Origin: Sialis fuliginosa
Lineage: Eukaryota; Arthropoda; Insecta; Megaloptera; Sialidae
Assembly (NCBI GenBank): GCA_961205875.1
Contig: OY540809.1
Location: 17,062,267-17,126,266 of the forward strand
Direction: 5' to 3'
Length of the DNA stretch: 64,000 nt
In this document: positions 1 to 64,000 of the stretch, in pieces
Layout: each line of letters begins with the position of its first letter
Numbering within the stretch: the first letter of the stretch is position 1
Position numbers and translations under genes: made by a program
Notes under the pieces: generated by a model
The model's database searches: none
The model's input: the letters and a program-made list of their open reading frames with translations, nothing else
What the model was told of the DNA's origin: nothing

Positions 1-170
1 CTAATAATTAGTTTAAATGTCCACCATTTTGGTACTTTTTGGCCGATTTTCATCAAATCACAATGTAAGACAGATAGTAATCAAATATCAATAAATATTT
101 CGAATTCAGTACATTTAATTTAAAAATAGCCATTACTAGGGTCATATCCAAGACTGATGCCAGTACTTTA
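1..170 (+). mobile_element. AAGGTACTGG-ended MITE, partial copy (cut by window start)
   Basis: It matches the 3' part of the element at 12854-13437: the CTAATAATTAGTTTAAATGT lead, the TCATCAAATCAC segment, CATTAC..GGGTCATATCCAAG, and the terminal CCAGTACTTTA. The 5' part lies outside the window. Confidence 0.75.
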
Positions 171-413
171 TTTAAAAACAAAATGTATACATTTTATAAA
201 AACACTATGTTTGTATTTTGTACAAGCAGTAGTATACAAGTCAAATTAAAACGATAATTTTAAACAATTACCTAAATATAATCGAATAAATTGAAAAACT
301 GTACAGTACGGAACACTAATAACATGAGGTCTGATCACAATCGATTTTTTAGGTAATTCAAAATAAATAAAAATATTTTAAATTCAAATCCCTCCTGAAA
401 TAACTACTGTATA

Positions 414-418
414 TGTGT

Positions 419-471
<53 letters not shown>
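414..471. repeat. GT microsatellite
   Basis: A nearly pure (GT)n tract with one TATG interruption near its start. The stretch around it, 171-1130, has no gene; it holds a short 26-bp duplication of a TATGATATATTA-type unit at about 887-940 and a GAGACGAG fragment at 955-1015. Confidence 0.9.
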
Positions 472-475
<4 letters not shown>

Positions 476-1133
476 AGTCTGTGCACTGACACGCCACATC
501 TGATACTGAAGATATTTTTTCTTGTTTATTCTGAAGTCTTATAGCGGGTAATTTCGTAAATTACCCAGCCTCGGGAGAGAATTTGTAACTAAACTACAAA
601 TTAACAGCATATCTGGCCGACAACAAATGACTATCATTAGCAGTTAACGTTCGGATCGTGATGTTTGAATATTGGCCACGTCATGAGCGTCGACTGTACA
701 CTATACAGTAGCGCTTACGTTCTGCGGGCTAGCCACAGCTTTAACACATTTTGTTGGTAAGAGATAAGTCTCTCATGCTATTATACTTATATCTGCAATG
801 AAATGCCTAAAACTGACGCGAGATTAAACATATACGAATGCAATTTTTTAACTTTATTTTTCCTGATTTTTACACAAAATATAACATAATATATGATATA
901 TTAGTATAGTTTTAATATATGATATATTAATATAGTTTTTGATAAGACTGCATACGAGACGAGAGTCAAGTCAGTATCGTCTCGTCAAGACCGATACCGA
1001 GAAAAATTTCAGTCTCGAGTGATTTTTTTTAGAAAAAATATTTTTTTCATTTATTATTATAATTTTGAAATACAACGAATTTTATTTATTTTACTTTAAT
1101 TATTGATTTAAAGATTCATATTTAGTAGTAAAT

Positions 1134-2240
1134 TGCTTCCTCGCAATATCGAAGATAAGAGAAACTTTGCGATCGTTTTAAAATGAGACAAAAAAATTGT
1201 TCTCCGATTTAAAAATTTTAAATTGATCTATCCGTTTTAGGTCAAGACAAATACTTTTCATCCCATGTCTGTCTGTCTGTGTGTCTATCGAGTGAATCCT
1301 TGTCAGACGCATAACACTACCCGGGAAAATCTGAAGTGATCTCGGTTGATCTTTATTTTGGAACAGATCTTTGTAAATAAATAAACTTTTGTCTACCTTA
1401 AATAACAAATACACATATACCACCTATATAGAAACCTTGTTTATAATTTAATCAATTTAAAAAAAAATTGTACAGAAACGTATTGAATGATATTTGAGGC
1501 CCGTGTATTAAATTAATAAATAAATTCACAACTCACCCCCTGTCACAGATGAAGGGTTGGTGAATTTTTCTCTGTTTCGCTACTTATGGTATTCATTATA
1601 GAAAATCGTAAATATCTCGACTCCTGTGCTTGATAGAGGGTTGTTTTGCCCCCCACACCCCTAGTATTTTTCCCGTTGGATCGAATGAGACCAATTACAA
1701 CCTTTCATCTGTGACAGGGGGTGAGTTGTGAATTTATTTATTAATTTAATACACGGGCCTCAAATATCATTCAATACGTTTCTGTACAATTTTTTTTTAA
1801 TTGATTAAATTATAAACAAGGTTTCTATATAGTATATGTGTATTAATTTGTTATTTAAGGTAGACAAAAGTTTATTTATCTACAAAGATCTGATTTGTTC
1901 CAAAATGAAGATCAACCGAGATCACTTCAGATCTGAAATTTTTTTCCGGGTAACTAAACATAACACATTATGTTACGTGAAAATTTTATAGAATCTTTTT
2001 TGCAGAGCATACAATTTGCTATAATATAGACAACATTTGTTGTAAAATATTCCCGTACAAAGATTTATCTCAATTTGCTTTAAAAATCGTCAATTGTTTT
2101 TTTTTTAAATTGATATTTACTTTGGTATATTAAATGTCATTTTGACGTTTGCATAAATTTAGATTTAGATTGAAATTGCCAAAAAATTAAAAATATACGA
2201 AAAAATAATCAGGTGCGTCTTAAAAAAAATTTCGAATACT
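1134..2240 (+). mobile_element. TGCTTCCTCG-ended element, copy interrupted by a foldback element
   Basis: It begins TTGCTTCCTCGCAATATCGAAG and continues with the family landmarks GTCTGTCTGTCTG, CACGCATAAC and TTACGTGAAAATTTTATAG. The family body resumes at about 1960 after the insertion at 1318-1952. Related copies lie at 4563-5365, 14505-14990 (reverse), 62815-63420, with a fragment at 11306-11430. Confidence 0.7.
1318..1952. mobile_element. foldback MITE with ~240-bp arms, nested insertion
   Basis: The left arm runs from TACCCGG at 1318 to about 1560 and the right arm from about 1700 to CCGGGTA at 1952. The two are inverse copies sharing GATCTCGGTTGATCTT, TTTGTCTACCTTAAATAAC and CTCACCCCCTGTCACAGATG. 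The loop at 1560-1700 is unrelated unique sequence. It interrupts the TGCTTCCTCG element between ACGCATAAC and TAACACATTATGTTACGTG. Confidence 0.85.
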
Positions 2241-2249
2241 TCACGTATA

Positions 2250-3400
2250 ATTTTGACGATACAGTTTTTTTTTTGAAGTTATAATTCTTTAGGCGCCTTC
2301 AGGATGAAATGTTAGTAAAGCAACGGTTTTCGCGCATATGTAGGAAAACAATACAATTAAGTTAGGTTAGGTGTCTATAATACAGATTTCTGTTAACAGG
2401 TTTCTAGTTTTGCATTTTCAGGTTAGATGGCACTACGTCAAATAAGTATAACTTCTAAGGCGCGCGTACACTTTTTTTTGTTTGTAAATAACATAAAAAA
2501 TCCTCAGGAAGATACTAAAATCACAATTTGTAGTGTTTCATGCATATATAGATAATCAAAAGATAAAAAAAACACCAATACAGTTTTTCGTGCTTATTCA
2601 ATGCAAAAAAGGTATAATTTCACAAAATTTCATGTTAATTGAATTATTTTTACGTGAAAAAAAAAATGAAATTCGGTTTTCCGCCATTGTCTTGGAAAAT
2701 TTAAGGTTATGTTGAAAAATGTATGAAAGTTTAAGATTTTTTTATTGTCTACAACTTTTGCGAAGTACATTTTCCGCTAGGAGGTCACATTTCGCCGAAA
2801 ATCGCAAAAAAACATTTTCAACCCCTAAATAACACCCCCATTTCATAACTTCACTTTATCTTGTTGTATTTTCTCATAATTATAACCTTAACTAAATTTT
2901 CCGGTTGGTCCTTGCTTGTTAATTTTTTTTTTCAAAAAGGTATTGGCACTAGCCTATTACCTATTACTATGTTTTTTCAACTGTATTATATAATCAAATA
3001 AAATCGAGATAAACCAAACAGATACAATTTATAAAAACCAAACGAATATTTTTGGTAGACGCCATATTTGTATCTGCCCATTTTGAGGCCGATGTGTTTT
3101 TGTTGCAAGATCGTGTATTGTTTATTTAAATAACCGATACCAGAATGAGATTTCAGTGTCTAAGTGGTGGTTATTAGCCGATGCTGATGGTAATTACCGA
3201 TGATTTCATATTGTGGTGAAACTCGCGATAGCTGCCAGTGGATCTAAAATTGTTCAATCGACTAACTTTTAGTTTTACAATTGTTGAAAAAAATAATATG
3301 CTTTTCAACATAAAATTATGAAGTTTACGTCAAATATATCTATGCAAAAAACGTTTTTGCAAAGGAGAATAATTTTCATAGAAAAAAGTTGTTACTTATA
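2250..3400. other. no gene seen; repeat scraps
   Basis: AT-rich DNA. The block 2340-2500 (GTTAGGTTAGG, AATAAGTATAACTTCTAA, GCGTACAC) recurs diverged at 16510-16660 and partly at 35710-35775, so it is dispersed repeat. A 60-residue open frame at 2533-2715 has lysine/asparagine-rich composition and no family signature. Confidence 0.5.
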
Positions 3401-3407
3401 AACTTTT

Positions 3408-4003
3408 TAGGGTTTTATAGAAAATTAGGAACCTTTATAGTTTCGCTCTGTCCGTCTTTGTTTGCATGTCACATCTCAGCCCTCCCATTATCTCATTTAT
3501 ATACCTATACACAGTTGAAATTTGGTATATGGACGTAGATTGATGATTCGAAAACAGTTTAAAAAATATATATATTTTTTTGACCCCCTTTTCATAGACT
3601 GAAAATTACTCAATTTTTTCAGTTAAACCATTAAATGCAGCAAAAAATGTTTTCGGATCTTTTGATTTTAACCTTTTCAGTCACAATATATCTGCTTTCA
3701 ATGTCGTTATCAGAGTGCCCCCCCTCCCCGTCCCTCTAATTTCTAAACTATGCAACAACTAAGAAAAAAATCTTAAAATTGGCTTTTAATTAGTATTTTC
3801 AATGAAAATTGTAACGAACACTGTAGCAAAATAGTATATGAAAAATTTAGAAATTACTGTTTTTTTTTTATAAATCGTCACACGAGCACGTACACTTTTA
3901 TAAAGATTACATCTTTCGTCAATATGAAAGAGCTCTTGATACAAGTATGTTAGTGAGAATGGTTACAGAACCCAATTAAGTGCTCGACACACACTTGGTC
4001 GTT
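3408..4003 (+). mobile_element. GGGTTCCGTA-type lepidopteran repeat, copy 1
   Basis: It starts TAGGGTTTTATAGAAAATTAGG, includes TTTCGCTCTGTCCGTC, CATAGACTGAAAA and GAGAATGGTTACAGAACCC, and ends near GCTCGACACACACTTGG. Other copies are at 6835-7180 (reverse), 10004-10745 and 28318-28570. The family is widespread in moths and butterflies. It does not encode protein. Confidence 0.7.
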
Positions 4004-4395
4004 TTATTATATACAATTTAATGCTGTACAAAAAATATCAAATATTATTTTCATGTAATATAGGTATGTATCGTTTTTGAGATATTTCGAAAAAAAGGAA
4101 TTTTTTAAATATTTTTCTATTAGATGTATGTAGACCCAACTAATAAACAAAGTTTCATTAAAAATCGTTCAAAAAAATATTTGTCTTGCAACTAAGAAAA
4201 ATAATAATATAAATCCCATGGGTTCGGACTTACGGGACACTTGTATTATAACATTGAAATTCCGTCCTCGGATTTAGCAATAAACACGAAAAAAAATTTT
4301 ATTTTATTTTTAGTTTTATAAAATGTTTATTTGAATTAAAATTATCGAACACACGATTTACATGATTTTTAAATGAGACCATTCTCTAGCCAGAC

Positions 4396-5387
4396 CGGCC
4401 CTAGAGTCACTCCAGTATAGAGTCTGGACAGCGCGCATCGATTTTTGGTTTATATGTAGTAACGAAGTCTCGCTTACAGCCGTATTTTCTGATATTATCA
4501 GTCAATATCATTAAATATACTTTGTATTATTACATTATGTTCAATTTTAATGGTAATTTTGCTTCCTCGCAATATCGAAGATACGAGAAGCTATGTGATC
4601 GTTTCAGATTGAGACAAAAAAAAGTTCTCCGATTTCAAAATTTTAAATTGATTTATCCGTTTCACGTCAAGACAAACACTTTTCGTTCCATGTCTGTCTG
4701 TCTGCCCGTCCGTGTATCCATGTGTCCGTCCGTCCGTCCGTCTGTCCCCTGAATCTTTGTCACACGCATAACTCATGAACGCGATATTATTAAAACTTGG
4801 TCGGATGATTGGGTCTGGCTTGAGGACGGTCCCATTTCAAAATCATCAAAATCGTATGTAAGGGGGAGGGGTGACACCCAAAAATATTTATTTTTTCAAG
4901 ATATCTCAAGAACGACACATGTTACGTGAAAATTTTATAGAATATTTTTTGTAGAGCATTAAATTTCCTATAATATGAGTCTACAACGTTTATTGTAAAA
5001 TATTCCCTTACAAAGATTTATCTCAGTTTATTTTAAGAATTCGTGTTTTGTTTTTCTAAATTGATATTTGCTTGGATATATTAAATGTCATTCTGACGTT
5101 TTAAATGTCATTTTGACATTTGCATGACATTTGCATAAATTTAGATTTAGATTGAAATTGTCAAAAAATTAAAAATGTATGAAAAAATATTCAGGTGCGT
5201 TTTAAGAAAAATTTCGAACTAATATTTTTTGGTAACATTGTATAAAAATTAAATGGTTAACCAATTCCAGGCAATTTATATAAACACTATCGGTTTTTAT
5301 TTAAATTGTTGAATAATTAATTACCTTTGGTGAATTAAGCACGAGGAAGCACTGTGCATTTAGATTCTTACTGGAGTGACTCTTAGG
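4396..5387. mobile_element. CCCTAGAGTCACTCCAGTA-ended MITE interrupted by a TGCTTCCTCG element
   Basis: The left end CCCTAGAGTCACTCCAGTA and the right end TTACTGGAGTGACTCTTAGGG are inverted repeats. The same body without the internal insertion recurs at about 43650-43835 (TCTGATATTAGCAGTCAATATC, then TTACTGGAGTGACTCTAG). That copy gives the approximate empty site for the insertion at 4563-5365. Confidence 0.65.
4563..5365 (+). mobile_element. TGCTTCCTCG-ended element, best full copy (~800 bp)
   Basis: The ends are TGCTTCCTCGC and GCACGAGGAAGCA, inverted. The body holds GTCTGTCTGTCTG / GTCCGTCCGTCCG runs, CACACGCATAACTCATGAA, GTCTGGCTTGAGGACGGTC and TTACGTGAAAATTTTATAG. Short frames on both strands arise from the GTCTG runs. 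Confidence 0.7.
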
Positions 5388-5782
5388 GCCGATCCACACT
5401 ATCGTGTCGGTCCCGGTCCGGTCTCAAATATTCAGTATAGAAAATACAATATTGGAGTGTGACTGGAGCGAGACCGGCATGATACCTATAGTGTGGATGC
5501 TGTCATTGTTTATTTATATTTTGATTGGAGCGAGACCGGACCGGGACTGGCACGATAGTCTGGATCGACCCTAACCGACCCTAAAGCGGATCGATAGTGT
5601 GGACCAAACATATGGGTACAATCCATGTCAGGTTCGATCACACTCCAGTTAAATATTCTTTACACTATGCTGTAATGGAGCGAGATTGGACCGAAACCTG
5701 GCCGATACCTATAGTGAGAATGATTTCATTCTTTATATTTGTTTAGAGCGAGACCGGCTCGATAGTCTGGATTGACCCTAAG
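5387..5782. mobile_element. GATCCACACTATCG MITE and an adjoining diverged copy
   Basis: GGGCCGATCCACACTATCGTG with GTCCCGGTCCGGTCTC at the left is mirrored by GAGACCGGACCGGGAC and CACGATAGTCTGGATCGACC at 5535-5573. A second, more diverged unit follows to about 5782 (GAGCGAGACCGG, GATAGTCTGGATTGACCCTA). GC-rich ends around an AT-rich core. Confidence 0.7.
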
Positions 5783-5784
5783 AA

Positions 5785-6830
5785 TGAATACTGTAATGAC
5801 GCCAATTTTGATTCGAAATCACTTTTATTTTAATGAAATTTAAAGTGACTATATCAATTAGTGAAATAATTTCTAATTCAGTTTTAGAGAGTATAGGGTC
5901 CTCGTGTGTTTAAATTTGGTAATACCGTGATGTAAATGTTGAGATCCGCTGATTTTGTGCCGTGTACATGCGAGATGGTAGCCTGCTTGTTAGCACCTCG
6001 GTTTTTTGCTGCTAAATATATTTGTTCGAGAGCAATCATAATGTTATTTATTGTACGATGCTGCGAGCTAAGATCTCGCTAAGATAGCGTACATATTGTT
6101 TATTATTATACGTTAAAACGAATCGCATGCCACGGTTCAGTGGGTAAGGTGAAATTTCAGCCATCGTTTTAATGACGGCGCGATACAATATAACGGATAC
6201 GTGTAAAGTAAATAAATATTACACAAAGATACCCAATTAATGGTGCAGTTAATAAGGCATGTAGGTGATTTTTTAGATGATTGGATTTGGCGAGACGAGA
6301 TTTTTATTTAGCTGTTCCGGGTTTGTGAAATGTGCTACGTTATGATATTTAATACTATCTAAAACTAAATTAGTTAGAAATCACTAATTCATAGTGAGTG
6401 ATTATACAATATACACTAACTGAAATAGTTCAAATTATACCACTATGAATTAGTGACTGTTCACTAAGCTATGACAGAATCTAAAAAATTTATTTAATTT
6501 ATTTTTGTTGTCAAAAACTGGAACACGATAAATAGAAAATTCTCACGCATGACAATAATCTCTTAATTATTCATAACCTAACTTCAATGTCAGATATGAA
6601 TATGTCAATTATCATAGACTAATTTATGAAAGAATCAAAATTAATGAAAAACGTTTATTGAAGAGATTTTTCAACTTACCTGATTTATTCGTATACGTTG
6701 ATAAATCGAAGTAAGAATAAATACTGTAATGGTGCCACTTTCGATTCGAAATCACTATTCTTTTAGTAAAATTTAAAGTGACTAATTCAATTAGTGAATT
6801 TTTTTTTAAAATCTGCTATGTTAGTTATGA
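5785..6830. repeat. region with a ~85-bp direct repeat and an inverted pair
   Basis: 5787-5868 and 6713-6800 are direct copies (TACTGTAATG..GCCA, TTTCGATTCGAAATCACT / TTTTGATTCGAAATCACT, TTTAAAGTGACTA). Between them, TCACTAATTCATAGTG (about 6380) is the inverse of CACTATGAATTAGTGA (about 6445). No gene was seen in the region. Confidence 0.6.
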
Positions 6831-6834
6831 TTTT

Positions 6835-7180
6835 CATTGATATACCTATATATGAAAATATTAATTAAAAGCTACATTCTGGATTTTCAATTTTTTTTGT
6901 ATCGATAGTTTAGAAAATAGAGAGAGGGGGCACTCTGATGACAACTTTGAAAGCAAATAGTTTATGACTGAAAAGTTAAATTAAAAAGTCTTAAAACATT
7001 TTTGTTGCATTTTAAGGACATCTCTAAAAAAATATTTATTATTTTTTCAAAAATCTCATTATTTCTGTTTTTGGGTCATTAATCGATATTTGTATACCAA
7101 ATTTTACCTTAATAGGTATATAAATAAGAGAATGGGAGGGTTGTGACATACAGATAAACAGACGGACAGACCGAAACTGT
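6835..7180 (-). mobile_element. GGGTTCCGTA-type repeat, reverse partial copy
   Basis: It is the inverse of the family body: AGACGGACAGACCGAAACTGT at its right end and CATTGATATACC..AAAGCTAC at its left. The terminal GGGTTCCG is lost. Confidence 0.6.
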
Positions 7181-7199
7181 AAGAGTTTTAATATTGTAT

Positions 7200-9210
7200 A
7201 AAATATAATAGAATCATTCTAGCTATTGAGTTTCTAATTTAAAAATCTAATTTTATCGGTTTATTAATAAATATAGGTACTTAATAAAAATAAAAATAAA
7301 AAACTTTTGACCCTCCCACCTGAACAAAATCTTGGTCACGCCATTGTCTATATGAATATATTTTACATCAGAGCAGCTTTATTATTTTTATATAGTATAA
7401 ATTTAATTTAACACATAAATTGTAAAATTACTTAACGACCTCTTTAGTGTAAAACGCAACTAATTTTACCAGTTCTATATAACATATTGACAGCGATGGT
7501 TTAGTTGCAGATCGCGTGAGTTCTGAGAAAAATAAAGCAATTAGTATCTCATCAAGAGTTAACAAGAAATAACCGTCTTCTAACATTTCATAAAAACATA
7601 GTAATTTGTTAAAATGTTAATGATTACTTTAAAAGTTGTAAAACATTTAAGATAATCTTCCAGTAGATACGTATGTATTATTGATATACAAAAGTTTGGT
7701 TTCAACCCTATTCAGGAGGGGGGGGAATTTCAAATCATTAACTATTGATGGTCTTATTGTCAGGTTATTTTTAGTGACCGACAGAAACAGATTTTTGAAC
7801 CAAAATTGAATCAGAATTTAGGTTTTCATTCGAAAATCTAAACCGAATCTTTTAAAAGTAGTTTTGAGACAGGTTTGCTTAAGTTTTTTCTCATTTTTGG
7901 TTAGGAAAAAATAGTATAGATATAGAATAGTTGAATTCTGTTAAAACTAAATTTGAAATAACTACAAATTATGAATCATACGAATCGCATCGAGTACATC
8001 CGGGACGCGGCGAAATGCGACGATCACAGTTTCGGTTTTGGATAAAAAATGGCCGAATCTGAAACTTGATCGAAATATATATTTTATGCCGAAACCAGCC
8101 GAAACGGAATTTTCTGTCGATCACTAAGCACTTATCCGTTTTACGTGTTTTTTTTTTTTTTAATTCATAGGTACCTATGTTTTTTATGCCCAGATTTTAG
8201 TATATATTTTGTTACGTTAGGTAACATATGGAATAAGCAGTGACGAATCAAGTCGGAAAAAAGTTTGCTGCCAGCGCGCTCTTTAGCAATACGCTACCTA
8301 AACCGTTAAATATAGAAAAAAATGTAGTAAAGAATTGTGTAGAATAAAAAATCTAAAATAATAATTCAACATCTCTATATTTTTTTTAAATCCTAAAAAT
8401 AAAAATGTCATTTTTCTTTCGTCTCGTCAGCCTTGCACGAAATGTATACTTTAAAAAAGGGCGTAATGAGTGGCCGCATAACGTTTACTTATCTTAAGCA
8501 CCATTAATAATAATTTTTTAAACCGGCCCTGTATATACTAAAAAAATAAACATAGCACAATATCGTCATTATAATACCGGTTGGTAGTTAGAACCCCTTG
8601 ATAAAAGAACTGTAGACTGTAGTGAAGATAAACTATTGCCATGTCATACGTGTGTCATTTATCTATGTGGCTACTCAATTAGTTGCAGAGCCGGCCGCCT
8701 GCGGCGCTCCAGACGCTTGACAATCGTTCATGCTTCCGTGCAAGCACGCTAGAGGGCAACACCAGTCCCGAATTCTTCGGTTTCATAGCCTACCATGACT
8801 ATTTTAAATGATATGAGAAATATTTAACCCTATACAGTATGAACTATACCTATAGTGAGTGCGTATGGATAAAATCAATATAAAGATGGGAGGGAACAGT
8901 GGCGTAGTAAGAAAAATTTTCGGAGGGGGGGATAAGCTTGGGGGCCTCCAAATTATGCGAAATTATTATTATGACTTTTTTTTTAGTCATAAAACTGAGT
9001 GCAGTTAACTATATGACCAAAAAAAAAGGTCATTTAATTCAAAATTATAGTAATAATTTCGTATATTTTAAGAACATTGAATATTTCGGGGGGGGGGAGG
9101 GTTTCGACCCCAAACCCCCCCCCGTTCCTACGCTGGGAGAGAGCAGGGGCGTCCCAAGAAAAATTTCCAAGGGAAAAACCTTAACTATTTAATTTTTTAC
9201 ACACGTAGAG
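7200..9210. other. no gene seen; GC-rich repeat scraps
   Basis: AT-rich background. Scraps such as CAGTGGCGTAGTAAGAAAAA with G-runs (8898-9130) and GAGCAGGGGCGTCCCAAG are the kind of 'not-the-gene' repeat ends common in moths. 8690-8775 is a short GC-rich patch of unknown nature. The 84-residue frame at 8938-9192 runs through G-runs and is not coding. Confidence 0.5.
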
Positions 9211-9211
9211 T

Positions 9212-9561
9212 CAAGGCCGTAACTAGAGGCTTGGGGGCCCCGTGGCAAGAGGTAACCGAGGGGCCCCTAGAATATGCAAAAAATAAAAATTGAAGACCTT
9301 TCTTTTTGGATCATAGCTTAAAAATTTGACACGTTTTACTAAACTTTACGTTTGATTAAAATTATTAAAATTAAATAATTTATTTTGATTGAAAGGTAAT
9401 TAAAATCAAAATTAGTAATAAGTATTACGTTTTCAAGTTAACACCAAATATTGTACATAAAAAAAATCTTCAATTAACATTTTTTTTCTTGCTCAATTTT
9501 TACGCTGCTGCGGGGGCTCCGGGGCACTGCCCTGGCTGCCCCGATGGTAGTTACGGCCCTG
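9212..9561. mobile_element. CAGGGCCGTAACTA-ended MITE (hAT-like), ~350 bp
   Basis: The left end is CAAGGCCGTAACTAGAGG and the right end GGTAGTTACGGCCCTG, inverted with one mismatch, and both ends continue into GGGGCCCC-type sequence. The termini are hAT-like. The flanking 8-mers do not match, so the target duplication has decayed or the ends are slightly off. Confidence 0.55.
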
Positions 9562-9734
9562 GTATTAACTGGATCCTGTGGGGGGGGGGGGGGGATTGTA
9601 TATATATAGACTTTGATTTGAAATTTTAGAAGTGTAAAAAAATAATTCAGTTATTTTTTATTGTTTCTTGTTCTATTGTATTCGCAAAAATATTATTTAA
9701 TACTTAACTTATAACTTATATTTTTAGGGTTTCA

Positions 9735-10003
9735 CACTTCAAAATGAAAAAAAAATAACGGAACCCCTATTGAATCACTATTGTTGTCCGTCTGTCTGAA
9801 AAAATGGGAATCATTAATTTATAATTCTATGTGCAATGGAATTATTACGCGACAAACTTAATTTTACGGTTTCTTCCATACAGCATCTACGTAAAGACGC
9901 TTTGGGATTCGGGTCCATTGTCTACATAACTAACTATTGTCAATAATTAAGTTTTCTATATCGATACGGCGGGTACAGAACTTTCAAGGGACGAGTTCTA
10001 CTA
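9735..10003 (+). mobile_element. CACGAGTTCTACTCG-type repeat, copy 1
   Basis: It shares with 54503-54925 the landmarks TTACG(C/T)GACAAACT, CATCTACGTAAAGACGC, CTAACTATTGTCAATAATTAAG and (A/C)ACGAGTTCTACTCG-like ends. Another non-coding lepidopteran-type family. Confidence 0.6.
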
Positions 10004-10745
10004 CGTAATTTTTAGGGTTCCGTAGAAAACTAGGAACCCTTATAGTTTCGCTCTGTCCGTCTATATAAATTTTATACCGATTAAGATGAAAGGTATACGG
10101 ATGTAGATTAATAACCCAAAAACAGAAATGATGAGATTTTTGAAAAAAAAAAACATTTTTTGGACTCCCTTCCCATAGACTGAAAAGTATATTTAAAATT
10201 TTTTCTTCACTTATCCCATTGAGTAGATAGGTCTTTTTAAAATGCAACAAAACATGTTTAAGGACCTTTTGATTTTAGCCTTTCAGTCACGATATATTTG
10301 CGTTCAAAGTCGTTAGGTACTAGTGTCCTCTTCCCTCTTATATTGTTTAAACTACTCTAAACTATCGATGTAAAAAATCTGAAAAAATTCCAGAATGTAC
10401 ATTTTTTTGAGTGGGGTGTATTTAGATAGGTTTATAGGTCTCCTAAAATGCGACAAAAAATGTTATATGACATTTTGATTTTAATCCTTCAGTGACGATA
10501 TATTTGCTATTCAGTGTCGTTATCAGAGCGTTCTACCCCTCTAATTTCTAAGCTATCGATTTAAAAAATTCTGAAAAAAAATCCAGTAATAGCTTTTAAT
10601 TAGTACTTTCACTGAAAATTATAATAAACACTTGCACTATAGCAAAAATAGTGTATGAAAAGTTTTGGAATACTTAACTCTTTTTCATAAATCGTAGTGA
10701 GAATGACTAAGGAACCCTAACATGTGGGTGCCCAACAAGCACTTG
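10004..10745 (+). mobile_element. GGGTTCCGTA-type repeat, longest copy
   Basis: It starts TTTTTAGGGTTCCGTAGAAAA and AGGAACCCTTATAG and ends GGAACCCTAACATGTGGGTGCCC. The left junction abuts another repeat (9735-10003) with CGAGTTCTACTACG. The 88-residue minus-strand frame inside is not coding. Confidence 0.75.
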
Positions 10746-12520
10746 TTTAAACTTAAAAATACACCAAATTGTTGGTGTATCTTACATATATTTGGCGTAA
10801 GAAACTAAAATCCCGGTATGAGCCATATGTTCAATATTAAACATTTTTAAGCTGACTATATACTGGCTCCAATAACAAATTTAATATTTATCTTAATTTA
10901 TTTTATATCGATCAAAAAACAAAAAAAAGCTAACAAGGAGAAAAAACCTACCCAATATTTCATTGAGTTAATACGTTTCAACACATCCGTACCTCTAGAT
11001 TTTAAAATCTCCAACAAAATATACACAACACATTAGATGTTAATTTTAAAATGTATCATTAAGCTATTTTAAAATAAAATTATCCTTAAAAACCGAACCG
11101 ATAACTATCATCAATAAAAATTAATGTGACATCAGAACATAATTGTTTTGTGTATATGTAGAGAATCATAGTCAGTCATGAAAGGTATGTTCTTTGTGTA
11201 GTGATCATGTGCACAGAGTTAGCATTATTATACTTATACTTATTGTTAAATAATATTAGAGTAAAACTAAAAAACTCAAGAAGAAAAATATTTAAAAAAA
11301 AATGTAAAAGTTAAATGGTTAACCAATGCCAGGCAATTTATCTGAACACTTTATCGATTTTTATTTAAATTGTTTAATAATATTAATTACCTTTGGTGAA
11401 TTTATCACGATGAAGCACAGTGCATTTACTTGTTTTTATTTACGCAAAGAAGATTTTAATAGTAAAAATAACGTTTATATATATGGATCTTGGCTTCTGG
11501 GTGTAAGTCGCATCGGTTTGGTCGTGTTATCGGCCAACGTTTCGTCACACATTGCAGTGGACATCTTCAGGGCTCATATATTTTTAATTTGCTTCCCTTA
11601 AAAAAACACTAAAAAAACATTTTTATTTATTATTTTTTTATTATTATTAGATCGATTTTTTACTAAAAATCGAAAAAAATTAGAATGTACTAATTGCACA
11701 AAAATCGATAGCTAGGTAGAATACGTTTTTGTAGATGATTTTGTCTTCTATAGGATACATATACGTATACAAAATTTATGATTGAAAAAAATAAATAAAA
11801 ATTGAATATTTTTTGTTGTTACTTTTCGCACACCTGTAAAATAAACATTGGAAATGATAAATAATTTTCATTACCTTTTTACAATTTCTTGATATGTCTA
11901 TAGGTAACATATTGAAAAATTGATTTAGAATATAAAGCTATCGAGTTTACAAAAATCGCGGAATTTCACGTACTAAAGTTGCAATCGCGAAGCATAGAAA
12001 CAGTCGAATATTTAAGAAAAAAGGAAAAGTTACGCAATGTTTGTATACAATAATGCCCATTTATAAGGGTATAGTACACAATTTTTTTTCTCTTCAACAC
12101 TCGAAAAGGTTAACTACCCATCTGTTCGAGTTCCCCTCCCCCCTTTAGGCAAAAACACTCCTCCTCTGAACAAAATCCTAGCTATAGATCTTAGTATTTG
12201 CGATATTAATTTCAACTTGATACCTCTAGCCATTTCTGAGGAAAAGGGTCATGACGGACAATCCTATAAGATTTCCATTTTTTTATTTTGAGATGTATGA
12301 TATTTTTTTTGGTTAAAAAGGTTTAGTGTCATTTTTCGTAAGAGAAAGTCTTCGTAACATTAAGTGTACCTGTACAAAGAACAGACCATATATTCTGTTG
12401 GGAGTGGACTCATCAAATTCAAGCCGTATAATTAGAACATATTTAGAGCTAATTTCAGACGAAAACAACTTTTCAAAGTACACTCGGCGTTTTCTTGACA
12501 ACCTGTAATTTGGCCGACGG
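10746..12520. other. no gene seen; two repeat fragments
   Basis: 11306-11430 is the 3' end of a TGCTTCCTCG element (AAATGGTTAACCAATGCCAG to GAAGCACAGTGCATTTAC). 11483-11570 is a GATCTTGGCTTCTGGGTGTAAG repeat, followed by ACGTTTCGTCACACATTGCAG; reverse copies lie at about 40735-40770 and 50288-50372. The 91-residue frame spanning both is therefore repeat sequence. Confidence 0.6.
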
Positions 12521-12620
12521 GGGTACGCCGGACTCCGGCGTGCATTCCTCCGTAAACCCCCCCTGCCCCCCACCATCCCTCTCTCGTCGCCGAGCCCTTT
12601 GGGCTAGCGTTTAACGCTAA
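12521..12620. repeat. GC-rich hairpin patch
   Basis: TACGCCGGACTCCGGCGTGC (about 12524-12543) is a perfect palindrome, followed by a C-run and a second small inverted pair, CTAGCGTTTAACGCTA. It looks like the terminal hairpin region of a rolling-circle or other MITE, but no second end was found. Confidence 0.4.
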
Positions 12621-12853
12621 TGTTGATGATACTTTAAAGGGTTCTAAACGTAATCATGTATATAGTGTAACTTAGTTTAATTGAAATTTTTAATCATCTG
12701 TTATGTTCGAGAAAAATATGTAAATGTTGATTTTATGCTAAAATTGTTGGCACCTTGTTATATAAAATAATATTTATTAACGCATCTATTAATAATGCTT
12801 CCGAGCACAATTTATGTTTAATTTTTGCGAAATTAAAGACGAACATTTTGAAA

Positions 12854-13437
12854 TAAGGTACTGGCACCAGTTATGCCCGCGATTAGAGCAAGGTTTACTG
12901 TTTTTGTGATTGACGGGTTTCTTTTTAGTAATTCTCATGAACTCATGTTACTAATAAAACAAGTAACTTTTTATTTAATCAATTTAATTACAAAGTTCCT
13001 CAAATATAGTTTGTTTTTTAAATTATAGCTTTTTATTTTGTTTATGTTTTTTTCTCCAGTAATGGATAAAGTAAAACCAGTAATGAGTACGTAGTGATGG
13101 ACAATTGCTAGTGATTACAAAATAATAAGTACTACGGCACAAAAGATATAAATGAAAAAATCGTCAAATTTGAAACAATGTGAAGCAGTATCTATATGAT
13201 AATATAATAATTAATAAATAAATTATACTAATAATTAGTTTAAATGTCCACCATTTTGACACCTATTGGCCGATTGCCATCAAATCACGCTGTAAAGCAG
13301 TTAAATGTATATAGATTTATATTCAGAAATGGTAGTAATCAAATATCAACAAATATTTTTAATCCAGTACATTTAATTAAAAAATAGTCATTACTGGGGT
13401 CATATCCAAGACTGTTGCCAGTACCTTAATTGGTTTA
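12854..13437 (+). mobile_element. AAGGTACTGG-ended MITE, full-length copy (~584 bp)
   Basis: It starts TAAGGTACTGGCACCAGT and ends GCCAGTACCTTA, an inverted terminal repeat, possibly with TA duplication inside. Internal landmarks are TTCTCATGAACTCATGTTAC, CAGTAATGG..AAAGTAAAACCAG and TAATAATTAGTTTAAATGT. It has no coding capacity. It is the reference copy for the partial ones at 1-170, 27171-27624 and 49367-49927. Confidence 0.8.
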
Positions 13438-13718
13438 TCAAGAAAGCAATAGTTTGGGGTTTTTAATTTATATTTTCATAATTATATGTATATAAACATA
13501 TCAAAAAAATAAAATAAAAATGTTTAAAAACCAACAATATTTTTAAAAAGTTTTTCAAAAAGTTCCCGGAAAAAAATAAATAGAAAATGTCTAGGTTATA
13601 ATATGTTTCTATGCGGTATCCCAACTTCCTAGTCCTTTCCTATACAAACAAATATAAGATATTTTTATTTGAATCTGCTCTGATGTCCGCGGTATTATAA
13701 TTGAAGTTAGAATGTTCC

Positions 13719-13844
13719 CAATTTGAAAATGTTTAGTCTCAATTTGAAATTGATTATTCCCAATATGAAATTGTTTAGTCTCAATTTGAAATTGATTATT
13801 CCTAATTTGAAATTGGTTAGTCTCAATTTGAAGTTGAAAAGGTA
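13719..13844 (+). repeat. 21-bp tandem repeat, six units
   Basis: Units begin CAATTTGAAA (variants CAATATGAAA, TAATTTGAAA) every 21 bp and alternate between endings GTTTAGTCT and GATTATTCC, giving a 42-bp higher-order period. There is no gene in the flanking 13440-14500, only TAGGTACCTA-type tracts at 14155-14240. Confidence 0.85.
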
Positions 13845-14504
13845 TACCTTTTTTAGACTAAAATCAAATCGTTATGAATTTGCCTAGAATTTTAGAGCAG
13901 TGGGTTCGTAATTAAGTGACTCTGCTCTCTAATACGACTTTAATATAATTATTACGATCGAATAAAAACAGCAGTACATTACCGAAGTTATACTGTATAT
14001 CATCATATTAAATACATTGTGTGTTAGTATTCGACGGTAGAATTTGGCTAAGGGGTATTTGCATAAAAAATCTATGATGAAAGTGTTAAATTATCTTTTA
14101 TATACGTTATTACATACATATTAATAAACTCAAAGATAATAAGCATGTACAAGGTAATACCTATACCTATAGGTATCTCAGCAAATACATATATGACGTT
14201 GTGATATACATATAGGTACTTAAGTAGGTACCTAATATATTCCTTCTTTAGTATTTTTTGGCACCCTGATGTATTTATTAGATTAAAATCCTTAATTACA
14301 AATAATTAAATTTTTATTTTAAGAATTGAATTTTGTAAGAAAAAAATTAACGAAGGTAGTCAAAATGTTTTATTTAAATTAATAGGTAGATATAATCTAC
14401 AATCAACAAAATTTAAAATGAATGTTCATTTGATTAATATGACTTGATTGTATGTATTTATGTACTTGTTAAAATCAACATTGCACTCCCCTAGAAATGA
14501 ACAT

Positions 14505-14990
14505 CTGCTAAGTAAATGCACAGTGCTTCCCCGTGTTGAATTCATAAAAAGTAGTGAATTATTGAACAAATGAAATAAAAACCGATAAAAAATATTTGTA
14601 AGAAAATATTTTGCAACAAACGTTAAATTGTAGAAAATTGAATGCTCTATAAAAAGGATTCTATAAAATTTTCACGTAATATGTGTCGTTCTTGAAAAAA
14701 TAAATATTTTGGGATGTCACTCCTCTTTCTTACACACGATTGTATGATTTTGAAATGGAAGCGTCTTCAAGCCAGATCCAACCAAGTTTAATTCATATCG
14801 GTTCAGTGGTTCATGAGTTATGCGTGTGAGCCTTCTCACAGGGGACAGACAGACAGACAGACACGGAACGAAAAGTGTTTGTCTTAACCTGAAACGGAAT
14901 GATCAATTTAAAATTTTTAAATCGGAGAACAATTTTTTTCTAAAACGATCACAAAGCTTCTCGTATCTTCGATATTGCGAGGAAGCAAAA
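14505..14990 (-). mobile_element. TGCTTCCTCG-ended element, reverse copy (~490 bp)
   Basis: The right end CTTCGATATTGCGAGGAAGCA and left end AGTGCTTCCCCGTG are the two family termini in reverse. The middle holds GACAGACAGACAGACACGGAACG and TTTTCACGTAATATGTGTCG. A 62-residue frame within is not coding. Confidence 0.7.
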
Positions 14991-15469
14991 TGCTGCTGGC
15001 ATACATGAAAATATATTTAATTTATTGATTCACATCTGAAAACATAAAATAGAAAAATAAATAAATAAAACTAATTTTTCGTGGTAAAATCCAAGGCTGT
15101 ATCTACATACCTATATACCTATACTAAAAATGTTCTCCAAAAGGAAGTAAAAAGAACCTATTGGTAATATATGAATCAATATGTAAAGTAACTAATTTAT
15201 AAAACTAGGGGATATATTTTTTACTTCAACAATCGTCAGAATTTTTAAGAAGCGGTTCCTTTTCTTTTGAATGGCATAATTAAATTTTTTAATACTTTGG
15301 CGTTCCTATACATACATCTTTAGGTACTTATTTAAAATAACATATATTTTTTGTTATTTCACACGATCGATATTGGCTACTAAAACTTTTTTTTAACGCG
15401 CAAAAAATAAAATCAGCCTCGATTACCGCCCCTTAGCGACGTCACTGTAATCACTATTTAGTATATTAA

Positions 15470-16440
15470 GTATACTGCCGTGCTTAGGTAAAGGGCAGTA
15501 AGGTGTAAAAAATAAAAACGGAGAAAACTGAACTCGAAGTTTTTGATTTTTTGGAACGCGAATTAATACTTAATATATTTTTTCATAAATTTTATTTAGC
15601 AATCAATGACAATGTTATATGATTTCATTATAAGTCATTTGAATGCCTAAATCAAGTGACTTACTGTTTTTTATTTCTGGAAATTTAAAAGCAGTAAGAT
15701 AGACTGCCTTTGTACTCTGTAAAACAGCAGTACTGTCTTTTTCCATTGTTTTATTTATTTAAATACTTTTTTTGTCAGAAGTTAAACGCAGTACATAATG
15801 CAGAATAAATATTCAGTTTTATTTCAATGTATTTTATTGAGATCAAAATAAAATTAGCAATACAATAATCTTTGTCTAATGAGTATCGAATTACAAAATC
15901 TTAAATAGTAATTAACATTTATTGATCTCTGTTGAACACATAACGAAAAATTAATTTTTATGACACTTAATAATTATAAAGTGATTGAATCCTTCAATTC
16001 AAATTAATTTTTCGTTATGTGTTCAACAGAGATCAATACATGTTAATTACAATAAAAAAAATAAAAAATAAAACAATTTACTGTATATTTTTATTTGAAG
16101 TAGATAATTTATGAAAACTACATTTTAGAAATTATAAGAACTTGGAATGATTGTGAATATTGTACGTATATTTGTTAGTGGATAAAAGCAGTATAGTTTA
16201 AAAGTTACTGCTTTTTTATGAAAAATGATTTTACTGCTTTTATATTCAGGAAAAGTACCTAACTAATTCGATATATTCATCGTTAAACTTAAAAAATTAA
16301 TATTGTATTGAAATAACATTCTTAATGATTAACTTTATGATTAATATGTAGAAAATCATCTGAAAAACATAATAGCATAAAAATTACTAAAAGGCAGTAC
16401 CTAAAAGAAGTTTTTTATTATTACTTTTACTGTTTATAAA
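15470..16440. repeat. GCAGTA/TACTGC motif cluster around a hairpin MITE
   Basis: About ten GCAGTA or TACTGC hexamers fall within 1 kb: near 15474, 15505, 15690, 15727, 15790, 16188, 16207, 16232 and 16395. Related TTACTGTTTT sites lie at 15660 and 16080. No coding sequence is present. The repeated motif resembles the subterminal arrays of some DNA transposons, but I could not define ends. Confidence 0.5.
15908..16050. repeat. 50-bp-stem hairpin (palindromic MITE)
   Basis: GTAATTAACAT..ATTGATCTCTGTTGAACACATAACG.. and its inverse end at GTTAATTAC (16050). The stem is about 50 bp with very few mismatches and the loop about 43 nt. It could form a stable RNA or cruciform hairpin. Confidence 0.85.
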
Positions 16441-16509
16441 TAACTATAGATAGGTATATAGCTGTTATCTTCGTTCACATGGAATTTAGTTTAGTGAAAC
16501 AACATCAAT

Positions 16510-16830
16510 ATTAAGTTAGATTATAGGTTAGACAAATAATACAGATTTTTGTTATGATAGTCGATAAAAGAGGTTTTTAGTTTCGCATTTGTACGCTAAA
16601 TGCCTACGCCAAAAAAGTATAACCAGGGTGCGTACAATATCACACGCCCATTTTTTTATCTAATGAATTTTCGGGATACAAAGTATAACCTATCTCCATC
16701 CTCAGGATGCAAGCTATCCTCCTGCTAAATTTCATCAAGATCGGTTCAGCGGTTTAGCCGTGAAAAGGTAACAAACAGACAGAGTTACTTACGTATACAA
16801 TTTTATTTATGAAAACGCCCGTGTGAAATA
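16510..16830 (+). mobile_element. Helitron-like/lepidopteran repeat fragment
   Basis: It contains TCAGGATGCAAGCTATCC, AAATTTCATCAAGATCGGTT, CAGCGGTTTAGCCGTGAAAA and GGTAACAAACAGACAGA, the standard internal landmarks of a lepidopteran family whose other ends in this window carry ATATTAGTATA and CTAGT. Both termini are missing here. Confidence 0.55.
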
Positions 16831-17308
16831 ACCCTCATTTTTGATGCAATCCTTTATATGTACAAGATGATACATAATGTTTTACAATGCAAACTGGCGA
16901 AACAAAATTCAAATGAATTTATTATTCATATATAACGTGTAAATAATATTTAATGGTCATTAATAAATATATTATTTATAATGTCTTTGTATTGGAATGT
17001 ATTACTTTATCCTAAAAATATACAATTAGGTACCTTATTTTATTGTAATTTTATTTGTTTAATAAATAATTGATATTCCAATGATGTAATTGTAAACTAT
17101 TTTATAGAAAGAAAAATAAAATGCGGATCTGAAGATGAAAATGGAAAAATGCTAATTAAAACATTATTGATTAATATTAAAATTTAACATTTTCCTCATA
17201 GACACATTATCATCACTTAAAAATTAAGCCAAAACAGAAAATATATACACCTATTAAAAACTGATATGACTTTTTGTTATTATTAAGGCTTTTTGAATAT
17301 AATATATA

Positions 17309-19204
17309 CAGGCTGTCCCATAAACATACCGACAAACTTTCAGGACATTAAAACAATCGCGTTTTGTTAATAAACCCATGTCTACAAACGAGCCGTTTTA
17401 GCAATAGAGCAGGGGTCACCAAAATTTTCGAGAAACGGGCCGGATCGAATTTTTTTTAAACATAGGAGGCCGGACGAAAAATATTCTTGTTGGAATCCTA
17501 TTAGAACATTTATTTATAGATGTGCGATTAGCTATGTAAATAGAGTAGGTATGTAGGTATAATGGAAAATATCTATATTCAAATGTAGATAAATACACAT
17601 AGGTATTTACATCAAATCCTTAAATTATATGAAATTAATATTTCTTATATATATGTATAAAAAATATTTATATAATATAAAAATCAAGGGCCGGATGAAA
17701 AACTTTGGAGGGCCGGACCCGGTCCGTGGGCCGTAGTTTGGTGACCGCTGCAGTAGAGCAATAGAAAAACAATGCATTTTTATTTTGGTTGAATTTTTTG
17801 TAACTTGAGGAAATGATATATGAAAGTATCCTGATCAAAAGTTGTATTAGTTACAACCTACGGATAAGCAATAATTTCTGCTCCAGGGGGCACCCAAACA
17901 TTTTACGTTTATATGTTTATTTTTATGATCTTAGTATCAACTTTTAGAAAATTTGGCTAAAGATGAAAAGTTTTTAGAACTAGCCACACAATATAAAGAT
18001 ATATATGTATTTAGAATTTTTTATAACAGTTATTAACTTTATAAAAAAGTTCCCAACATAAAAAAAAAAAACTAAAAAATGTCACCAAATATTTTTAAAA
18101 TTTTGTTTGTATTTATTGACTAATTCGAAGCACTTTTCATTCTTTGCAAATTTTTTTAAAACTTGACCCTTTAGGACAAGGAGATAAAAATAAAAATAAA
18201 TATAAGTAAATTAAAAATAAAATCATGTAGGTATGTATAGGTAAGTATTAACCAAGGCGACCGCCCGGGGCGCCAGGCCAGGTGGGGTGGCGCACAATGG
18301 GGCATAAGTGACTTTTTTTGGTTCAAATCAGTGTACAAGCTGTAATTTTTTAGTTACTTTTTTTTTAATCTTTAATTTTTTTTTGTAGATTTGTTAAGCC
18401 CGATTAAGCAAAAAATTTAGCTTAATATAAACAATGTTAATTTAAAAAACATCAAGAAAAATCGATTAAATTATTTGACAGTTGCTAACAAAACCTTATT
18501 CAGCAACCCAGAAAACCTTTTAATAAGGTATTCGCTGGGATATTAACTAATCAACTTATTTGTTAATTTATCAATTTTAATTTGTTAATAATATGGGAAG
18601 GAGGTCTATACGGTTTTAGGGCATTTGATAGTCTTAAAGTTAATGATAGAAGCTATATTTAAAAAAAAAGTTGGAGTTTGTAAAATCGCGCCAGTATAGC
18701 TGAGATATTAACTACCTATTTAATTTATTTGTTAATTTATCAATTTCATTTGTTAATAAGAGGGGAATGGGGTTTTGACGGTCTTAGGGCATTTGATAGT
18801 CTAAAAGTACTTAAATGATGTATAAGCTATATTTAAAAAAAATGTTGGGGTCTGTAGAATCGCGCCAAGCTGAGATATTAACTATTCTTGTTATAATAAT
18901 TTATCAATTTTAATTGACATTTGCAGTGATTTTTTAACATTTTTTAGGGGGAGAGAGGGTGGAAAAATAAATCTCGTCCAAGGTGCCAGACTTGCTAAGG
19001 CCGGCTCTTAGTACACTTTGAAATTTCCCCAAGTTATAAAAAAATTTAAGCAAATAGGCTCAATTGCTCTTGTGCAGGGCCGGCTTTCATTTTCTCCATT
19101 GCTATAACAGCTCGTTTGCGGAAATGAGTTTATAGACAAAAAGTAATTGTTTTAATGTATTTAACAACTCCTGAAAGTTTGTCGGTATGTTTACGGTACA
19201 CCTG
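17309..19204. mobile_element. CAGG..TGTCCC-ended MITE with nested insertions, TA-flanked
   Basis: The left end is TACAGGCTGTCCCATAAACA and the right end TGTTTACGGTACACCTGTA, with CCGACAAACTTTCAGGACAT mirrored by CTGAAAGTTTGTCGG. TA flanks both ends. It is interrupted by a hAT MITE (17410-17750) and by a second foreign block about 18240-19015 (GGCGACCGCCCGGGGCGCC at the left). A shorter relative lies at 21041-21689. Confidence 0.7.
17410..17750. mobile_element. CAGGGGTCACC hAT MITE (341 bp)
   Basis: The ends are CAGGGGTCACCAAAATTTT and GTAGTTTGGTGACCGCTG (inverted), flanked by CAATAGAG (17402-17409) and CAGTAGAG (17751-17758), an 8-bp duplication with one mismatch. The interior has GGGCCGGA motifs near both ends. 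The host copy at 21041-21689 shows the unoccupied site (AACAGTAGGGC, about 21125). Confidence 0.8.
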
Positions 19205-19206
19205 TA

Positions 19207-21030
19207 TAATATAATTTTGAATAATAATAACATTTAAAAAAAATTCAAACATGACTATAAACTCCCAAAGGACAATACAACTCTATTTTACACCCATTCA
19301 TGTGTCGATCCGGGGACACTCTGTACAATATTAAAATAAAGTTTAAAAATAATAAAAATTATTCAAACTAAATATTCATTAGTCACATCATATTATTTTT
19401 GTTTGTGTAAGAAATCGAAATATTTTATGATAGTTAATATGCTTTCACAACACTCCGTTTATATTAATATGTCAGCATAAAACAAGCGAGAAATAAATCA
19501 ACATAACAGACGCTTGCTTCGGATGAAAAAAAGTCTACACAGACGAAAAAAGATCTTATAAAACTCATTTAAAAAATACACATTCATTTGACACCTACTT
19601 TAAGAGCATTAGTTATAGCTCCGCCTTCTGGCTGCGCGCGCATCTTGTGGGCGTCGTTCGTTTCAGTTGTTTTGTCTCGCCACGCCCCGTAAACAAACAA
19701 ACAACAACGGCAACATCGCAGATCCGTAATAGGGTTTCTAAATTGTTGAATTAGTTCTAATTGCTATTACATTGTTGTCATTTCATCGTGTTTTTAATTG
19801 AAATTAATTATCTTTGTAAAAATACCTATTGTTGCTATTATTAGGTACTTATTTGGGGGATTATTGAAATTATTAACTGTATGAAATTGTAAAAGTGAAT
19901 TTCTTTTTTTAAACAGTTGTCCTATTAAGTAGGTACATACCTACTTTTTATGAATGTTTAAAAAAATATTTTTTATAATTCTCGACAATTAATTTTTTAA
20001 TGAATCTTCATTTAAGCAGTTTTTATTGTTTTTATTTATCTAATACTTGAAGAAATAATTATGTAAGAAAACCTATAAAAGAAATTGAAAAAATATACGG
20101 AGATATTGTTGTAATAAATTTTCATGGAGAAGCATTATGATAAAATTTTTTTTTAAATTTTGTATGAAAAATTTATTATTTTTTGATTTTCAAGAGAAGC
20201 AGAGGTTATTTTAGTGTGCAGCTTTAGTTATTTTGTGAAATGCCTAAGGAAAAAATAAATGCAGTCATACCTTGATTTGCCTTTAAATAACATACCTAGA
20301 AATATATATATTTTAAAAATATAATTTTTAACAGTTTGGTTCAAATTGTGCAGTTTTAAAATTTCATTAAAATAACTCCTCAGGGGAGCATTGCCTTTTG
20401 TGTATGGTCCTCCCACCATCCCACTGTAACTGGTTAAAACTAACGTGTCATTGCAATTTATAAAGATTATATATATTTTGGAAATATTCATCTTTAATAA
20501 AAGTATTGGAATTTTTAACCAGCCTGTTGAAGACAATTGTAAATTGTGTAATCATTTTTATAAGAAAAATTAGTTGTACAAACGTTGACAGCGACATATG
20601 TATATTGTTGTTTCTGATGTGATATTAATCAGTGTGATCAGCAATAAAATAACTTTTTATATAGGTACTTACCTATAATTGTTTTCAACATATTATAATC
20701 ACTACGAATGGGGGGAGGGGTCAGTCATCTGTAGGTAGGCCCAATAATATTTCCATTATCAATAAAAAAGAACATAATTATTGAGTAAAAATTGTATTAT
20801 ACTACAAAAAGAAAAGTATATATCGTTCCAATAGAATTGCCGCCCAAAGCCTAAATTTCTCAGGCCTGTTGGGAAAATTTGCCTTGCTTTAGATTCTCTG
20901 TGCTTATTAATTGAGCTGATATATTAAAATATATATCAAATACCTCAATAGGGGTAACACCACCGTGCCAAACCTTAGGTATATATGTACGAGTATTATG
21001 TATACTAATTTTTTTAATATGCAGTTTAAT
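19207..21030. other. no gene seen; one GC-rich patch at 19616-19730
   Basis: This stretch is mostly AT-rich. 19616-19730 stands out: TCCGCCTTCTGGCTGCGCGC, CGTTTCAGTTG (initiator-like), GCCACGCCCCGTAAACAAAC. Forkhead-type TAAACAAACA sites and GC boxes make it a possible distal regulatory element or promoter 4.5 kb upstream of exon 1. The 102-residue minus-strand frame at 20228-20536 has no recognisable domain and low-complexity composition; I do not support it as a gene. Confidence 0.35.
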
Positions 21031-21040
21031 TTTCTATATA

Positions 21041-21689
21041 CAGGTGTCCCAAACTTTCAGTACATTAAAAAACAATCCGCATTTTTTGTAAATAAACCCA
21101 TAATGCCCGTAAACGAGCCGTTTTAACAGTAGGGCAAAAGAAAAGACTCCTATATACAAGAGTATAATGAGCCTTTGGCTTGAAATTTTTTGTAACTTGG
21201 GTAAATGATAATCGTGCTGATCAAAAGTTGTAATGGACACAACTTACGAAAATCCGTAATTTCTGCTCCAGAGGACATTTAAACATTTAAAATGTTTAGT
21301 ACCTACTTATATGTACTGTAGGTACTTATATTACTTACATAATTTTGTGTTTATATTTATATTTATTTTTATCTCCATAAGGGTCAACTTTTTGAAAAAT
21401 TGTAAAAAAATGTATATACAAAATTTTTTTTATATACACATGGTGACATTTTTTAGTTTTTTTGGTTGGACACTTTTTTATAAAATTAATAATTGTTATA
21501 AAAATAAATAATTTTATATTGTCTGGCTATAGTTCTAAAAACTTTTCATCCTTAGCAAGTGTGGGGTCCTTTCTTTTGCTCAACAGCTAAAACGGCTTGT
21601 TTGTGGACATGGGGTTATTAACAAAAAATTATTGTTTTAATGTCCTCGACAACTTCTGGAAATTTGTCGGTATGTTTACGGGACACCCT
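21041..21689. mobile_element. CAGGTGTCCC-ended MITE, shorter relative of 17309-19204
   Basis: TATATACAGGTGTCCC at the left and GGGACACCCTATATA at the right. It is collinear with the longer copy (AACGAGCCGTTTTA, TGATCAAAAGTTGTA, TTTCTGCTCCAG, GAAATTTGTCGGTATGTTTACG). Frames at 21034-21240 and 21311-21511 are inside it and are not genes. Confidence 0.75.
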
Positions 21690-21774
21690 ATATAGGTAGG
21701 TACATAAGTACCAATACCTAAATGGCTAAGGTCGTAATTTGCCTTAATTTATTCAAACAATCTCTTGTAATACT

Positions 21775-21849
21775 GTGTTTAGACCAGAAAGACAAAACAG
21801 CTGTTTGTTAAAAAAATACCATGCTGTTTTGTCTCTTTGGTCTAAACAC
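21775..21849. repeat. 27-bp-stem hairpin
   Basis: GTGTTTAGACCAGAAAGAC followed by AAAACAGC pairs with GCTGTTTTGTCTCTTTGGTC and TAAACAC. There is one mismatch in the stem, and the loop is about 20 nt. It is either a very small palindromic MITE or an RNA hairpin. Confidence 0.75.
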
Positions 21850-21859
21850 GATATTATGT

Positions 21860-23530
21860 TAGCTCCGCTCCAGCGTGGGGTGTAGGTGTTAGAAGGATAG
21901 GTGGTAGATATAAATTATCTCAGATTCGTGAAACTATAGAGGTTATCAGTTCTGAAATCTAAATATCGAAGATATTTTTTATAAGATTGTCATTAGTTGC
22001 CAAATAAACAATAAATATTATAAATATAGGTATAGGTATAGACATACAAATTTCTAATATAGGTACCTACCTATATATACTTCTTTTTTTACAATCAATT
22101 TTAACATTATAATATATAAAACGGAGACACAATTCTGGAATGAAGGTTGCCATTGTGCTTGTCAGGGCAGAATTAAACAAACAGTGTACAGTATAGGACT
22201 AGAATAAGGGATACTTTTTAGGGGTTATTTTAAGGAAATTATGAGTGAAAGTCAAAAAACATTTTTCTAGATCGATGTATAAATTGAACCTACATTTTTT
22301 TTTGTTTTCCAATTAAAAAATTATTTTGTAAAAATTTCGTTTAAAATTGTCCTTTTTCATGTATTCAGATGTTTCGAACCAACATAGGTATAATTATTTT
22401 TCTGGATATGACTTCTAATAAAGTAAGTATCTGTTCTATATTATTGGTACCTATCTATTTAGAATTTTGTATCAGCGCAGGGTTAAGATACATATTTATT
22501 CCAATCTAAGAATTATAAATTATAGGATTTATTAGTATTTTTTTCCACATTAACTAATTTGGTTCTCAGGGGTGTCGTATTATGACTTCATAACCTCCTT
22601 ATAAATCCTGCTCAGTTGGTATAAATCAGCGGATCCAAAACTTATATATTTTGTCGCAGAATCCTTAGAAAAAAAAATGCGGAACCCTAACCAAACACTG
22701 TAAAAAAAAACAACACACATGCACGAACCCCTTAAATTTTCTTGTGAAATCCTGGGGTTCACCATTAAAAATTGAAAATTCCCAAATAAATAATAACTGC
22801 AAAAGTTTTAACAAATTGTAGATATTTATTTTGTTATGATTATCGATGCCCGTTTTTTCGATACTTATACTTAATTTAATGTCCGGTATAAAGGAGCTAA
22901 TAAATTTGCTAGCTAGCAAGCACTTCCAAATGGGGTATTAATTCTGTGTTAGTATGTATGGATTAGTTATGGAATTTAGAGCAGTGATACTTCAACTTAT
23001 TATAACACAGTTGGCAACTCTGACCGTACAAAATAATTTTCATAATATCACCACTGTTTTAACACCGTTGGTGTTTATTTACCACGCGTGCTTGAAAATT
23101 GTCAAACATTTCATGAAATTTCAAGGGAACTGTCAGAGAAATTTGATACCCCATTTGAAAGTGCTTACAAAATTTGTAAGCTCGTTTATAATACCGGGCA
23201 TATATACTTAAGTATGTTTAATAGGTGATTTAAATCTCCTTCCGCATGTTTTAAAATCATTAACAGGTAGGTAATGATTTTAACAATTAATAAAATATGT
23301 ATTAGGACCTATTTAAGTATGTTATAGTAATTTTATACTATTCTAAATACAACCCTGCGAAATTTTAATTAAAAAGAAAAAAAGGATAAACGAGATGTAC
23401 AAAAAAAGATTTAAGAAATAACATTTCAGTATAGTCGCATAATTCTTCAGCAACAATTAAAACTGAGTTAATTTTATACCAATTAAACATTTATTTAAAA
23501 ATCTTCTCCACTTAATCACGGCAAAGTAGG
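21860..23530. other. no gene seen upstream of the promoter
   Basis: AT-rich sequence with TAGGTACCTA tracts (22060-22080). Short open frames at 22580-23211 show no domain or codon signature. A pair of related sequences, AGCAAGCACTTCCAAATGGGG (22915) and CCCCATTTGAAAGTGCTTAC (23150), is roughly inverted around 22915-23175 and suggests a decayed MITE of about 260 bp. Confidence 0.45.
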
Positions 23531-23539
23531 CGGTGATCT

Positions 23540-23760
23540 GTTAAGTATAAGCATGTTTAACAATTGAGCACCGACCAATTGGGAGCGTCCATTAAGTTGT
23601 CATGACGACAATTGTGCGAAGGTTGCCGACCAATCGCGAACATGCCTACCCCACGTTCGACAGTTAATTTCAGTGTTCCAACCCCACCACACGATTCAGA
23701 GGTGTTGCCTGATGTAGTTAACAGTAGCTTTATTGCGATTCTAGGTTTCAAACAAGAAAG
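23540..23760 (+). promoter_or_regulatory. candidate core promoter of the ems-like gene
   Basis: This block is clearly less AT-rich than its flanks and non-repetitive within the window, 450-670 bp upstream of the start codon. It contains two CGACCAAT boxes (about 23571 and 23629). An initiator-like TTTCAGTG has its A at 23672, and AGAGGTG follows at 23698-23704, close to the AGACGTG downstream promoter element at about +27. There is no TATA box at -30. This Inr/DPE arrangement is common at insect homeobox genes. The transcription start is inferred only; no transcript evidence is available here. Confidence 0.35.
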
Positions 23761-24210
23761 AGCATATATTTAGTGGTTGTTTCTCGAGTTAATTAATTAA
23801 CACCGCCGGTAATTATTATAAGTGTTTTTTTTTCTAAATATGTTACGGTTGACTTTTTTTCGCGGATGTTGTTTTAGTGTACGCGTTCCGAATGAAAATT
23901 AGTGCGTGTTTATAAACATTTTCGTGGAAAACTGTGGAAGGAAATTAATAGAAACTATGATATTCCTTTTGTTTAAAATGAACGCATGTGATATATTTTA
24001 AAAACGCATGTAGTACAAGTGTACATTGGATATTTTGTTAACTTCTATACGTTCCGACGGATCTCAACAATGGACATATATGCAAGAACCTTATATTAAA
24101 ATGAAATTTGTGTGCTTATAAAAAAATGTGCAGTTGTTAAAACGAAATGAAAAAGTGACTAAAAAGAAAGGGGATAGTTTTGTGTTAGTTTTTGGTAATT
24201 TAAACAAATC
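23761..24210 (+). other. probable 5' leader of the ems-like gene
   Basis: This is the AT-rich stretch between the candidate promoter and the start codon. It holds no recognisable coding sequence. Several ATGs occur in it, for example at 24069 and 24147, each followed by short frames, so small upstream reading frames could be present if transcription starts near 23670. No splice acceptor was strong enough to propose a separate leader exon. Confidence 0.3.
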
Positions 24211-24500
24211 ATGATGCCTCTTGCACCAACTCCAATAGTTGCTGTACCTTCGAAACCGAAAATCGGGTTTTCAATTGACTCTATTGTAGGGGGCACATCA
24301 TCCCCGCAAACTAGCCCCGTGCATTACTCCGAGGGGAGCGGGCCTATCTCGCCGTCGAGCGATCACAGCATAGGGGAGAACTCACACACTATCGTGCATT
24401 CCCCTACGCGGAACGATCGGTACTCCCCCCCTTCGGGAGGCAGGTCGTCCCCAAAGCCGCCTATTATGGTTCCTGGAATACCGGCGCATTCGCTTATAAG
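24211..24500 (+). CDS. ems: EMX-class homeobox gene (empty spiracles/E5 family), coding exon 1
   Basis: First coding exon of a homeodomain transcription factor of the Emx/empty spiracles class, expected to act in the nucleus in head and neural patterning. The start is the first of two adjacent ATGs. No in-frame exon-like sequence lies upstream. Residues 20-27 read FSIDSIVG, the N-terminal eh1-like repressor motif (Groucho-binding in the family) found at this place in EMX proteins, preceded by a PKPKIG-type lead. Residues 29-96 are Ser/Pro/Gly-rich and look disordered. The exon is much less AT-rich than its surroundings. It ends in AG at a clear donor (AAG|GTAAAT) after 290 coding bases, leaving two bases of an Arg codon that the first base of the exon at 41670 completes. 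It could be the paralogue E5 rather than ems, because insects usually carry both as neighbours and I cannot separate them from this part. The family assignment is strong; the symbol is tentative. Confidence 0.85.
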
Positions 24501-24966
24501 GTAAATGCTTCTCTTATCTACCATTTATATACAAAGTTTGGGAATCTTTTTTCATTTAAACTACCCTCTAACATTTACCGACGCCTTTCGCGTATTGGAT
24601 TATGTTACAACATATATGTGTATAAATAAATAAGAACACTTCAAAATGGACTATCTTTTTTGGTAATATTGAAATTTTATTATTAAATAAGATTATACAT
24701 AATAGCTTTAATAAGACTTCACTGTCTATCAACTACTAACTCCCTTATGTATTTATATATTTATAACAAATGCTTGTTTTTTACGATCAAATATTCCGCC
24801 GGTTAATAAGGTATATGTAGGTATATACGTCTATACCTACACTGTTATTTTAGCTCAGAGAGGCATTGGTGAATTTTATCTAATAAAGAACAATATTTAT
24901 AATAGGTAAAATAGTGATAAAAAGAAACAGCTATACACGTATAAAGCAAGAGAAAATATTATTTAA

Positions 24967-25621
24967 GTGACCATTCCACTGCGACGGGCATGAAACGTGC
25001 TAATTTTAATGATTTTTTTTATTGAATAAAATTCGATAATCAGTCCGATTTTTTTTGTTTATCACATGACTTATGTTGACACAAAAATATTTTTGAATAT
25101 TTTACTTTTATTTTTTATCTATTCTTTTGGCCACTGCAAAAAAGTGCCTGACGGCGGGAATCCTACTCCTCCAAAAATTGCCAAAAAGAAAAAGATTAAA
25201 AAGATTATTAATCAGTATGAAAAACTGTAGCGTCTTTTTTTCCGATGAAAATTAACATAATGGTGATCATTTCAAAATTGAGTGTCAAATTGGATACTTT
25301 TTTTTATAGTTCTTCGTTCTATAAAATGTGAAATTTTTAAATAAATAAAAAAGCTTCCGTACGACATTAAGGAATGGAGTGAAGAATGATGTGGCAAAAT
25401 TTGAGACGGATAGCTTGAACACTCTTCCTTTAAAATTTTTCGCCGTTTTGAAAAACGACGTTTAGAGAAAAACGTGTTTAAAATTGGCATGTGCGATGCA
25501 CTCTGATGCCCTTGCACGCAGCTGGTCGATCTCTTTTTCTGAGATGTTTATGAAAGTCTATGTTTTTCGATACTTATGCAATAAAGAAAATTTTCAAAAA
25601 AAAATTCAGTGGAATGGTCCC
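24967..25621. mobile_element. TTAA-flanked MITE, ~655 bp
   Basis: The ends are GTGACCATTCCACTG (left) and CAGTGGAATGGTCCC (right), inverted repeats with one mismatch, each flanked by TTAA (24963-24966 and 25622-25625). TTAA duplications are typical of piggyBac and Kolobok elements. There is no transposase; the apparent frames at 25272-25861 are not coding. It lies 460 bp into intron 1. Confidence 0.7.
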
Positions 25622-27170
25622 TTAAAACAGCAAATTTATTGTTTTCGTTCGACAATATATTATATTGTTTTTAACAGAAACGATAATATAGTTGGATTAA
25701 GATTATACTTACTTCATTCTAATATTAAAAAAAAATTGCTTTCGATATACCTATGTATATGTACCTATATGAAACATAAGGGTTGTCTTGGTCCAATACA
25801 TTTTTTTTTATCTGTAAATGTACTAAGTAATTCCATGCCAGCGTATAGTTTTAAATTATAAGTAATTTATATCTTAATTATTATTTTTCTTATAATACCT
25901 TATACTGTATGGATTTACCTTTTCAATTATTTGTGTAGATATACATATACATGAAATGTAGCTTAAAGAAACCCTACAAATTACTATAGTTAATGTTAGC
26001 TAAATCCCTATTCATTATATGTATTAGAATCAGTGGCGTAGAAAGTGCTGGTGGAAATTTATTAAGTAAATGCAAACTAAAATCTATATTGAATTATGTT
26101 GTGCTGTCTCTGGATTGATCTGTGTAAAAATTAAACTGATAATTTCCATAGACAATATAATTTACAATTGACAATCGCACTGAAAATACTTGTAAAAGAT
26201 TTAGTATAGGATGTGAGTAAAATTTGTATAATACATTTTTTTTATCATTATGCCTATACCGGGTGGGTTAAAAAAATGTGTCGTATTTGGTGACATAGTA
26301 CTCTGGAACTAGAAAATATAAATCATAAAAAGTTTGGTTAGGTTTTAAAATATTTGTTATATATAGAATAGTTTTACGTACCTATTCAAATTTCAAAATT
26401 ATTTTGATAAACTATTTAGTATAGTTACAAATGTTACAAGTTACAACATTGTTTATATTATATACATTATAGGTACCTTTTACTTAAATTAATTCTGATT
26501 CAAATACCACACATATCTCTTTATGTTATTATTGATAAGAATGTTATTTAATTTTTCTTTAGAAGGATAAATAGGTACCTATACCTAATCTATATTGATA
26601 TACGTATACGTACAATATATTAGTATATCTACTACAATAAAAAGTAGATAAGTATGAGGGGTATAAATACAAAATTTATCATGTTAAATGTCCACTTTTT
26701 TATATTCTGTCTTGCAAACATGTTTTGAAAACTGGGTAAAATATTTTTAAAATAATTGAAGAACTTGCCTTCAAGGATGTTAAGTAATAAAACTACCTAT
26801 GTCCAAGTGTTTACTATTAAAACTAGCCATGTTTAAAAAGGTTCATTATCACTAAAAGTTAATGTCATGTCCAACAATATTTTTTTTTTAATTATAAATA
26901 GGTATGTAAAATTTTTCACTTCAAATATTAAAAAAAAAACAAAATTTATAAATATCTCAAAATGGTTTAGGGTGGGAATGGCAAGTTTTGATGTTTAACC
27001 CTGGGCGGTCACTGTGGAGTCTCTAAGACTAAAACCCAAGCATTTTCATATTTTCAGAAAAAATATAATTATTATTAACATTTATTATTAAATTAATTAT
27101 TTACAATTAATAACAACGATTTTGTAGTAAAATAATCAAGTTTTTAATACTAGAATCTGCTATACCCCAC

Positions 27171-27624
27171 TAAGGTACTGGTACCAGTGTTGGCCAATAC
27201 CCTAGTGCTGGACAGTTGTTAAATTAAATGTACCTAATAAATTATAAATATTTGTTTATATTTGATAAATACCATTACTGAATCATAATCTATAGACGCT
27301 TAACTGTAAAACAGCTTAATTTGATGACAATCGGTCAATATAATAGCATCTGCTTTACATTGTTTCCAATTTAACGATAATTTATTTTATAACTTTTGTG
27401 TCGTAGTACTTATCATTTTGTAATCATTAGCAAATGTCCATCACTGGGTGCCCATTACTGGTTTTACTTTGTCTATTACTGGAGAAAAAACATAAACAAA
27501 ATAAAAGGCTATAATTAAAAAATCTTGGTAATTAAATTGATTTAATCCTTGTTTTATTAGTAACATGAGTTCATGAGAATTACAAAAAAAGAAGTGCATC
27601 AATTCCAAAAAACAGTATACCTTA
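27171..27624 (-). mobile_element. AAGGTACTGG-ended MITE, reverse copy (~454 bp)
   Basis: It runs from TAAGGTACTGGTACCAG to AACAGTATACCTTA and holds the inverse of the internal landmarks of the 12854-13437 copy (for example ACATGAGTTCATGAGAAT). It has internal deletions relative to that copy. Confidence 0.75.
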
Positions 27625-28317
27625 ATCTTAAAGCGGCCAAGAATGGTTCCATTATCTTATGACTTTCATGTCACAAATAATAAGTATGACCGTCCAGGGT
27701 TAATTAATAAAATAAAATAAAGTATAGTAAATAAAACACATAGTCACTTATGTTAATAATCATTGTTAAAACAAAAACTTATAGAAAGATTAACCTAATC
27801 CGACGCTGACATGTTAATATATTTATTTTATTAATTCCACTTGTAGTGTTGGTAGCGCTGTGTGTTAACATTCACGAATAATTTACGAGTTGTATTTTGT
27901 TTATGTTTACTAAATAGGACTTCTATTGTCTGACAAAACGTTCTCACGGTTCTATGCTGTACCTTCGATTATAAATTCACATAATATTTATATAGGTCTT
28001 ATTCACATTAGAATCAAAAATGAATGCATATTATTTGATTAAATATGATTTATATTTGAAAAATATAATTAATAATATCATTTCCGGATTACTAATATGA
28101 TATATATGATAACTCCATTCAGAGCTGAGAATCTCGTGGTTTTAAGGTGTTACATTATATAATATAAATAATTAGCATTTAAAAATTAATGTTTCAAGGG
28201 GCTAATTATTTTCTTGGTTTGTAATAATTTTTTTTTTGAGAAAAAAATAAAATAAAAGCCGGGTCAAATTATGTAGCTTTAAATTAAATGTCAACTAATA
28301 TAATATGTAACTGAAAA

Positions 28318-28570
28318 AATCTAGAATGTAGCTTTTAATTAGTAGATACTTACTTTCAATGAAAATTATAACGAATGCTTTAGCAAAATAATGTATGAAA
28401 AATTTAGAAATAACTTTTTTTATTAATCGTCACACGAACACTTACACTTTTATAGATATTACATCTTCCGTCAACATGAAATATATAGCTCTTGATAGCT
28501 CTTTGATTATCAAGTATAGAGAATGGCTACGGAACCCTATCATATCTATGCCCAACATGCACTTAGCCAT
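28318..28570 (+). mobile_element. GGGTTCCGTA-type repeat, 3' fragment
   Basis: It matches the end of the family: TAGCTTTTAATTAGTA, TCACACGAACACTTACAC, GAATGGCTACGGAACCCTA, CCCAACATGCACTT. Only the last third is present. Confidence 0.65.
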
Positions 28571-30309
28571 TTTTATTTATTTAAAAAAATATATATACTT
28601 ATGGTAAATATTAAGTATTTTGCATCGAAATATTCATCTTGTTAAAATTTAAACTCTAATCTTCTTGTAAATGTCTAAGAGGTATCGTCTCGGTTTCATT
28701 TAAGCCGGTTACGTTTCGACGTCAAGATGATTTGATCTATACAAATTTCATCCCCAAAACAAAAAAATTAACTTATTGTGGGTATCGTTATTTTTTTTAA
28801 CCTTGTAAAAAAGGTAACTTCGGATGATTACAAAATTAAAATAACTACATTGAAAAAAATTTAAATAGAAAATAGGTGTATACAGACCCTGAGAGAGCTT
28901 CAATGGGGCCCGAGCCAAATTTCGGGGGCTCCATATCCCTTCGTTTGGCGAGCGTAAGGAAATTCCTCACAACAAAATAATAGAAGTGCATTAAACACGG
29001 GAGTTAATTGCACTTTATAATAAGTTCACAGATTATACAGTATTATATAAGATAAATAAATTATTAATATGTATGTACCTACAATAAAAATAATTTTCGG
29101 GGCACCGGGATCCTTGAGAATATATGGCCCTCCTAGCCCCCTCTTTATCTGGACCTGGGTATGTACATATAGGTACCTATAACAGTTTATGAATTTATAA
29201 ATGTATTTATTTTATTATATATATTTTTACACCTGTATGCATTAATTAGCGTTTGATTGATGGAAATTATGAATTATTTTCTGATAGTTAACAAACTAAC
29301 TAAGTTGTTATTTTTTTGCCATGTTTTAATAAAAATTACTACTAAAGAATTTTTTTATGGAACGATTTCTTTAAATAAAATGTGTTTGGTCCTTTGAAAT
29401 TATGAGGGTTTCTTCTATAGATAACTCCTTGATGGTTTTTTTTGGTAGCTGTTGAATACCGATATTAATTAACCGAGGTAAATTGCGACATTTTCAAAAA
29501 ACGTGTTTTCTTATAGGAAATTTTCTTATCTGTAAAATTGACCCTGTTCTTTTTTGCATCGTTTTCTTTGCATCGACGATTTAAGCATATCACCACTCAC
29601 TTTTTTTGTTTTTAATTTTTTTCGAGTATTTCTCGGGGACTTACAACTTGTATTTTTGATATTTTATTAAGGGTGTCATTTGCCATCGATTGGCAAGAAT
29701 CGAATATTAAGTCCAGCATTTGTCGTTTATAGAAAAATTATATTTTGATTGAACTATATTATCAGTAAAATTGTTATGATTTTTTAATAATAATATTCAC
29801 TAGACTCATTTTGTTAGACAAGACTTCATTCTATTTTGGTAGTTTTATTCGTAATTCTATGTCTATTTACTCAACATTAATTCCCATCTGTATCGTATCG
29901 CGTCGCCTATTTAAGGTAATTTAAATTTAAAAAAATAACAGCTTGGATAATTAAATCATTATAATATAATATAATCGTTGTAACTAATATAAATAATTGT
30001 TAGTACATGGCAGTTAATTAGTATAATAAAACAATATGAATCTAGAATAATTATCTAAAGAGAGAAAATTGACGTCTAAGCCATTAGTTTTCGACTAACA
30101 ATATTACAAAATTTTTATAAATAAAAATTAAATAATAAATATGTCTATAAATCTTGATATTATTATTATATAATCAAACATTTATAAAAAATAAAATTCT
30201 ATTATATAAAAACAAAGTCCGTATACTTAGGTACCTACTCTTTATTAAGTAGTTCTCAAACAAGTATAAAAAATTGCAGTATGCTAGTATTGTAGTATTG
30301 TGTAGGCTT

Positions 30310-30960
30310 TTTGACGTGAATAATGTCTAGTGTTTCACGTCAGATACTGGATAGGTATTTAAAAAACTTGATGTAACGCGCGGAGATCAGTTTGCGCGCT
30401 AGTGTAAATTTAAAATCAATATATCTCTACACTCAGAGCAGCTACCACATGGGTTTTAGTCTCAAATTATAGATCTTGATTAGATCTATGATGTAAAAAT
30501 AAAAATAAAAATATTTAATCAGTTTTAATAAATTAAGAACTTCATATTATTAAAAAAATAAAAAAATTATATGTCCACGATTACGCTTGTAAATATTAAC
30601 AAAAAAAACACAGTATATAAGAATATATTCTCTACGACCTAACGTTTTTAATTTTTTGATTAGAGTTTTTTAAATTGAATAAAAAAATAAAAAGTAAATT
30701 TCGTATGTCCACGATTTCGCTTGTAAATATTAAGTAATTGTTCAAATCATAAGAAATAACTGTTTATACAATACTGGTTATATATTTCTTTATTTAAACT
30801 AAATTTACGGCAACATTTTGTGTCCATTTTACAAATATATAAACGTTTCTATGTAACAAAGATGTATCAATCTATAATATGAATTTTATTTAACCCCATT
30901 TCCACTATTATTCACGTCAATTCTTCGACTGTGCATTCCGAATCCTGATACAGTTACACC
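30310..30960 (+). mobile_element. TTGACGTGAATA-ended repeat, copy 1 (~650 bp)
   Basis: It starts TTTTTGACGTGAATAATGTC and ends ATTCACGTCAATTCTTCGAC with GACTGTGCATTCCGA. Internally it has CAGATACTGG.TAGG, GCGCGCTAGTGTA, AATTATAGATCT. It is collinear with 60842-61275, which is shorter. The termini are inverted. No coding sequence is present. Confidence 0.7.
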
Positions 30961-32084
30961 TATTATTTTATCTGGTTTCTTAATTTATAATTTTTTTATT
31001 ATACATAGTTCTTTGGTAACGGGAAATTATATTTACTACTAAAAATGCGTTTTTTTGCGCATTAAAACATAATAATTGATTAAGTATAAATGTTGGTGCT
31101 TGTAGAAGATTTGATTCGTTTTAATAAATTAATTTATTTATATTTAAGTATGTAGATAGAAGTATACTATATTTTTTAATCACTGTAAATTTCCTTATTA
31201 CTCACTATTTAAAAATACTTATTTGTTTACGCTTTGAGCTCTAATTTAAAGTACCTAGGTATAGCTATTCATAAAAATAATATGTAATATAGACATTTTT
31301 AAATATATATTTTAGGGATGTAACGGATGTCGTTTTAGCGGATAAGGATGCGGATGTGAATCTTAGATTAGGAAAGACTATGGATACATAACAACCAATG
31401 CTAATCCGTATATGAAAGTGTTACCAAAATTTGTCGGCAGCCATCTTTTTTTAATTGTCAAAATCGCATATTATCCCAGAGGCGTCAGTTGAAAATTTAT
31501 AATATGCAAATATGCTTTTAATTACAATTGAATTTAGTATGTAAGAGAGATGGTAGTTCCAAATAGACATTTCTCTGTTAATCAATTATCACTGGAAATA
31601 CTTTTATAGACAATATAAAACATTTATTATTAGTTAATTTTATAATTCAAAACAATTGATATTTATTTTAAAATCTGAATGATACGCCAATGACTCGTGG
31701 AGCGATTTTTCGTGGTGCGATATGGTAACAACGCTAGGTAATGTGTTATTTGTCCTTAATCTTTCCTTGTCTAAGATGTGAATTGTTAACTTATTTGATA
31801 AATAAGATTTATTGTATTTTTGTATAGATGTTAATTTAGAAAAAAATAATACTTGAAATTTTATAAGCAACACTGTTAAAAATTTTTGTAAATTTACTAC
31901 ATTTTTACTAAGCAGTTGCTTTGTAAAATTACAAACTCTCGTATTGTATTGGAATTTTCAAACGCATTCGTAGTAATATTGCAATTTGTAATAACAAGAG
32001 TACTAAGCAGGTTGCAATTTTACAAATTTTTTGTATTCGTCAGAAACTTGTTGTAATTTTACCATTCAAAGTTGTAGAATTAAA

Positions 32085-32940
32085 TCTAAAGTTTTGTAAA
32101 ATTTCCATACATATTCGGAATTTAATTTTACCACAATTATCTGTAAAATTACTAACCAAAATTTGCAATTACAATCTCAAGAAGTGATTGGAAATTTACA
32201 AATCATTATTTATTTTTTCAAATTCTGTTTGCATTTTTACAAAAATTCATTCAAGTCATGAGCGCTATGTATTTTTACAAGTCTTGTTTGTAATTTTAAG
32301 TCTAAAACTTTGTAAAATTTCTACACATATTCGGAATTTAATTTTACCACATTTATCTGTAAAATTACTAACCAAAATTTGCAATTACAATCTCAAGAAG
32401 TGATTGGAAATTTACAAATTATTATTTATTTTTTCAAATTCTGTTTGCATTTTTACAAAAATTCATTCAAGTCATGAGCGCTATGTATTTTTACAATTCT
32501 TATTTGTAATTTCAAGTCTAAAACTTTGTAAAATTTCTACACATATTCGGATTTTGATTTTACCAAGATTAATAGTAAAATTACTAACCGAAACTTGCAG
32601 TTACAATTACAGGAAATTTACAAATCATTACTTTTTTTTTGAAAATTCTGTTTGCATTTTTACAAAATTTCTTTCAAGTCATGAGCGCTATGTATTTTTA
32701 CAATTCTTGTTTGTAATTTCAAGTCTAAAATTTTGTAAAATTTCTATACCTATTTGTAGTCTAATCTTACTACAGTTATCAAAAAAATGACTAACTGAAA
32801 TACGTAATCCAAATTGCAAAAAGTGATTGAAAAATTGTAAAACTTTAATTACTTTAGATTTGTTTATATTTTTACTAGTGTCTCTTACGATCATATAGTT
32901 TTATGTAATCTTCTAATTCTGCTGTGTAGTTTCAAGTATA
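32085..32940 (+). repeat. tandem array of ~216-bp units, left subterminal region
   Basis: Unit starts (TCTAAA followed by TTTGTAAAATTTC) fall at 32085, 32301, 32517 and 32724, and a degenerate fifth start lies near 32935. The spacings are 216, 216, 207 and about 211 bp. Each unit contains several copies of the GTAAAATTAC / GTAATTTTAC motif in both orientations. Because 216 is a multiple of three, the array stays open in one frame and mimics short proteins; these are not genes. Confidence 0.85.
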
Positions 32941-33659
32941 AAACTTGGTATATTTATTTTGCATTTTTATAAAATTGTGACTTATGCAGATTTAAAATTT
33001 AATTTGAATGCAGTTCTAAGTAAAATTAGTAGCAAACATTTATACTTGAATTGCAAGTATGAAGTATAGATTATAAAAAAATATTTTTTTTTTATTAAAA
33101 TGTTTTAATATACATGTTGTTTCTGAATATGAAATATGTTAGTTTTATAAAAAAAAACTCATAGAATCGATCAAGTGTATAAAAAAAATTGTGAAAGAAC
33201 CGAATTATTCACTGTGGTAAAAAATAGTGATAAAATTTAATTGTAAGTGTAATAGGGTATGTTCAAATCTGCATATCAACATTTTTTATATTTGAAAGTA
33301 AGTAAATCTTTGCTAATTATTATTTATGAATTATATATAAACTGGTCAAAATGCCTAAAACAACCTTTATAAATGCTCCATATGCCGGTGTAAAACAACC
33401 TTTAATTTTATTCGAATTTGCAAGTCCCGACCAGCATAGAAAAAATCATTGTTGCGTTTCTTTTGACATGCCGACACAAGTATAGAACAGTGATTCTCAA
33501 AGTGTGGGTCGCGACTCCTAGGAAGGTCGCAGAAAAATTGATGACATAAACCGAGTTTAGTAAGCAAACAATTATTTTTTACTTGGTGTGAAAACAGTGT
33601 CCACTATTCGCTGAATTAACAATGACAGTTCTCTTGCCATTTGCAACCAACTTATTTAT

Positions 33660-35036
33660 AGGCGAGCGGATTATCGAGTCTAGCTCGCTTAGAAATGACA
33701 ATAACCGACCAATCGACGTTCTAGTGGCTAAAAATGATTTTATTAAATTCTTTATATTTTTCTGAGAAAAAACATCTATATACATGATATTTTTTTATGC
33801 GGTCCTTCAATAGGTACACACATTTTTTTGTTTAATAAATCTAAATCTGCATTAAAAAATCTGAAAAAATTATGTAAGCTTCATTGGATTAAAATGAACA
33901 TTTTTTGTCTCATAAACTTTTTTTTAAAATCAATTGTTTTGAAGATAAAAAATATTTATACTTTAAAAATAGCGAAAAATTCGTATATTTGTGATTTTTT
34001 TTTCGGAAACTAATTGTTCAATCAAAATAAATCAAAAACAAAAAGAATCAGCCAACTTTGAACTATAACTATATTTTTTTTCATTTTGATCATTACTGTA
34101 ATTAAATGTAAAAACTTCATTAGAGCCGAACTCACTCTTTGCGCCGTAAATCGATACCATGGCTGGCTACAACATTCATTTAATAATAATTGAAATATTT
34201 AAATACTGGGATGAATGCATCAATAAAAACACTTTAGAATATTTTTATTGCACATTTATTTGTCACGATTATTTTCTTTATTATAATATTATACTTATCA
34301 GAACATCTACAAAAAATATTTCTGTTCTTGTTGCGGAAAATTTCCTTGTACAGCTAAAACATGCTCTTGTTTGGATTTAGATTTAAAATGTTGTTCAGTT
34401 TGTAGATGTTTTGATAAGTGTAACAATAAAGAAAATAATTGTAACAAATAAATGTGCAATAAAAATATTCTAAAGTGTTTTTATTGAAACTTTCATCCCA
34501 GTATTTAAATATTTCAATTATTAAACGAAAATTGTAGCCAGCCATGGTATCGATTTACGGCGCAAGGAGTGAGTTCGGCTCTAATGAAGTTTTTACATTT
34601 AATTACAGTAATAATCAAAATGAAAAAAAATCTAATTATAGTTTAAAGTTGGCTGATTCTTTTTGTTTATGTTTTATTCTGATTGAATAATTAGTTACCG
34701 AGAAAAAAATTCACAAATATACGAATTTTTCGCTATTTTTAAAGTTAAAATATTTTTTATCTTCAAAACTATAGCTTTAAAAAAAAAGTTTATGAGACAA
34801 AAAATGTTTATTTTAATCCAATGAAGCTTACATAATTTTTTCAGATTTTTTAATGCAGATTTAGATTTATTAAACAAAAAAATGTGTGTACCTATTGAAG
34901 GACCGCATAAAAAAATATCATGTATATAGATGTTTTTTCTCAGAAAAATATAAAGAATTTAATAAAATCATTTTTAGCCACTAGAACGTCGATTGGTTGG
35001 TTAGTGTACTCGAAATAGCTGTAATCCGCTCGCCCT
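33660..35036. repeat. giant palindrome (about 600-bp arms) inside the hAT-like element
   Basis: From GGCGAGCGGATTA at 33660 the sequence is repeated in inverse to TAATCCGCTCGCC at 35036. Only the outer 50 bp and scattered positions diverge. The arms share landmarks such as CGACGTTCTAGTGGC, GAACTCACTC, CGATACCATGGCTGGC and ATACTGGGATGAA. The loop is short, about 34330-34395. Paired open frames on opposite strands (for example a MAGYN-starting frame from each arm) are mirror images and are not separate genes. It could be a foldback element or an inverted duplication made during abortive transposition. Confidence 0.85.
34287..34451 (+). pseudogene. cysteine-rich CXC-like C-terminal tail in the palindrome loop
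   Basis: A frame closing at TAA (34449-34451) encodes 43 residues with 12 cysteines from 34323. The spacing is CxCCx4Cx4CxCx6CCx2CxCx3C with a final NNKENNCNK. Part of it (GKFPCTAKTCSCLDLDLK) falls in the loop and the rest in the right arm. The spacing resembles the CXC/CRC zinc-binding module and the Cys-rich tails of some transposases. There is no start codon or upstream domain: the frame is closed by a stop just before 34287. An AATAAA occurs within 20 bp downstream. It may be the surviving 3' end of a transposase gene. A chance run in T/G-rich DNA cannot be excluded. Confidence 0.35.
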
Positions 35037-35784
35037 ATTATACGAAATGGTATTTTCAGTACTGACCAACATCAAAACAAAGCCGCGCTCACTCATCACA
35101 TTAAATTTAATTTAAAATATTTTAAGTAAACTCAATTAGTTAGTTAAGTTAATGTCGAAAAATATACAAATAATATTTTGTTCAAAGATGTACTCGAGAT
35201 AAGTTATTAACTTGTTATTAATTATTATTGATATTAAATTTCGCTATTAATCACAATTATGAGTGATTCAATTCAAAAAGTTTGAGAAATACTGGTATAG
35301 AACATAGTTTCATGTGAACGCGCTGGCGGAAGGGGTAAATTTTGTTACATTTTATTTTCTCACGATGCTAAGCTACTGCGTATGAGCAATAATACGATTT
35401 TTGAACAGTCGTTATTAAAAATTTGTTGTGTAAAGATTGATGCTGCTACAAGTGATTTTTTATAATTCTGTTGTTTAATCCAATAATTGTTTTTAACGTT
35501 TATTGAATATATATCTGTTATAATTCAGGTAACTTTTTCACCTACTTACATCTTTAAGCTGTAGCCATTTGTCTAAACAAATGATTTTTATTTTTGGAGT
35601 TAAAATTTTAAGGCAAAAGAAATATTTTCTTGTTTCAAATAATTTTTTTCCAAAACTAAGATTTTAATATTTGAAATGTGTAATCAAATTTTGATCAGTG
35701 TTTTAAAATTTCACGACAAATAAGTATAACTTCTAACGCGTGTACATAAGTACACATACCCACTTTTTGTTTTGTTTTTTATAG

Positions 35785-37188
35785 ACATGGATCATAAATA
35801 TCGTCTTATATTATATTATATTATATATACATGGCTTCATTTTGAAGAAGATTCTGATAAGGTATATTGCAAATATATGCCAGGCCTGCTTGATGATCCA
35901 AATGTATGCGAAGAACTGCAAGAAATGGTGAAAAATTTAGAACCACCCAAATCTACATAGCCAACATTTCTAGTGGATATTCGCGGAAGTGCTCGTAAGT
36001 AATGATATGTTATTTTAAAATAAATTCTTTACCACAATATTAATTTTTTTACATTTTATTAATTTTTTATGAGCAAAAAAAATATTTTGACATATTATTA
36101 ATCAATTTTTTAGATACTTATAAAGAAGCTGAAAATAAAATCGTTGAGTTAGAAACAAAACCATATGTATACTCGACAGCAAATGAAGAATCTGCAAAAA
36201 AAAAGCAGATACTGATAAGAAGGCTCTGAAGCGCAAATTTGTTGCAAAGAATAAAGAGCTCATTAACAAACAATTTAGTCAAGCAGCATTGAAATGGACA
36301 GACGATCTTGGTATAAAAATTCGTAAGTAGTTTTAATTTTTTTTGGTAAAATTTTTTGTTATAAATATGCAACAAATATATTTTTTTTAATGTTAGATTC
36401 ATCTAATCCTAAAAGTCAACACACAAAAAGAAAAAAAATGAATTCTAAATCGATTTCAATCCCAAGTTGTCACCCATCTGATGACACTGACATTAAGTCA
36501 ACTTCAACGGAATTTTCCAGTGATGAAGACAACACTAACGGATTAGATCCAAACAATATATTAAATCCAAAAAGGATTGTAAAAAAAAAACGCTGAAGAA
36601 AAACTCGAGACCAGTGCAAATCAACCAATGACAATAGGTAAAAACATACATCGTTTTTTTTTTCTTTAATGTGTATTGGAAACGTGATTTTTTTTGTTAC
36701 AGAAGATCTGCATCAATTCATATCGAGCTGTTTTGTAAGCATCGGCAAACGTTTGTCAAATTTAGGAAGTCAATTAACCAATTATTCAACCAGATTACAA
36801 AGCCTTGAAAATGTCATTGAAAAACTTCATAATTCAACAAGCATTTTGAGTGACGAAATCAGTAACTCTGAGAGTGAATTTGACATGATTCTTCCACTAC
36901 AAAATGAAGAAAGTTTTATTAAATTTAATGATAAAATTAAAAATGATGTTGATTTTAAAAAAAAATTGGTAAGTAATCACAAATAAAATTATTATTTTTT
37001 TATATAAGCCCTATTTTATATAATTCGTTTATAAGACATGAATAATAATTTTCTTTTTTTAGATTTACAAATTGTTATGCTAAATAAACAAGACAGTAGA
37101 TATAACCAAGAATATTGGAAAGATACTCCGTGCCTACATTACTCGTGATTTGGCAATTAATTATGTGGCAATCAAAACGTCAGAATAA
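35785..37188 (+). pseudogene. broken five-exon DUF4806-like gene of the transposon
   Basis: Five exon-like blocks with consistent phases: 35785-35994, 36114-36322, 36397-36637, 36703-36968 and 37063-37188, with donors GTAAGT or GTAAAA and T-rich AG acceptors. Block 1 begins after an acceptor with an ATG two bases in. The last two blocks read ILPLQNEESFIKFNDKI, then a charged helix, then DITKNIGKILRAYITRDLAI. This matches the layout of DUF4806 (LPL...F..., GG/NI...RI...L...LA...Y), a domain of unknown function common in insect and cnidarian high-copy proteins. The middle blocks are Lys/Ser-rich and disordered. Disablements: an in-frame TAG at 35958, frameshifts in the poly-A runs near 36197-36205 and 36580-36590, and a TAA at 37081. 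An AATAAA-containing tail follows. A further upstream leader exon ending at CAG|GTAACT (35529) is possible. The role in transposition is unknown. Confidence 0.6.
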
Positions 37189-37761
37189 TCTTCAAAAAAA
37201 ATTTAAAATTTGTGTTAGCATTAAATTATGTTATTATTTTCATAATATAAATTATTGATAACACTGTTATAATTAATGACATATGTTTAATTGTTAATTA
37301 AATAATTAATAAATTAATATTTAATAAATATTTTATATTTAACACTAAAATACGCTGTTGTAGCATTCATTGATTTAACAATTTTTTTCAGTAAAATTAC
37401 AGTCTGATATTGAAATAAAGCTATGCAAGTTATATCCCGATGCATAGTAATATTGCAACGAGCGGTTTGTATTTTTTTCAAATTGACTTGATGTAAGTTG
37501 GGTAGTAAAAATTCAATACTGCAACAAATAGTTTGTAATTTTTCGAAACTAAATTGGTATTAGTTGGGTTGAAAAATTACGATATATGGTTGTAAAATTA
37601 CTAAATGTATTTAATCTAATTTGTTTAGTAAAATTCCGACTATTGTATTGTAATATTACTAAACAATTTTTTAATAAAGGTTAGTAATATTGCAACAAAT
37701 AGTTTGTAATTTTTCTAAACTAAATTGGTATAAATTGTCTAGTATAATTACAATAAATTTT

Positions 37762-38230
37762 TGTAAAATTACTAAAATTATTAGAAACATTTGGCTTAGT
37801 AAAATTACGAATAATGTACAGTAATATTACTAAACATAAGTCTAGTAAATGATTAGTAATTTTGCGACAGATGATTTGTAATAGTTTAAAATTGAGTTGT
37901 GATAAATTGTATAGTAAATTTACAAAACTGTGTTCCATAATTCCGAAAATTGTGGTGCGTAAAAACTTCCTACACATTTTTGTAAAATTACTAAAATTAT
38001 TAGAAACATTTGGCTTAGTAAAATTACGAATAATGTACAGTAATATTACTAAACATAAGTCTAGTAAATGATTAGTAATTTTGCGACAAATGATTTGTAA
38101 TAGTTTAAAATTGAGTTGTGATAAATTGTATAGTAAATTTACAAAACTGTGTTCCATAATTCCGAAAATTGTGGTGCGTAAAAACTTCCTACACATTTTT
38201 GTAAAATTACTAAAGAAATTTTTGACAGTG
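37762..38230 (+). repeat. tandem array of 219-bp units, right subterminal region
   Basis: TGTAAAATTACTAAA begins units at 37762, 37981 and 38200, exactly 219 bp apart. The first two units are nearly identical. The third is cut after about 15 bp, where the sequence runs into the terminal AAATTTTTGACAGTG. The array therefore abuts the transposon end. The stretch 37385-37760 carries looser copies of the same short motif. Open frames on both strands here are repeat artefacts. Confidence 0.85.
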
Positions 38231-39710
38231 AATGTTAAATTGAAAATGAAAAGTAATTTACAGACTTTTTCATCTTCCAAACGACTTGTCAATTCGTCAT
38301 AGAATAAACCTGCTCCGCTAAAACGTTGTTCACTAGGAACAGTAGCAAGTGGAGGTGATAAGAATTTCCGTACGACATTATATAATTTTTCGTATTAAAA
38401 ATGGAAACGTAAATTTAAAAAAAATAAGCATCTTATGGCATTTTGAAGATTAAAAAGTTATTTTAATCAAAAATTTTGTTCTTTCATGGTTTATAAAAAA
38501 ATATATTAAATAAAATTGCTCGACTGATTATAAAAAAATATTGGAAAATTAAAAAAAAGCATCTAAAAATATTGAAAAATTTTCGAGTTATCTTGCAGAC
38601 CGTTTTGAGAAAAACATGTTTAAAGTTTTTAACAGAAAAATCTTATAATTGCAATTAATTTTGTGCATTAAATAATTGTGGTTAACTTACGTTAAATCTG
38701 CCATTTCGAGTTTGTACTGTATTCTTTCCTTCTTCTGAATTTTTGTATTTCTTATGTTTTCTATTTTGTAATCTATGGGTTGTTCGAGTTTCTTTCGTTG
38801 CCAGAGTCGTGTGAATCCTGGTTAATGATTTTAATGGGTTGCACGACTACATTTATCGTTATTAAAAGGAATTTTCGAGTATTTTTTAAAATGAATATTC
38901 ATAAATGTATAGACAATAATAATAACAAATAATAAACGTTTTTTCATAGACAAGAATAACAAATAATAAAACGGTTTTTTTTTTTTATTCTGGAGGTGTA
39001 CGTAACACCTTAAACTTGTCACTAATTTTTATAAAATGAAATTTATTTTAATCTATTAATCCCATTACTAATTTTCAACTTTTTCTTCTTAATTATTATT
39101 ATTTTTATAGTCGAGACCCATGCACCTTGCATTAACTGCAACCCCCTGTACCCGACCCTGATTTTTTTTCTGATTATAAACACACATTAACCGGCGATTA
39201 CGAAATAAAATACTTTAGGCAGGTGTAAAAAAATAAAAATAATTCACGCTAGCTTATAGAAATAATGTAACTTATAATTCGAGCCATCTTATTACGGCTC
39301 ATTATTTTTTTTTGTAACATATACGACCATTAATTTAATTTAGATTCAGTACCATTCCGTTATTACATTTAATAAAAAAAATATAAAGTTAATGAGCGAT
39401 ATTTTTCGTTGGAAATAATGAACTGTTCAAATCTGATAAAGTCGTAATAAAATTTATAGTGATTATTATTACTATTATTTTGTATGCTCTGGTTTAGTGC
39501 TTTTTATTATGTCATGGAACGAACGCATTGTCAGTAGAATTGTCATTATCATCTCGAGCTGTTTTATGGATACTAAAATGTGAAACGTTTAGAAAGACAA
39601 GAAAATATTGCGAATGCTCATTAAATAATTTATATGATATATTTATTGAATAAAAACCTAAATAAATCAATGCCAATAGTTTCAGGTTGCGATTATTCAT
39701 GATTCATTAC
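38231..39710. other. no gene seen; possible regulatory sequence
   Basis: This stretch is flanked by transposons but carries few repeats. 39170-39480 contains several posterior-homeodomain-like sites: TTATTACGG, TCGTAATAAAATTTA, GCGATTACGAAATAAA, and AGTTAATGAG. That is only a hint of regulatory function. Confidence 0.3.
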
Positions 39711-39718
39711 TCAAAGTT

Positions 39719-40245
39719 TATATTCAATTTAAAATAAATCTCTTCAAACATAAAACAATCTTAATAATTATATACAAATTTATGGTTTGGTAGGTACGTA
39801 TGTGAGATCATCATGCCTAAACCACTGGACATATCGAAGCTATATTCACACCATATGTTCGTTTGGTCTTCCGACAAGTTCATCTTTTTTTTTAACCCGG
39901 TAGGAGGCACTGGGGTTGAGAATGTGTAATTATGGCTCGATTTATAAAAGTGTCTATTTATGGCCTGATTTTTAAACAAATTATTTTTGGGCAGAACAAC
40001 ATTTGCCTGGTCAGCTAAAACAATAATTACAACCCTCCATATGTGTCAGGGGGTGAAATATTAACTCCCGTGCGACACCGAGACGGGTCTGCTAGTAATA
40101 CCTATATAAAAAAAAAGTTTTGGTGCGTATGTATGTGAGATCATCACACCTAAACCACTGGACTTATCGAAGCTATATTCACACCATATGTTCGTTTCAT
40201 ATATTCAATTTAAAATAAATATATTTAAACATAAAACAATAAATA
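39719..40245. mobile_element. Helitron-like 3' end with duplicated flank
   Basis: ACTCCCGTGCGACACCGAGACGG followed by GTCTGCTAGT (to about 40096) is a lepidopteran Helitron terminus: GC hairpin then CTAGT. An ~80-bp block (GAGATCATCA.. to CACACCATATGTTCGTTT) is present twice, at 39786-39865 and 40120-40200. A second block (ATATTCAATTTAAAATAAAT) is present at 39719 and 40199, in the order X-Y-Y-X, all direct. Confidence 0.55.
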
Positions 40246-40284
40246 GATAATAAGAAGCATATTTGCAAGCCAAAAGATATTTTT

Positions 40285-40430
40285 GGGTCGAGATTAGCTT
40301 GAATTCTGCCAAGATGAGGCTTTTCTAGGTCTCGTTTCGAGACCTAGACGAGATTGGCTTGTATTCGGACGAGACCAAACCGTCTGAAATTTTGACAAGA
40401 CGAGACCGATACGATATTAATAGTAGTTAT
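40285..40430. repeat. GAGACGAG repeat with 23-nt palindrome
   Basis: CTAGGTCTCG-TTT-CGAGACCTAG at 40325-40347 is a perfect 10-bp stem. The surrounding GACGAGACC motifs recur at 955-1015 and 55350-55440, marking a dispersed hAT-like family. Confidence 0.6.
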
Positions 40431-41345
40431 AAATATGGTCGAGAGACTCAATTTAACATTTTTTTTCAATAATTAATAATAAAAAATTATTTAGTAAGTA
40501 TTAATTTTGAAATGAATGCAAGATTTATGTAAAATATAATCAAGATTTCTTTGTTTATTTATATTAAGTTACAAAATGTTTCGATTTAATTTTTTCTTTC
40601 GTGTAAATACAGCGCTCGAAAAATACATTTTTAGGAAAAATATATTTGACCCCAATTATTTTTGGTTAAGATAGTTATTAATTAAATTAAATGACTCTAA
40701 TTTGTTGATTGTGGATTGATAACACGATCAAATTGACGCGGCTTACACCCAGAAGCCAAGATCCACATCTACATTACCCCGGATGTCTCAAAACTTGTAG
40801 AATTCGTTGATTGTTTCAATAATAATAACATTATATAACTTTTGACATTTTTTGATTTTACGTGAGTAAAATATGTTAAGTATTATAAAGAAATTGCTAT
40901 TTGGTTTATTATGCTATTGTGTATGAAAAATATCTTGTAAGTTCGGAGTCACCAACTGTGTTTTTAATAAATTGAGGTACCACTGTTCTAAATTCCAAGA
41001 GAAATCCATAGAAAATATTGTAAAATAAATACATCCGTAAATTTGCATTTTGAAAATATTTAGATTATAGATTCAGGTAAATTAAAATAATAACAGCTTA
41101 CGTGATAAGAACAAAGCGAGCCGGATTATTAATTTTTATATTGCCCTTATTTGGCTTAAGCTTTATGTATTGTTATGTGGTAATCATTTTCTTTGTAATT
41201 AAGCAATCATTTTTTGTGATAAAGGTATATGTGTTATTAAATTAATGCTATTTAGTTAATTAATTATAAAAACATCTAATTTTTCTTAGTTCTTAGCAAG
41301 GTTAGTAAATACACAGATTGTCTCAGTAGCTTTTGACCAATCAGC

Positions 41346-41495
41346 TTGGGCACCCCAGATGACGTATTTTCCCCTTCTCGCATCGAGTTACAAGGCTATA
41401 TTTGTTATGATTGGGCGTATCATTCCTCCTCTCCACATTTGGGCACCACAGATGACGTATTTCCTTTCTCACGCCGAGCTACTGAGGTTACTTTG
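41346..41495 (+). promoter_or_regulatory. tandem ~93-bp duplication with CRE-like sites upstream of exon 2
   Basis: TTGGGCACCCCAGATGACGTA (41346) and TTGGGCACCACAGATGACGTA (41439) are 93 bp apart. Each is followed by a TTTTC/TTTCC..CTC.C..CGAG.TAC segment. Each copy has a TGACGTA (CRE/AP-1-like) core and a CAGATG E-box. The block ends about 175 bp before the exon 2 acceptor. Regulatory function is an inference. Confidence 0.4.
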
Positions 41496-41669
41496 TACTT
41501 TACATACCTTGGTTCTTAATACATTAAAAGCACCTAAAACTGCAACAAGTTGAGCTGTATTATGCACTGATTAATTTATATAATTAAAAATCAGCATTGA
41601 ATTAAAATTTAATAGTTGGATACATAGATTTTCATTATATTAAACTAGATATCTGTTGACCGATTGCAG

Positions 41670-42001
41670 GCCGAGTCCGACGTATGACGGGTTACCGAAA
41701 CTACCTAGCGCCGCGGAGATGCTGCACCAGCACGCTGTGGCGCACCCGTTCGCGTTGGCCGCACACTTCCAGGGCGCCGCGCTCGCCGCCGCACTCCAGG
41801 CGGGTGGAGCCGGTGGTGGTGGAGGTGCGGGTGGTGGTGGAGGCGGTGGAGGTGCCGGTGTCTACCCGCCCGGACACCCGGCTGCCGGACACCCGATACA
41901 TCCACATCATCCTGCCCCGCCGCCGCCTAGGGATACGTACCCCCTGTACCCGTGGCTGTTGAGTAGGCATGGGAGGATATTCCCGCATAGGTTTCCTGGA
42001 G
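41670..42001 (+). CDS. ems: EMX-class homeobox gene (ems/E5), coding exon 2 with YPWL hexapeptide
   Basis: Second coding exon, residues 97-208. The acceptor is GATTGCAG|G, and the first base completes the Arg codon split at 24500. Order of features: a PSPTYDGLPKLPSAAEML stretch, an Ala/His-rich helix-like segment (about residues 111-141), a long Gly run (about 142-160), a Pro/His-rich linker (161-183), then YPLYPWLLSRHGRIFPHRF at 187-205. The YPWL core is the hexapeptide used by this class to contact Exd/PBX cofactors, and the residues after it match the conserved spacer between hexapeptide and homeodomain in ems/Emx proteins. The donor is GGAG|GTAAGT at 42002. The exon is strongly GC-rich against an AT-rich background, so other reading frames stay open by composition and are not separate genes. 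Skipping this exon would break the frame between exons 1 and 3, so it is constitutive in any full-length product. Confidence 0.87.
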
Positions 42002-42081
42002 GTAAGTCGTACAATTTTCTAGTTTTTATACAGATAGAATTGAGTTGTAATGTATGAAATAGTTATTTGTGTATCTAGTAG

Positions 42082-42127
42082 GGTGTAAAATGATAGTTTT
42101 TCGAGTGCGAAAAACGCATTTTACACC
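42082..42127. repeat. compact 46-nt hairpin just downstream of exon 2
   Basis: GGTGTAAAATG pairs with CATTTTACACC (11 bp), then GTTTTTCG pairs with CGAAAAAC (8 bp) around an AGTG loop, with a small ATA/G internal bulge. It lies 80 bp inside intron 2, on the transcribed strand of the host gene. Confidence 0.85.
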
Positions 42128-42404
42128 TGAGGTGCACACAATATTTTTTCTACAACTCTATTGATTATATAATATTAACAATAATATAATATAATAATTA
42201 ATTTATATACTTTGTATTTTGCTACATTAATATTAAAATTCAACTTTAGTAAGCTTTGGATAAAATTTTTGAGAGTTCTATTTTCATTCAAATGAGTTTC
42301 ATAATTTGTTATTCTATAATATAAGATGGATAAGTTGTGATACTGAGAAAGAACATAAATGTGTACCACCAGAGATATCAGAAGCTGTAAATTCTGTAAT
42401 TTTA

Positions 42405-42600
42405 AATTTACTATCTGCCTAACAAAAACGAATCAGAAAAAAAGTACAAATAATTTTTGTTCTGTTTAAATTTAAAAGTTAATTATTGAAAACAAAATAA
42501 ATAATTGACGATCAAAAGACAACGGCCGAGCGCATGCAAAACGTTCCCTCTGCCCTACTCCGACGCGGCACATTCTTCTTTAGTTAGCGCGTTATTAATA
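42405..42600. repeat. inverted partner of 47105-47285
   Basis: It shares in inverse AACAAAAA..AGTACAAATAAT, TTTGTTCTGTTTA, AAGTTAATTATTGAAAACA and GGCCGAGCGCATGCAAA with 47105-47285, 4.5 kb away. The right copy leads into a Helitron-type end (CACGCGAGCGAAGCACAG then CTAGTTT, to about 47400). Confidence 0.6.
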
Positions 42601-43369
42601 ATACTTTCTGTATAAACTTATTTAAAGTTATTTCCTAAACTAAAAGACCAAATTGGATATTGTAAAGGGCAAATTATATCTACATTAAGTACTTATGACA
42701 ATGAAATCATTTATTTCACATGTTTTATATTTAATGTATTTGCTCAACAAATTACCTCATTCAAATCGATTCAGTGGTTCTCTTGCTGGAAGCGAGCATA
42801 TTAACCCTTTCAGGGCCAAAATTAATTCTATAGCAAACCTATAGGTATTAAAAAGATGGTTTCTTGGTGAAACTACTTGGAACAAAAAGCTTAAGATAGA
42901 TTGTTACTTACAATTTGAGAAACTTGAGGTTACATGTATAGATAGACATATTTATTTGATTTGGTCCGTTCTCCCATAGTTACTAAAAATAAAACACATC
43001 GTAAATGTTAATATAAAAAATATATAAGTAATAACTATTTAAGAATGGCCGTTTACAAAATATCTATCGAGAAATATATTTATTTGTTTTGAAATTTAAA
43101 AAATCATTATTTCAAACTGTAATTTTTATTTACGACCAATCAAAAATAAATTACAATTTCGAAAAAACTTTGGCCATCCATTCTCATTTCATATGTTTCT
43201 ACACAATTTGATTCAATAACATGTACACATCTCAGATAGCCGTGACGGACGTGCTGTTAGAAAGAGACAGACACAAACCGCACATACGTACTGGTATCTG
43301 TCTATCTCACTCTGACGCACGCTCGTAACAATGTGACGGGTTAATGAGCATATATGTTCTACAAAGCGA

Positions 43370-43480
43370 ACTTGATCCGAGTTGTAGTGTGGCCACGCCC
43401 ATCAGGGTGGGGCTTACAGCTTAAGTGAACTTGTTTATATAAAGGGTTAATTTGATTTCTGCATGACAAAGGGGGAGAAA
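43370..43480. promoter_or_regulatory. possible regulatory patch in intron 2
   Basis: A less AT-rich segment with GTGGCCACGCCCATC, AGGGTGGGGC and AAAGGGTTAA. It is not repeated elsewhere in the window, while the upstream 43205-43330 looks like repeat (GACAGACACA, CTGTCTATCTCAC). Weak evidence. Confidence 0.25.
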
Positions 43481-43649
43481 TAATGTTATTATGGACATTA
43501 TTTATTTATGGGATTAAAACTTATAACGAGTTGCATTTTATTTTATTTTTGTTAATACATATTGAAAAGTTAATAAATTTTATCAAATTATAGCAACAAA
43601 TAAGATATTTTGTTGGAATAGACTCAAGTATGATTTAAGAATAGTAGAC

Positions 43650-43835
43650 GTATTGTCTGATATTAGCAGTCAATATCATTAAATATACTTTGTACTATTA
43701 CATTATGATTTATGTTCTATGTATTTTAATGGTTGTTTTTTTATACTTGCTCAAAATAACACACAATTGATCTTAAATTATTTGGCTAAAAATGGCGAAG
43801 CTGTTGAGACTCTTACTGGAGTGACTCTAGATAAG
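43650..43835 (+). mobile_element. uninterrupted partial copy of the 4396-5387 MITE
   Basis: TCTGATATTAGCAGTCAATATC, ATTAAATATACTTTGTACTA and the terminal TTACTGGAGTGACTCTAG match the outer MITE at 4396-5387 but lack the TGCTTCCTCG insertion. Confidence 0.6.
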
Positions 43836-44461
43836 GTCGTTTTACAACTAGGCTGAATTTGGGCCCCGTTTGTTTCTTCGAAATAAAATAATTTTCATGA
43901 AAAATGAAAAGAAACAGCATATTTTATAATATTCAATTTTAATTAAAAATAGGAGTCGGGTTCCTAAATTTGCCTAGGGGTTCGTATGTATGTAAAAACA
44001 GCACTAATGGGTCCTATAGGTGTGAACACGGCCTTTGGTAGGCGTTATCATGTTCAATATTTATGTAGGTAGATAAATTTTGGTTTCACGTATTTTGTTA
44101 AAACTGTAAAAATTAAAAGGAAACATTAACATGTATAGATACCTATACTTATTAACCATATTTTTCTAGAGAAAATACGTATTTTTTATATTAAGTACCT
44201 ACATATTTACTTTAATAACTGTTATTTCAGTCATCGCGTAATTTTGACATTTTACTGTTAAACATATTTGCTCGAAATACTACAATGTCCCTATTATAAA
44301 AACTATGGGACATTTAAGCATCCCTACAACGATTCTCAGGACCATGGCCCCCAATAAAGGGAGCCCTTACAGTAAAAAAATGTCTTTGGTTTCTTAACAG
44401 GATGAGATCCGTTGAAAATTCTGTCCCGGGGGCTCGAAATAGGATGTGGGGGCCATGGTAT

Positions 44462-44640
44462 GTTTGTTTGTTACCTTTTCACGGTTAAATCGCTGAACCG
44501 ATCTAGATGAAATTTAGCAGGAAAATAGTTTGCATCCTGCGAGGAAGGATATAGGATACGAATAATTGACATAGATAAAAAATACAAATTCCACGCGGGC
44601 AAAGTCACGGGTAACGGCTATATATTATCTAGTAGTATAT
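44462..44640 (-). mobile_element. lepidopteran Helitron-like fragment, reverse
   Basis: TTGTTACCTTTTCACGG, TCGCTGAACCGAT, GAAATTTAGCAGG, then CCACGCGGGCAAAGTCACGG, a GC-rich terminal hairpin followed by a diverged CTAGTA. Confidence 0.55.
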
Positions 44641-44894
44641 AATATTAGTATTAAGAAGTTATGGTCGGCCAGTTATTGATACTTAAACAATATACAGCAT
44701 GCATATAGTTATTAAATTCATAATGAATATGATAGGTACACTGTAATACCTATATAGGAACGTTTCAGATGCATTACCTATCTATAAATTTGTCGATTTA
44801 TTACATTCGGAGAAGAATGTAACATTATAACAAGTAAATAATTAATTTGTAAATGTTCCTTACGTTTATACCTACACGTAACATGATACTACAT

Positions 44895-44957
44895 ACACAC
44901 ACACACACACACATGCACTTATATATAACCTCACACACACACACACACACACACACG
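44895..44957. repeat. two CA microsatellites
   Basis: Two (CA)n tracts separated by a TGCACTTATATATAACCT spacer. No gene lies nearby; 44960-45500 is AT-rich and featureless except for a weak inverted pair at 45245-45355 that recurs at 25640-25745. Confidence 0.9.
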
Positions 44958-45509
44958 TAACGAAAATGTTCAACAAACCTTATAATTATAAACTGAGCAG
45001 TAATTTGTCTAAAACAAGAATGTTGACTATATAATTTGTTGCAATTAGCATTGAAAAGCTATACTTTATATGTGTACACCATAATTGTATAAGATAAAGT
45101 GTAATATGTATCTATACTATATTTAATACATAATATACATGCTTTATTATAAAGATAAATAAAATTCATTTTAAAGCATAATATAACAATACTAACTAAC
45201 AGTACAAATACACTGGTAGAAACGTTGACTTGGGCCAATAAATACATTCTTAATTCAACGATATTATTGTTTCCGAACTACAATATTGCTTTAAAGAGAA
45301 ACGATAATATAGTGAGATTAAGAATACTTCTTATATTAAGAAAATATTGTTTTCGTTATTTATAAAATAAGGATTTTCTACCTGTGTACTGAGTAATTTA
45401 CTGATAATTTAGAAAAATATAATATAATATTTATTATTTTGATTTACTTATTAATATTGATATTACCGGTATAAGGATATTTTTTCCGGAGAGATATTTG
45501 TTCTCAGAT

Positions 45510-45909
45510 CATGAGCGTTCGCAGAAGAGGCTAGACGGGGCACTTGCCCGCCCTTGTGATCAAGTCAATTGATGTAATACTGTATTATATATGTAAATAA
45601 TAAAAAAAAATTGTCTATACTCTGTCCTTCACTGCAAATTTTTTTATATGGACGTCTCTGCATTATTGTAAATTTAATCTTTTTAACTAATAATTGCCCT
45701 TAAACTACAAAAAATCTGAAATTCCAGAGGGGGGAGGCAAAGTTTGTAAAAAGGAAAAATAACTTTAACTTTGGTTATGCCATAATAGATTTTTACTCTT
45801 TACAAATTAAAAGTTTATTAATTATCACTTATCAATTATTTCCCTTATGGGTTGAGTCATATTACAAATAGGGGGGGGGGGGCAAGTGCCCCCTCTGTAA
45901 GCACTCATG
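45510..45909. mobile_element. CATGAG-ended MITE with GGGGCACTTGCCC ends, ~400 bp
   Basis: CATGAGCGTTCGCAGAAG then GGGGCACTTGCCCGCCC at the left is mirrored by GGGGGCAAGTGCCCCCTCTG then TAAGCACTCATG at the right. It is AT-rich inside, with a 12-G run near the right end. Confidence 0.65.
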
Positions 45910-46329
45910 TATATCTAGCTTCCTGTAATGTTATTGTGTATGTAATACATAGTTAATGAAGTAATCTTCAGCAAATTTAAATAAACAACTAATTTAGAAC
46001 GCGTTTTATCACTAAATAACTTCATTATCACTTTCACTGTGTTAATTAAAGGAATTAGCATATAAAACAATAATAAATCATTTTGTACTACCGTTAAATC
46101 TTACTCTGTTTTCTGGGGTATGAAGTAATCTACTTTATCTTTAGTGTGGTGAGGAATTGGTGAAGAAAAAATCAATATTTTTATAGTCTTTATTTTAATA
46201 GTGTGTCTACTTATACAAACTATACATTTCATCTATACACTGAAAAAACAAAGGTTAAAATTAATAAATACGTTTAGTTGAAAATATTTGGTTAGTAAAA
46301 AACTTTTTAAGAAAATAATAAAACCGACA

Positions 46330-46950
46330 GAAAACACTGAGAAGTATATATGTAGGTATACAAAAATTATGTATTAAAAATGTTTTTGAAGTCTGTTTTT
46401 TTTCTTATAAAGTTTTTTATTGGCTTGGCACCGACTTAAAAAACTATAAATTTTATTTTTATATACTTTTCAGTGTTTTTTTAAATAATAATTTAAATAC
46501 ATCCTAACAATCAATTTATGAATAAACGAAAAAAGTGGTGTGTGCTTTTTAGTCTGTTTTATTTTTCCCTTTTGAGTAGTGTATCTTCAAAGTCCATAGC
46601 CAAATTCTGATAAAAATATAGGACCACCTCGGGAGTATACTCTTTCGAAAAAAAATTGTCTAAATCGGTGCATATTTATCGGAATTATGCCCGAACTTAC
46701 ATAAAGAATATATTGTCGAATTGAAAAACCTTCTCCTTTTTTGAAGTCAGTTAAAAATACTAAATACGGGTAGAAAAAAATAAATATATTAAATACATCT
46801 AACATTCTCTGCTTATTTGAAGAAATAATTTTATTTGTTGACATTTTAATCAAATATTGGTTTGAAGTTACCTTGTAATTATGAATAGGAAGTTGAATAA
46901 CTATCACTAGGGAAGTGCATTTTTGATTATTAATAAAGTCTATCAATAAC
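46330..46950. mobile_element. TTATGCCCGAA / TTTTGAAGTC repeat family, copy 1
   Basis: It contains AACACTGAGAAGTATATAT and its inverse ATATACTTTTCAGTGTTTTT, TTGGCTTGGCACCGACT, CAAATTCTGATAAA, GGTGCATATTT.TCGG, ATTATGCCCGAAC and TTTTTTGAAGTCAGTTAAAA. Copies are at 51148-51735 and 59926-60270. The latter phrase is characteristic of lepidopteran repeats. The 119-residue minus-strand frame here is the repeat, not a gene. Confidence 0.65.
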
Positions 46951-47919
46951 TAACATTAAGTATTTTTAACCAAATGTGTATCATTGACTAAATACTTTTG
47001 TTCAAAACACAATATATTTGATTCACTTGAAATTATATTGAGTTGAGTTAGGAAATAACTTTAAATAAATTATATACGGTAAAATATTATTAATAACGTG
47101 AGAACTAAAAAAATGCCGTGTCGCAACGGGGCAGAGAAAACGATTTGCATGCGCTCGGCCGGTATTCGGATTCCCTCGGCTCGGCTGTTATGTTTTGATT
47201 GTCAATTGTTTATTTTAAATGTTTTCAATAATTAACTTTTAAATCTAAACAGAACAAAAATTATTTGTACTTTTTGTTAGGTAATTTAGGTGTTGATAAG
47301 TTATTATTACAATAATAACTAATCGTGTTTGTACTTAATTCAACTATATTTTTTAAAACTCCTAAACAATAATTCCACGCGAGCGAAGCACAGCTAGTTT
47401 GAAAATATATTGAGTTGACTCAAACTAATATTTATTTAAAAAGGGCATCGCGGGTCGAAAAAGTTTGGGAACCACTGTACTAATACATTAAATTCATTCC
47501 CCCCAACTAATTTTAAAATCATTAAACATTTTATGAAATATCTGTAAACGTAATTACTAACAAGAAAAAAGCGTTTAGTCGAAATCATAGTTTGATTACA
47601 AAAACGTTTTAATAATAATTATCAAGGGAGGCCTTTTTCAGAAAACAGTTGGGTATTTACTTAAATGTATAACATAAAAAACAGATAATGTACCTTGTGT
47701 TTATGATATTAACATAAACATTTAATGACCACCTCAGGGGCTCGAATCATTTTCAGTCATTAACGAATTATGACTGAATATGGTCGTGTACAGAGGTACT
47801 AAAACTGTCTACACTTATTTATGTACGTATTTTAATTTGATTCCCATTAAATACATTAAATGTATTTATATAAATTTTTTAATTACGTACCTGTTATTTA
47901 AATTCAATTTTCATTTTTG

Positions 47920-48320
47920 AAGTGCAACTTCTTTAGAAAGACTACTGAATTGGAATGATCTTGAAAGATTTTAAAATTCGACACGTTTTAAAGATGAAAC
48001 GCTAAGGAGAGTGTGCATCTGCGTGAGTAGATGTATAAGAGAAAGATGGATGAATAGTGCATGCGTACAAGTCACTTTACGTCGGTTATGCGTGAGACAG
48101 AGAGATATGAGTAAATGTATAAGAGAAAGATGGACGAATGAATACAAGTCAGTTTATGTTGGTGTCAAGTTTTTGTGTTAAAATAATACGTTTGGTTATT
48201 AATTTAATAATCGTTTACATTATTTATTTAATTCGCATGAACAAAAAAAGTTTCACTTAAACCGTGCGCTCATGTGGGTGAAACACACACCACTTTTTTC
48301 GTTTATTCAATAAATTCATT
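47920..48320. mobile_element. CACACACCAC-ended repeat with an internal 86-bp tandem duplication
   Basis: GAAGTGCAACTTCTTTAG at the left and GTGAAACACACACCACTTTT at the right recur, closer together, at 55960-56030. Inside, GTAGATGTATAAGAGAAAG with GATGGATGAAT (48026) is duplicated at about 48112 (GTAAATGTATAAGAGAAAG). Confidence 0.6.
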
Positions 48321-48449
48321 GTTAGGATCTATTTAAATTATTATTTTATTTTGAAAAGAATTTATTGTAAAAATATTTTTAAAATAAATACTTTATTGTT
48401 TTAGAAAATTTGTTTAGCAACGAAACGTTTATATGACACACGATGACTA

Positions 48450-48790
48450 TTATTTATATGTGACTAGGGGCTTTGCCCCTGGGTGCTTCGTGCCATAATC
48501 GCGCCATATTTAGATACTCAAACTTACTCGCGGGTTTCAGCCTTCGGTTGTGACTAGATTTAGTTTTTGTAAACCTGGAAAAGTAAATGAAGACCTTTTT
48601 TATATTTTTTTCGTTCACACCTAAAAATTTCCACTCCATAAGCTTCACTTTTGTGCTCTCTACTATTTTTGATGACTTTTTTTTTATCTTTTCGTTGTCA
48701 TTATTATTACAAAACCCGAAGAAATTATAACAAAACCTGGAGCTCAGAAAAACGGTATACATAACCTGAGATTCCGGGTGAAAACCTGAA
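48450..48790. other. repeat scrap, no gene
   Basis: It starts GGGGCTTTGCCCCTGGGTGC (small hairpin). The 102-residue minus-strand frame is Lys/Asn-rich and ends in this GC hairpin. There is no domain that I recognise. Confidence 0.4.
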
Positions 48791-49366
48791 ACCTGGCCAT
48801 CCTATATGTATAATAATCGATATATTATATTATACCCCTATACTAATCTTCATTTCACGTTTGTGATTTGAAGAACTGCTGGTATAAGTTAACAAGCCTG
48901 TTTAACATTCTACAGGATGTAGCAATAAAAACTTCTACAAGAATTGAAAATATATCGATTATCCATATAAATATATAATGATATTAATAGATTGTAATTT
49001 TCAACTATATAAATGTAAATATTAGGTGAATAAAAATTAAATTATTTATAAGTACTTAATTATATACGAAATATATTCGGAATGCATTAGTTTAAATTAA
49101 AATATGGTAAACATTTTTTAAGTTAATGATAATGATTTAAATTTAAATAGATCATAATTTTATTAGATGAAATTTTAAAATAGATTCTGCATAATCGTGT
49201 ATTATATTTTCTCATCTGTACCCCTAATAAATGTTTAATACGTTTTAATTATATTATATTTCATGCGTTATTTTTTCTAATTACTAAGAATAAAATCGAA
49301 TAAATGGTTTTTGAGTTATAGGCGCACTAACGGACAGATAGACAGACAGAGTGATTGAGCTTTATA

Positions 49367-49927
49367 TAAGGTAAAGACAGCAGTTATGGCCGCTATAAGA
49401 GCAAGTTTTCGTTTTTTTGGATTAATGTGCTTATTTTTTGCAATTCTCATGAACTCATGTTACTAATAAAACAAGTAACTCTTTATTTAATCAATTTAAT
49501 TACTAAAGTCCCCAAATATAGTTTGTTTTTTTAAATTATAGCCTTTTATTTTGTTTATGTTTTTTTCCAGTAATGGCAAAGGTAAAACCAGTAATGAGCA
49601 CCCAATGATGAACACTTGCTAATGATTACAAAATGACAAAAAATATAAAAGAAAGAATCGTCAAATTTGAAACTATGTAAAGCAGTTGCTATTATAATAT
49701 AATAATTAATAAATAAATTATACTAATAATTAGTTTAATTGTTCACCATTTTGACATCTATTGACCGATTGTCATCAAACCACGCTGTAAGACAGTTAAA
49801 TGTACCTATATAGATTAATATTCAAAAATGGTAGTAATCAAATATCAACACTTATTTCTAATTCAGTACATTTAATTAAAAATTTGCCATTACTGGGGTC
49901 TTTGCCAGGACTGGTGCCATTACCTTA
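49367..49927 (+). mobile_element. AAGGTACTGG-ended MITE, copy in intron 2 (~561 bp)
   Basis: It is collinear with 12854-13437 over its whole length and ends CTGGTGCCATTACCTTA. The 5' terminus is diverged (TAAGGTAAAGACAGCAG). Confidence 0.8.
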
Positions 49928-50287
49928 CTTATATTAAGGATAAAACAATGTAAAATGAATGTACGCGATAGTCGAGATGCTGAAATTTGCTAGTGTAAGG
50001 GGTCTTGAACTGTTTTTCTACAAACGAGTTTTGATTTTAAAAGTGTTGGGTTTGAACTCTTTGAACTATGAGGGTTAAAGGTTTAACCTAATCTATTTTG
50101 TTAATAAGGCGGTAAAGTGTGAACTTCGTTTTTCATATTTTGTATGAAATGAATGATCGCAGTGTCAATTTTATGTGTTATGTTCTACGAACGAAAAATA
50201 GTTATATACATGACGTAAGTAATAATTATTAGGAGTTTACATTTAAACAGAAGAATAGTGCGTATCTGTTTGTTACCTTTTCACGGC

Positions 50288-50380
50288 AGATGTCCACTGC
50301 AATGTGTGACGAAACGTTGACCGATAATACGACCATTTGACGCGGCTTACTCCCAGAAGCCAAGATTCATATCCAGATCA
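50288..50380 (-). repeat. GAAGCCAAGAT repeat, reverse copy
   Basis: CAGATGTCCACTGCAATGTG, GACGAAACGTTGACCG and GACGCGGCTTACTCCCAGAA are the inverse of 11483-11570. A third piece is at 40735-40770. Confidence 0.65.
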
Positions 50381-50759
50381 CCTATTGTAAACGATGAAAA
50401 TAAATAGTTATACTAATTGCTAAAAACTAAATTGTTATATCTCCTGAAAAGTTAAGATTTAGTATTCTAGTAATATAGCCGAGATTCTGATGTTATTACT
50501 TACTTAAATTGTTAAAAGAATAAAAACTTAAATAAAACATTAATTTTAATTTTTCATCTTTAAAAATTTTTATCGCCGAAACGGCTCATTTTTCGAAGAT
50601 GTGCCTATGAGAACTTTTGATCAGCATCATATAAATTACAACATATAAAAAAATTTGCGATTTTCACCGAAAACCATTTCCCATAAGAAATGTGCGAGGT
50701 CCTTTGTTAAATTATTTTCAATTACTTATTAAATATATTTTTTAGAAGCATGAAACTTC

Positions 50760-51050
50760 CCGACAATAATTATATTAGATAATTCAGTATTTAAATGGCT
50801 GATGTACCGTGTGAAACAGCCCCGAAACGGCTGTGTAACGAGAGCATGGTTACACTGGGTACAGGCATTTGTTGATGGCAGTTTAGTGGGCGGGCTCACC
50901 TGAGTGTGGAGTATAATTATGTATACGTTTATTTCCGGGGGTAATTACCGGCGGACGCACAGACAGCTCTCTCAGTAATGCGAAAATAATTGTAGCAGAC
51001 CGGGGGGCATCTTTAGCTGCATAATTATGAAAAACACAACGATATGTATT
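50760..51050. promoter_or_regulatory. candidate enhancer in intron 2
   Basis: A repeat-free island, less AT-rich than its surroundings, with six TAAT/ATTA-core sites: AATAATTATATT (50774), GATAATTC, TATAATTATG (50911), the palindrome GGTAATTACC (50940), AATAATTG and the palindrome CATAATTATG (51019). It also has a CACCTG E-box (50898), GTGGGCGGGC and paired CCGAAACGGC / AACAGCC. This is the density and symmetry expected of a homeodomain-regulated, possibly autoregulatory, element. It lies in intron 2, 8.8 kb after exon 2. Function is inferred. Confidence 0.4.
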
Positions 51051-51147
51051 CATCATGTAAATAAAAATGTATTGTTTTCACTGTAAATATTGTTGAATGA
51101 AAAAAATAGATGTTATAAAAACATTTTTAAGAAAAAAATAAAACCCT

Positions 51148-51735
51148 AAAAACACTGAAAAGTATATAGGCAATTTAAACTAAAAATATACACCTTAACA
51201 CGTGTTTCGACTTCATAAGAAGTCGTCATCAGGAGCCTAACAGTTCCAAACTGTATATAAGTAATAATGAATAGGTACAAAAGGAACAGTTCCAGTCGTA
51301 TATAGATAATAATTCAATTTAACAGTTTTTGAAGTTGTTTTTCTTTTTTTTCAAAAAGTTTTTTGTTGACTTGGCACCGCCTAAAAACTGTTAATTAATT
51401 TATATTATATAAAGTATTATCCTTTAATAATAAATAAGAAATACACACACCAAATCAAGAACTTCACGAAGGAGTTGTCGGTAGAGGACAATATCCAGTC
51501 GACATAGAAAGCTATAACTATACCATAACGGTTTTAAACGTTATTTTATTTTTCCCTTATCTTCGAAGTTCATGGTCAGATTCTGATAAAATTTATATGG
51601 GACCAACTCGGAAGTATACTCTTTCAAATAAAAAAAAATCGTCCAAATTGGTGCATATTTGTCGGAGTTATGCCCGAACATACATAAAATATATATTGTC
51701 GAATTGAGAACCTCCTCCTGTTATGAAGTCGGTTA
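51148..51735. mobile_element. TTATGCCCGAA / TTTTGAAGTC repeat family, copy 2
   Basis: AACACTGAAAAGTATATAGG, TTGACTTGGCACCGCC, CAGATTCTGATAAA, GAGTTATGCCCGAACATAC, GAACCTCCTCCTGTTATGAA then GTCGGTTAAA. An insertion at 51180-51330 (CACCTTAACACGTGTTTCGAC) separates the first landmarks. Confidence 0.65.
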
Positions 51736-51754
51736 AATATTATAAATGCTGTAT

Positions 51755-51925
51755 CTATTTGTTACTTTTTTACGGTTAAACCGCTAAACCGATATTGATG
51801 AAATTTGGCAGGGAGATCGTTTTCATCTTGAGGAAGGACATATGCTAGTTTGTATCCCGAAAATTGATTAGATTTTAAAAAAAATACGAATTCTACGTGG
51901 ACGAAGTCGTGAGTAACTAGTATAT
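51755..51925 (-). mobile_element. Helitron-like 3' end, reverse internal landmarks
   Basis: TTTTTTACGGTTAAACCGC, GAAATTTGGCAGGGAGAT, TTCTACGTGGACGAAGTCG then GTGAGTAACTAGT (to about 51920): the GC hairpin plus CTAGT expected of lepidopteran Helitron termini. The 75-residue minus-strand frame is inside it. Confidence 0.6.
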
Positions 51926-52724
51926 TATAATGTATCGTATAAGTTTGCAAATATACCCTATAATTTGCAACGAAAATCAAATAATTCACGCAGAATATTT
52001 ATACTTTTGTATTTTGTGTATAAATTCTACGAAAGTTATATTTCAACTTTTAAAGACTTAATTACAGAGGCATTAAGCACGAGCAGTCATTTAAAATATT
52101 TAATTTAATTTTAATTGTGAATTTTCGACTTGAAACGTATATATTTAATATTAATATTATGACACGATATGAATTAAAAGCAAATTAACCTGCTGACGGA
52201 AATTTCATGTTAGATATTTTTTTCGGGCTTCGCAATTGTCATCATTTATGCTTTATGGGTTTCATAATAATTAAATTACTGTTATTAAGTGACTTTTTTT
52301 TACACAGAAAATGTAGTTTTTGTGGGGATTGTGTAAGTAAATAATGAAATCGTATAGATTTAGATTAAAATCTTGATTATATGTTATGTGACAGTTATTC
52401 TGATGCTATTGTGATTATGTTTAAATACTTTTGATGCTTGCTTCGTGTGAATAATAGAGTTATTTCACACGATCAAATAATGAGACAGTGTTAATTAAAA
52501 AATATATTTGTAAAAATGTTCCCCTCTGCTTATATTTCCAAAAGTCGCAAAATTGATCAAAATTAAAATTCACTGAAAATCTTAAATACATTGTGCTGCC
52601 ATCTTTATTATTACATTTTCTGTTATAATTGGTGCTAAATTTTATAAAATATAGATAATTGTGTTATCAATTTAAAATAAAATATAAACTATACAGTACG
52701 GGGCACTCATACGCGAGGTTTGAC

Positions 52725-53960
52725 TCGCACTTGACAATTTTTAGTGTTCCCTGTCAAATGGAACACTTATGGAATCATGTCCGTTCGTCTGCCACAGACG
52801 ATTTTCTCTATAACTATTCGACGTAAATTAAATTGGTGGCCCAATTTATAGACTTGAAGTATAAAAAGTGTAATTTTGATTTGGGGGTTAATTTCAGGAG
52901 ATTAAATTCAAAAGCATCGTGTAGGGTATCAAATGAAATCTTATTGAATCACAAATTCAACAATATATATGATGTATTTTTTATGTATTAAAAATTGCAG
53001 AAAAATTTGAAAAAAATTATGAACATTGAGAATTTGGTGTAGATTGTTATAAACAATTGAATTGTTTATGTTCTTATAACAAAAAATATTTCTCACGATG
53101 TAAAGAACAACGTTTGTCCTTAAACGTTTTCCAAAATTTTCAATAATGGCATGGAACACTTAATGTGCACTTGTCTAAATTTTTAGGCTTCCGAAGAAAC
53201 CCTATTAATCTCACTTTGTCGTCCGTCCGTCCGTCCGCCCTTTACACCAAAGCTAAATAGCTCGTAAACTATATAAGCTAGAAACTTCAACCTCCTAGTA
53301 AAATATGTATAAATATATTGAAAAAATAATTTTTAAGGGGGGACACTAAGGATATAAAGCTAGGTAAAAAAAATATTTTTTTTTATACCAAGGTATGTGG
53401 CACGTTAAAATGTATAACCAAATAAGCGGAATTCTTTTTCTATTTTCTTCTAAATCAAAAATGGTGCCTGTAGGGGGCTTTAAAGCAAATCCAAAAAAAA
53501 AACAAAAAAATTGTATACCAAGACGTGTGGGATGTCAAAATATACACTCATAAATATATCTCAATTAGTAAAATATGACCATATTTTTTTTTTAACTCAA
53601 AAATGGCACCTGTAGGTGGCTAAAAGCAGTATTTTATTTTATCCCCCCTCCCTCTAATTCTGTAACTACTGGTTCAAAAAATCTGAAACAAATTTGGTAA
53701 CGAGGTTTTGGTGGGACTTCCAACGACAAATACTAAAGTCAACAATATAATTTAAAATTTTGGAATTATAGGGAGGGGCGTCATAGAATTTTTTATTTTG
53801 ATATCTAGGCAAGTGGGGTGTCAAAATATAGATCTCAATTAGTAGAATTTGACACTTTTTTACATTTTTTTCTAACTTAAAAATGCACTTGTAAGTGGTT
53901 CCAAACATTTCACGTATTACGTACTTCGGAACCCTTATGGCATACACTCGTGTATGTCTT
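52725..53960. mobile_element. GTCCGTCCG repeat region
   Basis: 52725-53165 (GTTCCCTGTCAAATGGAACAC to CATGGAACACTTAATGTGC) and 53188-53945 (GGCTTCCGAAGAAACCC, CGTCCGTCCGTCCGTCCG, ending TTCGGAACCCTTATGGCATA) look like two adjoining non-coding elements with loosely inverted ends (GAACAC / CATGGAACAC; CTTCCGAAG / CTTCGGAA). Frames of 72 and 93 residues within have no domain. Confidence 0.5.
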
Positions 53961-54502
53961 GCCCGAATTTTTTTTTATATAATACATACACACATATACA
54001 CATGTATATTTCTATACTGCTGATATATGAATGTTATTTCTACAAACGTCAATTACATTGCAAATTATAATTTGATTACCGCTACAATTTTACATTTCAA
54101 GCATTCCAATTCATAAAATAATTAATTTGTTTAGCTGAGATCGAAGGAACAATAATATACCTGTGTACATAAAACTGGGTTTATTATTGAAGACAAATAA
54201 AGTTGATATACATATAGCAGCAAAAAAGGTATAATATCCGAGCTCATAAAATGGTTATAAATGTGAAAAATATGATAATCTCTGCATAATGGAATCTTAT
54301 CGATAAACAAAAAATGTAAACGTATCAAGTTTCAAATTATTTTTAGGTATGCAAAATTTTCTGTATACACTGTAAAAATAAGTTACATTAAAATAAAAAT
54401 TGGCAAATAAATTAACATACTTTATCATTTAATTACAATAAAAAATATGGTTAATTTGCAGTTCATAATTTTATAGATACTCTTATCTCAGCTGTTGTTT
54501 TT

Positions 54503-54925
54503 AGGGTTAAAAAACTTTCTTGCCCGTCTGTCGGTTTGTCTGTCAAGACCTTTTTTCTCAGGAACAGCTAGAGGTATCAAGTTGAAATTAATATCAAATA
54601 CTAAAGTATACAATCTCCAGTCTTTTAAAAAATTCAAGTTTCTAACTCAATGTAATAAAAAGATACGGCCTTTCAAAGCGTATTTTGTACGAAGGAAGGT
54701 TTTTATAGTAAAAGAAAAAATTCAAAAACCATTAATTTTCTAATTTTATGTGAAAATATTACGTGACAAACTAAATTTGAAGTTTTTTTCATACTGCGGG
54801 AGCGTCTACGTAAAGACGCCTTGGGAATCGGATCCATTGTTTATGCAACTAACTATTGTCAATAATTAAGTTTTATATAACGGCACGGAACCCTCAGGGC
54901 ACGAGTTCTACTCGCACTTGTCCGT
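54503..54925 (+). mobile_element. CACGAGTTCTACTCG-type repeat, copy 2
   Basis: It begins TTAGGGTTAAAAAACTTTC and ends GGCACGGAACCCTCAGGG then CACGAGTTCTACTCGCACTTG. It is collinear with 9735-10003. The 82-residue frame at 54495-54743 is inside the repeat. Confidence 0.6.
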
Positions 54926-55337
54926 CTTTTTTTACAATTTTAGTTTCGCTTGTGTTGTTTTTATGAGCATTTATATAATTTATATTTTTGAATTTTTCTG
55001 AAAATATTTTCTTATTGGGTGCTTACGTCATAAAAGGAAGAAATCATTAAAATTCACGTTTATAGATCCAAAGGTTTGGGCTGGACATTGATGAAGTAGT
55101 TACTCAGGACTTTATTCTTTATAGGAAAATAATTTTTAACTATAACAAAGAGATTTGACGTTATTCTTAATTTTGTTGCGAATCGGTTGAACATCCGTTA
55201 TGGATCAGCGAACACTACGGTTAATGATGTTTTGGCAAAAATAGAAAGTACTACAAACTATAAAGTTATAATAATATTATCTTTTTAAAATACCATGTCA
55301 CAAATCACGTTACAAAAATAATTTTTATAATAACTAT

Positions 55338-55935
55338 ACAGGGCTGCACCAACACGAGATGGAACGAGATTTAGGTCTTTCGTCTCGTGAAAAAATAAGC
55401 TGTTTCTGTCTCGATTCAAACCGAGACTCGGTTTCGTTCGAATTGTTATCTAAAAAAATTATTCTTACAAAGAAATTTTGAAACGAATTTTATGTTACAT
55501 ACTTTAATTATAAATTATTGATTTTAATCATATAAACATATATATGGACCGCGCATTTGACTCGAAAACAGAGCTGTGTCAAAAAAAGCGATAGAAGTGG
55601 AGTGTCTATTTCATTCTTATTAGAAAAAGAGATAGATATATCCCAAACGTCACCGCATCTCTCTCACTGTTTTGGAGAAATGTTACACTATTATGTTAAT
55701 ACAGAATACATGGTCCATGCTCTATGTCTATGATTTGAATCATTAATATCATATAACAATTTTTTTATTATGTTACAAATTAATTTAAATTACATTACAA
55801 AAAGCAGTATACCAAGAAATAATAATATTTGACGTGAGCGCCATCGCCTAAAATCATAAATGTTCAAATACCTATTTAACGAGATAATGTTGAAACTTGA
55901 AATCCTCTTTATAACGTCTCGTCAAACTTGTCACA
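55338..55935. mobile_element. CAGGGCTGCACC hAT-like element with nested repeat
   Basis: It starts CAGGGCTGCACCAACACGAG with GTCTCGTG motifs and closes with a cGTCTCGTCAA near 55920. Inside at 55541-55745 is a unit (CCGCGCATTTGACTCGAAAA to CATGGTCCATGCTCTATGTC) also found at 61960-62765. Confidence 0.5.
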
Positions 55936-57307
55936 TAATAATATAAATAACGTTTTTTGAAGTAAAACTTCTTTAGTCAAATTATTAATTAAAATACGTT
56001 TATGTGGTTGAGGCACACACCACTTTAAAAAAAATTATAATGCAATAAAAGAGTTCATTCAATAAATTCAATAAAATACCCAATTCATGTCAACTTCCAT
56101 TTTAATTCGATATATAAAAACATTAATAATATGTGAGTATGATTTTTTCTCATTATTTAGTTCATTAATTTTAATCTCAAATCAAAATCAGTTACAATTA
56201 CCCTCCCTTTCAAATGAAAACCAGATATTGAATACAGTTAGCATTACTATTAATATAAATTAAAGATGGCTTCCTATTATGGCGACCCCTACACTAGAAT
56301 TAAACTAGATTATATAGAAGTAAAAAATGAACTGCAGTCTGTTATATATTATATACATATGACTTAATAAAACACAATAGCTTAAGTCCTCCACGGCCCT
56401 TTTAACAGGGCGTGAAAAACTAGACTAAGGGCGATTGTGATACCCTCTATTATTAAATTATTAAACTATTCACACACCCCAATCACACGCTATTTTATTT
56501 CGCATCCAGATGACGGGGGTTTAGTACATTGGCGTAGGTTTATATGTTTTTTTATTCGGTTCAATTTATAATTTTAATCAAAGTGTTGTTTTTTATCTTG
56601 TGTTAATTTTCTATATGCATTTAAAATAATTTATGTATATTAATTTATAGACGAATTCGAATAATTCTCAAATCATTAAGAAAGCCACTAAAAGTTATTT
56701 ATAATGGGAATATTAAATTTTTATCAGTTGTTAAACCGGAATTTTCAGAAAAAATGTCCCAGACAAAAGTTTCATGGTTTCGAGGAGGCTAAATATTGAC
56801 AGTATGGGGGTAACCTTAGAAAGGTCACTTTAATAGATTTTCAGGTTCAACTTTTCTTTTACAAATCTAAACTTGTATTTTTTGTTGCAGATTCCTAATT
56901 TAAGATTTGTTTGAAATATTTTTTCTGAAAATGTAAATTTTTCTGATAAGGTGCAAAACCTGGATTTTCTATAATTTTTACTCGAAAATTATTCATTTTT
57001 AAAAATAATCGCCAGAGGTATAAAGTGCTTAGATTTAAGCAAAGATTCTCACAATTTTTTTTTTAATTTGTAATTCAATATTTTTCTCAAAATTTCAGAA
57101 TTTTTTATTTATAAAAAAGTTATATAAAAAATTAACAAAAAATTCGAAAAACAATTCTTCGAGAACTCTGGCTTGATTCTAAGTACTTTTTTAATTTTGT
57201 GATTTTTCTTAAAAGTTTTCGAGTAAAAAATTGGAAAATCCAGAAATTTCTCTTTAGTTTGGAAAGTCTTAAAAAAACACCCGGTATGTTATATCTACGT
57301 ATATAAT

Positions 57308-57465
57308 AAAACTAGTTGTTATCCGTGACTTTGTCCACGTAGAATTTATATTTTGTTATCTAGTCTCAGGATTCTTCCTGCAAAATTTCATCAAAATAGG
57401 TTCAGCCGTGAATAGGTAACAAACATAGAGTTATTTTCCCATTTATAATATTAGTATATATAAAA
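57308..57465 (-). mobile_element. mini Helitron-like element, ~155 bp
   Basis: Read in reverse it starts at TATACTAATATTATAAATGG (57463-57440) and ends with the CACGT..GACAAAGTCACGGATAAC hairpin and CTAGTTTT at about 57312. It is the shortest copy in the window carrying both ends. 57470-57720 downstream is of unknown nature (CAAAGCGCGTCAAAGAGCAC). Confidence 0.6.
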
Positions 57466-58965
57466 TACACCGCACGCCTATGACCATACCAAAGCGCGTC
57501 AAAGAGCACCTTGTTAGCGAAAAATAACTTTTTGACGGGTACCTTTTTTTATTCATTTTGTAGCAGTAGAAGTGTTTTTATTTGTTTGTTTGATAGTGCG
57601 ATGGTTTTTTTTGCGCGTTCACGTTGGAAGAACTGCTATTCACAGTGTATGTGTGTTATGAATTCAGTCAAGTTAGCTCTGACAACTGTATTCCAAAGCA
57701 CTCTTTGATGTGTTCTTTTTAATAGTATTGTTATTACTTATTTGTTTGTAATACATACCCAGCTGTCTTTTTTTATATTTAAGAATTGTTGCAAATTTAT
57801 AGGGGTTTTTATTATACAATTGAGAAACATTTTAAACAAAAAACTTTATATGAACATGTGCCCTGGAATTTTTCAATGATTTTGTTCTAATTAGTTTTTA
57901 TTTAATATCTTGAGAACACATACAGTTAATAAATTTGATAACCGGTTTAGTATTAATAAGTGTTATCGATTTCCAGTATTAACCAATTATAATTTTAGAA
58001 CAGGGGCCAATTTTTATCTAGTATTTTTTTGTTCTTTAATTTTTTCCTGAGTTGGGCACTTCTATGAGATTATATGTCACAAAATACAAAAAAAATATCT
58101 TTGCTCATTTCTCATAGGTTAAATCGTTTACGAGAAATATCGATGCAAAAGAAATCATACAGAATTTTAATTAATATACGGATGCTTTAAATTACAAAAA
58201 ATAAATGTATATTTTTGTTCAAGTTTAACACGACAGTGCTGAATTATCCTGTATATGGTTGATCAGTGCCGTAGCTAGAAGGGCGAGGGGGAGGGGTTAC
58301 ATATAATAACACTAATATAGCCCAACCCCAGACTTTTATAATTTAATTAACGAGAATTTCGGAGATGGGGCCCTTGCTTGTATTCTAAAATTATTAGTTA
58401 TATAAAAGAATGAATTATGTAGGTAATAATATTAAAACAAAGATGGTATAATCTATCGTGTAAAAAGGTACTGTCAGTTAAGAAGGAATAATAACTTTAT
58501 AGTCATTTTGAGGACGGAGTAATTACCCAATTACTGACTGTAATGTATAATTTTTACATTAGGTACTATTAACTGTAGCGTATTATATTAAAATGATTAA
58601 AAATATACCATTTTCTACTACTTATAATAATTTTAAATTATTTAATAAAAAATAATGCTAGCAGTTAAAATGTGGAGCATGTTTTTGAATGTGTTATACC
58701 CATTTGCCACAGTATCTATTCAATTTATCTACAAGAATGTACAAAACATTCACTTTCACGATTTATTTTTCCTATATACTAGCATAAGTAATAAAAAATA
58801 TCTTAATTTAAAAGGATGTAAAAATTCGGTATTAATTGAAAATGAAATATGGTAGTGAATTGATCCCATTTTAAAATGGACCAATATTGCTGTGTATTAT
58901 AATATTAATTTTATAAATAGTTAAAAAAAGTTTTATTGGTGAAAATTTCTCAAAATATTTGGAAA

Positions 58966-59001
<36 letters not shown>
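58966..59001. repeat. poly(A) tract
   Basis: A run of over 30 A. 59035-59215 after it shares GAGATATTTCGAAAAAA and ACCCAACTAATAAAC with 4075-4180, so the tract may be the tail or edge of a dispersed repeat. Confidence 0.85.
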
Positions 59002-59007
<6 letters not shown>

Positions 59008-59287
59008 TTTTTTTATAGTAAATATTATAATGCCCCACAAAATAGATTCTATATAATTTTTTCGTGACACGTCATTCTTGAGATATTTCGAAAAAAGTAT
59101 AGAACAATTTTGAATCGATTTGGATGATTTTTTATGGGATCATCTACTGGTAAGACCCAACTAATAAACCAATTTTCATTAAAATTCGTTCAATGATTAG
59201 TTATGTGTGTGACAAAAATTTGTTTGAACCAAAAATGTTTCTCCTATCTTTTAGATATCGCGAGGTCATAAGAAAGTTTACTTATAC

Positions 59288-59612
59288 CCGTATTATAAAG
59301 AATTTGCTTGAGTGCAAAAGCAAATAGCTTCCAGCTAACGCTATCTGCTAGGTATTAAATATAAATTACAACACGCTCACAGATGTAGCGAATGAAATCG
59401 TATATATGATAACCTTGAGGCATGCAAAATAAGTACAATCAGCGACTTACAGTAAGTACTGCCAAGTGTACCTCAAAGCATTTACATTATTATACATTTC
59501 TTACAACTGCTTTAAAATATCGAGCAATTTCATAACAATTTGACACCTAGCAGATAGCGTTAGCTGGAAGCTAAATTGATTTTGCACTGAAGCAAATTCT
59601 TTATAATACCGA
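59288..59612. mobile_element. palindromic MITE with ~70-bp terminal inverted repeats (~325 bp)
   Basis: CGTATTATAAAGAATTTGCT, TGCAAAAGCAAAT, AGCTTCCAGCTAACGCTATC and TGCTAGGT at the left are mirrored by ACCTAGCAGATAGCGTTAGC, TGGAAGCTAAAT and AGCAAATTCTTTATAATACC at the right. The ~185-bp loop is unrelated. Confidence 0.85.
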
Positions 59613-59925
59613 GAATTAAGGCAAAAGAAAATATTTTTTTGTTTAAGAAATACAGAGAATTTAATATTTTCATTCGAGAATATTGTATTTTAAAGAGAAA
59701 TAATTATATACACTCACGGAAAAAATTAAAGGACCACTTTTATTTTTCGAAAAAATTGCTCATTTTCAAAGTAATGCCGATAGGTCAATTATGATCCTTT
59801 TTTTACTTATTTTTATTTAATGATTTGTATACTTAACTATAACTGACTAGACGCTTCTTATGCCCAGAAAACATTGATAAAACGACATATCATTTAAAAA
59901 TAAAACCAGCTTAAAAAAAACTCTT

Positions 59926-60270
59926 AAAACACTGAAAGGTATATAATAATTAAATTTAACAGTTTTTGAATTTGGTTTTATTTATTTTTTTTGAAAAGTT
60001 TTTTAATGGCTTGACACCGACTGCATAAACCGTTAAATTTAATTGTTATATACTTTGCAGTGTTTAAAGGGTTTTTTATGTCGGTTTTATTTTATTTTTA
60101 AAAGTTTTTTATTTTTCCTTTTTGAGTGGCGTATTTTCAAAGTCAATGATCAGATTTTGATAAAATTTATATGGGACCATCTCGGCTGTATACACTTTCA
60201 AACAAACAAATCTTCTAAGTCGGTGCATATTTGTCGGAGTTATGCCCGAATATTTTTGAAATCGGTTAAA
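59926..60270. mobile_element. TTATGCCCGAA repeat family, copy 3, with ~135-bp palindromic unit
   Basis: 59926-60066 is a palindrome: AAACACTGAAAGGTATATAA with TTAAATTTAACAGTTT, mirrored by AAACCGTTAAATTTAATTG and TTATATACTTTGCAGTGTTT. The family body follows (GATTTTGATAAAATTTATAT, GGTGCATATTTGTCGGAG, TTATGCCCGAAT). The two short frames on opposite strands are in this repeat. Confidence 0.7.
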
Positions 60271-60339
60271 AACTATATCAAATACTTGCAAATGGTTAAG
60301 TTAACAATTATTTCAACTGTATTATCGTGAAGTTATACA

Positions 60340-60660
60340 TTGTACAACCCTCTTCTAATTATATCCAGACAGTTTAACGAATCGCATACAAGTTTGTAAT
60401 TATCTCCTAAAAATTTAAAACCCGTAACTGATTGCCTTTAATACGACAATCATATGTAATTATTCGAAATTAACACCTAATAAATAACCTTGCGGACTTC
60501 CGGGTATAGCAAACAGATAATTGGCATATTGACGTTTCTAATCCAAACATAAAACTGAATTGCCTCGTTATATATTAAATTATATATATCTTAAAATATG
60601 CGTTATAACCCGGACTCATTAATTAAACAAAATTAATTTTATTCAGCTGTCTACACTTAA
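60340..60660. promoter_or_regulatory. candidate enhancer in intron 2, 3.3 kb before the homeodomain exon
   Basis: A repeat-free island between two transposons with many homeodomain-type sites (CTAATTATATCC, GTAATTATCTCC, GTAATTATTCG, ATTAATTAAAC), a TAATCC core (TTTCTAATCCAAAC, about 60535) of the Orthodenticle/Bicoid class, and an ETS-like ACTTCCGG (about 60497). Head-gap genes of this class respond to Otd in flies. The function here is inferred. Confidence 0.35.
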
Positions 60661-60841
60661 AATATATATCGACAGAAAATACTACTAGGTACATATAAAT
60701 TTTTATTCAATTATAATTTGAGACTAATTTTTGTGTTACAATAAATTAATTATTAGTTTCTTATGGCAGATAATGATTTGGTATTTAATAACTATACCTA
60801 ACTTATAATGTTTAAATGTTACTTCTAACCGGAAAATAAGT

Positions 60842-61275
60842 TTTTGACATGAATAACGTCTAGAGTTTCAGACCAGATACTGGGTGGGTATTTAAGAAAC
60901 TTGATGTAACGTGCAGAGATCAGTTTTGTGCGCTAGCGTAAATTTATAATCAGTATATCTCGACACTCAGAGCAACTATCACGCGGGTTTTAGTCTCAAA
61001 TTATAGATCTCGATTAGATCTACGAGGTACAAATAAAAATCAAAACATTTAACCAGTTTTAATGAGTGATTTTAATATTATAAAAAAACAACAAAAATTA
61101 AATTTTGTATGTGCACGATTGCGTTCGTAAATAACAGTAATATAAGAATGTATTCTCTATGCAGTATCGTTTTTAATTTTTTGATTAAAATTTGTTAAAT
61201 AAATAAAAAATAAAAAATTAGTATATAGTATTCACGTCAATCCCTCGACTGTGCATCCCGACACAGTCACACCAT
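60842..61275 (+). mobile_element. TTGACGTGAATA-ended repeat, copy 2 (~430 bp)
   Basis: It begins TTTTTGACATGAATAACGTC and ends TATTCACGTCAATCCCTCGA followed by CTGTGCATCCCGACACAGTC. It is the same family as 30310-30960 with an internal deletion. Confidence 0.7.
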
Positions 61276-61959
61276 TTTTTTTTATTGAGAAATTGGTAAA
61301 TTATTATGAAAGAATATGATAGTACCCCACCCCCCCCTAGATAATTTTTTCATCTCAACATTTTCAACATTGCAATTTTGTTCATAATACAATCATATGG
61401 TATCATGATAGAGGTGGGAAGTGTTCATAGGGATTCCTCAATGGCTGTAACAATAAGCCCAAGTATGTTTATTTTTATTTTTTGAAACTAGAATTTATTT
61501 TTATTTCTATATAATTAATTTTCGAGTATATTTTTTAAACTACCATTAATTATTTTCCACAACGTATACGAGGCTCATAATTGACTAATGTATTTTTAAT
61601 TATTAAGTTAGTTGAATCTTTTTGGGTGCGTGAATATGACATGAAACACAATTAAATGTACTGTAAATGATATATAATTATTTAATATAAGATAGGTACT
61701 TTGCACAATATTTCCTGTTTTTATATTTTTTACTTACTATGTATGACATCCTGTCTTCAATTCAATTAAGATTCTTATTTTTATGTAATTAATATAGACC
61801 TCCCTCGCCCCCCCCCCTTCACTCCCTCTCACTTTTTCTCTCTTATAAAGCATGGTTGAAAGATTTTTTGCCTCCTATAACATGCATCAATCCGTAGAAT
61901 TAATATTGTACCCCATCGTGGAATTTTTATGGATGCATATCATGTCGTAGTGGGTTAAA

Positions 61960-62765
61960 CCATAGACATAGAGCATGGACCACGCATCTGATTCGAAAAC
62001 AAAAACGTGTCAAACGAAAGAGATGGAAACAGGTTTGGAATATACTTGTCCTTTTTTTAAACAGGAGTGTAATTATTCATTCTTGGCCCCGAACATTAAA
62101 AATATTCATAGATACATATACATATAAAGAGGTAAAAATACAAAAAAGAATTAACGTTATAAAAAAAATTTATTAAAAAAAAACGATTGTTGATTTCTAA
62201 ATAATATAAGTTTCGTAGACCATAATAGAAACAACTTTCATCAAAATGTAAAGAACACAGCATTGTCCATTTTTTTATATACAATTGCATCTTTTTCACA
62301 AATAATGTTTAACCAATTTTGTTTTTCATCTTCTTTAAGTGGAAATCTGTGACAACAGATTTATAATTAATTAATTACCGATAAGTATTATTTAATATTA
62401 TTGAAAATATTATTTACTTAACGGCGAAAATATCTTTTAGGATCTTTATCCAACCGCCACTTACACACAAAACAAATTTGAACCATTATAGTATGTTTAT
62501 TGTTTATATTATTTACTTTTCTAATAAAAAACACAAGAATCACAAGATGATAATATCATTATTGTATATTATTGTATTGTATATTATACAAAAATATATC
62601 TGACAGAAATACTACCCTGAACTGTAGTAAGCTACCAATCTTAGAAAAAGAGATAGATATATTCCAAACTACACTGCATCTCTCTCTTTCACTTTTTGAA
62701 CAAATGTTACACCATTGTGTTAATACAGAATGCGCTGTCCATGGGTTAAGCATTATTTTTAAATA
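61960..62765. mobile_element. CATAGACATAGAGCATGGAC repeat split by a ~530-bp insertion
   Basis: The left half (AACCATAGACATAGAGCATG, CATCTGATTCGAAAACA) is at 61960-62060 and the right half (AGAAAAAGAGATAGATATAT, ATGTTACACCATTGTGTTAA, GCTGTCCATGGGTTAAG) at 62635-62765. The compact copy at 55541-55745 shows them adjacent. The ends are inverted (CATAGACATAGAGCATGG / CCATGCTCTATGTCTATG). Confidence 0.55.
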
Positions 62766-62779
62766 TATTTAACGATAGC

Positions 62780-63425
62780 TGTTACCCCCGACTTCCTCCA
62801 CGCGGACTTTGTAATGTTTCCTCGCCATATCGAAGATACGAGAAGCTTTGTGATCGTTTTAAAATGAGACAAAAAAATTGTTCTCCGATTTCAAAATTTT
62901 AACTTGGTTTTTCCGTTTCAGGTCAATACAAACACTTTTTGTTCCGTGTATGTCTGTCTGTGTGTGTGTATATCTGTCCATCTGTCCTCCTTGTCACACG
63001 CATAACTCATGAACCATTGAACCGATATTAATGAAACTTGGTTGGTTGGGTCTGGCTTGAGGACAGTCCCATTATTAAAATCGTGTGTAAGAGAGAGGGG
63101 TAACACCCTAAAAAAATTATTTATTGAAGATATCTCAAAAAGACACATGTTACGTGAAAATTTTATAGAATCTTTTTTGTAGAGTATTCCATTTTTTTTA
63201 AATATAGGTCACCACAACGTTTGTTGTAAAATATTCCCTTACAAAGATTTATCTCAATTTGCTTTAAAAAAATCGTCATTTGTTTTTTACAATCGTTGTT
63301 TACTTTGACGCATTAAATATTTGCATAAACAGAAAAATTCAGATTTAGATTGAAATTGTTAAATATTAAAATTGTTTGATGATTAACTTTGATGAATTCG
63401 CCACGAGGAAGTACTTGGCAGATGT
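62780..63425 (+). mobile_element. Helitron 3' end (reverse) followed by TGCTTCCTCG element copy
   Basis: 62775-62812 (ATAGCTGTTACCCCCGACTT, CCACGCGGAC) is a reversed Helitron terminus. From 62817 the family body GTTTCCTCGCCATATCGAAG runs to GCCACGAGGAAGTACTTGGC (63400-63420), with both family ends. Confidence 0.65.
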
Positions 63426-63429
63426 GTTT

Positions 63430-63860
63430 TTTTATCTAATCAGTTTTTCGGGATATAAAGTAGCACATGGGTGGCCAACCTTTTGAACATTTTAGGCCGC
63501 TTAGCATAAACCCAATTTATTAAGGGCCGTAAAGTAGATATACAAAAAACAAAAATACAATCCAATTCCTAATTTTATTGAATAAAAAAATAAGGTTAGG
63601 TTAGGAAAAATAAAAACTAAACACCTTTTTTTTAAGTCGAGGTAATTTCAATGCAGGTTTATTATTATTTTTTTGTAATTATCCTCGCGGGCCGCGGGCT
63701 GGACAAGCTTGAAGTAGCATACATATTTCCTTCCTTAGGATGCATGCTATCTCCCAGCCAAATTTCATTAAGATAGGTCCAGTGGTTTATCCGTGAATAG
63801 GTAACAAACAGACAGACACAGACAGTGTTACTTCCGCATTTATAATATTAGTATAGATTT
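63430..63860 (-). mobile_element. Helitron-like element interrupted by a hAT MITE, just upstream of exon 3
   Basis: TTATCTAATCAGTTTTTCGG, GGATGCATGCTATC, AAATTTCATTAAGATAGGT, AGGTAACAAACAGACAGACA and the terminal TTTATAATATTAGTATAGAT are family landmarks. The element stops about 50 bp before the exon 3 acceptor. Confidence 0.65.
63466..63711. mobile_element. hAT MITE (246 bp) with perfect 8-bp target duplication
   Basis: AAGTAGCA flanks both sides (63458-63465 and 63712-63719). The left end is CATGGGTGGCCAACCTTTTG; the right end GGGCTGGACAAGCTTG is a degenerate inverse. The interior holds GGGCCG patches near both ends. It interrupts the Helitron-like element between GGATATAAAGTAGCA and TACATATTTCC. 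Confidence 0.75.
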
Positions 63861-63909
63861 ATCATAGTTTTATTAAGTAATTGTAATAATATTGATAATT
63901 ATTTTTCAG

Positions 63910-64000
63910 GTCCGGACATTCCAGGTTTCCTGCTACAACCTTTCCGCAAACCGAAGAGAATTCGGACGGCGTTTTCACCATCGCAGTTATTAAAGTTAGA
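63910..64000 (+). CDS. ems: EMX-class homeobox gene (ems/E5), start of homeodomain exon (cut by window end)
   Basis: Third exon, residues 208-237, truncated by the window edge. The acceptor is ATTTTTCAG|GT and the two first bases complete the Gly codon begun at 42001. The sequence reads GPDIPGFLLQPF, a conserved stretch just before the homeodomain of ems-type proteins, then RKPKRIRTAFSPSQLLKL, which is the N-terminal arm and the beginning of helix 1. The RIRTAFSPSQLL signature is diagnostic for the EMX class and separates it from Hox, NK and Dlx homeodomains. Helices 2 and 3, including the DNA-recognition helix, lie beyond the window. The intron in front (about 21.9 kb) ends in a cluster of repeats that stops about 40 bp before the acceptor, so the branch point and pyrimidine tract lie in the short unique stretch 63870-63909. 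Confidence 0.92.

What the first reader, a model, noticed from the sequence alone, without database searches (positions are those of the whole stretch)
31871..38230. 6.36-kb CACTG-ended DNA transposon with tandem subterminal arrays and an intron-containing DUF4806-like gene
Seen: 14/15-bp matching inverted termini CACTGT.AAAAATTT, arrays of 216-bp (left) and 219-bp (right) units saturated with GTAAAATTAC-type motifs, and a five-block gene with consistent splice phases between them. Known: CMC-type transposons carry CACT(A/G) ends and long subterminal repeat arrays bound by an accessory protein. DUF4806 is an orphan domain in high copy in insects and cnidarians. Inference: the DUF4806 protein may be an accessory, subterminal-repeat-binding factor of a poorly described CMC-related family. 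This would give the orphan domain a role.
Basis: partly seen in the sequence, partly recalled or inferred. Interest (0 to 1): 0.78.

Follow-up and report, generated by a model that had tools for sequence, protein, structure and literature searches.

The report
Young jumping gene with BEN-like relic
This is a real, very recently active DNA transposon whose ends are packed with copies of one palindromic DNA motif and which carries the broken remains of a gene for a likely motif-binding protein, offering a testable reason why a little-understood protein family is so common in some animal genomes.

Summary
The 6,360-bp element 31871-38230 is a DNA transposon with CACTGT...ACAGTG ends. An internal site matches 163 times in the host genome; 19 of 20 fetched copies have both ends. 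The target duplication is exactly 2 bp in 19 of 20 copies with both ends, TA in 14. Copies differ by 0.22% in pairs.

The subterminal regions carry one dyad motif, GTAA-N2-TTAC (18 sites, about 0.1 expected). The five-block gene is real in outline but broken: 21 of 21 copies share two stop codons, and 162 of 163 genomic sites keep the first. A six-frame Pfam scan finds no transposase.

DUF4806 is supported but weak (20.8 bits, cut-off 25), only when blocks 4 and 5 are spliced in frame. It is no longer an orphan: print assigns it to BEN DNA-binding domains. A heptad (coiled-coil) stretch precedes it.

Best reading: a non-autonomous, CACTA/EnSpm-like element, moved in trans, with a dead accessory gene whose product probably bound the arrays. 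Binding and the transposase are inferred: the genome has four long EnSpm-type frames, none shown to have these ends.

The parts
31869..31870 (.). left copy of the 2-bp target duplication (AA)
31871..31885 (+). left terminal inverted repeat CACTGTTAAAAATTT
31871..33000 (+). left subterminal region with 6 GTAANNTTAC dyads
32085..32795 (+). array of 216-bp units (3.3 copies; L012 has one unit more)
33661..35033 (.). palindromic insert (arms about 33698-34313 and 34399-35007, 80-97% complementary in blocks); approximate ends GGCGAGCGGATTA..TAATCCGCTCGCC, placed by eye; present in the window and in 20 of 20 fetched copies
35787..35994 (+). gene block 1; in-frame TAG at 35958-35960
36114..36322 (+). 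gene block 2; frameshift in an A-run near 36196
36397..36637 (+). gene block 3; A-run of variable length near 36581
36703..36968 (+). gene block 4; carries the heptad stretch and the start of the DUF4806-like part
36720..36827 (+). 11 consecutive hydrophobic a/d heptad positions
36885..37164 (+). DUF4806 (BEN-type) similarity, split by the intron 36969-37062; profile positions 5-64 of 90, 20.8 bits
37063..37188 (+). gene block 5; in-frame TAA at 37081-37083
37380..38230 (+). right subterminal region with 12 GTAANNTTAC dyads
37757..38214 (+). array of 219-bp units (2.1 copies; L013 has one unit less)
38216..38230 (-). right terminal inverted repeat (CACTGTCAAAAATTT on the minus strand)
38231..38232 (.). 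right copy of the 2-bp target duplication (AA)

Best explanation
It is a young, non-autonomous cut-and-paste DNA transposon that works like a CACTA/EnSpm element. Shown here: exact CACTG ends, 2-bp target duplications, about 163 copies that are nearly identical where compared, subterminal arrays of the dyad GTAA-N2-TTAC, a decayed spliced gene with a heptad (coiled-coil) stretch followed by a weak DUF4806 (BEN-type) match, and no transposase domain in the element. Inferred: an EnSpm-type transposase from elsewhere in the genome cuts at the CACTG ends and inserts mostly at YR dinucleotides, preferring TA. A dimeric coiled-coil plus BEN-type protein, encoded by an intact relative or ancestor, binds the dyads as TNPA binds En/Spm subterminal repeats and helps bring the ends together. 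The gene in each copy is the dead remains of that accessory gene.
For: Shared exact ends in 19 of 20 fetched copies and 2-bp duplications in 19 of 20 copies with both ends. Internal site found 163 times; mean pairwise divergence 0.22% over 20 copies without L025; L023 and L026 identical at different sites. GTAA-N2-TTAC is the top inverted motif of all four-base half-sites and spacers 0-8, in this element (13 seen, 0.07 expected with one unit per array) and in L053 of a second family (5 against 0.07). DUF4806 appears only on in-frame splicing of blocks 4 and 5. Heptad run of 11, reached by 0 of 5000 shuffles, whose maximum was 10. EnSpm-type transposase frames in the genome. Literature, passages or single sections only: animal CACTA-related elements make 2-bp duplications (PMC1636069); CMCT elements share CA..TG termini in most cases and make 2-5 bp duplications (PMC12730594); DUF4806 is a BEN subtype (PMC11075544); the BEN protein Insv binds a palindrome as a dimer and has a coiled coil (PMC6317261); TNPA recognises the En/Spm subterminal repeats (PMC2613891).
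Against: No transposase with these ends was found. No CACTGTNAAAAATTT end of the three types sought lies within 100 kb of the four long EnSpm-type frames (against 35; nearest on the same contig about 1.06 Mb); ends of this family's own type could not be tested there. The gene is dead in 21 of 21 copies examined, so the burst did not depend on its own product. The DUF4806 score is below the curated cut-off; unrelated families score only 3-5 bits lower (Latrotoxin_C 14.3, Baculo_PEP_C 13.5, PuR_N 12.9 against 17.6). A genome-wide PF16064 search found nothing; it also misses this intron-split gene and found nothing in its control genomes. The published animal CACTA-related elements whose passages I read end in CCC, not CACTG. 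In family B locus L041, which holds an insert, the dyad was not on top. In Insv the stretch that suffices for dimeric DNA binding is a 40-residue part just before BEN, not the coiled coil itself.
Confidence: 0.6

Rival explanations
1. The DUF4806-like gene is a captured host gene (Pack-type passenger), not an ancestral accessory gene. The element picked up a spliced genomic gene, which then decayed and has nothing to do with transposition.
For: Introns are kept, the gene is decayed in 21 of 21 copies examined, and no transposase accompanies it. CACTA elements are known to capture genes (recalled).
Against: A DNA-binding type domain after a heptad stretch, in an element full of one dyad motif, is a striking fit for a mere passenger. 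DUF4806 is highly multiplied in two Hydra species, in a table that also lists several transposase domains (PMC7642931, passage).
Confidence: 0.22
2. The mobilising transposase belongs to another superfamily that makes 2-bp duplications, such as the ISL2EU/PHIS group.
For: No transposase is inside the element, and TA is the main target (14 of 20). TA duplications also occur in PHISTA (PMC12730594, passage). The four EnSpm-type frames were not linked to these ends.
Against: Non-TA duplications (TG, TG, CG, CA, AA) speak against strict TA elements. CACTG ends plus long subterminal repeat arrays are the CACTA pattern.
Confidence: 0.13
3. The DUF4806 match is a chance similarity in a degenerate AT-rich gene, and the gene's product is unknown.
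For: Below the curated cut-off (17.6 and 20.8 against 25 bits). Other families score weakly too (Latrotoxin_C, Baculo_PEP_C and PuR_N; Snapin_Pallidin).
Against: E 4.9e-4 for the joined piece; the hit spans the splice and is lost in block 4 alone, in block 5 alone and in a wrong-frame joint. The order (heptad stretch, then domain near the C end) is sensible.
Confidence: 0.15

Closest known systems
CACTA/EnSpm (CMC) transposons, plant type (En/Spm with TNPA and TNPD)
   Same: CACT-type termini, long subterminal arrays of short motifs, non-autonomous copies moved in trans, a spliced gene for a probable DNA-binding protein
   Different: 2-bp instead of 3-bp duplication, CACTG instead of CACTA, no transposase in the element, and the accessory-like gene resembles DUF4806/BEN, not TNPA
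Animal CACTA-related elements (SmTRC1, Tribolium and Aedes TRC, Spongebob/EnSpm-4N1_HM)
   Same: 2-bp target duplication, animal host, several kb long
   Different: those end in CCC, and SmTRC1 carries a Transposase_21 frame; this one ends in CACTG and carries no transposase
ESTA (EnSpm-like with TA duplications, fungi)
   Same: 2-bp TA duplication within the CMCT group
   Different: fungal, encodes its own transposase and, in the families described there, a TET/JBP dioxygenase; this one takes TG, CG, CA and AA as well
BEN-solo proteins such as Drosophila Insensitive
   Same: coiled coil plus a BEN-type domain; Insensitive binds a short palindrome as a dimer
   Different: host regulators, not transposon genes; the motif differs (CCAATTGG); binding is not shown here

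Membership tests
CMC/EnSpm (CACTA) transposons | termini CAC..GTG (CACTA/G) | tested here: met
   CACTG at both ends in 19 of 20 fetched copies and in the window
CMC/EnSpm (CACTA) transposons | 2-4 bp target duplication (2 bp in animals) | tested here: met
   exactly 2 bp in 19 of 20; animal precedent in PMC1636069
CMC/EnSpm (CACTA) transposons | repeated motifs in the subterminal regions | tested here: met
   18 GTAANNTTAC dyads against about 0.1 expected
CMC/EnSpm (CACTA) transposons | Transposase_21-type DDE transposase in the autonomous element of the family | tested here: inconclusive
   none inside the element (six-frame Pfam scan); 11 transposase matches elsewhere in the genome, four with open frames of 716-933 aa, not linked to these ends
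DUF4806 (PF16064) | score at or over Pfam's cut-off of 25 bits | tested here: not met
   17.6 bits whole read-through gene, 20.8 bits for blocks 4+5; a relic that resembles the family, not a certified member
BEN-type DNA-binding proteins | BEN fold and sequence-specific binding, often as a dimer to a palindrome | not testable with these tools
   DUF4806 as BEN subtype rests on print; the fold of this broken, spliced gene was not modelled and binding was not assayed
Tc1/mariner | strict TA target duplication | tested here: not met
   TG, TG, CG, CA and AA duplications in 5 of 20

The most novel reading that the evidence does not exclude
DUF4806/BEN-type proteins are the animal counterpart of plant TNPA: transposon-encoded dimers that bind dyad motifs in the subterminal arrays of CACTG-ended, EnSpm-like transposons. 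The high DUF4806 counts in some insects and in Hydra would then be transposon genes, and some BEN-domain regulators may descend from them.
Probability: 0.35. Interest if true: 0.8.

Novelty: new variant of a known kind. Interest (0 to 1): 0.57.

Why it matters
If the reading is right, it gives DUF4806 a concrete job and a concrete candidate DNA site, GTAANNTTAC, that can be tested in one binding experiment. It would add a BEN-type factor to the short list of transposon accessory proteins and suggest a transposon source for part of the BEN family. The recent burst (identical copies at different sites) also means that a working transposase for CACTG ends may still exist in this species.

Tried and rejected
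Rejected: artefact or chance ends (copies share exact ends and duplications); Tc1/mariner (non-TA duplications); the idea that this copy makes a working DUF4806 protein (two shared stops and frameshifts); 'DUF4806 is an orphan' (BEN subtype in print).

Led nowhere: PF16064 in the genome (no candidates, and nothing in its control genomes either). A pattern for three spaced dyads was swamped by an 18-bp satellite and its list was cut at 100 rows. A query for copies without the palindrome gave no spanning hit among 40 scored of 325 candidates. Ends near the transposase frames: three end patterns gave 72, 31 and 11 places (reversed controls 53, 13 and 7), all listed, none within 100 kb of the four long frames; ends of this family's own type were excluded by design and remain untested there. 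Viral contigs: the end pattern gave nothing; 3 and 21 stretches matched peptide patterns of the transposase and of the gene, but none was a relative. Rfam on the window: nothing.

Papers. The word DUF4806 is in four papers of the held library; of each I read only the passage with the word (PMC7642931, PMC13270666, PMC11075544, PMC11445403), plus the BEN citation in PMC11075544. None of these passages ties DUF4806 to a transposon; the Hydra table lists it with several transposase domains. So in that library (CC-licensed part of PubMed Central) I found no statement that DUF4806 is a transposon gene. Pan et al. 2023 is not held; it is known here through PMC11075544 and recall. Searches gave no paper; of searches I read the listings and then only passages of PMC1636069 (and its section 5), PMC4298943, PMC2884549, PMC12730594 (and its section 16), PMC3422177, PMC2613891 and PMC6317261. 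PMC2884549 (Daphnia) and PMC3422177 (Aedes ATon) added nothing that I use.

Corrections: an earlier count said 15 TA duplications and entry 2 says about 45 family B ends; recounting gives 14 and 39.
Full report
What was checked. The stretch 31871-38230 was read, and its own genome (G000: 392 Mb, 20 contigs, unnamed) was searched. The left end 31871-32300 and the gene part 36720-37200 each gave 166 first-look candidates; 40 were scored in each search, and all 40 match the whole query at 100%. An internal 27-base site of block 1, with the stop codon's three bases left open, occurs 163 times in the genome (82 + 81); this counts exact matches, so it is a lower bound. Twenty copies were fetched by place. 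Nineteen of the 20 run from the left end to the right end, some with small internal gaps or inserts; L025 breaks off at 37590.

Ends and target. The ends are CACTGTTAAAAATTT and, on the other strand, CACTGTCAAAAATTT. In the 20 copies with both ends (19 fetched plus the window) the flanks repeat exactly 2 bp in 19: TA 14, TG 2, CG 1, CA 1, AA 1 (the window). L021 has CA and TA. No copy shows a longer duplication. Permuting the right flanks gives a mean of 10.9 and a maximum of 16 matches, because TA is so common; among the six sites with another left dinucleotide five match.

Age. Without L025, 20 copies (window included) differ by 0.22% on average in pairs. L023 and L026, on different contigs with different flanks (TA and CA duplications), are identical over 6,347 bp; L018 and L022 differ by one gap position. 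The element moved very recently on an evolutionary scale.

Arrays and motif. The left array has 216-bp units (3.3 copies) and the right 219-bp units (2.1 copies). By a fuzzy count of one marker per unit, L012 has one left unit more and L013 one right unit less than the others; L025 lacks the right array. GTAANNTTAC occurs 6 times left, 12 times right, never in the middle and once in the rest of the window; shuffles average 0.04, 0.06 and 0.10 for left, right and middle. I then tested every four-base half-site with spacers of 0 to 8: GTAA-N2-TTAC is the top inverted motif, with 18 seen against 0.14 expected, or 13 against 0.07 when one unit of each array is kept. In 8 kb of other window sequence the best inverted motif is a different one, 3 against 0.04. 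The site is a dyad, as expected for a dimeric binder.

A second family. A pattern that excludes the main family's ends gave 72 places (reversed control 53); 39 of the 72 are CACTGTCAAAAATTTCC. Of the 30 loci fetched, 16 begin with this end. Eight of these 16 show a right end (..TCAGTG, found by a fuzzy pattern) within 1.5 kb, and eight of eight have a 2-bp duplication, TA in seven and TT in one; lengths are 123 to 1,247 bp. Frames of 80 or more residues exist within 1.5 kb, the longest about 150 in the arrays; they were not scanned against a library. In L053 the same dyad tops the list (5 against 0.07); in L041, which holds an insert, it does not. These were the only two family B loci tested for the motif.

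The gene. Five blocks (35787-35994, 36114-36322, 36397-36637, 36703-36968, 37063-37188) are joined by GT..AG introns of 119, 74, 65 and 94 bp; read in the local frame at each end, the phases are 1, 1, 1 and 0. The gene is broken: TAG at 35958-35960, a frameshift in an A-run of block 2 (18 of 21 copies have the window's run length, three differ), an A-run of variable length in block 3, and TAA at 37081-37083. Both stops are present in 21 of 21 aligned copies, and 162 of the 163 genomic sites keep the first. The breaks are older than the burst.

What it encoded. Pfam's DUF4806 scores 17.6 bits (E 0.005) on the read-through protein; three unrelated families follow with 14.3 to 12.9 bits. It scores 20.8 bits (E 4.9e-4) on blocks 4 and 5 joined in frame and is absent from block 4 alone, block 5 alone and a wrong-frame joint. 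The curated cut-off is 25, so this is support and not proof. A scan of the whole element in six frames, without splicing, gives no family with E below 0.1; DUF4806 thus depends on the splice. Just before it, block 4 has 11 consecutive hydrophobic a/d heptad positions (L, I, V, M, F, Y counted); the best of 5000 shuffles has 10. No coiled-coil predictor was run.

Is DUF4806 an orphan? No longer. [quoted passage not shown] 2023, which I could not open. [quoted passage not shown] the part that suffices for dimeric binding lies just before the BEN domain (PMC6317261, passages). The relic gene of this element has a comparable order, heptad stretch and then a BEN-type match, and the element's ends are full of a dyad motif. 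It is an inference; no binding is shown.

Which transposase? The six-frame scan shows none in the element. The genome has EnSpm-type transposases: two Transposase_21 places and 11 matches to a 466-aa piece of the first, four with open frames of 748, 933, 826 and 716 aa. The piece itself scores 48.6 bits for Transposase_21. No CACTGTNAAAAATTT end of the three types sought lies within 100 kb of these four frames (72, 31 and 11 places, all listed). So the link to EnSpm rests on ends, duplication length and arrays.

Comparison with print. Animal CACTA-related elements make 2-bp duplications: SmTRC1 in 7 of 14 copies, and the Tribolium and Aedes elements, with CCC ends (PMC1636069, section 5 and passages); Spongebob in Hydra likewise (PMC4298943, passages). 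The CMCT group shares CA..TG ends in most cases and 2-5 bp duplications (PMC12730594, section 16). In En/Spm the TNPA protein recognises the subterminal repeats and, with TNPD, is required for transposition; non-autonomous copies move in trans (PMC2613891, passages). DUF4806 is strongly multiplied in Hydra (69 and 54 in two species, 0 to 6 in five other cnidarians), in a table that also lists several transposase domains (PMC7642931, passage).

Verdict. The element is a non-autonomous, CACTA/EnSpm-like DNA transposon that burst recently and carries a dead gene with a heptad stretch and a DUF4806-like part. It is not filed as a certified EnSpm member, because no transposase with its ends was seen, nor as a certified DUF4806 gene, because the cut-off is not met. 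That it works like a CACTA element with a BEN-type accessory protein in its past is the best-supported mechanism.

Noticed in passing
33661-35033: A 1.3-kb palindrome (nested fold-back element, ends GGCGAGCGGATTA..TAATCCGCTCGCC) sits inside the window copy and 20 of 20 fetched copies; its loop has a short Cys-rich frame (34287-34451).
   Followed up: partly
38240-38394: Right flank is a hAT transposase relic (Dimer_Tnp_hAT, 34.4 bits): the element lies beside or inside an older transposon.
   Followed up: no
41644-42057: A coding stretch with PLYPWLLSRHGRIFPHRFPG, which I recall as typical of empty-spiracles type homeobox genes, lies 3.4 kb to the right of the element.
   Followed up: no
G000 C1:7604736-7607212 and C3:10870248-10874391: An 18-bp satellite, GTAAAATTACTTGGTGCC, on C1 contains the same GTAAAATTAC as the element's arrays; the C3 places have the same spacing, but their letters were not shown and the list was cut. 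Whether it derives from such arrays is open.
   Followed up: no
L020:2072-2402: One copy carries an insert of about 330 bp with inverted ends TGCCCGGTATTATAAAGGACCTAACAAA, a MITE-like element inside a young transposon.
   Followed up: no
G000 C1:42598415-42598441: The only one of 163 sites in which the codon at the block-1 stop differs (lists compared); its letters were not read.
   Followed up: no
L029-L058: Second CACTG-ended family (CACTGTCAAAAATTTCC..TCAGTG), very variable in length (123 to 1,247 bp in eight complete copies), with 2-bp duplications in 8 of 8 complete copies.
   Followed up: partly
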